Positions 1 through 64,000 of a stretch of 64,000 nucleotides of DNA are shown here, piece after piece. The notes beneath the pieces are model-generated. The model searched no databases, was not told the origin of the DNA, and was given only the letters and a program-made list of their open reading frames with translations. The stretch is taken from contig NZ_FXBM01000001.1 in assembly GCF_900177245.1 (NCBI RefSeq), positions 434,001-498,000 of the forward strand, read 5' to 3'. The stretch is from Rathayibacter oskolensis. Lineage in GTDB: Bacteria; Actinomycetota; Actinomycetes; Actinomycetales; Microbacteriaceae. Made by a program: the position numbers and the translations under genes. The stretch's first letter is position 1; each line of letters begins with the position of its first letter.

Positions 1-1
1 C

Positions 2-1018
2 CCCGCGACCACGGCGTCGGCGCGGGTCGTCCTCAGCGCCGTCTCGACCACCTCGGGCACGGTGGCCGGGGGCACGAGCGTCACCCTCTCGGGAGCGAAC
101 CTCGACGCCGTCGCGACCGTCCGCTTCGGCGACGCCGAGGGCAGCGTCGCCGTCGAGAACCCCGATCAGATCACCGTCACCGCGCCTCCCGCCTCCGGAG
201 AGGCCGAGGGCGTCGTCCCCGTCGCCTTCTTCGACTCCGACGGTCGGCCCATCACCTTCGACGCGGTCACGGACGAGGCCGCGGCGGTCACCGTCGACGG
301 CACTCCGGCCGAGGCCGTCCAGCCGGCGGTCGACACCGCTGCACCGGAGGCGACGGCACCGCCGGTGGAGGCCGACCCCGTCACCGCGCCCCCGGCGACC
401 GCACAGGCCACCGTCGAACCCGCCTCCGACCTCGAGGCGCCCGCCGCGACCGCCTCGCCGAGTCCGACGGCGACCGGCGTGCTGGCCACGACCAAGGTCG
501 TCGCCTCGGCCATCACCTTCGCCTACACCCCCGACCCGGCGATCGAGGCAGCCAAGGCCGAGGCGGCGCTCGCCGCGAGCCGGCTGGCCTCGCAGCTCGA
601 CTACCTCGAGACCTACTGGTCCGACTACAACTCCGCGCAGTACGGCGCGATCTCGGGCAACGACTGCGTCAACTTCGCGTCGCAGTCGCTCATCGCCCGC
701 GGCTGGGCGATGGACGGGGAGTGGAACTACTCCTCCACCGGCGGCTACAGCTCCGCGTGGGCGTCGTCCACCGCGTTCAACTCCTATCTGGCGGCGCACC
801 CGGAGCGGGCGACGCCGCTCTCGAACGCGCAGCGCGACCAGGTAGAGGTCGGCGACGTCGTGCAGTTCGACTGGGACGGCTCCGGCGACTGGGACCACAC
901 CGGCATCGTCACCGCCGTCGACGGCGACACGATCCTCTACTCCTCGCACACGGTCGACAACTTCGACCAGAGCATCGACTCGGCCTCGGCCGCGCGGATC
1001 ATGTTCTGGAGCGTCTGA
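2..1018 (+). CDS. Secreted IPT/TIG plus amidase-domain protein (5' partial)
   Basis: The reading frame is open to the left edge, so the start lies outside the window; a GTG at 62 would cut into a domain and is unlikely to be the start. The first ~80 residues read like an IPT/TIG immunoglobulin-like fold (TSGTVAGGTSVTLSGANL). A long Ala/Pro/Thr-rich linker follows. The last ~160 residues resemble the Amidase_6 (CHAP/NlpC-like) domain: NDCVNFASQSL carries the likely catalytic Cys and WDHTGIV the likely His. Such proteins usually act outside the cell on peptide or wall substrates. Substrate is unknown. The gene converges on the CsbD-like gene across a hairpin. Confidence 0.75.
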   Translation, partial: PATTASARVVLSAVSTTSGTVAGGTSVTLSGANLDAVATVRFGDAEGSVAVENPDQITVTAPPASGEAEGVVPVAFFDSDGRPITFDAVTDEAAAVTVDGTPAEAVQPAVDTAAPEATAPPVEADPVTAPPATAQATVEPASDLEAPAATASPSPTATGVLATTKVVASAITFAYTPDPAIEAAKAEAALAASRLASQLDYLETYWSDYNSAQYGAISGNDCVNFASQSLIARGWAMDGEWNYSSTGGYSSAWASSTAFNSYLAAHPERATPLSNAQRDQVEVGDVVQFDWDGSGDWDHTGIVTAVDGDTILYSSHTVDNFDQSIDSASAARIMFWSV

Positions 1019-1048
1019 CTCGAGGAGAAGGGGCCGCTCCACGAGAAA

Positions 1049-1078
1049 GGGCCGCCATCGCGTGTGCGATGACGGCCC
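1049..1078. terminator. Bidirectional terminator-like hairpin
   Basis: Arms GGGCCGCCATCGC and GCGATGACGGCCC pair with one mismatch around a four-base loop. It sits between the convergent amidase-domain and CsbD-like genes. There is no T tract. Confidence 0.55.
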
Positions 1079-1095
1079 CGACTGCTCGGAGAGGG

Positions 1096-1269
1096 TCAGT
1101 TCTTGAAGACGTCCTTGACGTCCTCGCCGACCTTCTTGGCCTGCGCCTTGGTCTGATCGGCCTGGCCCTCGGCCTCGAGGCGCTCGTTGTCGGTCAGCTT
1201 GCCGACCGCCTCCTTCGCCTTTCCGACCAGGTTCTCGGCGGTGTTGCGGATCTTGTCGTCTGCACCCAT
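1096..1269 (-). CDS. CsbD family stress protein
   Basis: A 57-residue, highly charged helical protein with the CsbD-like pattern GADDKIRNTAENLVGKAKE near the N-terminus. CsbD proteins are small general-stress proteins of unknown biochemical role. The start at 1269 is chosen because AGGAGC lies just upstream; a longer frame to 1359 lacks family resemblance in its extra 30 residues. It lies 96 bp downstream of the Asp23/AmaP operon on the same strand, so it could be a late gene of that operon or have its own promoter. Confidence 0.85.
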   Translation of the reverse strand: MGADDKIRNTAENLVGKAKEAVGKLTDNERLEAEGQADQTKAQAKKVGEDVKDVFKN

Positions 1270-1365
1270 GAGGGGCTCCTTCCGTTCGGTGGGATGGTCC
1301 TCCGGCGAGGTCCGCCGGAGGGGGATCATGCAGGTGCGGGTGGATCGCTCCACCGGCACCCGTGG

Positions 1366-1989
1366 TCACGCGACGCGGTCCTCCTTGGAGAACCCGGCGC
1401 GAGCGCTCGAGGCGACCTCGAGCACGACGGGGAGGCGGGCTCCGAGCAGGCGGTCGAGCTCGAGGACCTCCTGGTGCACGGAGTCGACCACGGCGCGCGG
1501 CGAGACGCCGGCGCGGGGGAGGACGCGGACCTTCAGCGCGGTGGCGGAGCCGTGGCGGAAGGCCGCCACGGTCACGTCGAGCAGGTCGGTCCGGCCGGCC
1601 AGCGCGTTCTCGAGCACGTCCTGCGCGAAGCCGGTGCCGATCTCGACGTCCCCGGCCGGTCCGTCGTCGCGACCGGAGTCGATGAGGACCGTCGCCGTCC
1701 GCCCGCGGCCGTGGGCCACGGCGAGGGCGATGCAGACGATGATCGCGAGCAGACAGAGTCCGACGATCGCGTACAGCGGCCAGAGCACGGCCGTGTCGCT
1801 CCAGGCGGTGCCGTCCTCCGGTGAGATCCGCGAGACGAGAGCCGCACCCTGGTCGGAGGCGAACGCCGACACGGCGTCGCGCACCGGCTGCGAGACGGCG
1901 ACGAGGACGAGTCCTGCCGCCACCGCGGCCAGCACGAGCCCGACGACGAAGAGGACGAGGCGGTTGACGAAGCGGTTGCTCGTGGTCAT
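1366..1989 (-). CDS. AmaP-like membrane protein of Asp23 locus
   Basis: 207 residues. Two hydrophobic segments (about 10-32 and 68-92) flank a ~35-residue external stretch, followed by a cytoplasmic C-terminal domain with a FRHGSATALKVRVLPRAG strand pattern. This topology and context match alkaline shock protein AmaP, the membrane anchor for Asp23 in Firmicutes; the actinobacterial version is a looser match. Its start codon overlaps the stop of the upstream DUF6286-like gene by one base (TGATG), indicating translational coupling as the last gene of the leftward operon. Confidence 0.65.
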   Translation of the reverse strand: MTTSNRFVNRLVLFVVGLVLAAVAAGLVLVAVSQPVRDAVSAFASDQGAALVSRISPEDGTAWSDTAVLWPLYAIVGLCLLAIIVCIALAVAHGRGRTATVLIDSGRDDGPAGDVEIGTGFAQDVLENALAGRTDLLDVTVAAFRHGSATALKVRVLPRAGVSPRAVVDSVHQEVLELDRLLGARLPVVLEVASSARAGFSKEDRVA

Positions 1990-2588
1990 CAGATCCTCCC
2001 GGACTCGGCGATGCGGACGGAGGCCCGCGTCGAGGGCTGTGGTGCGATGCGGGTGAGCTCCTCGTCGATCGCCGTCTGGACGGCGTCGCGGTCGACGGCG
2101 ATCCCGGAGGCGGGAGTGAGCTCGACGACAGCGGTGCGCCGGCCGAGCGACGCACTGGTGTCCTCGCGACGGGAGCGGGCGACCGTCCGGGCGGAGCGGG
2201 CGAGCGCCGAGGCGATCACGCCGTCGTCGACGACCACCGCGAGGCGGTCGTCCTCGATGGTGTGGCGGGCTCGGTGGCCCGGCGCGAGAGCGAGCACCAG
2301 GAGGATCAGCGCGAGGACGGCGATCCCCACGGCGAGGGCGATGAGCGCGGCCGTGGCGAAGCCGGCGACCCCGACCAGGGCGGCCAGGAGCGCCGACGGT
2401 GCGATCAGCAGGGCGGGGGCGCCGAACACGGCGAGCACCGCCTCGGTCCCGACGTAGGCGGCGACCAGAGCGATCAGCACCAGGACGACGATCTGCGCGG
2501 CCGAGCGCGAGCGGTGGGTCTCGCGTCGGAGGAAGCGCCGGTAGCGCGCCTCCGGTGCGGCGTCGCGCTGCGGGGCTGCGGGGCTCAT
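1989..2588 (-). CDS. DUF6286-like membrane protein
   Basis: 199 residues. A basic N-terminus (RYRRFLRRETHRSRSAAQ) precedes two or three hydrophobic segments (about 30-57 and 68-108), then a soluble C-terminal domain with HTIEDDRLAVVVDDGVIAS. Proteins of this shape, often labelled DUF6286, accompany Asp23 genes in actinobacteria; the function is unknown. Its ATG overlaps the previous gene's stop (ATGA at 2585-2588) and its own stop overlaps the AmaP-like start, so it is inside a tight operon. Confidence 0.6.
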   Translation of the reverse strand: MSPAAPQRDAAPEARYRRFLRRETHRSRSAAQIVVLVLIALVAAYVGTEAVLAVFGAPALLIAPSALLAALVGVAGFATAALIALAVGIAVLALILLVLALAPGHRARHTIEDDRLAVVVDDGVIASALARSARTVARSRREDTSASLGRRTAVVELTPASGIAVDRDAVQTAIDEELTRIAPQPSTRASVRIAESGRI

Positions 2589-2965
2589 GCGACTCTCCTC
2601 GTGGTTCGGGTGCGGGTGCCGGTCACCCGGATGTCGACCCGGGTGACGGTGCGACCGGTGAGAGCCTCCATGCGGGAGGCGATGCGGGCGCGATCACGGT
2701 GCAGCCGGTCGAGGACGCTTCCGCCCGGCGATCCGGGAGCGGCCGAGAGCGGCGGCTCGAGGACCACCGGGGTGGTGATCGCGAGGGCGAGGCCGCCGCG
2801 GTCGTCCGAGAGGTGGACGCGGATCGCGGAGACCTCCACGTCCAGCTCCTCGTGCGCGATCGCCAGGGCGGTGCGCTCGATGGAGCGGACGGTGATGGTG
2901 ACGGTGCCCGCCACGGGAGTCGGCGCCGTCCGGGTGTCTCGGCGCGCGTCGAGAGCGGTGGTCAT
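2585..2965 (-). CDS. Hypothetical protein of Asp23 operon
   Basis: 126 residues without a membrane segment. The central part (GTVTITVRSIERTALAIA) and the end (RTVTRVDIRVTG) alternate hydrophobic and charged residues as in Asp23/Gls24 beta-strands, so it may be a divergent Asp23-like domain; this is inference. A longer frame extends to 3247 but would cross the upstream DUF2273-like gene, so the ATG at 2965 is used; it lies 8 bp after the neighbour's stop. It is third in the leftward operon. Confidence 0.6.
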   Translation of the reverse strand: MTTALDARRDTRTAPTPVAGTVTITVRSIERTALAIAHEELDVEVSAIRVHLSDDRGGLALAITTPVVLEPPLSAAPGSPGGSVLDRLHRDRARIASRMEALTGRTVTRVDIRVTGTRTRTTRRVA

Positions 2966-2973
2966 CGGTTCTC

Positions 2974-3201
2974 CTAGCGGGAGGTCGTGCGCCCGCGGAA
3001 CACGTCCACGAGGCTCTGCACGTCGAGCGATCCGTCGAGCATCCGCACGATCAGGACGCCGAGGGCCATGAACACGGCCGTGAGGACGAAGCCCCAGAAG
3101 CCGAAGAGCAGGGCCGCGAAGGCGAGGATCGCGCCGATGACGACTCCGAGCACGGTGCTGCGGCTCGCCGGGGCGGGGGTCGGGATGCGGGGGTCGCTCA
3201 T
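2974..3201 (-). CDS. Small DUF2273-like membrane protein
   Basis: 75 residues with two closely spaced hydrophobic helices (about 17-35 and 37-52) and a short basic tail. DUF2273-type small membrane proteins are standard partners in Asp23/AmaP loci, probably helping to tether Asp23 to the membrane. The start overlaps the asp23-like stop by four bases (ATGA at 3198-3201), supporting co-transcription and coupled translation. Confidence 0.65.
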   Translation of the reverse strand: MSDPRIPTPAPASRSTVLGVVIGAILAFAALLFGFWGFVLTAVFMALGVLIVRMLDGSLDVQSLVDVFRGRTTSR

Positions 3202-3680
3202 CGGACGCGGCTCTCGGCCTCGGTGTCGGTGTCGTCCTTGTCGTCACCGGGGATGTGCACGTCGACGATGGCGACGTTGATCTCGGCGACGCTCATGCCG
3301 ACCAGGTCGGTGATCGCCTCGGCGACGGCGGCGCGCACGGAGTCGGCCACGGACTGCATCGGGACGGGGTACTCGACGACGAGGGTGACGTCGACGGCGA
3401 CCTGGGTCTCGCCGACCTCGACGCGGACGCCCTGGGCGTGGTCGTTGCCGCCGACCGCCTGGCGGATCGCACCGAAGGCGCGGGAGGCGTTGTTGCCGAG
3501 GGCGAAGACTCCGGCGACCTCGCGGGCCGCGATGCCGGCGACCTTCGCGATGACGGCGTTGTCGATGATCGTCTTGCCCTGCGCGACGCCCGAGGCGGTG
3601 CTGCTGCCGAGGGTCGTGACGGTCTCGACGCCGGTCTTGTCGACGCGGGGGGTGGCGGGGGTGCGCGTGCTGTCGCTCAT
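3198..3680 (-). CDS. Asp23/Gls24 family envelope stress response protein
   Basis: 160 residues. After a disordered N-terminus, the Asp23/Gls24 domain starts at about residue 35 (GKTIIDNAVIAKVAGIAAREV), continues through GVRVEVGETQVAVDVTLVVEY and ends in INVAIVDVHI. Asp23 proteins form membrane-associated assemblies that modulate the envelope-stress response. It is the first gene of a five-gene leftward operon and is divergent from a sigma-factor operon with a second Asp23-like protein, suggesting joint control from the 210-bp intergenic region. Confidence 0.9.
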   Translation of the reverse strand: MSDSTRTPATPRVDKTGVETVTTLGSSTASGVAQGKTIIDNAVIAKVAGIAAREVAGVFALGNNASRAFGAIRQAVGGNDHAQGVRVEVGETQVAVDVTLVVEYPVPMQSVADSVRAAVAEAITDLVGMSVAEINVAIVDVHIPGDDKDDTDTEAESRVR

Positions 3681-3890
3681 GATGACTCCTGTGACGTCGT
3701 GGGGGCCGACTGCTGCGAGCGGCCCGGGTCGGTGAGCCCGCCGGATTCTCCGATGGGCTGTGCTTTCATGAGTGAGACGGAGGCCGGAGGGTGTTCGTCA
3801 CGGTGCGGATCGGTGTTTTTCCTGACCGTTGCCTGACAACGTCGGAGGGCCGATCGGGTCCTCGGGGCGACCGGAGTGAGGGGGAGCACG

Positions 3891-4439
3891 GTGCACGGAC
3901 TGGAGACGGCGAGCGACGCGCTGCTCGCCGAGCGCTCCGCCGAGGGCGACGTGCGCGCGTTCGAGGTGCTGGTCAAGAGGCACCAGTCGATCCTCCGCGC
4001 CTATGCCTGGCGCCTCACGGGATCGCAGGCCGACGCCTCCGACGCGGTGCAGAACGCGCTGATCACCGCGTGGGCCCAGCTCCCGCAGCTGAAGGAGCCC
4101 GCGAGCGTCCGGAGCTGGATGATGCGCATCGTGAGCCGGTCGAGCGTCGATCTGCTGAGGCAGCGCCGGCCGACCGACGACGTCGACGCCGTCGAGCACC
4201 CGCCGGCGCGGGAGCCGGGGCCCTTCGAGGCCGCCGAGCAGAGCGACGCGATGAGAGCGCTGGCCCACGCGCTGTCCGAGCTGCCGGAATCGCAGCGGCA
4301 GTGCTGGCTGCTCCGCGAGGTCGGCGGAGAATCGTACGGAGAGATCGCCGAGCACCTCGGGATCACCGTCACCGCCGTGCGCGGGAAGCTCGCACGGGCA
4401 CGGGAGTCGCTGGTCGTTGCGATGGAGGACTGGCGATGA
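3891..4439 (+). CDS. ECF-type RNA polymerase sigma factor
   Basis: 182 residues with sigma-70 region 2 (HQSILRAYAWRLTG, then DAVQNALITAWAQLP) and region 4 (LPESQRQCWLLREVGG followed by a helix-turn-helix ending VRGKLARARESL). The GTG at 3891 is chosen because GAGGGGGAG lies at a suitable distance; an in-frame GTG at 3876 overlaps that ribosome site. No anti-sigma zinc protein follows. Instead an Asp23-like gene begins 13 bp downstream, so sigma and envelope-stress genes look co-expressed. The sigma factor probably controls both divergent operons (inference). Confidence 0.85.
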   Translation: MHGLETASDALLAERSAEGDVRAFEVLVKRHQSILRAYAWRLTGSQADASDAVQNALITAWAQLPQLKEPASVRSWMMRIVSRSSVDLLRQRRPTDDVDAVEHPPAREPGPFEAAEQSDAMRALAHALSELPESQRQCWLLREVGGESYGEIAEHLGITVTAVRGKLARARESLVVAMEDWR

Positions 4440-4452
4440 GGGAGCAGGTGCG

Positions 4453-5118
4453 ATGAACGCCGACGAGACGCCGGACGCCGGCGGGCGGCCGGTCGGAGCC
4501 GGGCCCGGTGACGCGCTCGACGCGGTGACACCCGCCGCGGGCACGCCGGAGGCCGCTCCGCAGGACGAGCGCGGCATCGACGAGCTGAGCGACTACCTTG
4601 ATCGCGGGCGCCTCCCCTACGACCCCGTGATCGAGGAGTCGCCGGAGTACCGCCGCACGCTGCGCGCACTGGAGCGCGTCCGCACCCTCTCGGGCGCCCT
4701 CATCGACGACGACGCCGAGCGGCTGCCCGTGCCCGAGGAGAGCTGGTTCGGCTCGATCCTGTCGCAGGCCAGGAGGGAGGCGCGCGCCGGTCGCGACATC
4801 CCGCTGGCGAGCGTCGAGCCCGACGTCTCGCTCACGATCACCGAGGGCGCGGTCCGCGGTCTCGTGCGCGAAGCGGGCGACAGCGTCTCCGGCGTCCTCG
4901 TCGGCCGCTGCCGCCTCCTCGGCGACATCGACGAGGCCGGCTCCGACGTCGTGGTCGAGGTGACGATCTCGGTCTTCTGGGGCGTGCCCATCGCCGAGGC
5001 GGCCCGGCAGGTCCGCGAGCGCATCCACTCCCGCCTGCTGACGCAGACCGAGCTGCGCGTCACCACCATCGACGTGCGGGTCGAGGACGTCTACCTCCCC
5101 GGATCGGAGGAGTCGTGA
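4453..5118 (+). CDS. Asp23/Gls24-like envelope protein
   Basis: 221 residues. The N-terminal ~130 residues are acidic and variable. The C-terminal third (ITEGAVRGLVREAGDSVSGV, then DVVVEVTISVFWG, ending TTIDVRVEDVYLP) has the strand/helix order of the Asp23/Gls24 fold. The ATG at 4453 follows an AGGGAGCAG ribosome site; the longer frame to 4417 would overlap the sigma gene. It shares a four-base GTGA overlap with the next gene. The N-terminal segment (DELSDYLDRGRLPYDPVIEE) resembles that of small actinobacterial proteins encoded after sigma factors, so an anti-sigma-like role is possible but not shown. Confidence 0.7.
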   Translation: MNADETPDAGGRPVGAGPGDALDAVTPAAGTPEAAPQDERGIDELSDYLDRGRLPYDPVIEESPEYRRTLRALERVRTLSGALIDDDAERLPVPEESWFGSILSQARREARAGRDIPLASVEPDVSLTITEGAVRGLVREAGDSVSGVLVGRCRLLGDIDEAGSDVVVEVTISVFWGVPIAEAARQVRERIHSRLLTQTELRVTTIDVRVEDVYLPGSEES

Positions 5119-5510
5119 TCGGCGCGGGCGGCCGGGTCGCCGAGCGGGAGCCGAGCGCGTCGGCGGTGATCGGCGCGCTCCTCACCACCCTCGAGGGAGT
5201 CGCCCTCCTCGTGCCCGCCCGGGCCGAGGTGCGCGACGTGCTCGCCCACGCGGCGACGGCGCTCACCCCCACCGGCCTGCCTCTCGCGGAGGGTCGGCTC
5301 GGGACTGCGTCGGGCGGCACCTTCGCCGAGCCGGTCCTCGTGCGGATCTCGGGCGAGGAGGTGTCGGTCGCGGTCGACGTCTGCGTGCGCGCCGACTCGT
5401 CGGCCCCGGACGTCGCCCGCGCCGTCGGCTCCGCGGTGCGCGAGTGGTGCGTCGTCGAGCATCCGCAGCGTCGCGCAAGGGTCACCGTGCGGATCGCCGC
5501 GGTCGACTGA
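5115..5510 (+). CDS. Hypothetical protein, Asp23-associated
   Basis: 131 residues. It starts with a GTG that overlaps the upstream stop (GTGA), so it is the last gene of the sigma/Asp23 operon. The alternating pattern VLVRISGEEVSVAVDVCV and the terminal RARVTVRIAAVD resemble the strand pairs of Asp23-type domains, suggesting a further divergent member. No catalytic motif and no membrane segment were seen. Confidence 0.6.
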   Translation: MIGAGGRVAEREPSASAVIGALLTTLEGVALLVPARAEVRDVLAHAATALTPTGLPLAEGRLGTASGGTFAEPVLVRISGEEVSVAVDVCVRADSSAPDVARAVGSAVREWCVVEHPQRRARVTVRIAAVD

Positions 5511-5523
5511 CCGGGGGTGGCCC

Positions 5524-6465
5524 TCAGCCGGCCGAGGTCTCGTGCTCGTCGAGGAACGCCTCGGTCTCGGCGGCCGTCGGTGCCGAGACCGCCGCTCCCT
5601 CGCGGGTGACCGAGATCGCCGCGGCGGCCGTCGCCCAGCGCACGAGCGGCAGCAGCGCCTCCGGGTCGCCGAGGTCGGGAGCGAGCGCGGCGAGGCGGGC
5701 CGCGAAGGCTCCGCAGAACGTGTCACCGGCTCCGGTCGTGTCGACAGCTCGCACGCGGAACGCGGGTGCGACGAGCGGCTCGCGGTCGCGGGCGGCGACG
5801 ACGACGCCGTCGGCTCCGAGCGTCACGAGCACGAGCGGGACGAGCGCGGTGAGCGCGACGGCCAGCGCGGTGTCGTCGCCCGCTCCGATGCCCCGTTCCG
5901 ACCCGAGCTCGCGCGCCTCGTGCTCGTTCACGATCAGCACGTCGAGCTCGGCGAGCAGCTCGTCGGGCAGGCGGCCGATCGGAGCGGCGTTCAGGATCGT
6001 CCGCGTCCCCGCGGCGCGGGCCGCCCGTGCGGCGTCGAGAACGGCGGGCAGGGGGATCTCGAGCTGCAGGAGGAGCGCGGACGCGCCGCCGATGAGCGCC
6101 CGCTCCTCGTCGGTCAGCCCGGTGAGCGAGGCGTTCGCACCGGAGTCGACCACGATCGCGTTCTCGCCCGCGTCGTCGACCGTGATCTGCGCGGTGCCCG
6201 TCCGCGCGTCGCCCCGCCGCGCGTGCAGCTCGAGCGGCTCCTCGGCCAGGACCGCCGCGAGCTCGTCGCCCGCGGCGTCGCGGCCGAGGCTGGTGACGAA
6301 CGCCGTGCCCGCCGTGGTGCGGGCGGCGGCGACGGCCTGGTTCAGGCCCTTGCCGCCGGGGAACGTGCGGTAGTCGAGGGCGAGCACCGTCTCGCCCGGT
6401 GCGGGGATGCGGGTCACGCGGTGGACGTGGTCGAGATTGGCGCTTCCGAGGACGACGAGGGGCAT
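5524..6465 (-). CDS. rbsK: Ribokinase-family (PfkB) carbohydrate kinase
   Basis: 313 residues, the usual ribokinase length. The N-terminal GSANLDHVHRV strand and FPGGKGLNQAVAAAR substrate-binding motif, the central NAAPIGRLPDELLAELDVLIVNE and the C-terminal DTTGAGDTFCGAF signature (anion hole and catalytic Asp) are all present. It probably phosphorylates ribose or a related sugar to feed the pentose phosphate pathway. It stands alone and is divergent from the aldo/keto reductase across a 65-bp promoter region. No ribose transporter is nearby, so the exact substrate is open. Confidence 0.85.
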   Translation of the reverse strand: MPLVVLGSANLDHVHRVTRIPAPGETVLALDYRTFPGGKGLNQAVAAARTTAGTAFVTSLGRDAAGDELAAVLAEEPLELHARRGDARTGTAQITVDDAGENAIVVDSGANASLTGLTDEERALIGGASALLLQLEIPLPAVLDAARAARAAGTRTILNAAPIGRLPDELLAELDVLIVNEHEARELGSERGIGAGDDTALAVALTALVPLVLVTLGADGVVVAARDREPLVAPAFRVRAVDTTGAGDTFCGAFAARLAALAPDLGDPEALLPLVRWATAAAAISVTREGAAVSAPTAAETEAFLDEHETSAG

Positions 6466-6530
6466 GCCCTCGACGTTAGGGCACGCGCAAGGGGGCTCCG
6501 CGTGATCCCGCGCGCACCTACGGTGGAGGC

Positions 6531-7517
6531 ATGGACACTCGAATTCTCGGCCGCACCGGTGCGCCCGTCTCCGTCGTCGGCCTCGGAACCTGGCAGCTCG
6601 GTGCCGACTGGGGGGACGTCGCCGAGAGCGACGCCCTCGCGATCCTCGACGCCGCAGTGGAGTCGGGAGTCACCCTGTTCGACACCGCCGACGTCTACGG
6701 GGACGGGCGCAGCGAGCGCACCATCGGCGCCTATCGCGCGGCGCACCCCGACGCCGACGTCTTCGTCGCCACCAAGATGGGCCGCCGGGTCGAGCAGGTC
6801 CCGTCGAACTACGTGCTCGAGAACTTCCGCGCCTGGACCGACCGCTCCCGCGCGAACCTCGGCGTCGACACGCTCGACCTCGTGCAGCTGCACTGCCCGC
6901 CCACCTCGGTCTACTCCGACGACGCCGTCTTCGACGCTCTCGACACCCTCGTCGCCGAGGGCGCCGTCGCCGCCTACGGCGTCTCGGTCGAGCGCACGGA
7001 GGAGGCGCTCACCGCAATCGCCCGCCCGAACGTCGCGAGCGTGCAGATCATCCTCAACGCGTTCCGCCTCAAGCCGCTCGACGAGGTGCTGCCGGCCGCC
7101 CGCGAGGCGGGCGTCGGGATCCTCGCGCGCGTCCCGCTCGCCTCGGGGCTGCTCAGCGGCCGGTACACGACCGAGACCACCTTCGCCGCCGACGACCACC
7201 GGAACTACAACCGCGACGGGTCCGCGTTCGACGTGGGCGAGACGTTCTCGGGCGTCGACTTCGCGACCGGAGTCGAGGCCGCCCAGGAGTTCTCGCGTCT
7301 CGCCGCCGACCACGGACTCGCCCCGGCCACCGCCGCGCTCGCCTGGATCATCCAGCAGAGCGGAGTCACCGCCGTCATCCCCGGCGCCCGCTCGGTCGAG
7401 CAGGCCCGCGCGAACGCCACCGCCTCCGACGCGGCTCCGCTCGGCCCGGCCTTCATGGAGTCCGTCAACGCCCTCTACGACACCCACTTCCGCCCGACGG
7501 TCCACCCCCGCTGGTAG
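6531..7517 (+). CDS. Aldo/keto reductase
   Basis: 328 residues. The family opening LGRTGAPVSVVGLGTWQLG is followed by the catalytic tetrad Asp/Tyr (FDTADVYGDGRSE), Lys (VATKMGR) and His (LVQLHCPP). The NADPH-binding C-terminus shows IPGARSVEQARANA. These TIM-barrel enzymes reduce aldehydes or ketones; the sequence is closest to the general oxidoreductase (YajO/Tas-like) group. The substrate is not predictable. It is monocistronic and followed by a long palindrome at 7529. Confidence 0.9.
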   Translation: MDTRILGRTGAPVSVVGLGTWQLGADWGDVAESDALAILDAAVESGVTLFDTADVYGDGRSERTIGAYRAAHPDADVFVATKMGRRVEQVPSNYVLENFRAWTDRSRANLGVDTLDLVQLHCPPTSVYSDDAVFDALDTLVAEGAVAAYGVSVERTEEALTAIARPNVASVQIILNAFRLKPLDEVLPAAREAGVGILARVPLASGLLSGRYTTETTFAADDHRNYNRDGSAFDVGETFSGVDFATGVEAAQEFSRLAADHGLAPATAALAWIIQQSGVTAVIPGARSVEQARANATASDAAPLGPAFMESVNALYDTHFRPTVHPRW

Positions 7518-7528
7518 CGCCCCCCAGC

Positions 7529-7590
7529 GCTGAGATGCCCGGAAGGGCTCGTCCTCCTCCCCGAGAACGAGCCCTTTCGGGCATCTCAGC
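7529..7590. repeat. Long intergenic palindrome, copy 1
   Basis: Left arm GCTGAGATGCCCGGAAGGGC plus TCGT and right arm ACGA plus GCCCTTTCGGGCATCTCAGC are almost perfectly complementary around a short CT-rich centre. It can form a ~25-bp hairpin after the aldo/keto reductase and could act as a terminator. A closely related palindrome lies at 8505-8564, so this is a repeat family and not only a local terminator. Confidence 0.8.
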
Positions 7591-7638
7591 GGGGGCTGTG
7601 GAGAGTTCTGAGCATCGGAACGGGGCAGGCGTCAGCAT

Positions 7639-8508
7639 GTGGGCGTGACAGCTGACCTTCCCGAGGGTGTGTTCCGGGTGTCGGAGGGGTACGCCGCCGG
7701 CGCGACGAGAGCTGCGATGCGCGCGGTCGTGGCGCCGGTGCGCGGAGTCCGCACGGTACGGCCGGCGACCACTCTCGCTGATCGGTGCTCAGCTCTCCTG
7801 TATCGGCTCGGGAGGGAGGCCTTCGTCTGCGGCCCGACGGCCGCGCTGCTCTGGGGTGCTCCACTCGAGCTCCGGTGGGAGCGACGCGAGGAGATCGACG
7901 TCGCCGTCGCGTCCCCGCTGCGTGCCCCGCACGCCACCGGCATCGCCGGACGGTCCCTCGCCCTCGATCCCTCCATCGACGTGCTGTCGTACCCGCTCGG
8001 GCGGCTGACGACGCCGGCACGCACCTGGTGCGACCTCGGCGTCGTCCTCGAGCTGCCGGACCTCGTCGCCGTAGGCGACCATCTCCTGCACCGGGGGATC
8101 TGCACCGCGGAGGCGCTCCACGACGCGGTGGAGCGCTACCGCTCCCGGCGAGGCCTCCGCAGGCTCCGACAGGCGCTGGGCCTCCTCGATGCTCGAGCCG
8201 AGTCGAGACCCGAGAGCCTCGTCCGCGTCGCTCTCGTCCTCGCCGGGGTCCAGGGGATCGAGGCGAACGTCGAGATCTACGACAACGCGGTGTTCCTCGG
8301 ACGAGTGGACCTCTGCATCGCCCGCGCCCGGGTGATCGTCGAGTACCACGGCGACTACCACAGGGTGGAGCGCGACCGCTGGCGCCGCGACCGCGCCCGG
8401 ATCGGTCGCCTCCGCGCCGCCGGCTGGTTCGTCATCGAGCTCACAGGCGACGACCTCGCCGACCTCGCGTCCGTCGTCGCGCAGGTCCAGACGGCCATCC
8501 GACGCTGA
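7639..8508 (+). CDS. DUF559-type protein with AbiEi-like N-terminus
   Basis: 289 residues. The C-terminal part (FLGRVDLCIARARVIVEYHG, then RDRARIGRLRAAGWFVIELT) matches the DUF559/Vsr-like endonuclease fold, where D and E of the first strand pair are candidate catalytic residues. The N-terminal and middle parts resemble the AbiEi-type DNA-binding region common in actinobacterial hypotheticals (EAFVCGPTAALLWGAPLEL). Nuclease activity is inference. Starts at 7639 or 7645 (both GTG) are equally possible; no good ribosome site is visible. The gene is bracketed by two related palindromes. Confidence 0.65.
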   Translation: MGVTADLPEGVFRVSEGYAAGATRAAMRAVVAPVRGVRTVRPATTLADRCSALLYRLGREAFVCGPTAALLWGAPLELRWERREEIDVAVASPLRAPHATGIAGRSLALDPSIDVLSYPLGRLTTPARTWCDLGVVLELPDLVAVGDHLLHRGICTAEALHDAVERYRSRRGLRRLRQALGLLDARAESRPESLVRVALVLAGVQGIEANVEIYDNAVFLGRVDLCIARARVIVEYHGDYHRVERDRWRRDRARIGRLRAAGWFVIELTGDDLADLASVVAQVQTAIRR

Positions 8509-8564
8509 GTTGCCCGGAAGCCCTCGTTCTCCGGCGAGAGAACGAGCCCTTCCGGGCAACTGAG
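8505..8564. repeat. Long intergenic palindrome, copy 2
   Basis: CTGAGTTGCCCGGAAGCCCT and CGTTCTC pair with GAGAACG and AGCCCTTCCGGGCAACTGAG with few mismatches around CGGC. The sequence is related to the palindrome at 7529-7590 (shared TGCCCGGAAG core and CTCGT/ACGAG inner arm). It includes the stop codon of the upstream gene and lies between convergent genes, so it may serve as a bidirectional terminator. Confidence 0.8.
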
Positions 8565-8576
8565 GAAGCGGAGAGC

Positions 8577-10199
<1,623 letters not shown>

Positions 10200-10268
10200 G
10201 ACGACCATAGTGTCAGCCCGCACCCCCGCGGCGGTACCGGCCCGGCGGGGCTGGCTAGGCTGTCCGCC

Positions 10269-11243
10269 ATGTCCGACAGCGCCTCCGAGACCCCCGCCTC
10301 CGAGACCCGCGTCTACAGCTATCTCGGGCCCTCCGGCACCTTCACGGAGGCGGCTCTCGCGCAGGTCCCGGAGGCGCGCGGCCACCAGTGGCGCAGCGTC
10401 GGCAACGTGGGGGAGGCGCTGGGCGATCTGGTCTCGGGCCGCAGCCACGGCGCCGTCATCGCGATCGAGAACTCGGTCGAGGGAGGCGTCACCGCCGCCC
10501 AGGACGCCCTCGCGAAGATCCCGGGTCTGCGGATCGTCGGCGAGTACCTCGTGCCGGTGTCGTTCATCCTCGTCGGCCGCCCCGGCACCCGACTCGAGGA
10601 CGTGCGGGTCGTCGCCGCGCACCCGGTCGCCTACGGCCAGTGCCGGCAGTGGCTCGACCGCGAGCTCCCGAGCCACGAGTACCTCCCGGCGTCGAGCAAC
10701 GTGCAGGCCACCATCGATCTGCTCGAGGGGGCGCCCGCCCAGGCCGCGATCGCGCCTCCGGGGATCGTCGCCCACCACGACGTCGAGGTGCTGGCCGAGA
10801 GGATCGGCGACAACCCGAACGCGGTCACGCGCTTCGTGCACGTCTCGCGCTCGACGCTGCTGCCCGCGCCGACCGGAGCCGACAAGACCAGTGTCATCGC
10901 CGAGCTGCCCGCCGACGAGCCGGGTGCGCTGCTCGACATGCTCGAGCAGTTCGCGACCCGCGGCGTGAACCTGAGCATGATCCAGTCGCGGCCGATCGGC
11001 GACGCCCTGGGCCGCTACCGCTTCGTGATCGACCTCGACGGCCACGCCCACGACGAGCGCGTCGCCGACGCCCTGATGGGGCTGCGCCGGTACAGCCCGC
11101 GGGTGATCTTCCTCGGCTCGTATCCCCGTGCGGATCGCCGTCCGGTCTCGTACGTGCGACGCTACGACGACGAGGTGTTCATCGAGGCCCGCGACTGGCT
11201 GCGCGGGATCCTGAGCGGAGAGCCGGAGGTCGATGATGACTGA
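10269..11243 (+). CDS. pheA: Prephenate dehydratase
   Basis: 324 residues. The periplasmic-binding-like catalytic domain begins with SYLGPSGTFTEAAL and has AVIAIENSVEGGV and the catalytic TRF motif (NAVTRFVHV). A C-terminal ACT domain (DEPGALLDMLEQFATRGVNL, then IQSRP) gives phenylalanine feedback control. It converts prephenate to phenylpyruvate. Monofunctional type, without chorismate mutase. The ATG at 10269 gives the expected N-terminus; the frame open to 9717 is pgm antisense. Its 3' end overlaps the next gene by 11 bp. Confidence 0.95.
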   Translation: MSDSASETPASETRVYSYLGPSGTFTEAALAQVPEARGHQWRSVGNVGEALGDLVSGRSHGAVIAIENSVEGGVTAAQDALAKIPGLRIVGEYLVPVSFILVGRPGTRLEDVRVVAAHPVAYGQCRQWLDRELPSHEYLPASSNVQATIDLLEGAPAQAAIAPPGIVAHHDVEVLAERIGDNPNAVTRFVHVSRSTLLPAPTGADKTSVIAELPADEPGALLDMLEQFATRGVNLSMIQSRPIGDALGRYRFVIDLDGHAHDERVADALMGLRRYSPRVIFLGSYPRADRRPVSYVRRYDDEVFIEARDWLRGILSGEPEVDDD

Positions 11244-11997
11244 TCGGGACGGTGCCGACCAGAGGGTCGAGCAGAAGCGGGTCGACCCGCGCTACGACGC
11301 CGCGTTCCAGCGCGGTTTCGCGGGCGGAGTCGACCGGGTGCGCGGGGACGAGCGCGCCTTCGCCCGGCCGGGGACCGGGCCGGTGCGCCCGGAGTCGATG
11401 CGCCCCGAGTCGATGCGCGAGTCAAGCCGCAGGGGGCCGAGCGTCGCGGGCCTCCCGCAGATCGCCGCCGTCGCCGAGACCCGGCGGTCGCGCCGAGCCG
11501 CGCCCCCCGAGCTCTCCGGCGCAGGACGCGCCGCCCTGGGAGACGACGCCCGCTCCCTCGCCGCCCGGGGATCGCAGCCCGCCGCGCTGCCGACCGGACC
11601 GGACACCCCCTGGGAGCCGCTCGCGGACGTCGCCGCGGACGAGCCGCGCCCGCCGGCCCCGGCGGCGGAGAACGCCCCGCTGCTGCGCAACCCGTGGCTG
11701 CTCGCCCTGCTGCTCGCCGGTCTCGCGGGGAGCGCGCTGGGCCTGTTCGTCCTCTACACCGGCTACTCGTCGCCGCCCGCCTCCTACTACGGCGACTCCG
11801 ACACCCCGTCGCCCGCCTGGATCCAGCGGCAGATCCTCTACTACGCCTCGATCCCGCTCCTGGGCTGCCTGCCCGGCTCGATGCTGCTGACCATCGCGGT
11901 CGCGGCCCTGCGCTGGCGGGGACGACCCGCTCCGTCGAGCGACCCGGCCGACGTCGATCAGACTCCGGACGCGCCGAACAGCAGCCCGAGCAGGTAG
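11233..11997 (+). CDS. Hypothetical membrane protein downstream of pheA
   Basis: 254 residues. The N-terminal ~150 residues are low-complexity, rich in Arg, Pro and Ala (DPRYDAAFQRGFAGGV near the start). Two hydrophobic helices follow at about 157-177 and 203-228, separated by an external loop rich in Ser and Tyr. GGAGG lies 5 bases before the ATG at 11233, inside the end of pheA, so it is translationally coupled to it. The function is unknown. The 3' end overlaps the convergent VIT-family gene by 40 bp. Confidence 0.7.
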   Translation: MMTDRDGADQRVEQKRVDPRYDAAFQRGFAGGVDRVRGDERAFARPGTGPVRPESMRPESMRESSRRGPSVAGLPQIAAVAETRRSRRAAPPELSGAGRAALGDDARSLAARGSQPAALPTGPDTPWEPLADVAADEPRPPAPAAENAPLLRNPWLLALLLAGLAGSALGLFVLYTGYSSPPASYYGDSDTPSPAWIQRQILYYASIPLLGCLPGSMLLTIAVAALRWRGRPAPSSDPADVDQTPDAPNSSPSR

Positions 11998-13064
11998 GTG
12001 ACCAGAGCCGCTCCGTAGCCGATCCCGAGCTGGCGCAGGGCGCGTGCGAGGGGTGGCGCCCCCGAGAGCAGCCCGACGATCGCGCCGGTCGCGAGGAGCG
12101 CCAGGCCGACCAGCACCGAGGCGACGATCACGGCGGTGAGTCCCGACAGTCCCAGCAGGTAGGGGAGGACCGGGATGATCGCTCCCGAGGCGAAGAAGCA
12201 GAAGCTCGAGAGGGCGGCGCCCATGCCCGTGCCGATCGACTCGTGCTCGTCGATCGACGGGTCGGCCTTCGGTCCGCCGATCGTGATCGGCGAGGTGGGC
12301 GCCGCTCCTCCGCGCAGGCCCGTGAAGACGGAGGCGGCCCGCGCGTCGGCCTGCTCCTGCGTCATCCCGCGGGCGCGGTAGACCAGGGCGAGCTCGTTGG
12401 CGTCGACGTCGAGGTCGGGGACGACCCGGTTCGTGTCGAGGTCGGGGTGGGAGGCCGAGAGCAGCTCGCGCTGCGACCGCACCGAGACGAACTCTCCCGC
12501 CCCCATCGAGAGGGCGCCCGCGAGCAGGCCAGCGATGCCGGTGAAGAGTACGACGCTCGTCGCGACACCGCTCGCCCCGACACCGAGGACCAGGGCGAGG
12601 TTCGAGACCAGCCCGTCGTTCGCTCCGAAGACCGCGGCGCGGAAGGTGCCCGAGAGCCGGCTGCGACCGCGCTCGGCGAGTCCGCGCACCACCTCGCCGT
12701 GGATGCGCTCGTCGGCCGCCATGGCCTCGGTCGCGTCGTCGTCGTCGGCGTAGGGCGAGCGCGCCTCCGCCCGCTGGATCAGCGCGAGCACGAAGACCGA
12801 GCCGAAGCGCCGGGTGAGGAAGCCGAGCAGGCGGGTGCGGGCGTCGGGGCGGGGCGAGGGCTCGGCCGCCGGGCCGAGGAGCTCCCGCCAGTGCTCCTCG
12901 TGCCTGCCCTCGGCCGCCGCGAGCGAGAGCAGGATCTCGCGCTCCTCGCCGGTGCGGCGCTTCGCGAGGTCGCGGTAGGTCGCCGCCTCGGCGAGCTCGT
13001 CGGCGAGATAGCGCCGCCAGCGCCGGATCTGCGTCGGGGTGGGGTCCGGAGCGGTACTCGCCAT
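11958..13064 (-). CDS. VIT1/CCC1 iron/manganese transporter with ferritin-like domain
   Basis: 368 residues. The first ~120 residues form a ferritin-like helical domain (ELAEAATYRDLAKR, then AEGRHEEHW with metal-ligand-type Glu and His). The VIT1/CCC1 membrane domain begins with FRAAVFGANDGLVSNLALVLG and carries GALSMGAGEFVSVRSQ, with five hydrophobic segments ending at the C-terminus. The family exports Fe2+ or Mn2+. The fused ferritin-like domain probably captures or oxidises metal (inference). The start at 13064 has AGGAGATCCC directly upstream. It is divergent from a hydroxy-acid oxidase across 293 bp. Confidence 0.85.
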   Translation of the reverse strand: MASTAPDPTPTQIRRWRRYLADELAEAATYRDLAKRRTGEEREILLSLAAAEGRHEEHWRELLGPAAEPSPRPDARTRLLGFLTRRFGSVFVLALIQRAEARSPYADDDDATEAMAADERIHGEVVRGLAERGRSRLSGTFRAAVFGANDGLVSNLALVLGVGASGVATSVVLFTGIAGLLAGALSMGAGEFVSVRSQRELLSASHPDLDTNRVVPDLDVDANELALVYRARGMTQEQADARAASVFTGLRGGAAPTSPITIGGPKADPSIDEHESIGTGMGAALSSFCFFASGAIIPVLPYLLGLSGLTAVIVASVLVGLALLATGAIVGLLSGAPPLARALRQLGIGYGAALVTYLLGLLFGASGV

Positions 13065-13357
13065 GGGATCTCCTGGGATCGGGCCCGCCGACCCGCGCGA
13101 GAGGACCGGCCAGGACGTGCGTCGACTGGCCGAAGGTCTCGTTCGCCCGCATCCGATCCGGATCCGGGTGGCGCGCCGGGCCCGGATCGTCCCGGACCAG
13201 CATGTCGACGTGCACTCGTCGTCCGCACTGCGGACGGTGGGAACTACTCCCCTTCGCGGCACCCACCGTAGCCGAGTTCGGCCCCGAGCGCCCGCCCGCG
13301 GCTAGGGTCGAGGCGCGACGGGCCGACGACCGCCCGACGTCGAAGGGGAGGCCGCCG

Positions 13358-14413
13358 ATGACCGCCGGCAGCGCGGAGTCACGCAGACGCATCGGCGAGC
13401 TCGAGGAGCGCGCCCGCGAGGCGCTGCCCTGGTACGTCGCCGACTACTACGGCGCCGTCGCGGGCGGACACCTCGAGCGCGACGCCGATCTGGCCGCGTG
13501 GGACGCCGTCCGCTTCCGCCCGGCCGCTCTGCGCGGCGCTCTGGACGCGTCGACGACGACCACCGTCCTCGGCACGAGCGTCGCGACTCCGCTGCTCATC
13601 GCGCCGATGGCGCAGCAGGTGGCGGCCGACCCGCGGGGCGAGATCGCGATGGCGGAGGCGGCGGCGCGCGCCGGCACGCTCCTCGGCGTCTCGACCAACA
13701 CGGCCCTGCCCTTCGAGCGCATCGCGGCGGAGGGGGCGCCGTGGTGGTTCCAGGTGTACCTGCTCTCCGATCCCGAGGTGACGCGGGCGCTGGTCGAGCG
13801 CGCCGCCTCCGCCGGTGCGCGCGCACTGATGCTGACGGTCGAGATGCCGGTGCTGCGCGGGGACCGCCCCGGGATCGAACCTCTCGGCTGGCCCGACATC
13901 CCGGGCCGCGCGCGTCTCGGCAACCTGACCGAGGCGGAGCGCGAGCGCGTGCTGGGGCAGCCGATCCCCAATCCGGGTCTCGACGACATCGGCGGGCTCG
14001 CCGCCGTCTCAGGACTGCCCGTGCTGGTCAAGGGCGTGCTGCGCGGCGAGGACGCGCGGCGCGCGGTCGACGCGGGCGCCTCCGGGGTGATCGTCTCGAC
14101 GCACGGCGGGAGGCGGATGGACGGCTCCGTCACCGCGGTCGGCGCCCTCGCCGAGGTGGTCGACGCCGTCGGCCGCGACGCCGAGGTCTTCGTCGACAGC
14201 GGAGTGCGGTCGGGGCGCCACGTGCTCGCCGCCCTCGCCCTCGGAGCCCGCGCCGCCTTCGTCGGACGACCGCTGCTCTGGGCGCTCGCCGTGGGCGGAG
14301 CCGACGAGGTGGCCGCGCTGCTGGCGCTGCTCGGCGACGAGTTCCGGGTGATGCTGAAGCAGTCGGGAGTCGCGTCGCTGCGCGATCTGGAGGGTCTGGC
14401 CGTCGCGCCGTGA
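13358..14413 (+). CDS. FMN-dependent alpha-hydroxy-acid oxidase/dehydrogenase
   Basis: 351 residues, the family's usual size. The N-terminal WYVADYYGAVAGG resembles the conserved DYY region, and TPLLIAPMAQQ, QVYLLSDPEVT and VKGVLRGEDA follow. The catalytic His lies in VSTHGGRRMDGS; the usual SNHG is STHG here, but His, the following Arg and Asp are kept. FMN phosphate binding fits FVDSGVRSGRHVLAALALGA and AFVGRP. It oxidises an (S)-2-hydroxy acid, plausibly lactate or mandelate. The ATG at 13358 follows GGGGAGG. It is monocistronic. Confidence 0.88.
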   Translation: MTAGSAESRRRIGELEERAREALPWYVADYYGAVAGGHLERDADLAAWDAVRFRPAALRGALDASTTTTVLGTSVATPLLIAPMAQQVAADPRGEIAMAEAAARAGTLLGVSTNTALPFERIAAEGAPWWFQVYLLSDPEVTRALVERAASAGARALMLTVEMPVLRGDRPGIEPLGWPDIPGRARLGNLTEAERERVLGQPIPNPGLDDIGGLAAVSGLPVLVKGVLRGEDARRAVDAGASGVIVSTHGGRRMDGSVTAVGALAEVVDAVGRDAEVFVDSGVRSGRHVLAALALGARAAFVGRPLLWALAVGGADEVAALLALLGDEFRVMLKQSGVASLRDLEGLAVAP

Positions 14414-14418
14414 CGCGG

Positions 14419-15402
14419 TCAGTCCGCGTCCGCGGTCCGCACCAGCAGTGACCCCGGGTCGACCCGGATCCGGACCGCGGACGCGAGACCGAAGCCGTCG
14501 CCGTCGAGCTGGATCTCCTGCGCCTCCTCCATGCGGATCCGGATGTCCCCGCCGCGGAGATAGGTGACGTCGCGCGCGTCCTTGCGCAGGTCGATCAGCT
14601 TCCGACCCGCGGCGGAGCGGCGCAGGACCCCGTTCTCCCAGGTGAGGGTGTTCCAGACCTTCAGCCAGCCGAACGGACCGCGCGGCCGCAGGGCGACGAT
14701 GTCGAGCACGCCGTCGTCGGGCACGGCCTCGGGGATGAGCAGGATCCCGCCGGGCAGCACGCCGCAGTTGCCGACCATCACGGAGTGCGCCGACACCGAG
14801 CGCGAGGGCGACCCGTCGAGCGAGTAGCGCAGCCGGACCGGCTGGAGCTCGGCGAGCGCGCGCATCCCGCCGTCGACGTAGGCCAGCCAGCCGACCGCCT
14901 TCTTGAGCTTCGTGCTCGTCTTCGCGATCATCTTCGCGTCGATGCCGAGCCCCGCCATCACGACGAAGGCGTGCTCGTGGGGCGTGCCGTCGGGGCGCTC
15001 GAGGGTGGCCACTCCGGTGTCGATGCGGCGTTCGTGCCCGTCGAACGCGATGCGCACCGACTCCTCGAACCCCAGCGGCAGACCGAGGTTGCGCACGAGC
15101 AGGTTGCCGGTGCCGAACGGGACGACCGCCAGGGCCGTGCCCGATCCGCGCAGGCCCTCCGCCACCGCGCGCACGGTGCCGTCACCGCCGACCGCGAGGA
15201 CGACGTCGACCCCGGAGGCGGCGGCCGCCCTGGCCTGCGTGCCGCCCGGCTCCGACGGCGTCGTCTCGAACCAGACCGTCGGCTCCCAGCCGTGCGCCTC
15301 CTCCGCCGCGGTCACGAGGCGGCGGAGGCGGGCCTGGTCGCCCTTCGTGGGATTGGCGACGACGGCCGCTCGTCGTGGTCCGGTCGGGGTCATGCCGGTC
15401 AC
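14419..15402 (-). CDS. Diacylglycerol/lipid kinase family protein
   Basis: 327 residues. The DAGK catalytic signature [18 protein letters not shown] is at about residues 67-84, followed by VPFGTGNLL (nucleotide/lipid site), and a C-terminal beta-sandwich domain with [20 protein letters not shown]. Members phosphorylate diacylglycerol or related lipids at the membrane. Two in-frame ATGs (15402, 15393) are possible starts. It converges on the hydroxy-acid oxidase with a 5-bp gap and lies 21 bp after the crotonase-family gene on the same strand, so the two may be co-transcribed. Confidence 0.9.
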
Positions 15403-15423
15403 GCTAGCGGGAGGCGCCTGGGG

Positions 15424-16254
15424 CTACACCCGCGCGGCGGTCCGCCGGGGCCGCGCGGCGCGACGGCGCTGCCGCTCGTGCTCCGCGTCCATCAGCGCAC
15501 GGGTCGCGGGGACGGCCAGCAGCTCGACCAGCACGTCGGTCTCCTCGGCCGAGCGCTCGACGCGGTGCGCCGCATCGGTGCGGAGCAGCCGCTTGGCGGC
15601 CGCGGCCACGTGCGGGGGGCGAGCGGCGAGCGCCTGGACCCGCTCGCGCACCCGCTCCGTGAGCTCCGACCGCGGGACGACCTCGGTGACGAGCTGCCAC
15701 TCCAGCGCCTCGCTCGCGCGGACGGGCCGGCCCGTGAGCACGAAGTCGAGCGCACGACGACGCCCGATCGCGCGGGGGAGGGAGTCGGTCACCCCGCAGT
15801 CGGGGACGAGGCCGACGTCGCCGTAGGCGCTGAGGAAGACGGCCGCGGGAGTCGCGATCACGATGTCGGCCGCGAGCGCGAAGGCGATGCCCGCACCCGC
15901 CGTCATCCCGTCGATCGCGCAGACGACCACGGCGCCACTCGTCTCGAGGAGGTGGAACGCCTCCGCCGCGGTCGTCGCGAGGTCGCGCAGGTAGTGGTCG
16001 GGACGCGGGGCGCTCATGATCGCCGAGACGTCGCCTCCGGTGCAGAACGCCCGGCCCGTCGACTCGACGACGATCACCGAGCAGCTCGAATCGGGCGCGC
16101 GGAGCTCGAGCACCGCGCTCAGCAGCAGGCGGGCGGTGCCGAGGTCGATCGCATTCAGCGCGTCGGGGCGGTCGAGGAGGATCCGGGCGACGGGGCCGTC
16201 GCGCTCGACGCGCACGGGGAGGGGCCGGTCGGCCGCGGGGTTCGGGTGGGTCAT
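15424..16254 (-). CDS. Enoyl-CoA hydratase/isomerase (crotonase) family protein
   Basis: 276 residues. The crotonase fold is clear: [14 protein letters not shown], the oxyanion-hole segments [13 protein letters not shown] and [20 protein letters not shown], and [22 protein letters not shown]. The first catalytic Glu of true hydratases (CEL) is absent (AGIAFAL), while GLVPDCG keeps an Asp as in isomerases of the PaaG type. Isomerase or another crotonase chemistry is therefore more likely than hydration. The start at 16254 fits the family N-terminus. Acts in the cytoplasm on acyl-CoA. Confidence 0.85.
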
Positions 16255-16386
16255 GGGGCGGATGCGCTTTCCTCGGGTGGGGCGGGGTGTCGAGGAGTGT
16301 TCGCAGCCCCGCCGCCGACGGTTCGGCCCTCGGGGCGGATGGTCAGGTGCCGCGGGCGGGTCGATGCGCCCGTCTACACTGCTGGG

Positions 16387-17658
16387 GTGATTGATCCCGT
16401 ACTTCTGCGCGAGAACCCGGACGTCCTGAAGCGCTCGCAGGAGGCGCGCGGCGACTCCGTCGAGCTCGTCGACGAGGCGCTCGAGGCCGATCGCGTGCGC
16501 CGGTCGGCGATCACGGAGGCGGAGCGGCTGCGTGCCGAGCAGAACGCCTTCGGCAAGACCGTCGCGAAGGCTCCGAAGGACGAGAAGGCGGCCCTCGTCG
16601 CCGAGGCCCAGCGCCTCGCCGCAGGCGCCAAGGCGGCGCAGTCCGAGGCTGCGGAGGCCGACGAGCGCTTCACCTCGCTCGTCAGGCGCATCGCGAACCC
16701 GATCATCGACGGCGTGCCGGCCGGCGGCGAGGAGTCGTTCGACCTGCTGCGCACCGTCGGCGAGCGACCCGTGTTCGACTTCGCGCCCCGCGACCACCTC
16801 GAGATCGGCGAGCTGCTCGACGGCATCGACATGCAGCGCGGCGCCAAGGTCAGCGGCGCCCGCTTCTACTTCCTGAAGGGGCTCGTCGCCCGGCTCGAGA
16901 TCGCCCTGATGAACCTCGGCCTCGAGCGCGCGCTCGAGGCGGGCTTCACGCCGATGATCACGCCGACGCTGGTGCGCCCCGAGATCATGGACGGCACCGG
17001 GTTCCTCGGCGAGCACGACGACGAGGTCTACCGCCTCCGCGACGACGACCTCTACCTCACCGGCACCAGCGAGGTGGCGCTCGCCGGGTACCACAGCGAC
17101 GAGATCCTCGACCTGTCGGCCGGCCCCAAGCGCTACGCGGGCTGGAGCACCTGCTACCGCCGTGAGGCGGGATCGGGCGGGCGCGACACCCGCGGCATCA
17201 TCCGCGTGCACCAGTTCTCGAAGCTCGAGATGTTCGTCTACGCACTCCCGGAGGAGGCGGAGGCCGAGCACGAGCGCCTGGTCGCGCACCAGGAGGCGAT
17301 GCTGCAGAGCCTCGGGCTGCACTACCGCGTCATCGACGTCGCCGCGGGCGATCTCGGTCAGAGCGCCGCCCGCAAGTTCGACGTCGAGGCCTGGGTGCCG
17401 ACGCAGGACTCGTACCGGGAGCTCACGTCGACCTCGAACTGCACCACGTTCCAGGCCCGCCGCCTCGACACGCGCTACCGCACCGAGTCGGGGAAGACGG
17501 CTCCGGTCGCCACCCTGAACGGCACCCTCGCGACGACCCGCTGGATCGTGGCCCTGCTCGAGACGCACCAGCGCGCCGACGGCTCGGTGCTGGTGCCGGA
17601 GGTGCTGCGCCCGCACCTCGGCGGGCTCGAGGTCCTCGAGCCGGTCACGACCGCATGA
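16387..17658 (+). CDS. serS: Seryl-tRNA synthetase
   Basis: 423 residues. The N-terminal tRNA-binding coiled coil (about 25-110, [16 protein letters not shown]) is followed by the class II core: motif 1-like [15 protein letters not shown], motif 2 [19 protein letters not shown] and motif 3 [15 protein letters not shown]. It charges tRNA-Ser. The GTG at 16387 gives the family start [17 protein letters not shown]; the very long frame upstream is antisense to other genes. The next gene starts within its stop (ATGA). A tRNA-Ser gene lies 0.9 kb downstream. Confidence 0.97.
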
Positions 17659-18476
17659 GCGCGCCCCGCGTCTCCGGGCGCCGACTGATCGCCCTCGACA
17701 TCGACGGCACCGTCATGCACGAGGACGGCACGATCACCGAGGCCGTGACCGAGGCGATCGCGCGCGCTGTCGCCGAGGGCGACGAGGTGATGCTGGCGAC
17801 CGGGCGCTCGCCCGCGTCGACGCTCCCCGTGGTGGCCCGGCTCGGCATCGCTCCCGAGTACGTCGTCTGCTGCAACGGCGCGGTGACGCTCCGCCGCGAC
17901 GACGACGCGGTCGGCGGCTACCGACCCGACGTCGTCGAGACGTTCGACCCCTCCGAGGTGCTGCAGAACATCCGGCGCTTCCTCCCCGATGCGCACTACG
18001 CCGTCGAGGACGCCGAGGGCGCCTTCTTCTACACCGAGGCGTTCCCCGGGGGAGCGGTGATGGGCGTCGAGACGACGCACGTGCCGTTCGAGGAGCTGCT
18101 CGGCCGGCTCTGCACCCGCGTGGTCGTCATCTCGCCCGAGACCGGCATCGACGAGTTCTCGGGCCTCGTCGAGCAGATGGGTCTGCACCAGGTCAGCTAC
18201 GCGATCGGCTGGACCGCGTGGCTCGACATCGCCCCGCACGGAGTCAACAAGTCGACGGCCCTCGAGCTGGTGCGTCAGGAGCTCGGCATCGACCGCGCCG
18301 ACGTCGTCGCGGTCGGCGACGGCCGCAACGACATCGAGATGCTCACGTGGGCGGCCGCGGAGGGGTCGGGCCTCGCGATGGGGCAGGCTCCGGAGGAGGT
18401 GCAGGCGGTCGCCTCGGCCGTCGTGCCTCCGGTGCACGAGGACGGCGTGGCGGCGGCGCTGGGGGCGCTGCGCTGA
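17655..18476 (+). CDS. Cof-type HAD hydrolase
   Basis: 273 residues. HAD motif I is [15 protein letters not shown] (nucleophile and acid/base Asp), motif II is VMLATGRSP, motif III uses the Lys of [11 protein letters not shown] and motif IV is [13 protein letters not shown]. The large C2-type cap lies between about 85 and 190. These enzymes dephosphorylate sugar phosphates or similar metabolites. It overlaps serS by four bases (ATGA), so translation is coupled; this serS-HAD pairing is common in actinobacteria. Confidence 0.9.
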
Positions 18477-18541
18477 CGCGCCCGGCGCCCGGATGAGCCC
18501 GTCGGTTACTATCGACTGTCTCTCCCCGCGGGGAGCGGCAG

Positions 18542-18626
18542 GGAGGGCTGTCCGAGCGGCCGATGGAGCCAGTCTTGAAAACTGGTGGGCAGAGATGTCT
18601 CGTGGGTTCGAATCCCACGCCCTCCG
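18542..18626 (+). tRNA. tRNA-Ser (anticodon TGA), attachment site
   Basis: The acceptor arms GGAGGGC and GCCCTCC pair, with discriminator G at 18626 and no encoded CCA. The anticodon stem-loop is CCAGT-CTTGAAA-ACTGG (anticodon TGA). A long variable arm is typical of tRNA-Ser, and the T arm is GTGGG-TTCGAAT-CCCAC. Its 3' half from 18571 is duplicated at 30097-30152, so a mobile element is integrated here. The tRNA is intact because the element supplies the 3' half. Confidence 0.95.
18571..18601 (+). repeat. attL core (31-bp direct repeat)
   Basis: AGTCTTGAAAACTGGTGGGC followed by AGAGATGTCTC, identical to 30097-30127. It covers the anticodon stem-loop and variable arm of tRNA-Ser(UGA). Identity breaks at 18602 where the T-stem begins. 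Confidence 0.92.
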
Positions 18627-18746
18627 CCGCGTAAACACTGGGATCCGCTAGGGTCGGCTCGCTTGCCGGCCAGGGTCGTCCAGGAGGCAATCCCCTCCGA
18701 AACCCCGCGGCGCTGAATGAACGCCGCGTTCGGTTACAGTCGAGCC

Positions 18747-19259
18747 ATGACCGAGGCGCCCGCGAAAGCCCCGCGCACGTTCCGCATCGGCAACGGCCAA
18801 ATCGTCCTCGGATGGAAGCAGTACGTCGCCCTCGTGGGTTGCGTGGTGATCATCGTGATCGGCTTCGCGACGAACACCGCGAATCCCTGGGCTGGTGCTC
18901 TCGTCGCTCTGTCGACGGTCATCGGAACGTTGGTCGGTGTCGCGCTGCAGTTCCAACCCGTTGCCACGGACCCCTCACCTCGTGCGCTCGCCGCCATTCG
19001 TGGCCTGGGGAACATCTCACAGTCGACGGCCGACGCGAATCAGATCGTCGCTCAGGTGTTGACCGCCTCGAAGGAGGCGCGGACTCAGACGGGGCTCCTG
19101 TCCGTGCAACTGGATCTCGCTCAGATTGTCACGGACATCCGCATGTCGATGGTCCAATGGGAGGGCGTCGCACCTGGCTCCGTAGCGAGCTACGAGGAAG
19201 ACAGGGTCAAGAGCCGCGAATTGTTCCAGCGCCTCGCCGAGAAGGAGAACGATGTCTGA
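18747..19259 (+). CDS. Two-TM membrane protein, element cargo
   Basis: 170 residues from the ATG at 18747; an ATG ten codons upstream (18717) is also possible. Two hydrophobic helices (about 29-45 and 50-72) are followed by a ~95-residue cytoplasmic, helix-prone tail (NISQSTADANQIVAQVLTAS, then LSVQLDLAQIVTDIRMSM). No recognised domain; the two-helix hairpin plus soluble tail is reminiscent of membrane sensor/effector proteins, but that is only a topology argument. It is the first gene inside attL and overlaps the next gene by 8 bp, forming a three-gene cassette. Confidence 0.65.
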   Translation: MTEAPAKAPRTFRIGNGQIVLGWKQYVALVGCVVIIVIGFATNTANPWAGALVALSTVIGTLVGVALQFQPVATDPSPRALAAIRGLGNISQSTADANQIVAQVLTASKEARTQTGLLSVQLDLAQIVTDIRMSMVQWEGVAPGSVASYEEDRVKSRELFQRLAEKENDV

Positions 19260-19740
19260 CCTGGTTGTGCATGATGAACGAATTCGCGGCAAGGTCGCCG
19301 AAGTAGTAAGTGACCGCGAGGTCATCCTCAACCGCGGTAGCGACCACGGCATCGAGGAGGGGATGTACTTTGCGATCCTTGACGGCGCGCTGATTGGCGT
19401 AACTGACCCGGACGACGAGGACAGCGACCTGGGGAGTCTCCGCGTCGTGAAGATCGTCGTCCGTGCGGTGCAGGTAGCACCGCGCATGACGCTCGCGAGA
19501 ACGTTTCGCTCCCGCACCGTCAATGTGGGCGGTGTAGGTGGCGGCGGCTTCGGGATACTCACCGCGGCGCTCGAAGCCCCTCGATACGAGGAGCGCGTCG
19601 AGAAGCTCACGCTGGCGGAGAACGCGCCTCGAAAGATCGACCCGAAGGACAGCGTCGTCGGACGGGGCGACCCTTTCGAGTCAGCCGATGACGACGAGGT
19701 CGAGGACGTGCGATCGGTGACGGTGTGGGAGCCGCGCTAG
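19252..19740 (+). CDS. FlgT C-terminal-like beta-barrel protein, element cargo
   Basis: 162 residues. The segment GKVAEVVSDREVILNRGSDH followed by GIEEGMYFAIL matches the pattern of the FlgT C-terminal-like domain, which also occurs outside flagella in proteins of unknown role. A Gly-rich stretch (VGGVGGGGFGI) and an acidic C-terminus follow. No signal peptide or membrane helix. It overlaps the upstream two-TM gene by 8 bp and is 13 bp from the next, so the three genes are likely one transcript. The organism's role for it is unknown. Confidence 0.65.
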   Translation: MSDLVVHDERIRGKVAEVVSDREVILNRGSDHGIEEGMYFAILDGALIGVTDPDDEDSDLGSLRVVKIVVRAVQVAPRMTLARTFRSRTVNVGGVGGGGFGILTAALEAPRYEERVEKLTLAENAPRKIDPKDSVVGRGDPFESADDDEVEDVRSVTVWEPR

Positions 19741-19753
19741 CCCGGCCTGGGCG

Positions 19754-20104
19754 ATGAGCTTCGAAGCAACAGTCGCAATCGCCCAGATCCTCCCTGCGCT
19801 GCTTGTCGCAGGCGTGCTGGGTCCGATCTTGCTGGGTTGGAGGATCGAGCCGCCCGAACGGTTCTTATTCGCGACCCAGACTGTGATCGTGACCGCTGTC
19901 GAGGGCGTGCTGATCTGGTTCATCATGGAGGACGAGCCGCTTCCAGAGGGGTTCACGGGCTTCGTCTGGATGGCTGTGATGGTGACCCTGCTCGGCGTTG
20001 TCTTCGTCGCGATTGCATGGGCTCGCCGGTCGGGAGCGGAACGCCAGCACGAGGAGCGTCTACGAACCGCGCGAAAGCGACGGGGCCGACGCCGCAAGCG
20101 CTAG
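19754..20104 (+). CDS. Small membrane protein, element cargo
   Basis: 116 residues with three hydrophobic segments (about 6-28, 38-57 and 69-88) and a strongly basic tail rich in Arg (RTARKRRGRRRKR), likely on the cytoplasmic side and able to contact nucleic acid or membrane phosphates. No family recognised. It closes the three-gene cassette next to attL and is followed by a hairpin at 20118. The consistent membrane theme suggests the three products act together (inference). Confidence 0.6.
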   Translation: MSFEATVAIAQILPALLVAGVLGPILLGWRIEPPERFLFATQTVIVTAVEGVLIWFIMEDEPLPEGFTGFVWMAVMVTLLGVVFVAIAWARRSGAERQHEERLRTARKRRGRRRKR

Positions 20105-20117
20105 CCCGGCCAACGAC

Positions 20118-20154
20118 AGAACCCCGCTGCGACAGCCCATCGCCGCGGGGTTCT
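20118..20154. terminator. Hairpin between convergent cargo operons
   Basis: Arms AGAACCCCGC (20118-20127) and GCGGGGTTCT (20145-20154) are perfectly complementary with a 17-base loop. It lies between the rightward cassette and the leftward DUF3223 gene. Confidence 0.7.
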
Positions 20155-20176
20155 GAGTGCGTTGCGCGTAGAAATC

Positions 20177-20863
20177 CTAGATAAAGGGTTCTTCTGGTCG
20201 CTCGTTCTTTACGAATACCGGGTTGGCATGTTCCTCGTAGTAGGCGAGCCATGCCTCGCGAAGAGCATCATCCTCGAGATCGCGACCAATGAAGACTGCG
20301 CCATGCCCACTATGAGTTTCAATTGCATCCCACCCTCCGTGCTGGGCAACAAATCCTGACGTCAGCTCTTCCCAAGTGGGGTCGAGGTGTTGCGTGTTGG
20401 CTTGGTGCTTTTGAACGATTATGTCTCCTGTGAGGGCGCAGACTACGACTTCGCCCGTGGCAAATGCAGCGTCACGGCGACGGAGCCGAGGATCCACGAG
20501 GGGGAAGGCGAGCGCAGTCTTCACCTGAGCGGCTTTCGTCGGGTTGTCGATGACGTGGTAATAACTCCAGTCAACCGATGTTCCGTCAGTACGAACAACT
20601 ACGATTGCCCGCAAGTGTCGAGCGACTGCCTGCATGCCGGGAAGGCGCCAGGTTTCCTCGACGTAAAAGTGGTCGATTCCTGGTCCGATTTTATCGATTG
20701 CATTCTCGTGAAGGTTCAGCATTTCCGAAAGAAGCTGATGATTGGTACCGGCGGGGATCCGTTGCCGGAGAGGGTACCCCTTGATAATGTGCTCTCGGAT
20801 GTAGTCTTTTGCTGCGGTTCGGCTCTTGAAGGCCATAGAAGGAACCACGAATGGGATTGCCAA
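20177..20863 (-). CDS. DUF3223 domain-containing protein
   Basis: 228 residues. The N-terminal ~100 residues fit DUF3223: FKSRTAAKDYIREHI, then a conserved HENAIDKIGPGIDHFYVEE. This domain occurs in plant RNA polymerase IV/V subunits (DeCL-type) and in bacterial mobile-element proteins, often with nucleases; its biochemical role is uncertain. The C-terminal ~110 residues (TGDIIVQKHQANTQHLDPTW, then HSGHGAVFIG) show no known motif. The TTG at 20863 is used because the strand before FKSR belongs to the domain and AAGGA precedes it; an ATG at 20833 is possible. It lies 67 bp past the integrase gene, in the same direction. Confidence 0.7.
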   Translation of the reverse strand: MAIPFVVPSMAFKSRTAAKDYIREHIIKGYPLRQRIPAGTNHQLLSEMLNLHENAIDKIGPGIDHFYVEETWRLPGMQAVARHLRAIVVVRTDGTSVDWSYYHVIDNPTKAAQVKTALAFPLVDPRLRRRDAAFATGEVVVCALTGDIIVQKHQANTQHLDPTWEELTSGFVAQHGGWDAIETHSGHGAVFIGRDLEDDALREAWLAYYEEHANPVFVKNERPEEPFI

Positions 20864-20930
20864 TTTTGTCCGTCCTTTTCCTGAAGTGCAGCTGCTCGGT
20901 CTTGTTGCCGATCATGACAGGTCGGCCGCT

Positions 20931-22067
20931 TCATCGGGCAGCGACGAAGGCCTCGAACTGGGCGATCTGCGCGTTGTAGTCGGCCTGGTACAGGTGGCCG
21001 TAGATGCCGTCCGTGGTGGCGACGGAACCGTGCCCCATCCACCGGCTCACCTCGTAGGGCTTGAACCCCGCGGCGAGCATCAGCGATGCGTAGGTGTGGC
21101 GGAGGTCGTGGAAGCGCATCTTGTCCGCCACCTCCAGCCGCTTCGCGGTGGGGCGCAGGTGGTACCGGCGCACCCGGCCCGTGTCGAGCGGCTGCGTCCA
21201 GTCCAGGCGGCGCGACGCGTGAGCGTTGCCCGGGAAGAACAGCGCGTTGGGGTCGCCGGAGGCGGGGTGGGCCACCAGCAGCTCTCGCAGCTCGGCGACG
21301 AGCGCCCGGCTGAGCAGGGGAACGTTACGGGTGCTGCGGACGGACTTGGGCGTGCCCACGGCCCAGGCACCGTTAAGGCGCTTCACGGTCTGGCGGACCT
21401 CCACGTGCCCGGCCGCAAGGTTCACGTCGCGGATGCGCAGGCCGGAGATCTCGGCGGACCGGAGCCCCGTCTGGGCGGCGAAGCGCACCACAGTGCCGTA
21501 GGGGTGCACGGCGTCGAGCTCAACGGCGACGGCTTCCACCTGGGCCGCGGTCAGGAACACGGGTGCGAAGTCCTCAGCCGAGCCGGCACGGGGTAGCTGC
21601 ACCGCGTCGCAGGGGTTGTGGCTGATGAGTCGGTGGCGGACGGCGTACCGAAAAACCTTGGACACCGCGACGTAGTGGTTGCGGACCGTCGAGGTGGCGA
21701 GCCCTTCCGCCGTCAGGTCCGCAACCCACCGCTCCACGTGCTCGGAGGTGACCGCGGCGATGCGCTGCTTGCCGAACCGGGGCAGGATGCGCGCGTTGTA
21801 CAGCAGCACGTAGCCCGCGTACGTGGTCGGCTTCAGCCGCGGGCGGGACGCCGCCAGGGATGCGTCAAGCACCTGCTGGAAGGTCTTGCCGCGCCCGGCC
21901 AACGGCTCGGTGCTCGCGCCCGCGGCTTGCTCGCCTTCCACCCTCAAGGCGAATCGGTCCGCCTCGCGCTTCACGGTGAACGTGCGCTGGCGCTCCTTCC
22001 CATGCTCTCTCCAGCGCACCTCGTACGCCTTACCGGTCTTGCGCTCCACCTGTCGAACGTTCGCCAT
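20931..22067 (-). CDS. int: Tyrosine-type site-specific integrase
   Basis: 378 residues. An arm-binding N-terminus (YEVRWREHGKERQRTF) and a SAM-like core-binding domain (about 60-155) precede the catalytic domain with R203 (TGLRSAEISGL), H320 and R323 (FHDLRHTYAS), H346 (WMGHGS) and nucleophile Y356 (GIYGHLY). All five residues are present, so it is probably active. It would recombine the tRNA-Ser att sites. Its start overlaps the serine recombinase stop by one base (TGATG), so both recombinases are in one operon, an unusual arrangement. Confidence 0.95.
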   Translation of the reverse strand: MANVRQVERKTGKAYEVRWREHGKERQRTFTVKREADRFALRVEGEQAAGASTEPLAGRGKTFQQVLDASLAASRPRLKPTTYAGYVLLYNARILPRFGKQRIAAVTSEHVERWVADLTAEGLATSTVRNHYVAVSKVFRYAVRHRLISHNPCDAVQLPRAGSAEDFAPVFLTAAQVEAVAVELDAVHPYGTVVRFAAQTGLRSAEISGLRIRDVNLAAGHVEVRQTVKRLNGAWAVGTPKSVRSTRNVPLLSRALVAELRELLVAHPASGDPNALFFPGNAHASRRLDWTQPLDTGRVRRYHLRPTAKRLEVADKMRFHDLRHTYASLMLAAGFKPYEVSRWMGHGSVATTDGIYGHLYQADYNAQIAQFEAFVAAR

Positions 22068-22729
22068 CAGGCAGCCTCCTCGGCGAGGGCTGCGCGTTGC
22101 ACCACGCGGCCGACGGCAACGTGCGTCCGCTGGGCCGACCCGCCAGGGGTGGGCACGCCCTCTGCGTTGAGCAGGCGGGCGATGCCAGACAGGGACACGC
22201 CCTGGGCGCGACGGGAGAGGACGAGCGCCTCAACCTCGGCGGGCACGGTTGAAGGCTTCCCGAGCTGGACGCCCTCGGAGCGCTTGACGGCCAGGGCAGC
22301 GGCAGTGCGCTCGCCGATGATCTCGCGCTCCCACTGGGCGATCCCGATGAGCATCCCCGCGATCAGCCGACCAGTGGCGCTGCTGGTGTCGAGGTTGAAG
22401 TCGAGGACGGCGATGGCCCAGCGTTGCCGTGCTGACAGGGCGAGTAGGTCCCCGAAGTCCATCACCGACCGGGACAGTCGGTCGAGCTTGGCAGCGACGA
22501 GACCGTCCGCCACCCGCCCCTTCCGCGAGCGGAGGGCGGCGAGGGCGGACTGGAGGCCGGGGCGATCGGTGCTCTTGCCGGACACCCCGTCGTCCTCGTA
22601 CCAGCCGACGATCTCCCACCCGTTGCGCTCGGCGGCGGAGAGGATGGCGGCGCGCTGGGCCTCCAGGCCGAGGCGTTCCTCGCGGAGCCGGTCGGCCTTG
22701 CTCACGCGGAGATAGGCGATGAGCCGCAT
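22067..22729 (-). CDS. Serine recombinase (resolvase/invertase family)
   Basis: About 220 residues. The N-terminal catalytic domain shows AYLRVS with the nucleophile Ser, then WYEDDGVSGKSTDRPGLQ and the active-site segment VAAKLDRLSRSVMD. The C-terminal ~45 residues form a helix-turn-helix (GVSLSGIARLLNAEGVPTP). Size and layout match small resolvases rather than large serine integrases, suggesting dimer resolution or DNA inversion. The ATG at 22729 gives a TGATG junction with the upstream small gene; a GTG at 22738 is also possible. A 20-bp palindrome 0.3 kb upstream may be its target. Confidence 0.9.
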   Translation of the reverse strand: MRLIAYLRVSKADRLREERLGLEAQRAAILSAAERNGWEIVGWYEDDGVSGKSTDRPGLQSALAALRSRKGRVADGLVAAKLDRLSRSVMDFGDLLALSARQRWAIAVLDFNLDTSSATGRLIAGMLIGIAQWEREIIGERTAAALAVKRSEGVQLGKPSTVPAEVEALVLSRRAQGVSLSGIARLLNAEGVPTPGGSAQRTHVAVGRVVQRAALAEEAA

Positions 22730-22947
22730 CAGCGCCACCCCAGCTCTGCACTCGCGGCGCCCGGAAGGTAGCCGACGTGACGCGCCTCGGGCAGGTACAC
22801 GACCGAGCCCTCGTCGGTGGTAACGGCGACGGGCTCGCCCGCCTCGTACTCCATCGGGTACGACGGCTGGGAGGCGAGGCGCACCTCGGCGTCGCCGGGC
22901 AGGTCGCTGAGCATGTCGATCAGCTCAGCAACGGTCAGCTTCTTCAT
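22729..22947 (-). CDS. Small hypothetical protein, element
   Basis: 72 residues. It opens with KKLTVAELIDMLSDLPGDAE, a pattern common in small phage and plasmid proteins of unknown role; a short beta-rich middle follows (VAVTTDEGSVVYLPEA). AAGGAG lies 8 bases before the ATG at 22947. It is the first gene of a coupled set with the serine recombinase and integrase, so it may assist or regulate recombination. Confidence 0.6.
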   Translation of the reverse strand: MKKLTVAELIDMLSDLPGDAEVRLASQPSYPMEYEAGEPVAVTTDEGSVVYLPEARHVGYLPGAASAELGWR

Positions 22948-23043
22948 CACGGTTTCTCCTTGGTTTCCGAACGCTGACGGACGTCACCGTTCGGGTTACT
23001 CTCGCCTGCCGCCCACAGGATCAAAACTCCCGGTCAGGAATCC

Positions 23044-23063
23044 GATTCTCTGGCCAGAGAATC
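23044..23063. promoter_or_regulatory. Perfect 20-bp palindrome
   Basis: GATTCTCTGGCCAGAGAATC is its own reverse complement. It lies in the 235-bp gap upstream of the small gene-resolvase-integrase operon. It is a candidate operator or resolvase site. Confidence 0.6.
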
Positions 23064-23182
23064 CCTCAGCTCACCCCGGAGGGCGCCCCTGGGGTTCTCG
23101 TGGGCATATGGGTGGGTTCTGGGCCAGCGGCGCACATGCCCGCGTCGCGGTCGCCAGATAGGTCCCGCCGCTGGCCCACCCG

Positions 23183-23971
23183 TCACCGCTTCGGCTGACG
23201 CCCGGCGACCCTCGGCCGCTTCCGCGGGCCGTCCGTCTCCCGGGCTCTCGGGTCCGCCTCGACGGGCGGGTGCTCCGGCGGCACGACCGTGTCCCGCCTC
23301 GACTGCACCGGGCCGGGCTGCCGGGGCGCATCGGTGCTGGTCTGCATCTTCGGAACGTTGCTCGGGCGGCGGGCTGGAGCCTTCCGCCGAGGCGGCGCCG
23401 GGTCTGAGGCGTCGGTCCGGGCGGGGGTGCGGTTGCGGCGGTGGTAGGCCTGCTCCTCGGCCCACTCCTCGTCCGTCGCCGTCCGCGGGGCTGGAACGTT
23501 GCGCGGAGCGGGCTCGATGGCGACGGGCCGCTCGGGCTCGTCGTCCACCTCGTCGGCGTCCACGATGTCGTGGTAGGTGAAGGCCGACTCCAGAGGCTCG
23601 ATGTCCATGATGATGTCCCGGGCGACCTCATCGAACTTGGAGATCTTCATATCGACGGAAAGCTCCTGCTTACCGATGAAGCCGTTCCTGTCCAGAAGGT
23701 CCTTGGCTGCGGCGATCTTGTCTCGGTCCGAGGTCTTCGGATTCATCATGATCTGGAGCATCGTGTAAGCGGCCTTGTCGGCGGACTCTGCATACCGCTG
23801 TTCAGCCCTCCGTCGTACCTGCGGGGCTCTCCCTCCGTGTGTGGAGCAGACATTCGTGCCTTTGACGGGTGGTCGCTTACATGGGTCGCCATTCCGCCTA
23901 TGCGCAGCGCACAGCACACTCGGCGTTCTCCCGTCATTCCAAAGTCCAACGTTTTGGCCTTCATCACTCAT
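23183..23971 (-). CDS. Terminase-small-subunit-like zinc protein
   Basis: 262 residues. A zinc-binding element CAAHRRNGDPCKRPPVKGTN then VCSTHGG (Cys/His ligands) is followed by APQVRRRAEQRYAE and AAKDLLDRNGFIGKQELSV. This order is common in actinobacteriophage proteins annotated as small terminase or DNA-binding proteins; the latter motif resembles TerS helices. The last ~120 residues are disordered and rich in Pro/Arg. The ATG at 23971 is preferred over 24037 because AAGGAG lies 8 bases upstream. It is downstream of the primase gene, the position TerS takes in phage-inducible islands. Confidence 0.6.
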   Translation of the reverse strand: MSDEGQNVGLWNDGRTPSVLCAAHRRNGDPCKRPPVKGTNVCSTHGGRAPQVRRRAEQRYAESADKAAYTMLQIMMNPKTSDRDKIAAAKDLLDRNGFIGKQELSVDMKISKFDEVARDIIMDIEPLESAFTYHDIVDADEVDDEPERPVAIEPAPRNVPAPRTATDEEWAEEQAYHRRNRTPARTDASDPAPPRRKAPARRPSNVPKMQTSTDAPRQPGPVQSRRDTVVPPEHPPVEADPRARETDGPRKRPRVAGRQPKR

Positions 23972-24053
23972 GGTATTTACTCCTTCTTTGAACTTCTCGA
24001 ATAAGTTCTTTGGACTTCTTGAATTGGGTCTATTCACCCTCGGTCACATCAGA

Positions 24054-24265
24054 CTCGTCTCCCTAAGGGACGGAGACGGGACGAGACGACTTGCCGTCGT
24101 CGTCGTCCCCGCACCGCCCTACACATCCCGGCTAGGGGAGTCGTCTCGGGCGGAGACTGATCGGAGACGAGTTGTTTTTCGCGCGGTTGATGGGTTCCGC
24201 CGGGGAGTCGTCTCGGAGTCGTCTCCGCGCCGAGACCGCTCCGCCTAACCGGACTCCGGATCGGT
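24054..24265. repeat. Cluster of GTCTC/GAGAC motifs
   Basis: At least nine GTCTC or GAGAC pentamers, most extended to TCGTCTC or GGAGACG, fall between 24054 and 24238, with a tenth just inside the primase gene near 24265. The spacing is irregular and both orientations occur. The tract fills the 273-bp gap between the primase gene and the terminase-like gene. It may be a replication origin, protein-binding array or operator. Confidence 0.6.
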
Positions 24266-26302
24266 CTCGGGCAAGACGAGTCGCGGTGGCGTGGCGTCGG
24301 AAAGTCGCCACCGTTCCCGCATCGCGCCCTCCTCGCCGGGCGCCTTCTCGGAAGTCAAGCGACCCGCCGAAATGAGCTCGTTCCAGGCCTTGGCGAAGGA
24401 ATCGACGCCGACCTTCTGCGAACCCCGGACCTCGTCGCGGACCTGAGTTTTCGTGTACTGCAGCGGGGAGTCCTCGACCAGGGTGAGGATGGCCGCGCCG
24501 AGGGCGCTCTGGCGACCTTCACCGCCGCCGGACTTCTTCGCACCCCAGGTGGCGTTGCGCACCTCGACGGACAGGTCGCCGTCGTGCTCGCCGGTGTCCG
24601 CGTCGAACCTTCCGAAGGCCCAGTCGACGACGTACTGCTGGCCGCCCCACTGCCGCGAGCCGAACTGGACCCCGATGGAGAAGTCGCCCTCGTCCACGCG
24701 CGGCGGGGTGTCGTGCTGCATCAGCACCCACGAGTCCGCCCACTGACCCACGCCGGACTGGGCGATGGAGTCGAGGTCGAGGGCCTGCCCGACGCTCGTC
24801 TTGCGGAAGTGGTCCGCGATCACGAGGGCGCACCCGGGCGGCATCGACTGGCTGATCTGCGCCAGCATCGCGCCGCGGTCGTAGAGGTTCTGGGCCTCGA
24901 CGCCCGCGGGGTGGTAGGCGTAGAGCGGGTCGATGATGACGAGGCCGGGCTGCTCATCGTCCACCGCCCTGCGGAAAGCGGCGACGAACTCGTCCCCGGT
25001 CACGTCGCCCGCGTCGAACACCATCCGGAGAGGCAACGACGCCAGGTCGACGCCCATGTGCTCCGCGATGCGCTGGATGCGACGCTGTGTTGGCCCCTTG
25101 CCGCCCTCGCCGAGGTACATCAGCACCGGGCGCGGCGTGACGACCTCGAACCTTCCGAGGAAGGGCTGGCCGCTGGCGACGGCGAGCATGAGCGAGATGG
25201 CGGTGTAGGTCTTGAGGGTCTTCTTCTCGCCCGCGAGGACGCCGTAGGACCCTGCCGGCCACACACCCTTCACCATCCACTCCATCGGCGGGACGGGCTG
25301 CGCGAGGTCGGCCGCGGTGACGGTCTTGAACCGCTCCGGGGCGTTGCTCCGCAGCCGGTCCATCTCCGCCAGCAGGGCCTCGACGGTGCCGTCGTGGTTC
25401 ATCCAGTAGTCGGTGAGGTCCTCGCCTTCCTTCTCAATGTAGGTCAGGCCGAGCCGGGTCAGGTCGAGGATGCGTGCGGTGGCACCTACGGCGACCAAGC
25501 GCTCCTGAACCTTCTTGGCGCCGCTGACGCCCGCCTTGTCGGCGTCGTACGCCACGAACACCTCACGACCAGCCAACGCCGACAGGTCGCGCGGAGGGTT
25601 GGCTGCACCGCCCGTGCCGGTGAGCGCGAGGAACCTCCCGTCGCCTTTCTGCAACGTCAGCAGCGCGTCGAGTTCGCCCTCACAGAGGATGACGGGCGCG
25701 GTGGAATCGGCGAGCACTTCGAGTGGGTACAAGACCGCGGTTCCGTGGCCCGGAATCTGCAACATCTTGTTCGGACCCTGTGCACCACTTTTGTACAGCT
25801 TCGCGTTGACCCAATGGCCCTCGACGCGAATCGGGATAGTGATGCGCTCTCCGTTGAAGCCCAGCTTGAATCGCTCGATGGTGGCTTCGGTCAAGCCGCG
25901 TTGGTTCTGGAGGAATTCACGAGGCTTTGTGTGGCGGCCCATCAACAGCTGGTGCCAGTCGTAAGGCTTCTCCTGGTCGTCCAGAGGCGGCGGCGGAGCG
26001 ACGGGCGCGGGCGGGGTTCGGCGCACCGGCGCCTTGCGATTTGTCCTGGTCCCCGCGCGTTTGATCACCTGGCCAACGTCGAGACCGAGCTGGCTGAGAG
26101 CAGCCTTGATGTCGGCCCAGTCGCAGCCGCCGTGACATTCCACGGCCACCGGCTTCTTGCGACCTCCCGTGAGAGCGAAAGAGGCGTGCTCGTCCGTGTG
26201 CGCCGGATTCGGGCAACGCGCCTGCCACTGGTTCTCGCCCGTCTGCTCCGCTCCGAGGGCGATGATGTATTTCTGCAGCTCGGGCGATACCGGCGCGCTC
26301 AC
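24245..26302 (-). CDS. Primase/AAA ATPase replication protein
   Basis: 685 residues. A CHC2-type zinc finger (CPNPAHTDEHASF, then VECHGGCDW) is at about 30-65. A TOPRIM domain follows with CEGELDALL and VAYDADKAG (about 205-265). A RepA-like ATPase has Walker A GEKKTLKT near 358 and Walker B LVIIDPLYAY near 455. A winged-helix-like C-terminus ends the protein. It is a one-protein primase-helicase for autonomous replication of the element, as in satellite pri-rep genes and integrative plasmids. Its ATG overlaps the AlpA-like gene's stop (ATGA). Confidence 0.9.
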   Translation of the reverse strand: MSAPVSPELQKYIIALGAEQTGENQWQARCPNPAHTDEHASFALTGGRKKPVAVECHGGCDWADIKAALSQLGLDVGQVIKRAGTRTNRKAPVRRTPPAPVAPPPPLDDQEKPYDWHQLLMGRHTKPREFLQNQRGLTEATIERFKLGFNGERITIPIRVEGHWVNAKLYKSGAQGPNKMLQIPGHGTAVLYPLEVLADSTAPVILCEGELDALLTLQKGDGRFLALTGTGGAANPPRDLSALAGREVFVAYDADKAGVSGAKKVQERLVAVGATARILDLTRLGLTYIEKEGEDLTDYWMNHDGTVEALLAEMDRLRSNAPERFKTVTAADLAQPVPPMEWMVKGVWPAGSYGVLAGEKKTLKTYTAISLMLAVASGQPFLGRFEVVTPRPVLMYLGEGGKGPTQRRIQRIAEHMGVDLASLPLRMVFDAGDVTGDEFVAAFRRAVDDEQPGLVIIDPLYAYHPAGVEAQNLYDRGAMLAQISQSMPPGCALVIADHFRKTSVGQALDLDSIAQSGVGQWADSWVLMQHDTPPRVDEGDFSIGVQFGSRQWGGQQYVVDWAFGRFDADTGEHDGDLSVEVRNATWGAKKSGGGEGRQSALGAAILTLVEDSPLQYTKTQVRDEVRGSQKVGVDSFAKAWNELISAGRLTSEKAPGEEGAMRERWRLSDATPPRLVLPETDPESG

Positions 26303-26508
26303 GGCTTCACGACGTTGGTGCGCGAGCCGAGGATGAACTCGGTGATGTCCTCGTCGGCCAGGAGGACGATCAGCCCACCGGGGCGCGCATAGCTGATGGT
26401 CTTGTTCTGGACAGCGCGACGGAACTGGCGCTCGGTGATGCCGTACTTCTCGGCGAGCGGGTGTGTCGCGGCTTCCGACAGCTTCCAGACGGTCTTAGTG
26501 GTGCTCAT
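26299..26508 (-). CDS. AlpA-like/excisionase-type DNA-binding protein
   Basis: 69 residues. KLSEAATHPLAEKYGITERQ then FRRAVQNKTISYARPGG fits a winged helix-turn-helix of the excisionase/AlpA type, where a short helix and a recognition loop precede a beta-hairpin. Such proteins control excision or early transcription in prophages and satellites. The ATG at 26508 follows a GAGGAA ribosome site; the longer frame to 26523 covers that site. Coupled to the primase gene by a four-base overlap. Confidence 0.7.
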   Translation of the reverse strand: MSTTKTVWKLSEAATHPLAEKYGITERQFRRAVQNKTISYARPGGLIVLLADEDITEFILGSRTNVVKP

Positions 26509-26523
26509 GGCGGGTTCCTCCAA

Positions 26524-26887
26524 GGCGAATGGAGGGCGTTGCCGTTAAATGCGAAAAGGCGCAGAGGCGGGGAACGCCCATCCTAGAAAAAGGGATGGAA
26601 TGCAAACCGTCGATGGCTGATGCCACGCGGATGTTGCTTGTTCCCACTCGTCTCGTACGCCCTAGGTCACAAGGGACCGGGTGAATGCCGTTCCATCCTT
26701 GGCCTCGACCGCGTGTTCGCTCAACCTGAGTTCCGGCTACTCGTTGTCCGGAGGTGTGAGCGCCATTCGGAAGCGCTTATGGATGTAGTGGAGTATTCAG
26801 TTGTTCGACAGTTTCGTATGTTCGCTACTGGTTCCGTAACGCCCGAACAAGTCGGGCCACCGAAGCTTACCTCGGTTCAGGATGAGT
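26524..26887. other. Control region upstream of the replication genes
   Basis: A 364-bp low-GC gap. It contains two copies of TTACCTCGGTTC spaced 21 bp (26867-26878 and 26888-26899; the second runs into the end of the next gene), which is two helical turns and suits dimeric regulator binding or short iterons. AT-rich stretches such as TGGATGTAGTGGAGTATTCA lie in the middle. No convincing gene was found. Promoter for the AlpA-primase operon is expected here but not proven. Confidence 0.45.
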
Positions 26888-27385
26888 TTACCTCGGTTCG
26901 GGTCGGTCCCGCTTTGTGACCTCCGCGAGGCGCTCTGACAGGCGCATCTCGCGGAATCGAGTCCACTCGGGCTCGACGGGTTCTGCGTTCAGCCACAGCT
27001 CGACGCCGTGGAGGTCGGCGGTGGCGTCGATAGCCCGGAGCATGTCCCAGCCTCGCCAGGGCTCCCGGGCAACGACGCCGCGGCTGCTGAAGAAGTGCTG
27101 TAGCTCCTGCGCCAGCTTGTAGCCGCTGAAGCGCTTGCCCATTGCCTCCCACAGCCCGATGCGCAACGCGGCGTCGGTGACGGGTCCGTGCGAGGTGGGC
27201 TGGAGGTCCCGGGCGTCGCACCGGAGCCGGACGCGCAACGAGGCGAACTCCACCGGCGACAACAGCCGCATAGGCGTGTTCACGGGGTCCGGCTTCCACT
27301 CCGGCTCTGTAGAACCTTCAAGGGCTCTTTCCCAGTGCGCGAACAATACGCGTGTGGGTGAAAAGGGTAGACTAAGGGTGTTCAC
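26888..27385 (-). CDS. Hypothetical protein, element
   Basis: 165 residues. GGAAGGAACACC precedes the GTG start at 27385. The sequence has a mixed helical pattern (LLSPVEFASLRVRLRCDARD, then FSGYKLAQELQHFFSSRG, then RAIDATADLHGVELWLNA) and no membrane segment. No family was recognised. It lies upstream of the AlpA-primase genes in the same direction, separated by the 364-bp control region, so it is probably a separate early gene. The function is unknown. Confidence 0.55.
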   Translation of the reverse strand: MNTLSLPFSPTRVLFAHWERALEGSTEPEWKPDPVNTPMRLLSPVEFASLRVRLRCDARDLQPTSHGPVTDAALRIGLWEAMGKRFSGYKLAQELQHFFSSRGVVAREPWRGWDMLRAIDATADLHGVELWLNAEPVEPEWTRFREMRLSERLAEVTKRDRPEPR

Positions 27386-27417
27386 GGTGTTCCTTCCTGC
27401 CTGTTTGTGCGTGTCCG

Positions 27418-27458
27418 AGAACAGCCCCAGAGTCTGCCTTCCGCTCTGGGGCTGTTCT
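27418..27458. terminator. Hairpin after the 27473-28638 operon
   Basis: AGAACAGCCCCAGAG (27418-27432) pairs exactly with CTCTGGGGCTGTTCT (27444-27458) around an 11-base loop. It lies just past the end of the leftward gene at 27473. No T tract follows. Confidence 0.7.
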
Positions 27459-27472
27459 GCGTGTGCGGTGAC

Positions 27473-28039
27473 TTACAGCGTCGGTGACGGTCCGGGCGTC
27501 CGCGAGGCGACGGGGGCCGCGGCGGTGGTGACGTCGACGGAACCGGCGCGGTTCAGCCCCTGCCCGTCGACCCAGCTCTGCCGGGTCTCGAACCGCTGGT
27601 TGCCCGTGAAGAACTTGTTGCGCAGCCGAGCCAGGTCGTTGTAGGGGTCACGGAGCTTCTCTGCCCTCCAGGACAGGTCGCTCTCCTTCTTGGCGAGCTG
27701 CGCGAGGGCGTCCTGCACCTGCTGGAAAAAGACGTTGTACCGCGCGACGGCCTCTCCGATGTCGACGGGCTTCTCGGTCCAGGACGCGTTGACGAACGGT
27801 CCGGTGATCTCGTTCTGGAGTTTGTCGGCGAGGTGCTCAGCGGTCTGGATCGTCGTCGTCAGGTCGGCGACGGCCCGCTGCCCTTCTCGGACCAGCTCGC
27901 GTTCGTGGGAGCGGACCTCGTCGAAGACCAGCTGGTCGACGTGCTTGATGGCGTCGCGCTCGGCCTTGGCGTTGGCGTACGGCTGGTCGCGGACCGATGA
28001 GCGCACCTCGTCGAAGTTGCCACGCGGGAAGGCGATCAT
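27473..28039 (-). CDS. Coiled-coil hypothetical protein, element
   Basis: 188 residues, mostly helical with heptad-like stretches (KAERDAIKHVDQLVFDEVRS, then QRAVADLTTTIQTAEHLADK) and an unstructured Ala/Pro-rich tail. No motif or membrane segment seen. The start overlaps the upstream gene's stop (ATGA at 28036-28039), so the two are coupled. No function can be assigned. Confidence 0.55.
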   Translation of the reverse strand: MIAFPRGNFDEVRSSVRDQPYANAKAERDAIKHVDQLVFDEVRSHERELVREGQRAVADLTTTIQTAEHLADKLQNEITGPFVNASWTEKPVDIGEAVARYNVFFQQVQDALAQLAKKESDLSWRAEKLRDPYNDLARLRNKFFTGNQRFETRQSWVDGQGLNRAGSVDVTTAAAPVASRTPGPSPTL

Positions 28040-28410
28040 CGTCCCGCTCCGCCCGCGAACGAGCCACCGATGGTGCGGTTGCCCTTCTTCTTGGCGTACG
28101 CCTGCAGGCGGTCGTGCCGCTCGGTGCGAGCCTCGTGCTGCTCGATGACGGCGAGGAGGGCCTCCTCTGCGTCGCTGAGCGCGGCCTTCAGCTCCTGCGC
28201 CGCCCGCTGGGCGACGGGGACGTGCTTGCGCTTGAGGTCACGAGCGAGCGCCGACCCTTCGGTCCCGGGGTACGCGGGCAGGTCGGCATGAATCTGTCGC
28301 TGTGAGAGGCCGGGGATGTGGTCGGCGAGGTCGTTGGAGACCTCCGATGGGATGGCGTCGGAAACGGGGCCACCTGGGAGCTGCCGCGGGGTCACGTACT
28401 GCGTACTCAT
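28036..28410 (-). CDS. Hypothetical protein, element
   Basis: 124 residues. The N-terminal half is Pro-rich, the C-terminal half is a charged helix (AAQELKAALSDAEEALLAVI, then EARTERHDRLQAYAKKKG) likely to form a coiled coil with the partner encoded next. The tail ends in GGSFAGGAGR. It sits between the ribbon-helix-helix gene (12 bp upstream) and the coiled-coil gene (overlap), forming a three-gene operon. Confidence 0.55.
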   Translation of the reverse strand: MSTQYVTPRQLPGGPVSDAIPSEVSNDLADHIPGLSQRQIHADLPAYPGTEGSALARDLKRKHVPVAQRAAQELKAALSDAEEALLAVIEQHEARTERHDRLQAYAKKKGNRTIGGSFAGGAGR

Positions 28411-28422
28411 TGTCGAGCCTTT

Positions 28423-28638
28423 CTATTCGTTATTGGGTCGGGAAGTGAGGGAAAGTGGGATGGGTGGGTGGTCCGGGAGGAGGTTGAGCGCCACGAGCTT
28501 CTCGGCCAACGCGATACGGATCAGCGAGGCCTTCGCCAGGCCGGTTGCCGCGACGAACGCGTCGAGCGCCTTGTCCATTTCGGTCGGAATGGACGCTCGG
28601 ACGGTGACGTAGTTTTTGGGTGGACGGCCTGTCGGCAT
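28423..28638 (-). CDS. Ribbon-helix-helix DNA-binding protein
   Basis: 71 residues. The strand VTVRASIPTEMDKAL followed by two helices (DAFVAATGLAKASLIRIALA) is a CopG/Arc-type ribbon-helix-helix; RPPKNYV precedes it. Such proteins repress their own operon and often control plasmid copy number or satellite early genes. It begins the leftward operon (then 28410 and 28039) and faces the rightward 28827 gene across 188 bp, so it likely controls that divergent promoter region. Confidence 0.75.
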   Translation of the reverse strand: MPTGRPPKNYVTVRASIPTEMDKALDAFVAATGLAKASLIRIALAEKLVALNLLPDHPPIPLSLTSRPNNE

Positions 28639-28826
28639 TTAGGCGCCTCCTTTTCTGATCGGATAGCGCTACTTCAACCGCCTTACCATGCCTCGCGTTT
28701 GATCCGATCGCTTTTCAAATGTCGATTGAGTCAAGCCCAGAGTGCAAGGTGATCCCGTTGGAATAAGTAATAGCGACAAGCAGGCGAACGAGTAGGGTTC
28801 GGGCACGCCGACAAGAGGAGAGAACC

Positions 28827-29012
28827 ATGGGACAAATATTCGAAGGCCGAGCCGGCAAGGCGCCCTATCAGCGGGTTACTGCAGCCGAGCGCGAGGAGGC
28901 GACGGAGTACGCCGGAACGACTGACGGCTCCGATCCGATGTCAACGGCGCGGCGCCCGCTGAGCGCTGCGGAGCAACGGCGGGCGATGTTCCGAGCGCCC
29001 AACGGCTCCTAG
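28827..29012 (+). CDS. Small hypothetical protein, element
   Basis: 61 residues, hydrophilic and probably disordered (MGQIFEGRAGKAPYQRVTAA). AGAGGAGAG lies 5 bases before the ATG, a strong ribosome site, which supports a real gene despite its size. It is transcribed away from the ribbon-helix-helix gene and ends before a hairpin at 29037. No function known. Confidence 0.55.
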   Translation: MGQIFEGRAGKAPYQRVTAAEREEATEYAGTTDGSDPMSTARRPLSAAEQRRAMFRAPNGS

Positions 29013-29036
29013 CTCGTCGCTGAGCGCCCAACGCTG

Positions 29037-29065
29037 GGCCGCTCCGGCACGACCGCGGAGCGGCC
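29037..29065. terminator. Hairpin after the 28827 gene
   Basis: GGCCGCTCCG (29037-29046) and CGGAGCGGCC (29056-29065) are perfect complements with a nine-base loop, 24 bp after the stop codon. Confidence 0.6.
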
Positions 29066-29089
29066 TAGCGTCCCTACTACCCTGGGCGC

Positions 29090-29920
29090 ATGACGGACGA
29101 GGACAAGTGGGCGCCGCTCGGCATGGACCCGGAGCCGCTGGAAGCGCTCACGGACGGGGTGCCGCCCTGGCTCCACCACTCGCTTTGGGCCTGGATCGAG
29201 GTCAACGTCAGCCCGTCTCCGTATGGACGTACGGAGGACCTCGTTGCGCAGTACGACCGACGAACCCGCCGCCGTGTTCCTCTCTACCCCGGCTTCTATC
29301 GTCGCGGCCTGGGCTCCCTGCAAGACGAGCTGAGCGAGGACGAGACGATCCGGTTCGTGGACTTCCTGCTCGCCCACGGTCTGAGCCTCAACATCGCCGG
29401 GTTACGCGAGCTGCTGCTGGACGGCGGGTCGTTGTGGGCGCTCGGCGAGCGGTCCGGGCGACGCGGCCTGGTCCGCCGAGTCCCCGAGGGCGTGCAGCGG
29501 GCTGCCGAGGAGGCGATGTCGGCGCCCGGACACGCGGGACCGTTGCTTGCCGAGGCGTGGGGCTCCACGTTCGGGGTGGGCCCCGACTACGAGCGCGCCT
29601 ACTCGAAGTCGGTCAAGGCGGTGGAGGCCGCGTCGATTCCTGTGGTGATGCCGACGAACCGTTCCGCCGGACTCCAGAATGTCATCGGTCAGATGCGCGC
29701 TGACGGCGACTGGGGACTCGCCATGTCGCGGGAGCACTCCCTGAATACGAGCGCTGCCACCGTTCTGGCCATGATGCAAGTTCTTTGGACCGGGCAGAAC
29801 GATCGTCACGCCGGACAGCCTGGGTACAGCCCAAGCACTGCGGCTGATGGGGAAGCTGCGGTGCTGTTGGCGGTCCCGCTGGTGCAGTGGTTCACCTCCG
29901 GAGCCATCGCCCGCCGCTGA
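29090..29920 (+). CDS. Abi-C/HEPN-like protein, putative defence gene
   Basis: 276 residues. The C-terminal ~120 residues (YERAYSKSVKAVEAASIPVV, then NRSAGLQNVIGQMRADGDWG, then GQNDRHAGQ and VPLVQWFTSGA) match the abortive-infection C-terminal (Abi_C) type of helical domain; the DRHAG segment sits where HEPN-like proteins keep an Arg/His pair, though a canonical R-x4-6-H RNase motif is not clear. The first ~130 residues (LTDGVPPWLHHSLWAWIEVN) show no known domain. It is the last gene before attR, a usual cargo position. A role in phage defence or exclusion is inference from family and location. Confidence 0.6.
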   Translation: MTDEDKWAPLGMDPEPLEALTDGVPPWLHHSLWAWIEVNVSPSPYGRTEDLVAQYDRRTRRRVPLYPGFYRRGLGSLQDELSEDETIRFVDFLLAHGLSLNIAGLRELLLDGGSLWALGERSGRRGLVRRVPEGVQRAAEEAMSAPGHAGPLLAEAWGSTFGVGPDYERAYSKSVKAVEAASIPVVMPTNRSAGLQNVIGQMRADGDWGLAMSREHSLNTSAATVLAMMQVLWTGQNDRHAGQPGYSPSTAADGEAAVLLAVPLVQWFTSGAIARR

Positions 29921-30096
29921 CGGATCCCCGCGGAAAACCCCTCCAACCGCGCTCCGCCGAGCTGATCCGAACCGAACCGGAGCGCGCCGCGAGAAGGTGT
30001 CCAAGGTGGGCCGGATCCCAGCGTTCATGCGGGAAAACCGGCCTCTCGCGGCCTGATGCGGAGCAGTTCGGTTTGCCCCGGTAAGAGACCTTCCGA

Positions 30097-30152
30097 AGTC
30101 TTGAAAACTGGTGGGCAGAGATGTCTCTAGGGTTCGAATCCCTAGCCCTCCG
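30097..30152 (+). repeat. attR with 3' half of tRNA-Ser
   Basis: The first 31 bp equal 18571-18601. The rest keeps the tRNA 3' half with a T-stem TAGGG-TTCGAAT-CCCTA and acceptor GCCCTCC, differing from attL in two base pairs that change together. There is no 5' half, so it is not a tRNA gene; it is the displaced chromosomal 3' end. Confidence 0.92.
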
Positions 30153-30333
30153 CCACGCGGGGCTGCCCCGCATGTCGTCCCCTGCTCGATCGTGGCAGGC
30201 CCTGCGAGGGCGAACGCCCGCCTCCCTCCCCGCGCGGCTGCTAAGCCCGCCGTCCACCTCGTCGACCCGCTCGCCGGGGGATCGTCGACCGACGGGTGCC
30301 CTGAGGCTCCCGTCGGTCGACGCCACCTGACGA

Positions 30334-31137
30334 TCAGGGCCCGCAGCCGCCGAGGGTGTAGAACGGGGTCTCGCTCAGGCTGATCGCCTGCACGGTGTCC
30401 GTGGCACTCGCGAGTCTGAACCAGAGCCGACGCTCGTCCGGTCCCGCCAGCGAGTAGACGGTGTCCCCCGCGATGAGGGGTTCCTCGACCAGATCGGGGT
30501 AGGCGGCGAGCAGTTCGGCGCTCGTCGAACCCGTCGAGATGCCGGCAGAGGTGCGGGGCAGCGAACCGTCGAGCTGCGTCCCGTCGTCGCTGACGTAGTT
30601 GGCGACCTCGAGATAGTTCGAGGCGCCGGCTTCGTGAGGGTCGACTCCTATGAACGAGCGCGGGTTGCCGGGGAGCTGGCGGTAGTCGGCAGGGCACTCG
30701 TCCGTTCCGAAGTCGTACGGGACCAGGTCGGTCGTGTCCAGAGCCGCCGAGGCCTCGGCCATCGACCCGCCGAACGCGATCGGTCCGACGCCCTCGAAGC
30801 CGATGATCCACGTGCCCACGTCGACCGCGGTCGGCGTCGGTGTCGGCTCCGGAGCCGGTGGCTCAGGGGCCGTGGTCGGAGTCGGAGTCGGGGTCGGTGT
30901 CGGCGTCGCGCTCGACGTCTCGGCCGGGGCGGGAGCTGCGACCGGGATCTGGATGATGCCGGTCAGCGCCATCGCGACTCCGCCGCCCGAGAGGAGCAGA
31001 GCGGCGAGCACGAGGCCGATGAGCAGCGAAGCGCGAGCACGCAGCGAGGGGCGTGCGTTCTCGGCGCGGGCGGTCTCGACGATCATGGCGCGGATGGCGC
31101 GATCGCGGTCGGGGTCGAGGACGGGCTTGTCGTTCAT
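30334..31137 (-). CDS. Membrane protein next to ECF sigma factor, putative anti-sigma
   Basis: 267 residues. A short cytoplasmic N-terminus (PVLDPDRDRAIRAMIVETAR) precedes one transmembrane helix (about 38-60), a Thr-Pro repeat linker (TPTPTPTPTPTT) and an external domain of ~160 residues (DVGTWIIGFEGVGPIAFGGS, with Cys residues in DECPADY and the C-terminal GGCGP). Its ATG overlaps the sigma factor stop (31134-31137) with GGAGG upstream, so the two are coupled. No zinc anti-sigma motif. The pairing suggests it controls the sigma factor (inference). Confidence 0.6.
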   Translation of the reverse strand: MNDKPVLDPDRDRAIRAMIVETARAENARPSLRARASLLIGLVLAALLLSGGGVAMALTGIIQIPVAAPAPAETSSATPTPTPTPTPTTAPEPPAPEPTPTPTAVDVGTWIIGFEGVGPIAFGGSMAEASAALDTTDLVPYDFGTDECPADYRQLPGNPRSFIGVDPHEAGASNYLEVANYVSDDGTQLDGSLPRTSAGISTGSTSAELLAAYPDLVEEPLIAGDTVYSLAGPDERRLWFRLASATDTVQAISLSETPFYTLGGCGP

Positions 31138-31733
31138 CGTGCACCTCCATCGGTGGCTGCATCGGCCGTGAGGTCGGTGATCAGGGTGGCGAGCTTCGCT
31201 TTCGCTCGCGAGAGACGGGACTTGACGGTGCCGACGGGGACGCCGAGCACCCGCGCGGCCTCGGCGGTCGGCATCTCGGCGATGATGCACAGCGAGAGGA
31301 CGTCCTGGTCGCGGGCGGCGAGGCCCGCGAAGGCGCTGCGGATCGCCTCCCGGCGCGGCGCGGTGTCGATGCGGTCGCCGGCCTCGTCGGAGAAGTCCTC
31401 CTGGTGCCGCGGCTCGGGGAGCCGGCCGAGCGCGAGCTGGTGGCGACGACGGGAGCGGTCGACGTTGCGGGCCACGTTGTTGGTCGTCGCCAGGAGCCAG
31501 GGCAGGGGAGACCCGTCGACCAGGCGGATCGCGGTGCGCTTGCGCCACGCCTCCAGGAAGACGAGTGCGGTGATGTCCTCGGCGTCGTGCAGCGCCCGCG
31601 TGTGGCGGAGCGCGTGCCAGAAGACGCGGAGCCTGTAGGTGTCGTAGAGCCTGCCGAAGCCGTCCGGGTCGCCCGTGAGGACGCTCGCCCACGAGGATTC
31701 GGCGGCGTCCCGCGGCGGAGAGGAAGTGGTCAT
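31134..31733 (-). CDS. ECF-type RNA polymerase sigma factor
   Basis: 199 residues. Region 2 reads YDTYRLRVFWHALRHTRALH then DAEDITALVFLEAWRKR; region 4 reads LAARDQDVLSLCIIAEMPTA then a helix-turn-helix ending VPVGTVKSRLSRAKAKL. The ATG at 31733 fits the family start; the frame open to 31940 continues into the divergent promoter region. It likely directs transcription of envelope or secreted functions, since its partner is a membrane protein and two LytR-CpsA-Psr genes lie divergently. Confidence 0.88.
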   Translation of the reverse strand: MTTSSPPRDAAESSWASVLTGDPDGFGRLYDTYRLRVFWHALRHTRALHDAEDITALVFLEAWRKRTAIRLVDGSPLPWLLATTNNVARNVDRSRRRHQLALGRLPEPRHQEDFSDEAGDRIDTAPRREAIRSAFAGLAARDQDVLSLCIIAEMPTAEAARVLGVPVGTVKSRLSRAKAKLATLITDLTADAATDGGAR

Positions 31734-31950
31734 GACGGGATATGTCCGCTCGCTCGGATCGGTTCCCTCCGGTCCTCCTCGGGAGTGGCGGAGTGCTGTC
31801 GCGATCGCTCCGGATGAGGTCCGGGACGACTCTGGGTAGTATGGCCCGACGCGGACACGGCGATCCCTCCGCGAGCCCCTGCTCCACCTCCGGCCGGATG
31901 CGCCCACGATCCGCCCGCCACCGCCAGCACTCGAGACCAACGGGAGACGG

Positions 31951-33282
31951 ATGCGCAGGACGGACCCTTCGACGGAGCCCTCCGCCGCGGTCGAGTCCGC
32001 CCGCTCGCCGCGACCCTTCGTGAGGCACGGGCGTCAGAAGAGGCACAGCCTCCCTCGCACGCTGGTCAAGGCGGCGGCCATGATCTCCGGAGTCGGCGTC
32101 GCCGCCTCCGTGTCGATCGTCGCGATCGCGGCGACCCTCCTGGTCCAGTCGGCGCAGCCCTCGGTCGAGCTGCACCCGGTCGCGGCCGGCTCCAGCGTCG
32201 AGGCCGCCGCGGGCGTTCCCGAGATCGGCGCCCTCGAGGGCGGCTTCAACGTGCTCGTCGTCGGCAGCGACTCCCGCCAGGGCCAGGGCGACGCCTACGG
32301 CGACCCCGACGAGGAGACGAGCGTCCTCAACGACGTCAACATGCTGATGCACGTCTCGGCCGACCACAGCAACGCCACGGTCGTGAGCTTCCCCCGCGAC
32401 ATGTACGTCGACATCCCCTCCTGCGTGAACGCGGCGACCGGCGAGACGATCCCCGAGCGCTACGACACGAAGATCAACGAGGCGATGGGCAAGGACGTCA
32501 GCCTCGGCTGCGTCGCCGGAGTCGTCGAGGACCTCCTCGGCATCCGGGTCGACTACGGAGCGGTCGTGCAGTTCAACGGCGTCATCGAGATGTCGAACGC
32601 GGTCGGCGGAGTCGACGTCTGCGTCGCGACCGAGATCGCCGACCCCTACACGAACACCTACCTCGAGCCGGGCAACCACTCGCTCCAGGGGATGGCCGCG
32701 CTGCAGTTCCTCCGGAGCCGCCACGGCATCGGCGACGGCAGCGACCTGACCCGCATCAGCAACCAGCAGGTCTTCCTCTCGTCCCTCGTCCGCGAGATCA
32801 AGAGCGCCGACACGCTGCTGAACCCGGTCTCGCTGTACGGACTCGCGAAGGCGGCGCTGGGAAACATGACCCTCTCGAGCGAGCTGAACAACGTCAACAC
32901 GATGGTGCAGATGGGGCTCGCCCTGAGCGACGTCGACCTGGCGAACGTCGTCTTCGCCCAGTACCCGACCGGCGAGGTGTCGGGCGGAGTCACGCCCGAC
33001 CGCCTCGCGGGCGACGTCCTCGCCACCGCGCTGCAGACCGATCAGCCGATCGCCCTGACCGGCGGCACCGGCGCAGGCGCGACGGTCGAGGGCGAGGCGG
33101 CGGCACCGGCCGTCACGGAGGCTCCCGCCGGGCCGGCCACGGCCGCGCCTCTCGCGACGGAGGAGGCGACCCCGGGCACGACGACCGAGACTCCCGCGGG
33201 AGAATCCAAGGTTGCGCTGCCAGAGTCGGTGACCGGCCAGAGCGCCGACCAGCAGACCTGCTCGGTCGGGTTCTTCGGCTGA
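31951..33282 (+). CDS. LytR-CpsA-Psr (LCP) family protein 1
   Basis: 443 residues. A cytoplasmic basic N-terminus, one transmembrane helix (about 36-64) and the LCP domain (about 95-300) with LVVGSDSRQG, the signature VVSFPRDMYVDIP, YDTKINEAM and GVIEMSNAVGGVDV. LCP enzymes transfer polymers (teichoic acid, arabinogalactan or glycopolymers) to peptidoglycan. A disordered Ala/Thr/Pro-rich stretch follows and the end SADQQTCSVG is shared with the next gene. GGGAGACGG precedes the ATG. First of a tandem pair. Confidence 0.9.
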   Translation: MRRTDPSTEPSAAVESARSPRPFVRHGRQKRHSLPRTLVKAAAMISGVGVAASVSIVAIAATLLVQSAQPSVELHPVAAGSSVEAAAGVPEIGALEGGFNVLVVGSDSRQGQGDAYGDPDEETSVLNDVNMLMHVSADHSNATVVSFPRDMYVDIPSCVNAATGETIPERYDTKINEAMGKDVSLGCVAGVVEDLLGIRVDYGAVVQFNGVIEMSNAVGGVDVCVATEIADPYTNTYLEPGNHSLQGMAALQFLRSRHGIGDGSDLTRISNQQVFLSSLVREIKSADTLLNPVSLYGLAKAALGNMTLSSELNNVNTMVQMGLALSDVDLANVVFAQYPTGEVSGGVTPDRLAGDVLATALQTDQPIALTGGTGAGATVEGEAAAPAVTEAPAGPATAAPLATEEATPGTTTETPAGESKVALPESVTGQSADQQTCSVGFFG

Positions 33283-33386
33283 GTCCCCGGGTACGCTCCT
33301 CCTCGAGCGTCGACCCGCCGGCGTCTCGCGGCGACCGAGACGCGGCGCTATCGAGAGAGAGCGCGATCCAGAGAGAGCATGGCCTG

Positions 33387-34655
33387 ATGAGCGAACCCGC
33401 CCCGACCCGGAGGACGATCGCCCGGCACGGTCGGCTCCGACCGCAGAGCGGGCTCCGGTTCGCGGGGCGGATCCTCGCCGCGTGCCTCGGAGTCGGGGTG
33501 CTCTCGACGGTCTGCATCGTCGCGATCGCGGTCTCGATGATCGCGGGCAGTGCGCGTCCCTCGGTCGATCTCGATGTCGGCTCGACCGACGCGGGCAGCG
33601 CGATCCCCGAGATCGGCGCCATCGAGGGCGGCGTCAACATCCTCCTCGCGGGCAGCGACAGCGCGGAGGGATCGGAGGAGGGCGCCTACGGTGACCGCTC
33701 CGAGAACCTCAACGACGTGACGATGCTCATGCACATCTCCGAGGACCACTCGACCGTCGAGGTCGTCAGCTTCCCCCGCGACATGTACGTGCCGATCCCG
33801 TCGTGCACCGACCCGACCACCGGCGCGGTGTCGGAGCCGCTCCGCTCGGCCAAGATCAACACGTCGCTGGGCTACGGCGGACTGGCCTGCACGGTGCAGA
33901 CGGTCGAGCAGCTCACCGGGCTCGAGATCCCCTACGCCGCGCTGATCCAGTTCGACGGCGTCATCGAGATGTCCAACGCCGTGGGCGGCGTCGACGTCTG
34001 CGTCGCGTCGGCGATCGAGGACGAGTACACCGGCCTCAATCTCTCGGCGGGCACGCACACGCTCGTCGGAGCCGAGGCGCTCGCGTTCCTCCGCACCCGC
34101 CACGGAGTCGGCGACGGCAGCGACCTCACCCGCATCTCGAGCCAGCAGGTCTACCTCTCGTCGCTCGTGCGCAAGGTGAAGAGCGCGTCGACGCTCTCGA
34201 ACCCCGTCGCTCTCTACGGCCTCGCCAAGGCGGCGGTCTCGAACATGCAGCTCTCGACCTCGCTCGAGAACGTCAACACCCTCGTCTCGATCGGCCTCGC
34301 CGTGAAGGACGTCGACCTGGCGAGCGTCGTCTTCGTGCAGTACCCGACGTTCATCGAGGGCAACGGCGTCTACCCGAGCGAGGAGGCGGCCGGGGCGCTG
34401 AACGCGGCGCTCCTCGCCGATCAGCCCATCGCCCTCACCGGCACGACCGGCGGAGGGTCGGAGGCGACCGACGGCTCGACCCCTGCGGCCACGACCGATC
34501 CCGCCGCGACGCCTCCGGCGACGACCGACCCGGCCGCCACCGACCCGGCGACCCCTGCGACGGGCGAGACGGCCGTCGCGCTGCCGAGCGACGTCTCGGG
34601 CCAGACCGCCGACCAGCAGACCTGCACCGTCGGCCGCACGCTCGACGAGCAGTAG
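33387..34655 (+). CDS. LytR-CpsA-Psr (LCP) family protein 2
   Basis: 422 residues and clearly a paralogue of the preceding gene. A transmembrane helix (about 33-52), LLAGSDSAEG, VVSFPRDMYVPIP, KINTSLGYGG and GVIEMSNAVGGVDV build the LCP catalytic domain. The tail (VSGQTADQQTCTVG) repeats the conserved end of the upstream gene. It transfers cell-wall polymers to peptidoglycan. The two genes are 104 bp apart. Note that DSA replaces DSR of the paralogue at the first active-site segment, so substrate or activity may differ. Confidence 0.9.
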   Translation: MSEPAPTRRTIARHGRLRPQSGLRFAGRILAACLGVGVLSTVCIVAIAVSMIAGSARPSVDLDVGSTDAGSAIPEIGAIEGGVNILLAGSDSAEGSEEGAYGDRSENLNDVTMLMHISEDHSTVEVVSFPRDMYVPIPSCTDPTTGAVSEPLRSAKINTSLGYGGLACTVQTVEQLTGLEIPYAALIQFDGVIEMSNAVGGVDVCVASAIEDEYTGLNLSAGTHTLVGAEALAFLRTRHGVGDGSDLTRISSQQVYLSSLVRKVKSASTLSNPVALYGLAKAAVSNMQLSTSLENVNTLVSIGLAVKDVDLASVVFVQYPTFIEGNGVYPSEEAAGALNAALLADQPIALTGTTGGGSEATDGSTPAATTDPAATPPATTDPAATDPATPATGETAVALPSDVSGQTADQQTCTVGRTLDEQ

Positions 34656-34675
34656 ACGACTCCCGGTCCTCCTCC

Positions 34676-34740
34676 GAGGGAACCCGTTCCCGCCGAGGCG
34701 TCCCGTTCCTCCGGCTCCCTCGGCGAGAACGGGTTCCCTC
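34676..34740. repeat. Long palindrome after LCP pair
   Basis: GAGGGAACCCGTTCCCGCCG then AGG pairs with CCTCGG then CGAGAACGGGTTCCCTC (one mismatch) around a pyrimidine-rich centre. The arms share the GAGAACG motif with palindromes at 7529 and 8505. It may terminate transcription from the LCP genes. Confidence 0.75.
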
Positions 34741-34832
34741 GACGGGTCGACCTGGGCAGCCGAGTGCGGTGTCACGGCGGCCGCACGGGTGCGGTTATGA
34801 TGGTCGTCGTGCGTCCGCCGAGCGGTCGCTCA

Positions 34833-34923
34833 GGAGACGTCGCATAGTCCGGTCGAGTGCACCACCCTGCTAAGGTGGAGAACCCTTTATTGGGTTCCGT
34901 GGGTTCAAATCCCACCGTCTCCG
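34833..34923 (+). tRNA. tRNA-Ser (anticodon GCT)
   Basis: Acceptor GGAGACG/CGTCTCC with discriminator G. Anticodon stem-loop CCACC-CTGCTAA-GGTGG gives anticodon GCT. The variable arm AACCCTTTATTGGGTT is long, as in tRNA-Ser, and the T arm is GTGGG-TTCAAAT-CCCAC. No CCA is encoded. It has no visible att duplication, unlike the tRNA-Ser(UGA) at 18542. Confidence 0.95.
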
Positions 34924-35007
34924 CACCTCCCGAAGGCCCTGCATCCGCGGGGCTTTCCGCGTTGCTGCACACCTCGAGCGGCCACCCCGACGGGCTACCC
35001 TGATCAA

Positions 35008-35523
35008 ATGCGCAGCCCGATCCTCGACGCCCTGTCCGCTCCGCCCGCCCGACGCGAGATGCAGTCGATCCGCGGGGCCCTGGCCGAGATCGTGGTCGGC
35101 GATACGGCGCGCGTCCTCGTCCGCTCGCCCCGGTACGGCCTCTACGGCATCGAAGGGGTCGTCCGCCGCGCGGTCGGAGGCGAGCTGGTCGTCGCCGACG
35201 TCTTCCTCAGCACGGCGACCGAGACCCAGAGCATCGCCCTCGCGGGGGAGAGCGCCGAGGACGCAGCAGGCGGCGACCGCTCCGCCGAGGGGCTCGCTCA
35301 CGGCGACCCGGTGCGCGTGACGTTCTCGACCCCGACGATCGGCTCCTTCACCGTCACCGGGCCGCTCACGGCCGGCGGGCGCGACGGGTTCCTCCTCGTC
35401 GGCAGCTGGATCGTCGCCGACGGCGCCGAGGTCGGTCGCCACGTCGACCGCATCGAGCGCCTCACCGATCTCGACCTGCACGTCAAGCACGTCCCCGGGC
35501 ACCGCTCGGCCGTCGAGGAGTAG
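35008..35523 (+). CDS. Hypothetical actinobacterial protein
   Basis: 171 residues, soluble. Beta-rich pattern (LVRSPRYGLYGIEGVVRRAV, then VRVTFSTPTIGSFTVTGPLT) with no catalytic motif or membrane segment; an acidic disordered loop lies at about 78-95. The family is not recognised. It lies after tRNA-Ser(GCU) and ends 7 bp before the convergent glycosylase gene's stop. Confidence 0.6.
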   Translation: MRSPILDALSAPPARREMQSIRGALAEIVVGDTARVLVRSPRYGLYGIEGVVRRAVGGELVVADVFLSTATETQSIALAGESAEDAAGGDRSAEGLAHGDPVRVTFSTPTIGSFTVTGPLTAGGRDGFLLVGSWIVADGAEVGRHVDRIERLTDLDLHVKHVPGHRSAVEE

Positions 35524-35530
35524 CCCCGAC

Positions 35531-36328
35531 TCAGGTCTGGCAGTGCGGGCACCAGTAGGTGACCCGCAGCTGCAGTTCGTCGTCGCCGAGCTCGCCGCGG
35601 AGGATCGGGGTGCGGCAGCGCCGGCACGGCTTGCGGTCGCGACCGTAGACCCAGAGCTGTTGGCCGGGGCGGAGGTTCCCGGTGGTGGTGCGCTCGATGC
35701 GCTCGCGGTTCGTGGTGATGAGGCGCTGAGCGAGCGCGATCGTGCGGGCCAGGTCGCCGCTCTCGCCGACCGGGCGGGTGGGCAGGACGCCGCGCAGGAA
35801 GCAGAGCTCGGCGCGGTAGACGTTGCCGAGGCCCGCCATGATCCGCTGGTCGAGCAGGGCGAGGCCGATCGGGCGCTCCGGATCGGCGGAGAGTCGGCGC
35901 AGCGCCTCCTCCGCGTCCCAGTCGGGTCCGAGGAGGTCGGGGCCGAGGTAGCCGACGACGTCCTCCTCCGCGGTGCGCGGGACGATCTCGAGGAGCCCGA
36001 GTTCGAAGCCGACGGCCTGCCACTCCTCGGTCTCGAGGACGATGCGCGCCTGGTGCGAGGGGCGGTGCCACTTCGGCCTCTCGCCGTTCGGACCGCGGCG
36101 CGCGTAGAGGTGCCAGCTCCCCTCCATCTTGAGGTGGGAGTGGATGACCGCGTCGCCGATGCGCATCAGCAGGTGCTTGCCGCGGGGCACGACGGAGTCG
36201 ACCGTCTCGCCGGTGAGGTCGACCGTCGCGAATTTCGGGACGCGCACGTCGCAGCGCGTCAGGACCTGCCCGTCGAGCGCCTCCGCGAGGTTGTGGGCCG
36301 ACCGGTAGACGGTGTCACCCTCGGGCAC
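35531..36328 (-). CDS. nei: Fpg/Nei-family DNA glycosylase (endonuclease VIII type)
   Basis: 265 residues. The N-terminal MPEGDTV places the catalytic Pro2 and Glu3; the conserved Lys lies in PRGKHLLMRIGD. The helix-two-turn-helix segment is RIMAGLGNVYRAELCFL and the C-terminal zinc finger has CRRCRTPI and CPHCQ. PEGDTV rather than PELPE assigns it to the Nei branch. It removes oxidised pyrimidines and cleaves the strand by beta/delta elimination. It is 27 bp downstream of the Lhr gene, so both repair genes may be one transcript. Confidence 0.92.
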   Translation of the reverse strand: MPEGDTVYRSAHNLAEALDGQVLTRCDVRVPKFATVDLTGETVDSVVPRGKHLLMRIGDAVIHSHLKMEGSWHLYARRGPNGERPKWHRPSHQARIVLETEEWQAVGFELGLLEIVPRTAEEDVVGYLGPDLLGPDWDAEEALRRLSADPERPIGLALLDQRIMAGLGNVYRAELCFLRGVLPTRPVGESGDLARTIALAQRLITTNRERIERTTTGNLRPGQQLWVYGRDRKPCRRCRTPILRGELGDDELQLRVTYWCPHCQT

Positions 36329-36355
36329 GGCGATCTGCCTCTCGTCGGCGGGCGG

Positions 36356-39300
36356 TCATGCCCGCATCCTCAGGCCCCGCGGGTTCGCAACGAAGCCCGA
36401 GGCGACGAGCGCGTCGCCGAACGGCGTGCCGAGGGCGAACACGCCGTCGATCTTCTCGACCGTGAGCTTCTCGACGCCGCGGGAGCGCACCAGCTGGCTC
36501 AGGGCGCCGGCGGCGTCGGCGAGGGTCGCCTCGTCGTCGGTGAAGGTGAGCGCCGTCTTGCCGCCCCGCTCGAGGTAGACGGCGAGTGCGCCGTCGACGA
36601 CGGCGACCAGGGCGCCGGCCTTGCGTCCCGGGCGGTGACCCTCGCCCTGCGGCCAGGGGAGCGCGGCTCCGAAGGGGTTCGCCGGGTCGGTCGCGGCGAG
36701 AGCCAGCACGGGTCGTGGTCGCTCTCGTGCCTCGTCCTGCGGCACGAAGGTCCGCAGACGGTCGACACTGCCGGCCGTGCCGAACTGCGCGGCGCCGAGC
36801 TTCTCGATGAAGTAGCCGCGTCGGGCGCGACCCTGCTGCTCGAAGCCGCTGAGGACCTTGTAGGCGAGGGCGAAGCCGCCGAGCACGCCCTCGGCCTGAA
36901 CGGATCCGCGGGTCACGATGCCGTAGCGCTCGAGGAGCGTCTCGCCGAGGGCGTGCCCGCGGATCGTGGCATCGGACTCGGCCAGCGGCACGATCGACCA
37001 GCGTCCGCCCGCGGTCGGCGGTCCGACGCGGGTCGCCATGGTCGGGCGCGCGGTCATCCGCCCGCGAGGCGCACGGGCTCTGGCGGGTGCTCGCGGCTGG
37101 CGGTGCGCGCCTCCGGTCGACCCGACGAGGGTGCGCAGGGGGGCGAGGGTGTCGTTGGTGACGAGACCGGCCCAGACCAGCTCCCAGAGGGCGTCGACGA
37201 GACCGGAGTCGTCGGTGGAGCCGACGGCGTCGGAGAGCTGACGGAAGAAGTAGCCGCCGCCGGAGCCGAGGACGCCCACGATCTCCTGCTGCAGCTCGCT
37301 GAGCGGGACGGTGTCGACGGCGGGCACGGGAAGGGTCAGCCCGGCGGTGTCGGCGAGGTGCAGGCTCACCCAGCCGTCGTTGCCGGGGAGGGTGCCGGCT
37401 CCTGCCCACAGCACCTCGCCCGTGGCGGTGAGCTCGTCGAGCATGGCGGGGGAGTAGTCGCGCACCCGCGCGGGCAGGATCAACGACTCCCACGCCGACG
37501 CCGGGATGGGGGCTCCCGCGAGCTGGTCGATCACGGAGGCGACCCCGTCGATGCCTCGGAGGGAGCCTCCGACGTGCTGCCAGGCGGGCAGGAAGCGCCC
37601 GTAGGCGGCGGCGTCGACCGGCTCGACCTCCTTGCGGAGGGCTGCGAGGGAGCGGCTGCGGAGGCGGCGGAGCACCTCGGCGTCGCACCACTCGGTGCCT
37701 GTCCCGTTCGGGCGGAACTCGCCCTCGGTGACGCGCCGCTCGCCCGACAGCCGGCGGAGGGTGTCGGTGACGACCGCGACACCGAGGCCCAGGCGCGTCG
37801 CGACCGCCGCCGCGGTGAACGGGCCGTGGGTCCGCGCGTAGCGGGCGACCAGGTCGCCGAGAGGATCGCGCACGGGGTCAATGAACGCGACGGGCACCCC
37901 GATCGGCAGCGGAACGCCGAGGGCGTCGCGCAGCCGCGACGCGTCCTCCATCGCGGCGTAGCGCTGCTCGCCGCCGAGGCCGACGGGCAGCACGCGCTTC
38001 GCGCGGACGAGGTCGGCCACGTGCGCCTCGAGCGTCTCGCGCTCGAGCGGCGGGGCCTTCGCGGTGTCGGCGGAGGCGACCGACTCGTCGACGAGCCGCT
38101 CGCCGAGCTCGTCGAGAGTCAGCGGGCCGAGGAGCCGGAGGAGATCGGCGGCCCCCTCGAGACCGCGCAGGCGCCGCTCCGGCTCGATGCGCTGCAGCTC
38201 GCGCTCGATCTGAGCGAGGACGACCGGGTCGAGCAGCTCGCGGAGCTCGGCGCGCCCGAGCAGCTCGCCGAGGAGGGCGGCGTCGACCGACAGCGCCGCT
38301 GCCCGCCGTTCGGCGAGGGGGCTGTCGCCCTCGTACATGAAGGCCGCGACGTAGCCGAACAGCATCGAGCGGGCGAACGGGCTCGCGGTCGGGGTCTCGA
38401 CCTCGAGGATGCGCAGCTCGCGCCCGTCGAGGCGCGCCGCGAGTCGCAGCAGGGCCGGCAGGTCGTAGACGTCCTGGAGGCACTCGCGGACGGTCTCGAG
38501 GATGATCGGGAAGGTCGGGTAGGTGCGGGCGACGTCGAGCAGCTGCGCGGCGCGCTGACGCTGCTGCCACAGGGGCGACCGCTTGCCCGGGTTGTAACGG
38601 GGCAGCAGGAGCGCCCGCGCCGCGCACTCGCGGAACCGGGCCGCGAAGAGGGCGGAGCCGCCCACCTCGCTGGTGACGAGCTGCTCGAGCTCCTCGCGCT
38701 CGAAGAGGAAGAGCTCTGCGCCCGGAGGCTCCGACTCGGTGTCGGGGATGCGCACCACGATGCCGTCGTCGCCCGCCATGGCGGCACCGTCGACTCCGTG
38801 CCGCTCGCGCACGCGCGCTCCGATCGCCAGCGCCCACGGGGAGTGGACCTGCATGCCGTAGGGCGAGTGCAGCACCAGCCGCCAGTCGCCGAGCTCGTCG
38901 CGGAAGCGCTCGAGCACGAGCGTGCGGTCGTCGGGGATCTGGCCGGTCGCGATGCGCTGCTCGTCGAGGAAGGAGAGGAGGTTGTTGGTCGCGTACTCGT
39001 CGAGCCCCGCGGCCGTGCAGCGCTCGCGCGCCGGCTCGGGCGCCGACCCGCCGATCTCGCGGGTGAAGGCGCCGATCGCCTCACCGAGCTCGGCCGGACG
39101 ACCCTGCGAGTCGCCCTTCCAGAAGGGGAGTCGCCCGGGCTCCCCGAACGCCGGCGTCACGATCACCCGGTCGTAGGTGATCTCCTGGATGCGCCAGCTC
39201 GTGGCGCCGAGCGCGAAGACGTCGCCGACCCGCGACTCGTAGACCATCTCCTCGTCGAGCTCGCCGACGCGGTTGCCGGTCGAGCCCGGCTCGCCGACCA

Positions 39301-41041
39301 TGAAGACGCCGAACAGTCCGCGGTCGGGGATCGTGCCTCCGCTGGTGACCGCCAGCCGCTGGGCGCCCGGGCGGCCGGTGAGCGTGTTCGCGTCTCGGTC
39401 CCAGACCACCCGGGGCCTCAGCTCGGCGAACTGGTCGGAGGGGTAGCGCCCCGACAGCAGGTCGAGCGTCGCCTCGTAGGCCGACCGGGGGAGCGAGACG
39501 AACGGGGCGCTGCGCCGGACGGTGTCGAACCACTCGTCGACGTCGAGCGAGTCGAGCGCCGTGGCGGCGACGGTCTGCTGGGCGAGGATGTCGAGCGGAT
39601 TCGCGGGCACGGAGATCGCCTCGATGAGCCCGGAGCGCATCCGCTCGGTGGTCACGGCCGAGTGCAGCAGATCGGCGCGGTGCTTTGGGTAGAACGACCC
39701 CCGCGAGACCTCGCCGACCTGGTGGCCCGCGCGGCCCACCCGCTGCAGGGCGCTGGCGACGGAGGGCGGGGTCTCGACCTGCACGACCAGGTCGACCGCT
39801 CCCATGTCGATGCCCAGCTCGAGACTCGACGTGGCCACGACGCACCGCAGCCGACCCGACTTGAGGTCGTCCTCGATGATCGCCCGCTGCTCCTTGCTGA
39901 CCGAGCCGTGGTGCGCCCTGGCGAGCAGCGGTTCGTCGTCGGGAGCCGCCTGCCCGGCGCCGCTCGTCGCGCCCGACGCTCCCATCAGCGCCGCGGGGGT
40001 CCGGCCGGGCGGGGAGGAGCGGACCGCCTCGCCGAGGAGCGCCCCGACCGCCACGGGCTCGCCCGCCTCGCGCCTCCGCTCGGCCGCGAGTTCGCTTCTC
40101 TCGGCGTAGATCTCGTTGAGGCGCGCGGTGAGCCGCTCGGCGAGGCGCCGCGAGTTCGCGAAGACGATGGAGGAGGTGTGCGCGAGCACCCGGTCGACGA
40201 TCGACTCCTCGACGTGGGGCCAGATCGAGCCGCTCTGCGGCCCCGTCGCGCCCATCGTCGAGCCCTCCTGCGGCGCCGCGGCGCCCAGCTCGGACATGTC
40301 CTCGACCGGCACGATGACGCTGAGGTCCCAGCGCTTCTCGGAGACGGGCGCGACGATCGTCACGGGGGACCGGCCGGCGAGGAACCGCGCGACCTCCTCG
40401 CGCGGACGCACCGTCGCCGAGAGGCCGATGCGCTGGACGGGCTTCGGGAGCATGGCGTCGAGCCGCTCGAGCGACACCGCGAGGTGGGCGCCCCGCTTGG
40501 TCGAGGCGACCGCGTGCACCTCGTCGACGATGACCGTCTCGACACCGCGCAGCGACTCCCGCGCCGCCGAGGTGAGCATGAGGTAGAGCGATTCGGGAGT
40601 CGTGATCAGGATGTCGGGCGGGGTCTTCTGCAGCACGCGCCGCTCGGCGGCGGGGGTGTCGCCGGACCGCACGCCGACCGTGACGGTCGAGGGGGCGGCT
40701 CCGACGCCCTCGGCGCTGAGCCGGAGGGCCGTCTGCGTGACGCCGACGAGCGGCGAGCGGAGGTTGCGCTCGACGTCGACCCCGAGCGCCTTGAGGGGCG
40801 AGACGTAGAGCACACGGGTGCGGTGCTGAGGATCATCCGGGGGCGTGCCCTGCACGAGCCGGTCGATCGCCCAGAGGAACGCCGACAGCGTCTTGCCCGA
40901 GCCCGTGGGGGCGACGACGAGGGCGTGCGAGCCGCTCGAGATCGCCGACCAGGCACCCTCCTGCGCAGCGGTGGGAGCCGGGAACGCGCCCTCGAACCAC
41001 GCCCGCGTGGCGGGCGAGAAGCGATCGAGGACATCCGGCAT
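36356..41041 (-). CDS. lhr: Lhr-type large ATP-dependent helicase
   Basis: 1561 residues, as expected for long bacterial Lhr. Motif I is APTGSGKTLSAFLWAIDR, motif II IVDEVHAVASTKRG, motif III LSATV and motif VI QRVGRAGHQ. A winged-helix and beta-barrel core follow (up to about 880), then a ~600-residue C-terminal extension. Lhr unwinds DNA and DNA/RNA forks and takes part in repair. The ATG at 41041 has AGGGAGG 8 bases upstream; an 18-codon longer frame lacks support. It is upstream of nei. Confidence 0.93.
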   Translation of the reverse strand: MPDVLDRFSPATRAWFEGAFPAPTAAQEGAWSAISSGSHALVVAPTGSGKTLSAFLWAIDRLVQGTPPDDPQHRTRVLYVSPLKALGVDVERNLRSPLVGVTQTALRLSAEGVGAAPSTVTVGVRSGDTPAAERRVLQKTPPDILITTPESLYLMLTSAARESLRGVETVIVDEVHAVASTKRGAHLAVSLERLDAMLPKPVQRIGLSATVRPREEVARFLAGRSPVTIVAPVSEKRWDLSVIVPVEDMSELGAAAPQEGSTMGATGPQSGSIWPHVEESIVDRVLAHTSSIVFANSRRLAERLTARLNEIYAERSELAAERRREAGEPVAVGALLGEAVRSSPPGRTPAALMGASGATSGAGQAAPDDEPLLARAHHGSVSKEQRAIIEDDLKSGRLRCVVATSSLELGIDMGAVDLVVQVETPPSVASALQRVGRAGHQVGEVSRGSFYPKHRADLLHSAVTTERMRSGLIEAISVPANPLDILAQQTVAATALDSLDVDEWFDTVRRSAPFVSLPRSAYEATLDLLSGRYPSDQFAELRPRVVWDRDANTLTGRPGAQRLAVTSGGTIPDRGLFGVFMVGEPGSTGNRVGELDEEMVYESRVGDVFALGATSWRIQEITYDRVIVTPAFGEPGRLPFWKGDSQGRPAELGEAIGAFTREIGGSAPEPARERCTAAGLDEYATNNLLSFLDEQRIATGQIPDDRTLVLERFRDELGDWRLVLHSPYGMQVHSPWALAIGARVRERHGVDGAAMAGDDGIVVRIPDTESEPPGAELFLFEREELEQLVTSEVGGSALFAARFRECAARALLLPRYNPGKRSPLWQQRQRAAQLLDVARTYPTFPIILETVRECLQDVYDLPALLRLAARLDGRELRILEVETPTASPFARSMLFGYVAAFMYEGDSPLAERRAAALSVDAALLGELLGRAELRELLDPVVLAQIERELQRIEPERRLRGLEGAADLLRLLGPLTLDELGERLVDESVASADTAKAPPLERETLEAHVADLVRAKRVLPVGLGGEQRYAAMEDASRLRDALGVPLPIGVPVAFIDPVRDPLGDLVARYARTHGPFTAAAVATRLGLGVAVVTDTLRRLSGERRVTEGEFRPNGTGTEWCDAEVLRRLRSRSLAALRKEVEPVDAAAYGRFLPAWQHVGGSLRGIDGVASVIDQLAGAPIPASAWESLILPARVRDYSPAMLDELTATGEVLWAGAGTLPGNDGWVSLHLADTAGLTLPVPAVDTVPLSELQQEIVGVLGSGGGYFFRQLSDAVGSTDDSGLVDALWELVWAGLVTNDTLAPLRTLVGSTGGAHRQPRAPARARAPRGRMTARPTMATRVGPPTAGGRWSIVPLAESDATIRGHALGETLLERYGIVTRGSVQAEGVLGGFALAYKVLSGFEQQGRARRGYFIEKLGAAQFGTAGSVDRLRTFVPQDEARERPRPVLALAATDPANPFGAALPWPQGEGHRPGRKAGALVAVVDGALAVYLERGGKTALTFTDDEATLADAAGALSQLVRSRGVEKLTVEKIDGVFALGTPFGDALVASGFVANPRGLRMRA

Positions 41042-41124
41042 GCGTTCATCCTCCCTGCCGCCACCGACATTGCCGCTGGCGTCCGCCCAGGGCAAACCCT
41101 TGACGCGGGAGCGGCGGCGCTCCG

Positions 41125-41772
41125 TCAGGCGAAGCGGAGCCGGATGAACGTGCCGACATCGGCGAGCTCGGCCTGGCTGACGCCGTGCGCGACGTCCTCG
41201 TAGACGCGGGCGTCGAGCGCCGTGTGCTCGGGGAACCAGGCGGCGGCGTCGTCGACGAGGCTCTGCGGGATGACCGTGTCGAGGGTCCCGCGACCCCAGA
41301 AGACCGCGGGTCGCGCCCGGGCGAGGTGCTCGTCGGCCTCGTCACCGGGCTCGAGCGGCGCGACGAACCCCGAGAGCGCGACGGCGAACGCGAACCGCTC
41401 CGGCGCTCGGCGCAGCAGCTGCACGGCGAGGGCCGCGCCCTGCGAGAAGCCGAGAAGACCGATCGGACCCGGATGCCCGACGGAGTCGAGCCACTCGAGC
41501 ACGCCCCGGGTCGCCTCCTCGACGGCCGCGGGATCCGCGCGCGGCTCCTCCGGATCGAGCGGGACCCGCAACGGCCACCACGCGTTCGCCCCTCCGCCGA
41601 GGGCGAGGGGCGCGCGGACGGAGGCGAGGACCGGCTCCAGCGGCAGGTAGGCGCCGAGCGAGAACAGATCGCCCTCGTGCGAGCCGTAGCCGTGCAGGAG
41701 CACGAGGAGGGGGCGCCCGACCCGGTCCCTCTCGGAGGAGGACCACAGCACTGCCTTCGGATCGATTCCCAT
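41125..41772 (-). CDS. Alpha/beta hydrolase (carboxylesterase/phospholipase family)
   Basis: 215 residues. LLVLLHGYGSHEGDLF is the oxyanion-hole strand, GLLGFSQGAALAVQLL carries the nucleophile Ser, WGRGTLDTVIPQ the catalytic Asp and AHGVSQAEL the His. This is the small dienelactone/phospholipase-carboxylesterase type acting in the cytoplasm. The ATG at 41772 is used; the frame open to 42192 runs antisense to the next gene. It lies 83 bp past the Lhr start, in the same direction. Confidence 0.88.
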   Translation of the reverse strand: MGIDPKAVLWSSSERDRVGRPLLVLLHGYGSHEGDLFSLGAYLPLEPVLASVRAPLALGGGANAWWPLRVPLDPEEPRADPAAVEEATRGVLEWLDSVGHPGPIGLLGFSQGAALAVQLLRRAPERFAFAVALSGFVAPLEPGDEADEHLARARPAVFWGRGTLDTVIPQSLVDDAAAWFPEHTALDARVYEDVAHGVSQAELADVGTFIRLRFA

Positions 41773-41848
41773 CGCCCCATCATCGTCGAGGCCGCTGCCG
41801 GGCCGCGCCGAAACCGGACGGACACGAACGTCGGGTAAGAATGGCCCT

Positions 41849-42388
41849 ATGAGCGTGCGTACCCCTGACCCCAACTCCGGGTGGCTGTCCGACGACGAAC
41901 TCGCCGACATCCGCCGACGGCTCCCGCTGCTGTACGTGGAGGCGGTGCCGGTCCGCGTGGACGGGCTCGGCCAGGTGACCGAGGTCGGGGTCCTCCTCCG
42001 GGCGACCCCGTCGGGCCAGATCACGCGGACGATCGTCTCGGGACGCGTCATGTACGGCGAGACCCTCCGCGACGCGCTCTTCCGCCACCTCGAGAAGGAC
42101 CTCGGACCGATGGCCTTCCCGCTCCTGCCGGCGAGCCCGCTGCCGTTCCACGTCGCCGAGTACTTCCCGATGCCGGGCATGGGCCCGTTCACCGACGAGC
42201 GGCAGCACGCCGTCTCGCTCGCCTACGTCGTCCCGGTCACCGGCACCTGCGATCCCCGCCAGGACGCACTCGAGCTCACCTGGATGACCCCCGACGAGGC
42301 CTCCTCCGACGCCGTCTCCGCCGAGATGGAGGGAGGCCGCGGCGCGCTCGTCCGCGCCGCCCTCGCCTCCGTGGGCAGGCTGCGCTGA
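41849..42388 (+). CDS. NUDIX-fold (DUF4916-like) protein
   Basis: 179 residues. The region GRVMYGETLRDALFRHLEKD then LG aligns to a NUDIX box, but the usual REUxEE residues are RHLEKD, so catalytic Glu ligands are only partly kept. The rest (WLSDDELADIRRRLPLLYVE, then LELTWMTPDEASSDAV) fits actinobacterial DUF4916-type proteins. It may bind rather than hydrolyse nucleotide derivatives. It is divergent from the esterase gene, and 122-bp repeats begin immediately after its stop. Confidence 0.75.
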   Translation: MSVRTPDPNSGWLSDDELADIRRRLPLLYVEAVPVRVDGLGQVTEVGVLLRATPSGQITRTIVSGRVMYGETLRDALFRHLEKDLGPMAFPLLPASPLPFHVAEYFPMPGMGPFTDERQHAVSLAYVVPVTGTCDPRQDALELTWMTPDEASSDAVSAEMEGGRGALVRAALASVGRLR

Positions 42389-42998
42389 GTTCATTCGTGC
42401 GCCGCAGAGCGGCGCACCGCGGTCGGCTTTGCGAGGTGGTCGCGTTCCGCGGAGCGTGTTGCGTCCGCCTAGCGCGATTCGCTGGCACGCGAATCGCGCG
42501 TTCGGCTGTGCCTTTGTGTGCGCCGCGGGGCGGCGCACCTCGGTCGGCTTTTCGGGGTGGTTGCGTTCCACGGAGCGTGTCGCGTTCCGCCTAGGGCGTT
42601 TCGCTGGCACGCGAATCGCCCGTTCGGCTGTGCCTTTGTGTGCGCCGCGGGGCGGCGCACCGCGGTCGGCTTCGCGAGATGGTCGCGTTCCACGGAGCGT
42701 GTTGCGTTCCGCCTAGGGCGATTCGCTGGCACGCGAATCGCCCGTTCGGCTGTGCCTTTGTGTGCGCCGCGGGGCGGCGCACCTCGGTCGGCTTCGCGAG
42801 GTGGTCGCGTTCCGCGGAGCGTGTTGCGTTCCGCCTAGCGCGATTCGCTGGAACGCGAATCGCCCGTTCGGCTGTGCCTTTGTGTGCGCCGCGGGGCGGC
42901 GCCCCGCGGTCGGCTTCGCGAGATGGTCGCGTTCCACGGAGCGTGTTGCGTTCCGCCTAGGGCGATTCGCTGGCACGCGAATCGCCCGTTCGGCTTCG
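42389..42998. repeat. Five direct 122-bp repeats
   Basis: The landmark TTCGGCTGTGCCTTTGTG occurs at 42501, 42623, 42745 and 42867, and its truncated form TTCGGCTTCGCC at 42989, each 122 bp apart; a partial first unit starts near 42389. Each unit holds a hairpin GTGCGCCGCGGGGCGGCGCAC and another formed by GGCGATTCG and CGAATCGCC. Units differ by a few substitutions. Reading frames cross the array but 122 is not a multiple of 3, so any repeated peptide would shift frame; I do not call genes here. Confidence 0.9.
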
Positions 42999-43227
42999 CC
43001 GCGCGCGTGCGGGTGACGTCTGGGGCGGCGAGTGGCGCGAGGGCGCACAGAGAAGGCCGGATGAGCAGGACGACTCGCGTCGTCCGGTCCATCCGGCCTC
43101 GGGGATTCTGACAGGGGGGCGCGATACGCCGCCTGCGGCGGCTACTCGAACAGCAGGTGCGCGCGACCCCGCTCGCAGGCACCGGCTTCCTGCTCGAGGT
43201 CCGGTCACCGAACCAGCCGACAACCTT

Positions 43228-43462
43228 CGAGGCGAACCGCCGATTCGCGTGTCAGCGAATCGGCGTAGCCGTTCGCGACCCGCTCCGTCGGGCGCGGCCG
43301 CTTCGAGAAGCCGACTGCGGTGCGCCGCCCCGCGGCGCACGAGATGGGCCGGCCGAACCGCCGATTCGCGTACCAGCGAATCGGCGTAGCCGTTCGCCCC
43401 CCGCTCTGCGGAACGCGACCACTTCGAGAAGCCGACCGCGGTGCGCCGCCCCGCGGCGCACC
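43228..43462. repeat. Two inverted copies of the 122-bp repeat
   Basis: CGAACCGCCGATTCGCGT appears at 43233 and 43354 (121 bp apart), and GTGCGCCGCCCCGCGGCGCAC follows each copy. The order and sequence of blocks are those of the 42389-42998 units on the other strand. The 230 bp between the two groups (42999-43227) holds no gene and no copy. Confidence 0.85.
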
Positions 43463-43469
43463 AAACGAT

Positions 43470-44999
43470 TCAGCCCTGCGCGCGGCGCCCGCCGCGGCGC
43501 TCGCCACCCGCCGGAGCGGAGGAGGAGGCGCCGCCGGTGGCGGTGCTGTAGAACGAGCGCGAGCCGCCACCGGTGGAAGCGGCGCCGGCGCTGCGGCCGC
43601 GGCCGGTGCCTCGGGCTCCGCCGCGAGGGGCGCCCTCGGAGGAGCTGCGCTCACGACGGGGACGTTCCGAGGCGGGTGCCGCCGAGCGCTCGCCGCGTCC
43701 ACCGCGGGGCGCTGCGCCCTCGGTGCGTGCGACGCGCTTGCGCTGCGCGTTGGCGCCCTGCGAGCGGCCGCCCTGCGACTGCCCGCGGGCGGGCTCGACG
43801 ACGGCCGACGGGGTCACGTAGGCCGCGACGTCGCCGACGAGCTTCGAGACCGCGGCCGAGTCGGCCGTGACCTGCTGGGGCGTCACCTGGATGGCGGCCT
43901 TGCGCAGCAGCGTCTTCACGTCGCCGCGCTGCGTGGGCAGCACGACCGTGACGACGTCGCCCTCGCTGCCGGCGCGGGCGGTGCGGCCCGAGCGGTGCAG
44001 GTACGCCTTGTGCTCCATGGGCGGGTCGACGTGGATCACGAGCTCGACGTCGTCCACGTGGACGCCGCGGGCGGCGACGTCGGTCGCGACGAGCACCTTG
44101 ACGGTGCCGGCGCCGAAGGCGGCGAGGTTGCGGTCGCGGGCGACCTGCGAGAGGTTGCCGTGCAGATCCACCGAGGGGATCCCCTGGCTCGTGAGCTGCT
44201 TGGCGAGCTTCTTCGCGTGGTGCTTGGTGCGCATGAAGAGGATGCGGCGGCCGGTGCCCGAGGCGAGCGTCTTCACGAGCGCGTTCTTGGAGTCGAGGCC
44301 GTCGACCTCGAAGACGTGGTGCGTCATCAGAGCGACGGGCGAGTTCGCCTCGTCGACCGAGTGGAGCACCTCGTTCTGCAGGTACTTCTTGACGAGCTTG
44401 TCCACGCCGTTGTCGAGCGTGGCCGAGAACAGCAGGCGCTGGCCTCCACGGGGGGTCTTGTCGAGGATGCGCGTGACGACGGGCAGGAAGCCGAGGTCGG
44501 CCATGTGGTCGGCCTCGTCGAGCACGGTGATCTCGACGGCGTCGAGGTTCACGAAGCCCTGCTTCATGAGGTCCTCGAGGCGTCCGGGGCAGGCCACGAC
44601 GATGTCGACGCCCTGCTTGAGGGCCGAGACCTGGCGCTGCTGCGACACTCCGCCGAAGATCGTCGTGGTGACGATGCCGTAGGCGTCGGCGAGGGGCTGC
44701 ATCGCGACCGTGATCTGCGTGGCGAGCTCGCGGGTGGGGGCGAGGATCAGTCCGAGCGGGCGACCGGGACGGCGGCGGCCGCCGGCGAGCGATCCGCCGA
44801 GCCGGGCGATCATCGGGATGGCGAAGGCCAGGGTCTTGCCCGAGCCGGTCTTGCCGCGGCCGAGGACGTCGCGGCCGTTCAGGGTGTCCGGGAGGGTGTC
44901 CACCTGGATGGGGAAGGGCTCGGTGATGCCGTTCGCGGTGAGCGCGGCGACGAGCGGGGCGGGAACGCCGAGGGCGCTGAAAGTGGGGATGGTCGACAT
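43470..44999 (-). CDS. DEAD-box RNA helicase
   Basis: 509 residues. Q motif (FSALGVPAPLVAALTANGIT), motif I GRGKTGSGKTLAFA, Ia PTRELATQI, motif II VLDEADHMADLG, motif III SAT and motif VI HRSGRTARAGSEG are present. The last ~110 residues are basic and Gly/Arg/Ser-rich (RGG-like), likely RNA-binding and disordered. It probably remodels ribosome assembly or structured RNA, often in cold. The ATG at 44999 follows GAAAGG. The 272-bp upstream region may be a long 5' leader. Confidence 0.92.
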   Translation of the reverse strand: MSTIPTFSALGVPAPLVAALTANGITEPFPIQVDTLPDTLNGRDVLGRGKTGSGKTLAFAIPMIARLGGSLAGGRRRPGRPLGLILAPTRELATQITVAMQPLADAYGIVTTTIFGGVSQQRQVSALKQGVDIVVACPGRLEDLMKQGFVNLDAVEITVLDEADHMADLGFLPVVTRILDKTPRGGQRLLFSATLDNGVDKLVKKYLQNEVLHSVDEANSPVALMTHHVFEVDGLDSKNALVKTLASGTGRRILFMRTKHHAKKLAKQLTSQGIPSVDLHGNLSQVARDRNLAAFGAGTVKVLVATDVAARGVHVDDVELVIHVDPPMEHKAYLHRSGRTARAGSEGDVVTVVLPTQRGDVKTLLRKAAIQVTPQQVTADSAAVSKLVGDVAAYVTPSAVVEPARGQSQGGRSQGANAQRKRVARTEGAAPRGGRGERSAAPASERPRRERSSSEGAPRGGARGTGRGRSAGAASTGGGSRSFYSTATGGASSSAPAGGERRGGRRAQG

Positions 45000-45271
45000 G
45001 CGGTGGTGCCTTTCGGGCATCAATGTCGATCGTGGTCCGCGGCGGCGTGGCCGGGGGCGCGGATGATCGACGTTCGGGCGAAGGTGACGGTGGTCACATC
45101 CGTTCGCCGTACGAAGCGGTGCGCGCGGCCGGGGGCCTCATGCACGTGCGCCAGATGATCGGGAGGGTGAGTCCTCGATTTCAGAGTCCTCGGATTCGTG
45201 TGAATCCTCAGCGGACAAGGGGCGTTCTACGACGCGGGGGAGCGCAGTCTTCGCGCTCGCACCCCTCCACC

Positions 45272-46120
45272 CTAGTGGGTTCCGATCCATCCCCGCATGG
45301 CGGACTGCACTCGGGACCCGTCGACGTCGGCCAGCTTCAGCCCGGCGAACTGCCGCGCCCAGTCGGAGGTCTGCACGCGGAACGGAGCCTCAGCGGCCCG
45401 CAGCACCTGGAGCACGACCGCGGCGACGTCGCCCGGATCCTGCGCGCTGCTGGAGGAGAAGGCGGAGGCGGTGCGGTCGAGGTAGGAGCTCAGCGCGGAG
45501 GCGTAGGGGCCGGCCTGAGCGAGCATCGCGCGGGCGTCGATCCCGACGTTCTCGACGAAACTGCTGCGCACAGCACCCGGCTCGATCAGCGAGACCTGCA
45601 CCCCGACGGCGCGGGCGACCGGCGCCAGCGCCTCGAAGAACCCCTCGACCGCGAACTTGGCCGCGCAGTAGTCCTCGTTGAACGGCTGGCCGACGACGCC
45701 TCCGACGCTCGACACCGTGACGACCCGCCCGCGCGAGGAGCGCAGCAGCGGCATCGCCGCCCGCGTGACGGCGACCGTGCCGAAGAAGTTGACCTCCATC
45801 ACCCGGCGCAGCTCGTCCGGATCCTCGAGCTCGACCGTGCCGATGTGCCCGGCTCCCGCGTTGTTCACGAGCGCGTCGAGTCCGCCGTGGGCGCTCTCGA
45901 CGTGCGCGAGGCAGGCGGCGACGGAGGCGGGATCGGTCACGTCGAGCGCCACCACGTCGAGGTCGACGCGTGCCTGGTCGGCGGCGGAGCGGAGGCCGTC
46001 GGCGCGCGAGGTGTCGCGGACCGTCGCGACCACACTCCAGCCCGAGCGGCCGGCCTCGATCGCCGTCGCCCGGCCGATCCCGGTCGAGGTCCCTGTGACG
46101 AGGAGGACGGGTCGGGGCAT
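45272..46120 (-). CDS. Short-chain dehydrogenase/reductase
   Basis: 282 residues. The NAD(P)-binding motif is LLVTGTSTGIGRATAIEAG, the adenine-stabilising motif NNAGAG, the catalytic Ser in VTVSSVGG and Tyr/Lys in DYCAAK. It is a classical SDR. The substrate is unknown. The ATG at 46120 fits the Rossmann start; the frame open to 46321 extends upstream without resemblance. Monocistronic; a 107-bp gap separates it from the DUF1684 gene. Confidence 0.9.
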   Translation of the reverse strand: MPRPVLLVTGTSTGIGRATAIEAGRSGWSVVATVRDTSRADGLRSAADQARVDLDVVALDVTDPASVAACLAHVESAHGGLDALVNNAGAGHIGTVELEDPDELRRVMEVNFFGTVAVTRAAMPLLRSSRGRVVTVSSVGGVVGQPFNEDYCAAKFAVEGFFEALAPVARAVGVQVSLIEPGAVRSSFVENVGIDARAMLAQAGPYASALSSYLDRTASAFSSSSAQDPGDVAAVVLQVLRAAEAPFRVQTSDWARQFAGLKLADVDGSRVQSAMRGWIGTH

Positions 46121-46227
46121 GCTGGTTCCTGCTTTCCGGCGCGGAGCGCGCACCGCCCGGAGGCTATCGGCCGAGGCTCCGAGGCCGCCCAGTCCGCCCT
46201 GGCACCGGCTACCGAGGCCCCGCTCCG

Positions 46228-46968
46228 TCAGCCCTTGTAGCGCTCGCCGACCGGCACCTCGACCGCGAGGGTGTTGCCCTGCTGCGCGAGCGGGCACGCC
46301 CACGCCGGGTCGTAGGCGCACGACGGGTTGTAGGCGAAGTTGAAGTCGAGCACGAGGGTCGACGGCGTGGATCCCGGCCCGAGGTCCGCTCCCTTGACCG
46401 TGTCCAGGAGGTAGCGCCCGCCGCCGTAGGTGCCTCCCGGGGTGCCGGCCAGAGCGTCCTTGACCGGCAGGAACAGCCCGCCGCCGTAGGAGCCGAGCCG
46501 CCAGACGTCGAGCGTCCCGGCGTCCGGAATCGCGACGGTGCCGACGAGGTCGAACGGCACCACGCCGTCGGTCCCGGTCTCGACGTCCATCCGGCGCGCC
46601 TCCTCGGCCGGCTCGACCTCGAGCTCGAACCGCCAGGAGGCGTCGTACGGCGCGATCGGCAGCGAGCGGAAGTGCGCCCGGTCCTCCGGCAGCAGGGGAG
46701 TGGAGGGGTGGCGGGCGAAGAGCGCGTTCCTCCCGCGGATCCAGGTGGCATGAGCGGCGAGCAGATCGACGTTCGAGAGTCGGCGCACCTCGGCGTAGAG
46801 GGCGTGCACGTGGCGGCGCCAGTCGGCGACCTCGACCGCGGAGGCGAGGCGGCGGCGGGGCGACACCACGTCGTCCTCCGGCTCCTCCTCGCCCGAGGGC
46901 CAGCGGAAGCGCAGCAGCTCGCTGCGGGAGAGCTCGATCGCCTCCTCAGCGGTGCCGTCGGGGCTCAC
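46228..46968 (-). CDS. DUF1684 domain-containing protein
   Basis: 246 residues. Conserved blocks of DUF1684 are present: VRRLSNVDLLAAHATWIRGR, then SWRFELEVEPAEE, and the C-terminal TVKGADLGPGSTPSTLVLDF then YNPSCAYDPAWACPLAQQGN. The family is cytoplasmic and of unknown function. The GTG at 46968 overlaps the upstream SRPBCC gene's stop (GTGA), so the two are coupled. Confidence 0.8.
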   Translation of the reverse strand: MSPDGTAEEAIELSRSELLRFRWPSGEEEPEDDVVSPRRRLASAVEVADWRRHVHALYAEVRRLSNVDLLAAHATWIRGRNALFARHPSTPLLPEDRAHFRSLPIAPYDASWRFELEVEPAEEARRMDVETGTDGVVPFDLVGTVAIPDAGTLDVWRLGSYGGGLFLPVKDALAGTPGGTYGGGRYLLDTVKGADLGPGSTPSTLVLDFNFAYNPSCAYDPAWACPLAQQGNTLAVEVPVGERYKG

Positions 46969-47474
46969 GCCGCCGCCTCCCCGCGCGGGCGGGTGTCGGC
47001 GCCGACGTCGTGCCGCCAGCTCGGTGCGAGCGCGCGGATCCGGATCCCGCGCCACTGCCAGAACGCCCACATCGACGGCCAGACGGCGAGGGAGGCGATC
47101 CCCGCGTCGAACTCGAGCCGGTCGCGGAACAGGGTGCGCCCGTCGGGCAGTGCGGCGACCGCCATCCGGTGGTCCCAGGCCGTGATCAGCCGGAGCGCGC
47201 CCGAGAGCGGCGCGCCGTTGTCGCGGAGGATCCGCACGTCCGGCATCGACGGCACCCGTCGGTACGAGAGGTCGATCTCCTGCGCGCCCATCGGGATGAG
47301 GCCGAGAGCGTCCATGGCCACGTCGTGCGGGCCGAGGCCCCACGTGGGCTGGAAGCCGCCCTCGTCGAGCGACGCCGCGGTCAGCAGCGGCGACATCACC
47401 TCGCGGAACACGGCCGGACTCTGCAGGGCGCGCCAGGCGGAGTCGGCGTCGGTGTCGAGCACGTGCTTCAGCAT
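46965..47474 (-). CDS. SRPBCC-like protein
   Basis: 169 residues. It begins MLKHVLDTDADSAWRALQSP, the usual START/SRPBCC opening strand and helix, continues through LTAASLDEGGFQPTWGLGPHD and ends in a helix WPSMWAFWQWRGIRI. SRPBCC proteins bind hydrophobic ligands; the ligand is unknown. The ATG at 47474 has GGAGG about 10 bases upstream; in-frame GTGs at 47480-47483 are alternatives. Coupled by overlap to the DUF1684 gene and transcribed divergently from the 47577 gene. Confidence 0.65.
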   Translation of the reverse strand: MLKHVLDTDADSAWRALQSPAVFREVMSPLLTAASLDEGGFQPTWGLGPHDVAMDALGLIPMGAQEIDLSYRRVPSMPDVRILRDNGAPLSGALRLITAWDHRMAVAALPDGRTLFRDRLEFDAGIASLAVWPSMWAFWQWRGIRIRALAPSWRHDVGADTRPRGEAAA

Positions 47475-47576
47475 CACCTTCACGCCTCCATCCTCCCCCG
47501 CCCGCCGCCGGGCGGGAACCGGGTGCGCGGCGGCGGTCCGGCGTGTATGGCCTCGCGCGCTCGCTACCGTTGACGG

Positions 47577-48113
47577 GTGACCGCCGCGCCCTCCGCCTTC
47601 GATCAGGCGAACTACCAGATCCGCTTCGACTGGGGTTCCCGCGCCCTCCGGGCCCTCGCGCCCGCCGACATCACCGTCGTCGTCGACGCCCTCCCCGGAG
47701 GCGCAGCGGAGCCCGATCTCGCCGGGATCGACGGCCGCGTGGTGCGGTCGGGGCTCGCCGACCGGTCGGCGGTCGCCCGCTGGATCCTCGAGCGCCAGCA
47801 CGAGAACGGCGGGCGCACCAGCGTGAACGTCGTGGCGGTCGGCGAGATCGACGACGCGGGCGAGGGCCGCTTCGCGATGGAGGACCAGCTCGCCGCCGGT
47901 GCACTGATCGACGCCCTGATCGGTCTCGGGATCGACCACGTCTCGCCCGACGCGGCCGTCGCCTCCGCGTCCTACGAGGGACTGCGCCGAGCGTGCGGGC
48001 ATCTGCTGTCGGCGTCTCCCTCCGGTCGGGTGCTGACGGCCGCGGGTCGCGGCGACGCCGTGCGGGAGGCGGCGCGCGTCGACTCGGTCGACCGCGTCAC
48101 CGTGCTGCGCTGA
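47577..48113 (+). CDS. 2-phosphosulfolactate phosphatase-like (ComB family) protein
   Basis: 178 residues starting at a GTG. The ComB-type strand NYQIRFDWGSRALRAL and ADITVVVDAL are present, and the C-terminal helical half (EDQLAAGALIDALIGLGIDH) fits the family core. It is shorter than typical ComB (about 235 residues), missing part of the middle region, so true sulfolactate phosphatase activity is doubtful. Monocistronic. Confidence 0.65.
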   Translation: MTAAPSAFDQANYQIRFDWGSRALRALAPADITVVVDALPGGAAEPDLAGIDGRVVRSGLADRSAVARWILERQHENGGRTSVNVVAVGEIDDAGEGRFAMEDQLAAGALIDALIGLGIDHVSPDAAVASASYEGLRRACGHLLSASPSGRVLTAAGRGDAVREAARVDSVDRVTVLR

Positions 48114-48133
48114 TCGCGGAGGCGCCCTCCTCC

Positions 48134-48262
48134 GTGCGGTCTGCAGGTGCCGTGCGATCTGCAGATGCCGGTGCGATCTGCAGGTGCGGCTGCGGTCTGC
48201 AGGCGTCAGCGCGATCTGCAGGTGTCGGTGCGATCTGCAGGAGCCGGTGCGGTCTGCAGGTG
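48134..48262. repeat. Short tandem repeats (GTGCGATCTGCAGGTG type)
   Basis: Seven degenerate units of about 18-20 bp built on GTGCG(A/G)TCTGCAGGTG occur between 48134 and 48262. A reverse-oriented relative, CACCTGCAGATCGCAC, lies at 48317-48332. The 328-bp gap between the ComB-like and DUF427 genes holds no gene. The repeats can fold back on the inverted unit. Confidence 0.8.
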
Positions 48263-48441
48263 ATGCCGGCTTCCGGCGACGAGCGGATGCGGCGGATCGC
48301 CCGTTCCGGCGATGAGCACCTGCAGATCGCACGAACTCCTGCGAATCGCACCCCCGCGCACCCGGCCGACCCCGGGCGGCGTAGCGTTCCCCAGGGGCGG
48401 AGCTCCGCCCGATCCGACCACCCGACCGAAAGCAGATCCGC

Positions 48442-48744
48442 ATGAAAGCCGTCCTCAACGACGTCGTCCTCGCCGACGCGCCCGACTCCGACCTGATCTC
48501 GATCGAGGGCAACTGGTACTTCCCGCCCTCGAGCGTCACGACCGATCTGCTCGAGCCGAGCGACACCCCCTACACCTGCCCCTGGAAGGGCGAGTGCCAG
48601 TACTTCTCCGTGAAGTCCGACGGCGGACTCCTCAAGGACCGCGCCTGGTCGTACCCGCAGCCCTACCCGACGGCGTTCGACCGCGTCGGCAAGGACTTCT
48701 CGGGCTACGTCGCCTTCTGGAAAGAGGTGAAGGTCGTCGACTGA
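48442..48744 (+). CDS. DUF427 domain-containing protein
   Basis: 100 residues, the standard DUF427 length. MKAVLNDVVLADAP opens a small beta-rich fold; GNWYFPPSSV, PYTCPWKGECQYFSV and SYPQPYPTA are the conserved aromatic-rich core. Function unknown; it is a cytoplasmic small domain widespread in actinobacteria and proteobacteria. Its ATG follows GAAAGCAG. Monocistronic. Confidence 0.9.
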   Translation: MKAVLNDVVLADAPDSDLISIEGNWYFPPSSVTTDLLEPSDTPYTCPWKGECQYFSVKSDGGLLKDRAWSYPQPYPTAFDRVGKDFSGYVAFWKEVKVVD

Positions 48745-48948
48745 CGACCTTCACCCCTCTGATCTCCCGGTCGGAGGCCGCACCGCGGGAGCCCGCATCC
48801 CGCTGACGGAGCCCTCCGACGTCCTGCTGATCGAGCAGCCCGCGGAGCGGGCGTATCGAGACCCCCCTCCCCGAGGTCCCGTTGCGCCCGCACCCGCCGC
48901 TCGACCGCCCGGCGCTCACCGCAGCGACGACGCGTCCCGCACCAGCGG

Positions 48949-49575
48949 TCAGCGCCCCTCGCGCTCCGCGGTCCGGAGGCGGTGCGCGCGGACCTTCGCG
49001 CGGTTCCCGCAGCGCTGCATCGAGCACCATCGGCGGGTCCCCGCCCGAGAGACGTCGAGGTAGAGCAGTCGGCAGTCCTCCGCCGCGCAGCGTCGCAGGC
49101 GCCCGGCGGTGCCGCCTCCGAGCAGGTCGACCGCTTCCCGCGCGATCGTCGAGAGCGCCTGCAGGGCGCCGGCACTCGTCCGACCCGCCTGCCGAGCGCC
49201 GCCCGAGAGCACCGGAGGGATGTCCGGCATCGCCGCCAGCAGGTTCACCACGTCGACGTCGCCCGCATCGCCTGGCGTGCCCGCCTCGGCGGCTGCGGCG
49301 AGCCGCGCGATCGCGGCCCTGAGCATCAGGGCGTCGGCGAGGCGAGCACCGGCGGCCCCCTCGCCGACCGCATCGAAGCGCTCGGCGATCCACGCCGCGA
49401 GAGCGGAGTCCGAGTCGAGTCGCTCTCCCGGCGCTCCGAGCATCGGACCGGAGTGGGCGAAGTCGAGCGCCGGGTTGCCGGAGTCGAACCACCAGCGCCG
49501 CCCGTCCGCCTCCTCGAGCCACTGGCCCGTGCCGGGCGTCCGGCCCCTGATCACCCGGGCGTGCGGCTCGGTCAT
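48949..49575 (-). CDS. CGNR zinc-finger protein (probable transcription regulator)
   Basis: 208 residues. The C-terminal treble-clef-like finger reads CAAEDCRLLYLDVSRAGTRR then WCSMQRCGNRAKVRAHR, with the CGNR signature. The N-terminal ~150 residues form the helical domain of this family (ALDFAHSGPMLGAPGERLDS). Likely a DNA-binding regulator with a ligand-binding N-terminus. Its ATG overlaps the SprT-like gene's stop (ATGA). Confidence 0.85.
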   Translation of the reverse strand: MTEPHARVIRGRTPGTGQWLEEADGRRWWFDSGNPALDFAHSGPMLGAPGERLDSDSALAAWIAERFDAVGEGAAGARLADALMLRAAIARLAAAAEAGTPGDAGDVDVVNLLAAMPDIPPVLSGGARQAGRTSAGALQALSTIAREAVDLLGGGTAGRLRRCAAEDCRLLYLDVSRAGTRRWCSMQRCGNRAKVRAHRLRTAEREGR

Positions 49576-50078
49576 CGCGGCGTCCGGCCGGTCCCGGCAG
49601 CGCCTCCCGCGGCTCGGTCGGGTGCGGCCACATCGCGCCGCCTCCACTGGATCTCGTTCGCCGAGTCGAACCGGCGAGCGCAGCGCCCGCAGGCGAGCGG
49701 ACGACTCGGCCGCCGGTGCCGGTAGAAGAGGTGCCCGCTCGGGCAGGAGCCGACCCATGGCGCCAGCTCGTCGGCGGTCGGGTTGCTGTGCGTCCGCGTG
49801 CCCGTGTAGCCGAGCCGTGCGGCGATCCGCCGCCACTGGGGCCCGTGCGCCGCGCTCGGCCCCGCGAGGGCGTGCGCGATCTCGTGGAGGAGCGTCTGAC
49901 GCACCTCCTCGTCGCTCCACCGCGAGGCGAGGTGACGCGACACGGTGATCCTCCTGGTGCCCCAGTGGCAGGCTCCGCCGCGGGTGCGCGCGTGGTCGAA
50001 GGCGAAGCTCCAGGAGTCGTCGAGGTGCGCGCCGATCAGCTCGTCGGCCCACTCGGCGACCCGGTCGAGTTCAGCCAC
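49572..50078 (-). CDS. SprT-like zinc metalloprotein
   Basis: 168 residues. The zinc-protease signature HEIAHALAG follows an ITVSRHLASRWSDEEVRQTL helix. A C-terminal zinc-ribbon-like segment (CPSGHLFYRHRR then CGRCARRF) matches SprT/Spartan-type proteins, which act on DNA-protein crosslinks or have unknown roles in bacteria. Coupled to the CGNR gene downstream (four-base overlap), and 27 bp after the TPR-like gene's stop. Confidence 0.85.
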   Translation of the reverse strand: MAELDRVAEWADELIGAHLDDSWSFAFDHARTRGGACHWGTRRITVSRHLASRWSDEEVRQTLLHEIAHALAGPSAAHGPQWRRIAARLGYTGTRTHSNPTADELAPWVGSCPSGHLFYRHRRPSRPLACGRCARRFDSANEIQWRRRDVAAPDRAAGGAAGTGRTPR

Positions 50079-50105
50079 GCATCCGCTCCGTCGTCGGGGG
50101 AGTCG

Positions 50106-50684
50106 TCAGGACTCGTCGTGATCGGCGCGACGGCGGCCGCGCACCGAGCCGTCCGCCCTCGGGCCACGGGTCGACTCGTCCTGGAACTCGGTCGCCGCGG
50201 CGAAGCCCAGGCGCGCCACCTCGAGCTCCTCCTCCGGAACGCCCACGCGCTCGCCGAGAGCGGTCGCCGCGTCGAAGTCCCGGGCGGCACGGGCGTAGTC
50301 CGCCAGCTCGAAGAAGGTGAGTCCGCGGTGCTTGAGGGCGAGCGAGTGCTCCAGGTGCCACTCGTGCGTCCGCGCCTCGTCGACGCAGAGAGCGAGCTCC
50401 GAGAGCGCCTCGTCGGTGCGGCCCCGCAGATGCATCAGGCGGGCGCGGCGGACGCGGGCCGACAGCAGCTCCGCGCGGTCGCCGGAGAAGCGGGTGCGGC
50501 GGACCGCCTCCGTGGCGACGTCCCAGGCCTCGTCGACCCGGTCGAGCAGGCGCAGGAGCTCGGCCTTCTCGGTGAGGGCGGCGAGACTGCGCAGGGCGCC
50601 GATCTCCTCGAGGCGCGCCTGGGCGGCGTCGACGTCGACCTCCTCGCGGAGCGTCGCGGGGTCGTGGCGGATGATGATGCTCAG
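50106..50684 (-). CDS. TPR-like helical protein with probable non-AUG start
   Basis: Open frame with regular helix pairs (AALTEKAELLRLLDRVDEAW, then RAELLSARVRRARLMHLRGR, then LTFFELADYARAARDFDAAT) resembling tetratricopeptide repeats. The first ATG is at 50435, inside the repeat region, and would remove about 80 residues of consistent helical pattern. I place the start at a CTG (50684) preceded by GAGGA, giving SIIIRHDPATLREEVDVDAA. A CTG start is rare; a different upstream codon or frameshift is possible. The function is unknown. Confidence 0.55.
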   Translation of the reverse strand: MSIIIRHDPATLREEVDVDAAQARLEEIGALRSLAALTEKAELLRLLDRVDEAWDVATEAVRRTRFSGDRAELLSARVRRARLMHLRGRTDEALSELALCVDEARTHEWHLEHSLALKHRGLTFFELADYARAARDFDAATALGERVGVPEEELEVARLGFAAATEFQDESTRGPRADGSVRGRRRADHDES

Positions 50685-50805
50685 GGCGATGCTTCCTCGA
50701 GGGTGCGGATCCGGATCGTCGCTGACGAGAGGACGGGAGGGGCGAGAGCCCCGGCCAGTTTACGGGCACGCTCGACCGCGGCCCCCCGACTCGCGGATTC
50801 CCGCC

Positions 50806-51696
50806 TCAGCCCCGCCGCACCTGGAAGATGCTGCGGGCGGGCAGCGGCGAGGGCGTCGCCGTGTCGTCGGTGACGACGGAGGCGCCCGCCACGAAGTTCT
50901 CGAGCTCGCGTCCCTGCACGAGCTTCGACGGCGCGGGGTCGGAGGCGAGCCGGCGCGGCAGGCCGTCGAGGGGGAGGGGCGACGGCGAGGCCAGCATGAC
51001 GACGTTCCCGAAGCGCTTGGCCTTGAGCATCTGCGTGTCGGTCACGATCGCGACGTGCGCGAAGACGGAGGAGAGGGTCGCGGCCTGCGCGCGGGCGAAC
51101 GCGAGCGCTCCTCCGTCGGCCACGTTCACCGCCACCACTCCCGAGGGGGCGAGCAGCGGAGCGATCTCGCGGTAGAACTCGGCGCTGGTCACGTGCGCCG
51201 GCGTCCGCGCGCCCGAGAAGATGTCGACGACCACGACGTCGACGGTGCCGCGCAGACCGGGCGGGAGCCGGCCCAGCACCTCCCGGGCGTCGCCCTGCCG
51301 GATGCGGATCTGAGCGCCGCGGGGGAGCGGCAGCGCCTCGCGCACGAGGTCGACGAGCGCGCCCTCGATCTCGACGACCTGCTGACGCGATCCGGGTCGG
51401 GTCGCCGCGACGTACCGGGGGAGGGTGAGGGCGCCCGCCCCCAGGTGCAGCGCGGTGACCGCCTCGCCCTCCGGCGCGAGCAGGTCGATCGCGTGGCCGA
51501 TGCGCCGCACGTACTCGAACGACAGGTGCTCGGGGTCGGCGAGGTCGACGTGCGACTGCGGAGTGCCGTCGACCACGAGCGTCGCCGCGTCGGCGGAGTG
51601 GCGGTCGGGCTCGATCTGCGCCACGAACCCGCTGTCCAGCACGGCTCGAGGGTGCTCGGAGTCGTCGCCGCGTCGGCGCCCGGTGCGTTCCTGCAT
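50806..51696 (-). CDS. Spermidine synthase-like methyltransferase-fold protein
   Basis: 296 residues. The AdoMet-type fold shows ALHLGAGALTLPRYVAATRP (motif I), VVEIEGALVDLVREALPLP and VDVVVVDIFSGARTPAH, as in spermidine synthase-like proteins of actinobacteria. No polyamine-biosynthesis partner is nearby, so aminopropyl transfer is not secure. The ATG at 51696 is used; the frame open to 51807 overlaps the upstream region. It is divergent from rpoB; a related gene runs off the right edge of the window. Confidence 0.75.
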   Translation of the reverse strand: MQERTGRRRGDDSEHPRAVLDSGFVAQIEPDRHSADAATLVVDGTPQSHVDLADPEHLSFEYVRRIGHAIDLLAPEGEAVTALHLGAGALTLPRYVAATRPGSRQQVVEIEGALVDLVREALPLPRGAQIRIRQGDAREVLGRLPPGLRGTVDVVVVDIFSGARTPAHVTSAEFYREIAPLLAPSGVVAVNVADGGALAFARAQAATLSSVFAHVAIVTDTQMLKAKRFGNVVMLASPSPLPLDGLPRRLASDPAPSKLVQGRELENFVAGASVVTDDTATPSPLPARSIFQVRRG

Positions 51697-52068
51697 CCGA
51701 TCAGTGTGCACGCTGCACCGGGTGCACGCCGGGCGTGCGACGGAGCCGGGGCTCGACGTCGCGGTGCCGACCGGCACCCGTATACCGGACGCCTCGACGC
51801 GATGCAAGGATCAGCACTTGCGCGGCGTGGCGAAGTCGGTCTATATTCGTACTTTGCGCTCCCGAGTACCCATGCCCTCATATTGCGGTCGGCAGGTCAC
51901 CGGAACCCGGCATCAGATGGTGGATGCCGTTGCCACACTGTAGCCCCCTCCGAAGACCGCGTCACAGCGGTCCCTGCGGCGCTGGGCACGGTGTCGGCCC
52001 GCCCGGCGGGAGCCCACTCCACACATCCCACAGATTGAGACCCGCGAGGGTCTACGGAGGTTCCTTCC
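51697..52068 (+). promoter_or_regulatory. rpoB upstream region with promoter candidate at 51818-51847
   Basis: A 372-bp gap with no gene. TTGCGC (51818-51823) and TATATT (51842-51847) are spaced 18 bp and resemble a primary sigma promoter facing rpoB, leaving a ~215-nt leader. The leader may contain attenuation structures; none is assigned. Confidence 0.5.
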
Positions 52069-55560
<3,492 letters not shown>

Positions 55561-55627
55561 TCCGCGCCAGCATCTGACGACCTCCCGTCTCTGACGAGAC
55601 ACCCTGTTTTCCGACAAGGAGAAAACA

Positions 55628-59527
<3,900 letters not shown>

Positions 59528-59534
59528 GCTGATC

Positions 59535-59578
59535 CACGAGGAAGGCCCCGCCGGGAGACCGGCGGGGCCTTCCTCGTG
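59535..59578 (+). terminator. rpoC terminator hairpin
   Basis: CACGAGGAAGGCCCCGCCGG and CCGGCGGGGCCTTCCTCGTG are perfect 20-bp arms around GAGA, starting 8 bp after the rpoC stop. No T tract follows. Confidence 0.85.
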
Positions 59579-59733
59579 TCACCGGCACGCCGGAGCGACC
59601 CACACGGGGGGTGACCTTTTCTCGGACTCCCGTGACAGAGCCCCCGGATGAATGGTTGACTTCTCTCACATCCGTCGGGTCGGCTCCCCCCAAGCCCCTC
59701 CCCTCGGAGTCGCAGCGGTGAGGAAACGCGCGG

Positions 59734-61020
59734 ATGAGATTCGTGGTCGTCGTGCTGGCCGCCCTTCTCGCGGTGGTCGGTGCCGTCGTCGTGCCCGGAG
59801 GAGCGGCCGCGGCCGCCGAGATCGCCGCGCCACCCGCGGCCTGCGGTGTCGCCCAGCTCGCGCCCGTGCTCGCCGACGATCGGGTCGACGCGGTCGCGAG
59901 CGCCTCCGTCGTGCCGATCATCGTGCTGCACGGCTGGCTCGGGACGGCGACCCACGACGGCAGCCGGACAGGCGCCTTCTCCCACCTCGTCGATCTCGTC
60001 GCGACCGACGGCATCGACGAGCCGGCCACGACCTCGGAGCGGTCGGTGATCGGGACGCTCCAGCAGATCGAGGGCTCCGCGGTCTACACCTTCGACTACC
60101 GCGATCTCGCTGCGCGCTGGGTGACGGATCCGGGGATCGCCGACGCACTCGCCTCCTCCCTGGCCTGCCTCACCCGCGCGACCGGGAACAGGGCCGTCGT
60201 CGTCGCCCATTCGATGGGCGGCCTCGCCGCACGCCAGGCGCTCAGCCAGAGCGTCGACGGCGTCCCCGTCGAGACGATGGTGTCCGACGTGATCACCTTC
60301 GGCACGCCGAACACCGGGTCCGACCTCGCCGCGCGACTCGGCGAGATCGTCGACTCCACCGGGACCGTCAGCCCTGCGGTGGTCGCGGGCCTCGAGCCGC
60401 AGAGCCGGGTGGGCATCTCGGCCCTCCTCGCCTCCTGCGGAGACGCCGCGTCCGAGGACGCCGCGAACGCCGGGAGCTGCACGGGGATGCCCATGATCGA
60501 CGCGCTCGCCTCGCAGGCGGGCATCGCGATGCGCACCGGTTCCGACGAGCTGTCCGTGCTCCCGCCGTGGCCGGCGAGCGTCCGCGTCGTCGCCCTCGCC
60601 GGCGACATCCAGGTCACGATCGCGGCGGTTCTGGGACTGCGAGTGGGTGCGGTCGATCTCGGTGACATCATCGTCGGAGCCCCTTCGGCCGAGGCGGGGG
60701 TGGACGAGTACGTGGTGTCGACCTGCCACTACACCCTGCTGTCGATGCCGGACGTGCCGGCCGTGATCGCGGAGCTCAACCCGCTCGCGCGACTGGGCGA
60801 CGCGCTGCGCTTCTCGGCGATGGTGGTCGCGATCGACTCGAGCCCGTGCCACCACGCGAACCTCATGCGCAACGTCGACCTCGCCACCCGCGCGGGCGCC
60901 GAGGCCGCGAGCGCCGTGGCCATCACTCTCGCCGGCACCGCGGGACCCGGAGTGGACGGCTCCCCGTCGCTGCGCCACCTCCCGGCCGCGGACGACGCCC
61001 GCCGACGCCCGATGCGCTGA
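59734..61020 (+). CDS. Secreted lipase-like alpha/beta hydrolase
   Basis: 428 residues. A signal peptide (about 1-28, VVVVLAALLAVVGAVVVPGG with AAAAA before the cleavage) precedes an alpha/beta hydrolase: VPIIVLHGWLGTATHDGSRT (oxyanion hole), VVVAHSMGGLAARQAL (nucleophile Ser), FGTPNTGSDLAARL. The His is probably in CHHANLM near residue 370. It resembles triacylglycerol lipases/PHB depolymerase-like esterases that act outside the cell. Monocistronic. Confidence 0.85.
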   Translation: MRFVVVVLAALLAVVGAVVVPGGAAAAAEIAAPPAACGVAQLAPVLADDRVDAVASASVVPIIVLHGWLGTATHDGSRTGAFSHLVDLVATDGIDEPATTSERSVIGTLQQIEGSAVYTFDYRDLAARWVTDPGIADALASSLACLTRATGNRAVVVAHSMGGLAARQALSQSVDGVPVETMVSDVITFGTPNTGSDLAARLGEIVDSTGTVSPAVVAGLEPQSRVGISALLASCGDAASEDAANAGSCTGMPMIDALASQAGIAMRTGSDELSVLPPWPASVRVVALAGDIQVTIAAVLGLRVGAVDLGDIIVGAPSAEAGVDEYVVSTCHYTLLSMPDVPAVIAELNPLARLGDALRFSAMVVAIDSSPCHHANLMRNVDLATRAGAEAASAVAITLAGTAGPGVDGSPSLRHLPAADDARRRPMR

Positions 61021-61273
61021 CCGCGCGCCTCTCCGGCGCGGCGGAGCGACATGATGTCCCATCCTTTGACCTGGGCGACGATCGGGCTTAGCGTCGACGT
61101 GGCCGATGGGGCGGCCGAGGGGGGACAGGCAGCGCGGCCCGCACGGTCCTCGCACCGCTCGCGGGCCGCGCCCGTCGCCCCCGGGTCGTCTCCGGGCAGA
61201 GCGATGCTGCCGCTACGCTCGCAGGCAGCGGGGTCGCCTGACGCACTCCGCGCACCCTGCCGCCGGAGACCGC

Positions 61274-62104
61274 ATGACCCAGAGCACCGAGCCCCTCGAC
61301 GACCCCGTGCGTCCTCCGCGCCTGAGCCGTGAGCTGGTGCGCTCCCGCGTGCTCGACGCGGCGCTCGGGATCGTCAGGTCCGAGGGCCTCCGAGTCGGCG
61401 TCTCGCACCTCTCGCTCGAGGATGTCATCCGCTCGGCCGGCGTCCCGCGCAGCACCGTCTACCGGATCTGGCCGACCCGCCAGGACTTCTACGACGAGCT
61501 CGTCGCCGTGATCCCGGAGCGGATCCTCTCGACCCGGCTCGACCAGCCTGCGCTGCGCGAGGGCGACTCCTACCTCCACCGGCACGTCGACGACGCGCTG
61601 ACGCCCGAGCGGGCTCGCGAGATCCTGATCGACTCGGTCGGCGTGGCGATCAGCACGAACTACGAGAACACCTTCGCCTCGCAGCACTGGCGCAACTTCG
61701 TCGCACTCGCCGGATCGGTCGACTCCTACGACGAGTCCGCCCGCACAGCGATCACCGAGGCTCTGCAGAAGCGGCAGGTCCACTTCATCGAGAACATGGC
61801 GAAGTACTACGAGCACACCTTCTCGGAGCTCGGGCTCCGGGTCCGCCCGGGTCTGGGCGGATACGCCGTCCTCGCCTCCGCGATCTCGTCCTACATCGAG
61901 GGACTCTGCGTCGCCCGGATCGCCGCTCCGGAGCTCGTGACCGGACCGGTCGGCCCCGGTGCGCCGTCGCTCGTCGTCGCCGGAGTGCTGATGCTCATCG
62001 ACGGCTTCACCGAGCCCGTCGAGCAGGCGGGCGCAGAGGAGCAGGCCGGCGCAGAGGAGCAGGCCGGCGCAGAGGAGCAGGCCGGCCCGGAGGCTCGGGC
62101 CTAG
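61274..62104 (+). CDS. TetR-family regulator with repeat tail
   Basis: 276 residues. The N-terminal helix-turn-helix is VGVSHLSLEDVIRSAGVPRS then TVYRIWPTRQDFYDEL. The ~180-residue ligand domain has ASQHWRNFVALAGSVDSYDE. The C-terminus carries four copies of an EQAGAE unit encoded by an 18-bp tandem repeat (about 62021-62087). The ATG at 61274 is used. It converges on another TetR gene whose stop overlaps its own (CTAG at 62101-62104). Confidence 0.85.
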   Translation: MTQSTEPLDDPVRPPRLSRELVRSRVLDAALGIVRSEGLRVGVSHLSLEDVIRSAGVPRSTVYRIWPTRQDFYDELVAVIPERILSTRLDQPALREGDSYLHRHVDDALTPERAREILIDSVGVAISTNYENTFASQHWRNFVALAGSVDSYDESARTAITEALQKRQVHFIENMAKYYEHTFSELGLRVRPGLGGYAVLASAISSYIEGLCVARIAAPELVTGPVGPGAPSLVVAGVLMLIDGFTEPVEQAGAEEQAGAEEQAGAEEQAGPEARA

Positions 62105-62871
62105 TCCGCGACGGGTTCGAGCATCCCGTCGACGATCGACCGGATCGTGTACGCCGCAAGATGCCAGGGCACCGGCTCGCCGTCGACGCCGGGAGCCATC
62201 ACGACCGAGTCGAGCTCGTCGCCGATCAGACGGCCGCGGTGCGCGAGTCCGTCGATCACGATCGCCGTCAGGTGGGCCAGCTGCAGCGTCGTGAACCCCG
62301 GCCTCAGCGTCCCGCCGAACTCCTCGAGCATCTCCTGGTAGAAGTCGCGCATGCGCTGCGTGAGCATGGTCTCGATCCGCTTCGCCGTCGCCTGCACGGC
62401 CTCGCGTGCCGGGCCCTCCTCCATCGAGAAGGTGCACGCCAGCAGGGCGTTGTACGACGACCAGTCGACGGAGCGGCGCAGGCTCTCGACGTTCGCGTTC
62501 GCGCCGATCCTGATCATCTCCCAGGCGACCGCGCGCCGGCCGGTCGCGCTCGTCAGCCGGTCCGAGAAGCGCTGGTGCACCTCCCGCATCTCCTGCTCCG
62601 CCTCGGGATCCGCTCCCTCGGCGAAGCGGTCCCGGACGAAGACCTCGCCGATGAGGTCGGCGACGAACTCCTCGCGCGTGCTCCAGATCCGGTAGACCGA
62701 GCTGCGCGGGACTCCCGCGAGCCGGATGTACTCCTCCATCGGCAGGTGGGCGAAGCCGACGGTCAGTCCGTTCACGGCGATCACCTCGCGGGCCGCCGCG
62801 AGCGTGCGCATCCGCACCTCGTCCGCGGGGAGCCTCCTCGAGCGCGTCGGCCGGTCGTCGGTGTCGTCCAT
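62101..62871 (-). CDS. TetR-family regulator
   Basis: 256 residues. The helix-turn-helix FAHLPMEEYIRLAGVPRSSV then YRIWSTREEFVADL is clearly related to that of the convergent 61274 gene. The ligand domain (TFSMEEGPAREAVQATAKRI, then RPGFTTLQLAHLTAIVIDGL) is of TetR type. The pair probably arose by inverted duplication. Their targets are unknown. The start at 62871 gives a short acidic N-terminus. Confidence 0.88.
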   Translation of the reverse strand: MDDTDDRPTRSRRLPADEVRMRTLAAAREVIAVNGLTVGFAHLPMEEYIRLAGVPRSSVYRIWSTREEFVADLIGEVFVRDRFAEGADPEAEQEMREVHQRFSDRLTSATGRRAVAWEMIRIGANANVESLRRSVDWSSYNALLACTFSMEEGPAREAVQATAKRIETMLTQRMRDFYQEMLEEFGGTLRPGFTTLQLAHLTAIVIDGLAHRGRLIGDELDSVVMAPGVDGEPVPWHLAAYTIRSIVDGMLEPVAD

Positions 62872-63037
62872 GGTGAGAGGAGACTAGCCCCCCGTCCGGG
62901 TCGGCGGCGCGGCGGATCCCGAGCCCGACGGCGGCCCTTCGATCGAGACGGAATGTCCCGATCGCCACCGCGGCGGCCGTCGCTTCGGTACCGTCGCACT
63001 GGAGGCGTCTCCCGACCGCCTCCACGAGGGGTTCGAC

Positions 63038-63739
63038 GTGCCTGAGATCGAGCGGTTCACCCTGACTGTCGTCGACGGTCTGGCGATCGAGCGCGCCGCG
63101 CTCCTCGCCCTGCTGGCCGATGCTCTACCGCAGTTCGCGACCGCCGAGTCGAGCGGGGATGCCGCGACCCCCGCCTCCGACACGATCGCGCTCCTGGATC
63201 TCGACCGCGTCGCCCCGGGCGACCTGACCCGGACGCTTGCCGAGGCCGCCGCGCGCTACCGCGGACTCGTCGCGCTGTCGGCGTCGAGCGCCCTGGAGTC
63301 GGTGCGGGCCGTCCTCCGCTCCGAGCGCTCGGCGTTCGTCTGGAAGGGGGACGACCCGGGCGAGCTCGTCGCAGCGGTCGTCTCCGTCGCCTCGGGCAGG
63401 ACGTGGATCTCGGAGACCGCCCGCCGCGCGTTCCTCGCTGCGGGTGCCGACCGCAGGCCCGTCCTCAGCCCGCAGGAGAGCCGCGTGATGCGCTCCTACG
63501 GGTCGGGGACAGCGGTCAAGACCGTCGCGGTCGAGATGCGGATCGCCGAGCACACCGTGCGCACCTACATCAAGCGCATCAAGACGAAGTACCTCGAGGC
63601 GGGCGTGCCTCTGGAGTCACGGGTCGACTTCTACCGTCACCTCGACGGCCACGACGTCGCGCGCCGGAACGGCGGCGACCGGGTGCGGTCCGGCGCGCAG
63701 GAGGTGGGCCGACGTCTCGACGGCGATCCCGCCGCGTGA
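63038..63739 (+). CDS. LuxR-type response-regulator-like protein
   Basis: 233 residues. The GTG at 63038 follows GAGGGG. The first ~130 residues look like a receiver-type fold (FTLTVVDGLAIERAALLALL, then TIALLDLDRVAPGDLTRTL), with LLDLD at the phosphoacceptor position. The C-terminal LuxR helix-turn-helix is VLSPQESRVMRSYGSGTAVK then TVAVEMRIAEHTVRTYIKRI. The last ~30 residues overlap the convergent gene at 63617. Confidence 0.8.
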   Translation: MPEIERFTLTVVDGLAIERAALLALLADALPQFATAESSGDAATPASDTIALLDLDRVAPGDLTRTLAEAAARYRGLVALSASSALESVRAVLRSERSAFVWKGDDPGELVAAVVSVASGRTWISETARRAFLAAGADRRPVLSPQESRVMRSYGSGTAVKTVAVEMRIAEHTVRTYIKRIKTKYLEAGVPLESRVDFYRHLDGHDVARRNGGDRVRSGAQEVGRRLDGDPAA

Positions 63740-64000
63740 GGCGAGGAGGATCGCGTTGCCGGCGCTGCGGTGCTCGGCGAGCGAGGCGGATCCGACGATC
63801 GCGATGATCGGCAGCGCCGGTCGCACCCCCTCCACGAGCCGGTCCAGGCGCCGGTGGTCGGCGTCGTCGGCGACGTTCACCGCGAGCAGCCCCCGGTCGG
63901 CGACCCGCTCGGCGAGCGCCAGGAGGACGTCGGCGCGGTAGAACGCCTCCGGGATCTCGTCGCCGTCGTACACGTCGAGGACCACGAGGTCGGCCCGGAG
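63617..64000 (-). CDS. Spermidine synthase-like protein (5' partial)
   Basis: The frame is open to the right edge and the start lies beyond it. The visible part reads LVVLDVYDGDEIPEAFYRAD then GLLAVNVADDADHRRLDRLV and SAGNAILLASRGGIAV, matching the C-terminal half of the spermidine synthase-like methyltransferase fold seen at 50806-51696. It overlaps the LuxR gene's 3' end by 123 bp in convergent orientation. Confidence 0.7.
   Translation of the reverse strand, partial: LRADLVVLDVYDGDEIPEAFYRADVLLALAERVADRGLLAVNVADDADHRRLDRLVEGVRPALPIIAIVGSASLAEHRSAGNAILLASRGGIAVETSAHLLRAGPHPVAAVPARDVVAVEVTVEVDP

Follow-up and report, generated by a model that had tools for sequence, protein, structure and literature searches.

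We analysed a 64,000-nt window of the Rathayibacter oskolensis genome, in which an integrated island occupies a tRNA-Ser(TGA) gene (Table 1). The island is bounded by a direct repeat (18571-18631 and 30097-30157) that is 92% identical over 61 nt and fully identical over its first 31 nt, and the spacing of the two copies, 11,526 bp, gives the island's length. The repeat is not a product of chance, since an 11,424-bp island of L029, in the same tRNA-Ser, lies between copies of it, and since in three of the five relatives compared at this locus (L050, L051 and L052) the flanks known from the window enclose an unbroken tRNA-Ser; another of the five, L053, carries an insert of about 1 kb. An element of this length between 31-bp repeats in tRNA-Ser had been proposed in the original prediction, and the exact repeat, the second island and the three empty relatives confirm it. 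Two compensating pairs distinguish the T-stem of the tRNA gene from that of the right-hand copy, the T-arm following attR is that of L050, L053 and L029, and both T-arm versions are present in relatives without the island. Most simply, the 3′ half of tRNA-Ser(TGA) derives from the island.

Table 1. Features of the island and its target gene, in window coordinates.
Feature	Position	Strand	Support or remark
tRNA-Ser(TGA), target gene	18542..18628	+	ARAGORN
attL, identical 31-bp core	18571..18601	+	exact repeat
Cargo ORF, 180 aa, no family	18717..19259	+	
Cargo ORF, 162 aa, no firm family	19252..19740	+	
Cargo ORF, 116 aa, no firm family	19754..20104	+	
DUF3223 protein, possible defence cargo	20177..20863	-	PADLOC HamC2-like, 2.8e-47
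Tyrosine integrase	20931..22067	-	Pfam 3.6e-18
Small serine recombinase, resolvase/invertase type	22067..22738	-	Pfam 6e-37
p73, small ORF	22729..22950	-	positional counterpart of p91, no similarity to p91
Non-coding segment 3′ of terS, candidate packaging site	23002..23153	-	90% identical to L029
Terminase small subunit-like protein, N-terminal zinc motif	23183..23971	-	profile matches and phage neighbourhoods
Iteron array, candidate replication origin 3′ of primase gene	23972..24244	-	GAGACGA x6, both orientations
TOPRIM + AAA_25 primase-helicase	24245..26302	-	AAA_25 7.7e-32
AlpA-like small HTH protein (excisionase or activator)	26299..26523	-	L008 counterpart matches HTH_17
p165, family-specific protein	26888..27385	-	no match in phage records
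p188, family-specific protein	27473..28039	-	no match in phage records
p124, family-specific small protein	28036..28410	-	homologues in other islands
Ribbon-helix-helix (RHH) regulator, first gene of minus-strand run	28423..28638	-	weak Pfam match, same position elsewhere
p61, divergent small ORF	28827..29012	+	76% identical in L029
p276, cargo of no assigned family	29090..29920	+	fragment kept in L029
attR, identical 31-bp core	30097..30127	+	exact repeat

Pfam matches bear out the integrase, recombinase and primase-helicase named in the original prediction. The two regulators named there stand through their counterparts: the window's RHH protein falls below the Pfam cut-off (0.0041), but its homologues occupy the same place in other islands, and the AlpA-like protein has no Pfam match of its own, but its L008 counterpart matches HTH_17 (6.9e-7). 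The gene caller misses low-GC genes, among them the window's DUF3223 gene and the p165 gene of L030, the latter detected by tblastn. A tblastn search of 50,697 phage records gave nothing at 0.01 for the window's p188 or p165, the p165 proteins of five other islands have no PHROG match, and a p188 profile finds weak coiled-coil-type matches among solved structures (best 0.019). The small ORF preceding the recombinase is not conserved; p91 of L008, L014 and L017 matches phage families of unknown function, p73 and the ORFs of L016 and L029 are unrelated to p91, and none is called in L030.

The terminase small subunit-like (TerS-like) protein was identified from profile matches and phage neighbourhoods. 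Its family profile matches the solved structures 7joq ('Small Terminase subunit', 2.3e-7) and 6w7t (9.3e-5, entirely beyond the zinc motif), with the TerS alignments holding the L014 protein shortened by a too-late start and one alignment holding the L029 protein likewise shortened. The window protein itself matches phrog_2538, terminase small subunit, at 1e-4, and its start most likely lies at 23971, because this position is conserved in the L029 homologue. We viewed 12 phage neighbourhoods, 11 drawn from 31 TerS-matching phage records and one from another search. The homologue adjoins the large terminase gene (TerL) or lies one gene off in four of them (Juicer, D_HF5_3, Mae-JY09 and CRP-13), overlapping it in Juicer and Mae-JY09; it lies 5-6 kb away in Cinna and MO526, and no TerL is in view in Megan, Mimi and TripleJ. 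We rejected an identification from the zinc motif alone, which is not diagnostic because these last five phage homologues are distant from TerL or have none in view. The earlier description of a terminase-small-like zinc protein is upheld by the profile matches to solved TerS, by phrog_2538 and by the homologues beside TerL; a terminase small subunit, present in some PICIs, is thus recognised here by homology only.

The segment 3′ of terS (23002..23153) is conserved in L029, where the adjoining p73 and recombinase are not the same, and it contains a 20-bp perfect palindrome at 23044-23063. It has no convincing phage match (one match of 25 bases, E 0.2), and neither the palindrome nor a motif shared by L015 and L030 has any. 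By eye, we also observed an inverted repeat before the gene following terS in L014, L015, L016 and L030. We lean towards a putative recombinase site, because the repeat accompanies recombinases that are 68-83% identical; against this, 15 nt of it are common to L017, whose recombinase is 32-34% identical.

Directly 3′ of the primase gene, iterons are significant in six of eight islands and in none of nine control gaps, with a sequence specific to each element; in L030 and L008 the gap that was tested falls short of significance. Only L029 clearly has an iteron set on either side of an AT-rich centre. Scans of viral contigs with the primase and TerS, by few exact peptide patterns and hence insensitive, found no relative, and the integrase search of viral contigs gave one match at 29% (L007).

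Seven further islands share the core (L008, L014, L015, L016, L017, L029 and L030), which comprises RHH, p124, p188, p165, the AlpA-like protein, primase, TerS-like protein, serine recombinase and tyrosine integrase, with the RHH of L016 assigned from position and alignment only. The organisation characteristic of PICIs (integrase, replication module, regulator) is conserved in the window island and all seven others, and we infer that RHH is the master regulator. The L017 island is cut by a contig end, leaving seven complete islands including the window's; in these, with both ends mapped, the att repeats lie 9,888-11,679 bp apart, and the integration sites are tRNA-Ser (twice), tRNA-Tyr (twice), tRNA-Thr, tRNA-Met and the end of one protein gene. 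The check proposed with the original prediction, a search for this block in related genomes, thus found it there, and each of the six further islands with both ends has the att duplication. The family is apparently undescribed.

A TerS profile matched 11 of 299 genomes, seven with this island type; the remainder were one prophage and three elements inserted in a comM-like gene (head protein seen in the two scanned). The primase profile matched 5 of 398 genomes, all with this island type, and within the genus 2 of 60, both among those five. A p188 search across the order matched 3 of 396: two known islands and L054, a derivative of 6,579 bp from which p165 to TerS are deleted and which is not counted among the seven. 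L029 and L030 were located via terS and so carry it by design of the search, and all five islands located via the primase carry terS. Between the window and L029, the integrases are 91% identical with a dN/dS of 0.18, the ratio is 0.18-0.31 across int, terS, rhh, p165 and p61, and p188 stands at 0.52, so that five of the six genes tested are well under 1. This pair has integrase, site and TerS in common, and its replication module and cargo differ; replication and TerS-linked segments appear to be swapped independently of each other.

The absence of virion and conjugation genes, as first claimed, holds in the proteins scanned. Among 16 window proteins compared with Pfam and PHROGs, matches besides TerS were at chance level (tail 0.087 and 0.12, spanin 0.34), and no family of structural or lysis proteins reached E 0.01 among 40 proteins from the eight islands (nine from the window), in a scan covering part of the core proteins and with uncalled gaps of up to 0.94 kb (L030). 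The island proteins scanned include no capsid family, as capsid-forming PICIs would have, no tail or large-terminase family, and no relaxase or FtsK/TraB family, as AICEs or conjugative elements would have. A cargo gene matching a PADLOC model is present in all seven complete islands, the matches for methylases and kinases being generic, and the DUF3223 cargo has no informative match among solved structures. Judged from family matches only, the variable genes near the island ends are probably host defences directed at other phages.

Our preferred reading, with a probability of about 0.77, is that the window holds an intact phage satellite of PICI type that encodes a TerS. The satellite assignment, first made from layout, is supported as PICI-like by the TerS homology, the iterons 3′ of the primase and the defence-like cargo, the last two being independent PICI-like features. 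Membership of the PICI family itself is tentative, because no helper phage was identified, either by phage matches to the terS-adjacent segment or by portal and TerL searches in carriers, and because six of seven carriers have no Phage_portal match. Those searches used two models on 10 genomes, seven of them carriers other than the window's own, with Phage_portal matching in one of the seven and TerL_ATPase in none; prophage matches were obtained in G449, which carries no island at this site.

The scarcity of prophages (most carriers show none detectable with the two models) would also suit a non-conjugative integrative replicon of AICE or IME kind, transferred by transformation or by the conjugation machinery of another element, in which a captured terS-like gene serves another use. 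AICEs are integrating actinobacterial replicons residing in tRNA genes, and an integrating plasmid would require just such an integrase, excisionase-like protein, primase and iterons. However, the scanned proteins hold terS instead of FtsK/TraB or relaxase families, megablast against 72,556 plasmid records finds no match to the island, and the seven plasmid records matched by the primase, distantly through TOPRIM or AAA, align over no more than 80% of its length. In addition, terS is present in every island found via the primase and is under purifying selection, although the deletion derivative L054 has lost it. We regard such a replicon as unlikely.

A defence island, spread mainly by its integrase and host recombination and carrying a zinc DNA-binding regulator in place of a true TerS, would explain the defence-like cargo of every complete island and the zinc-motif homologues located away from TerL in phages. 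It is made very improbable by the match of the part beyond the zinc motif to solved TerS, by phrog_2538, and by the overlap with TerL in two phages. That a prophage decayed and lost its structural genes is scarcely credible: the phage-type integrase, terS and the phage-family matches of p91 in three other islands would fit, but the frames are open, dN/dS is low for all tested genes except p188, the window's p188 and p165 have no phage match, and the gene set and size recur in several genomes, whereas sites and cargo vary. Separate events of decay are hardly expected to arrive at one gene set and size.

As a PICI-type satellite, the island would be held by its tyrosine integrase at the anticodon region of tRNA-Ser, the site shown by the empty relatives. 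The RHH regulator would keep it quiet until a helper phage relieves repression, and the AlpA-like protein, judging from its kind, may aid excision or activation. The primase-helicase would start replication at the iteron array 3′ of its own gene, and the serine recombinase would probably resolve multimers. The satellite TerS would bring satellite DNA to the large terminase of the helper, perhaps by recognition at the conserved segment 3′ of terS, which is co-inherited with it in one island pair, and the island would travel in helper capsids. The p124-p188-p165 block may, speculatively, act on the helper. On balance, we lean slightly towards Microbacteriaceae hosting a distinct, capsid-less satellite lineage of independently exchanged cassettes: primase with iterons, terS with the adjacent recognition segment, serine recombinase, integrase with att, and a defence gene. 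If so, packaging specificity could change without a change in replication, and vice versa.

In PMC6092414, PICIs are about 12-15 kb long, and their origin lies immediately 3′ of the replication gene, with two iteron sets flanking an AT-rich region. As in the SaPIs and E. coli PICIs described there, the islands have an integrase, a small regulator or AlpA, a primase, iterons directly 3′ of the replication gene (in six of eight) and terS further 3′; accessory genes lie at the ends and no structural genes were found. PICIs also have genes exclusive to their class, for which p188 and p165 are candidates as judged against phage records. The original likeness to phage-inducible islands stands for the AlpA, primase and TerS organisation, but the size is close and somewhat smaller, at 9.9-11.7 kb. 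In contrast to those PICIs, terS is followed here on its 3′ side by a serine recombinase and then the integrase, that PICI description contains no RHH-p124-p188-p165 block, and iterons flanking an AT-rich stretch are clear only in L029.

Closer hosts offer other comparisons. The Mycobacterium candidate PICIs of PMC10654092 are likewise integrated actinobacterial elements, some at tRNA genes, proposed to be satellites, but they were chosen by a major capsid gene, and none was found here. The Mulch and Flayer satellites of Streptomyces, also actinobacterial, have packaging and capsid genes and no obvious replicases as portrayed in PMC10690885, whereas the present family has a primase and terS and no capsid gene found. 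Experimental validation of actinobacterial satellites lags, according to one survey. The islands are also a source of compact candidate genes for phage defence, in a group from which many phages have been isolated (Microbacterium). Set beside the capsid-carrying actinobacterial satellites of these two sources, this is a capsid-less terS family, in which the window and L029 form a natural experiment to show by which cassette the helper is chosen.

The island in the window is a real, integrated mobile island of a recurrent family, and it is apparently intact. Its 61-nt direct repeat is 92% identical overall with the first 31 nt identical, and three relatives (L050, L051 and L052) carry an intact tRNA-Ser without an island, both window flanks directly adjoining; by comparison, these empty sites demonstrate integration at the tRNA-Ser. 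The 31-bp att repeats, the 11,526-bp spacing and the tRNA-Ser(UGA) target of the original prediction are confirmed. At another relative's locus, L053, about 1 kb separates the tRNA from the right flank. The repeat copies differ at two T-stem pairs, each changed on both sides, which preserves the pairing. The relatives whose left flank is most like the window's, L029, L050 and L053, have the right-hand sequence; L051 and L052 have the left-hand one. Because an integrating island itself supplies the tRNA end on the left, the left-hand sequence most simply came in with the island; this is not proof, as both versions occur in the genus. GC content in 1-kb windows is mostly 0.58–0.71 within the island and 0.69–0.76 in the 18 kb to its left and 20 kb to its right. 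A second GC dip (0.645–0.688), with positive AT skew, lies elsewhere in the window. In L029, a third tRNA-Ser fragment is found 1,991 bp past attR, with one gene of unknown function between, and is perhaps what is left of an older integration there.

Islands, insertion sites and other features located in this analysis
Feature	Position	Site	Repeat; att spacing	Iteron	Cargo
Window island	18571, 30097 (repeat copies)	tRNA-Ser(TGA), 18542-18628 (ARAGORN)	61 nt; 11,526 bp	GAGACGA x6	HamC2-like (PADLOC)
L008, Agromyces mediolanus		tRNA-Tyr	53 nt; 11,374 bp		SIR2 PDC-S25 (PADLOC)
L014		tRNA-Tyr	11,679	CCCGACC x7	MTase_II + Vsr-like (PADLOC)
L015	5549, 16709 (repeat copies)	junction of two genes	19 bp; 11,160	CGAGGCG x8	weaker PADLOC match, 7.7e-8
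L016		tRNA-Thr	10,288	CCGAACC x6	MTase_II with BamHI-type endonuclease
L017				CCGGACC x7	
L029		tRNA-Ser	11,424	GAGCCGC x8	SIR2 PDC-S25 (PADLOC)
L030		tRNA-Met	9,888		kinase (PADLOC)
Short version	L054:7666-14289	tRNA-Met	island size 6,579 bp		
DUF3223 protein, window	20177-20863				
TerS-like protein, window	23183-23971 (-)				
Non-coding block, window	29017-29071				
Second GC dip, window	52001-57000				
Region of the third tRNA-Ser fragment	L029:1478-3527				
Juicer gene 1	L001:1-651				
Mae-JY09 ORF	L063:3159-3746				
Integrase relative	L007:10001-11038				

Pfam and PHROGs confirmed the predicted tyrosine integrase, small serine recombinase and TOPRIM plus AAA_25 primase-helicase. The predicted lack of virion genes also held, as structural and lysis families in the window gave chance-level matches only (tail 0.087 and 0.12, spanin 0.34). 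The DUF3223 protein matches PADLOC's HamC2 (2.8e-47). A relative of the integrase (29%) is present on a 30.8-kb viral contig. Between the small ORFs p61 and p276 lies a 55-bp non-coding block with 92.7% identity to L029, a possible operator or promoter.

A scan of a species-genome collection with the primase's AAA region found the Agromyces island (74% over 231 aa), in which tblastn detected integrase, serine recombinase, TerS (the terminase small subunit-like protein), primase, and the family-specific proteins p188 and p124. A two-row primase profile picked out 5 of 398 Microbacteriaceae genomes; for a six-row TerS profile the figure was 11 of 299. Annotation by a codon-usage gene caller and BLAST showed the order RHH (ribbon-helix-helix regulator), p124, p188, p165, AlpA-like, primase, TerS, serine recombinase and integrase in seven further islands (L008, L014, L015, L016, L017, L029 and L030), of which all but L017 have att repeats. 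The L017 sequence stops at a contig edge within the primase, the L016 RHH was assigned by position and alignment (27%), and the L030 p165 was detected by tblastn alone. A small ORF precedes the recombinase in seven islands and is homologous (p91) only among L008, L014, L015 and L017. The L015 repeat falls at the end of a gene that we take to be transporter-like, where it joins a second such gene, and both keep open reading frames beside the island. The short version, L054, keeps RHH, p124, p188, serine recombinase and integrase without p165, AlpA, primase or TerS, and looks like a deletion derivative. Elements carrying a TerS homologue were also seen in a presumably comM-like gene (L031, L032 and L033, in genomes G277, G081 and G195); a phrog_3990 major head protein match lies near the homologue in both elements scanned (L031 and L033), and the three appear to be another type of satellite, one with a capsid gene.

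Modules are shared unevenly between islands. The window island and L029 have in common the site, integrase (90–91%), TerS (81–82%), RHH (76%) and p165 (80–82%). They part in the primase, which in L029 is of D5_N type, in the iterons, in the serine recombinase (33%) and in the SIR2-like gene that L029 carries. Between L008 and L015, TerS is closely similar (66%) and primase (33%) and integrase (42%) are not; between the window island and L008, the close proteins are primase (54%) and recombinase (57%), and the distant one is TerS (33%). Between the window and L029, dN/dS is 0.18–0.31 for int, terS, rhh, p165 and p61, 0.52 for p188, and 0.15 for a host gene beside the site. PADLOC matches occur in all seven complete islands (window, L008, L014, L015, L016, L029 and L030), and the methylase and kinase matches are generic.

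The TerS identity of the window protein, as predicted, is likely, though not proven, from sequence comparison. It matches phrog_2538 (1e-4) and phrog_10899 (0.0018), both terminase small subunits, and phrog_3678 of unknown function (2.2e-9). An eight-row family profile matched two small terminases of known structure, one at 2.3e-7 and the other at 9.3e-5; the latter alignment falls entirely beyond the zinc motif. Among 12 phage neighbourhoods of homologues, the large terminase (TerL) adjoins or is one gene away in four (Juicer, Mae-JY09, circular D_HF5_3 and CRP-13, whose homologue is annotated TerS), about 2 kb away in three (SM23, Montesquieu and, if genome ends are joined, FuzzBuster), 5–6 kb away in two (Cinna, ends joined, and MO526), and absent from the stretch viewed in three (Megan, Mimi and TripleJ). 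In prophage L034 the TerS homologue is followed by a serine recombinase, then, about 2 kb away, by an ORF corresponding to the final third of TerL, and then by a portal. Gene 1 of Microbacterium phage Juicer and an ORF of Microcystis phage Mae-JY09, both annotated hypothetical, are similar to the island TerS, and each overlaps the terminase gene of its phage; they are probably the terS genes of those phages.

The window island is most likely a phage satellite that encodes TerS and lacks capsid genes, PICI-like in its working, with packaging putative. DNA conserved between the window and L029 includes a 152-bp non-coding segment 3′ of terS (90%), which holds a 20-bp palindrome; conservation ends short of p73 and the recombinase, which differ between the two. 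Since the segment goes with terS in this one pair, we propose it as a candidate packaging site. Weighing against the satellite reading, this segment has no convincing phage match, insensitive IMG/VR pattern scans found nothing related to the primase or TerS, and among seven carrier genomes, the window's own not included, the two families sought gave Phage_portal in one and TerL_ATPase in none. The lack of a phage match and the few prophage matches leave helpers that infect the cell instead of residing in it, or transfer by some other means.

Our literature search found no paper joining satellite, integrase, terminase and Microbacteriaceae, nor one joining phage satellite, PICI, Actinobacteria and terminase small subunit; the SatelliteFinder set may list some islands. 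A survey of actinobacterial prophages suggests PICIs as a possible identity for small elements and notes that validation lags (PMC10023795), mycobacterial candidate PICIs were selected by capsid gene (PMC10654092), and a Streptomyces satellite paper places homologues of known satellites in Actinomycetota (PMC10690885).

A candidate replication origin lies between primase and terS, where iterons change in sequence from island to island. Their counts in six islands were reached by 0 of 500 dinucleotide shuffles; the L008 and L030 gaps had no significant iterons (p 0.296 each), nor did any of nine control gaps from five islands. According to Fillol-Salom et al. (PMC6092414), a PICI origin lies just 3′ of the replication gene and consists of sets of iterons flanking an AT-rich stretch. 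The position of the island iterons fits that of a PICI origin; such an AT-rich centre is clear in L029 alone among the islands.
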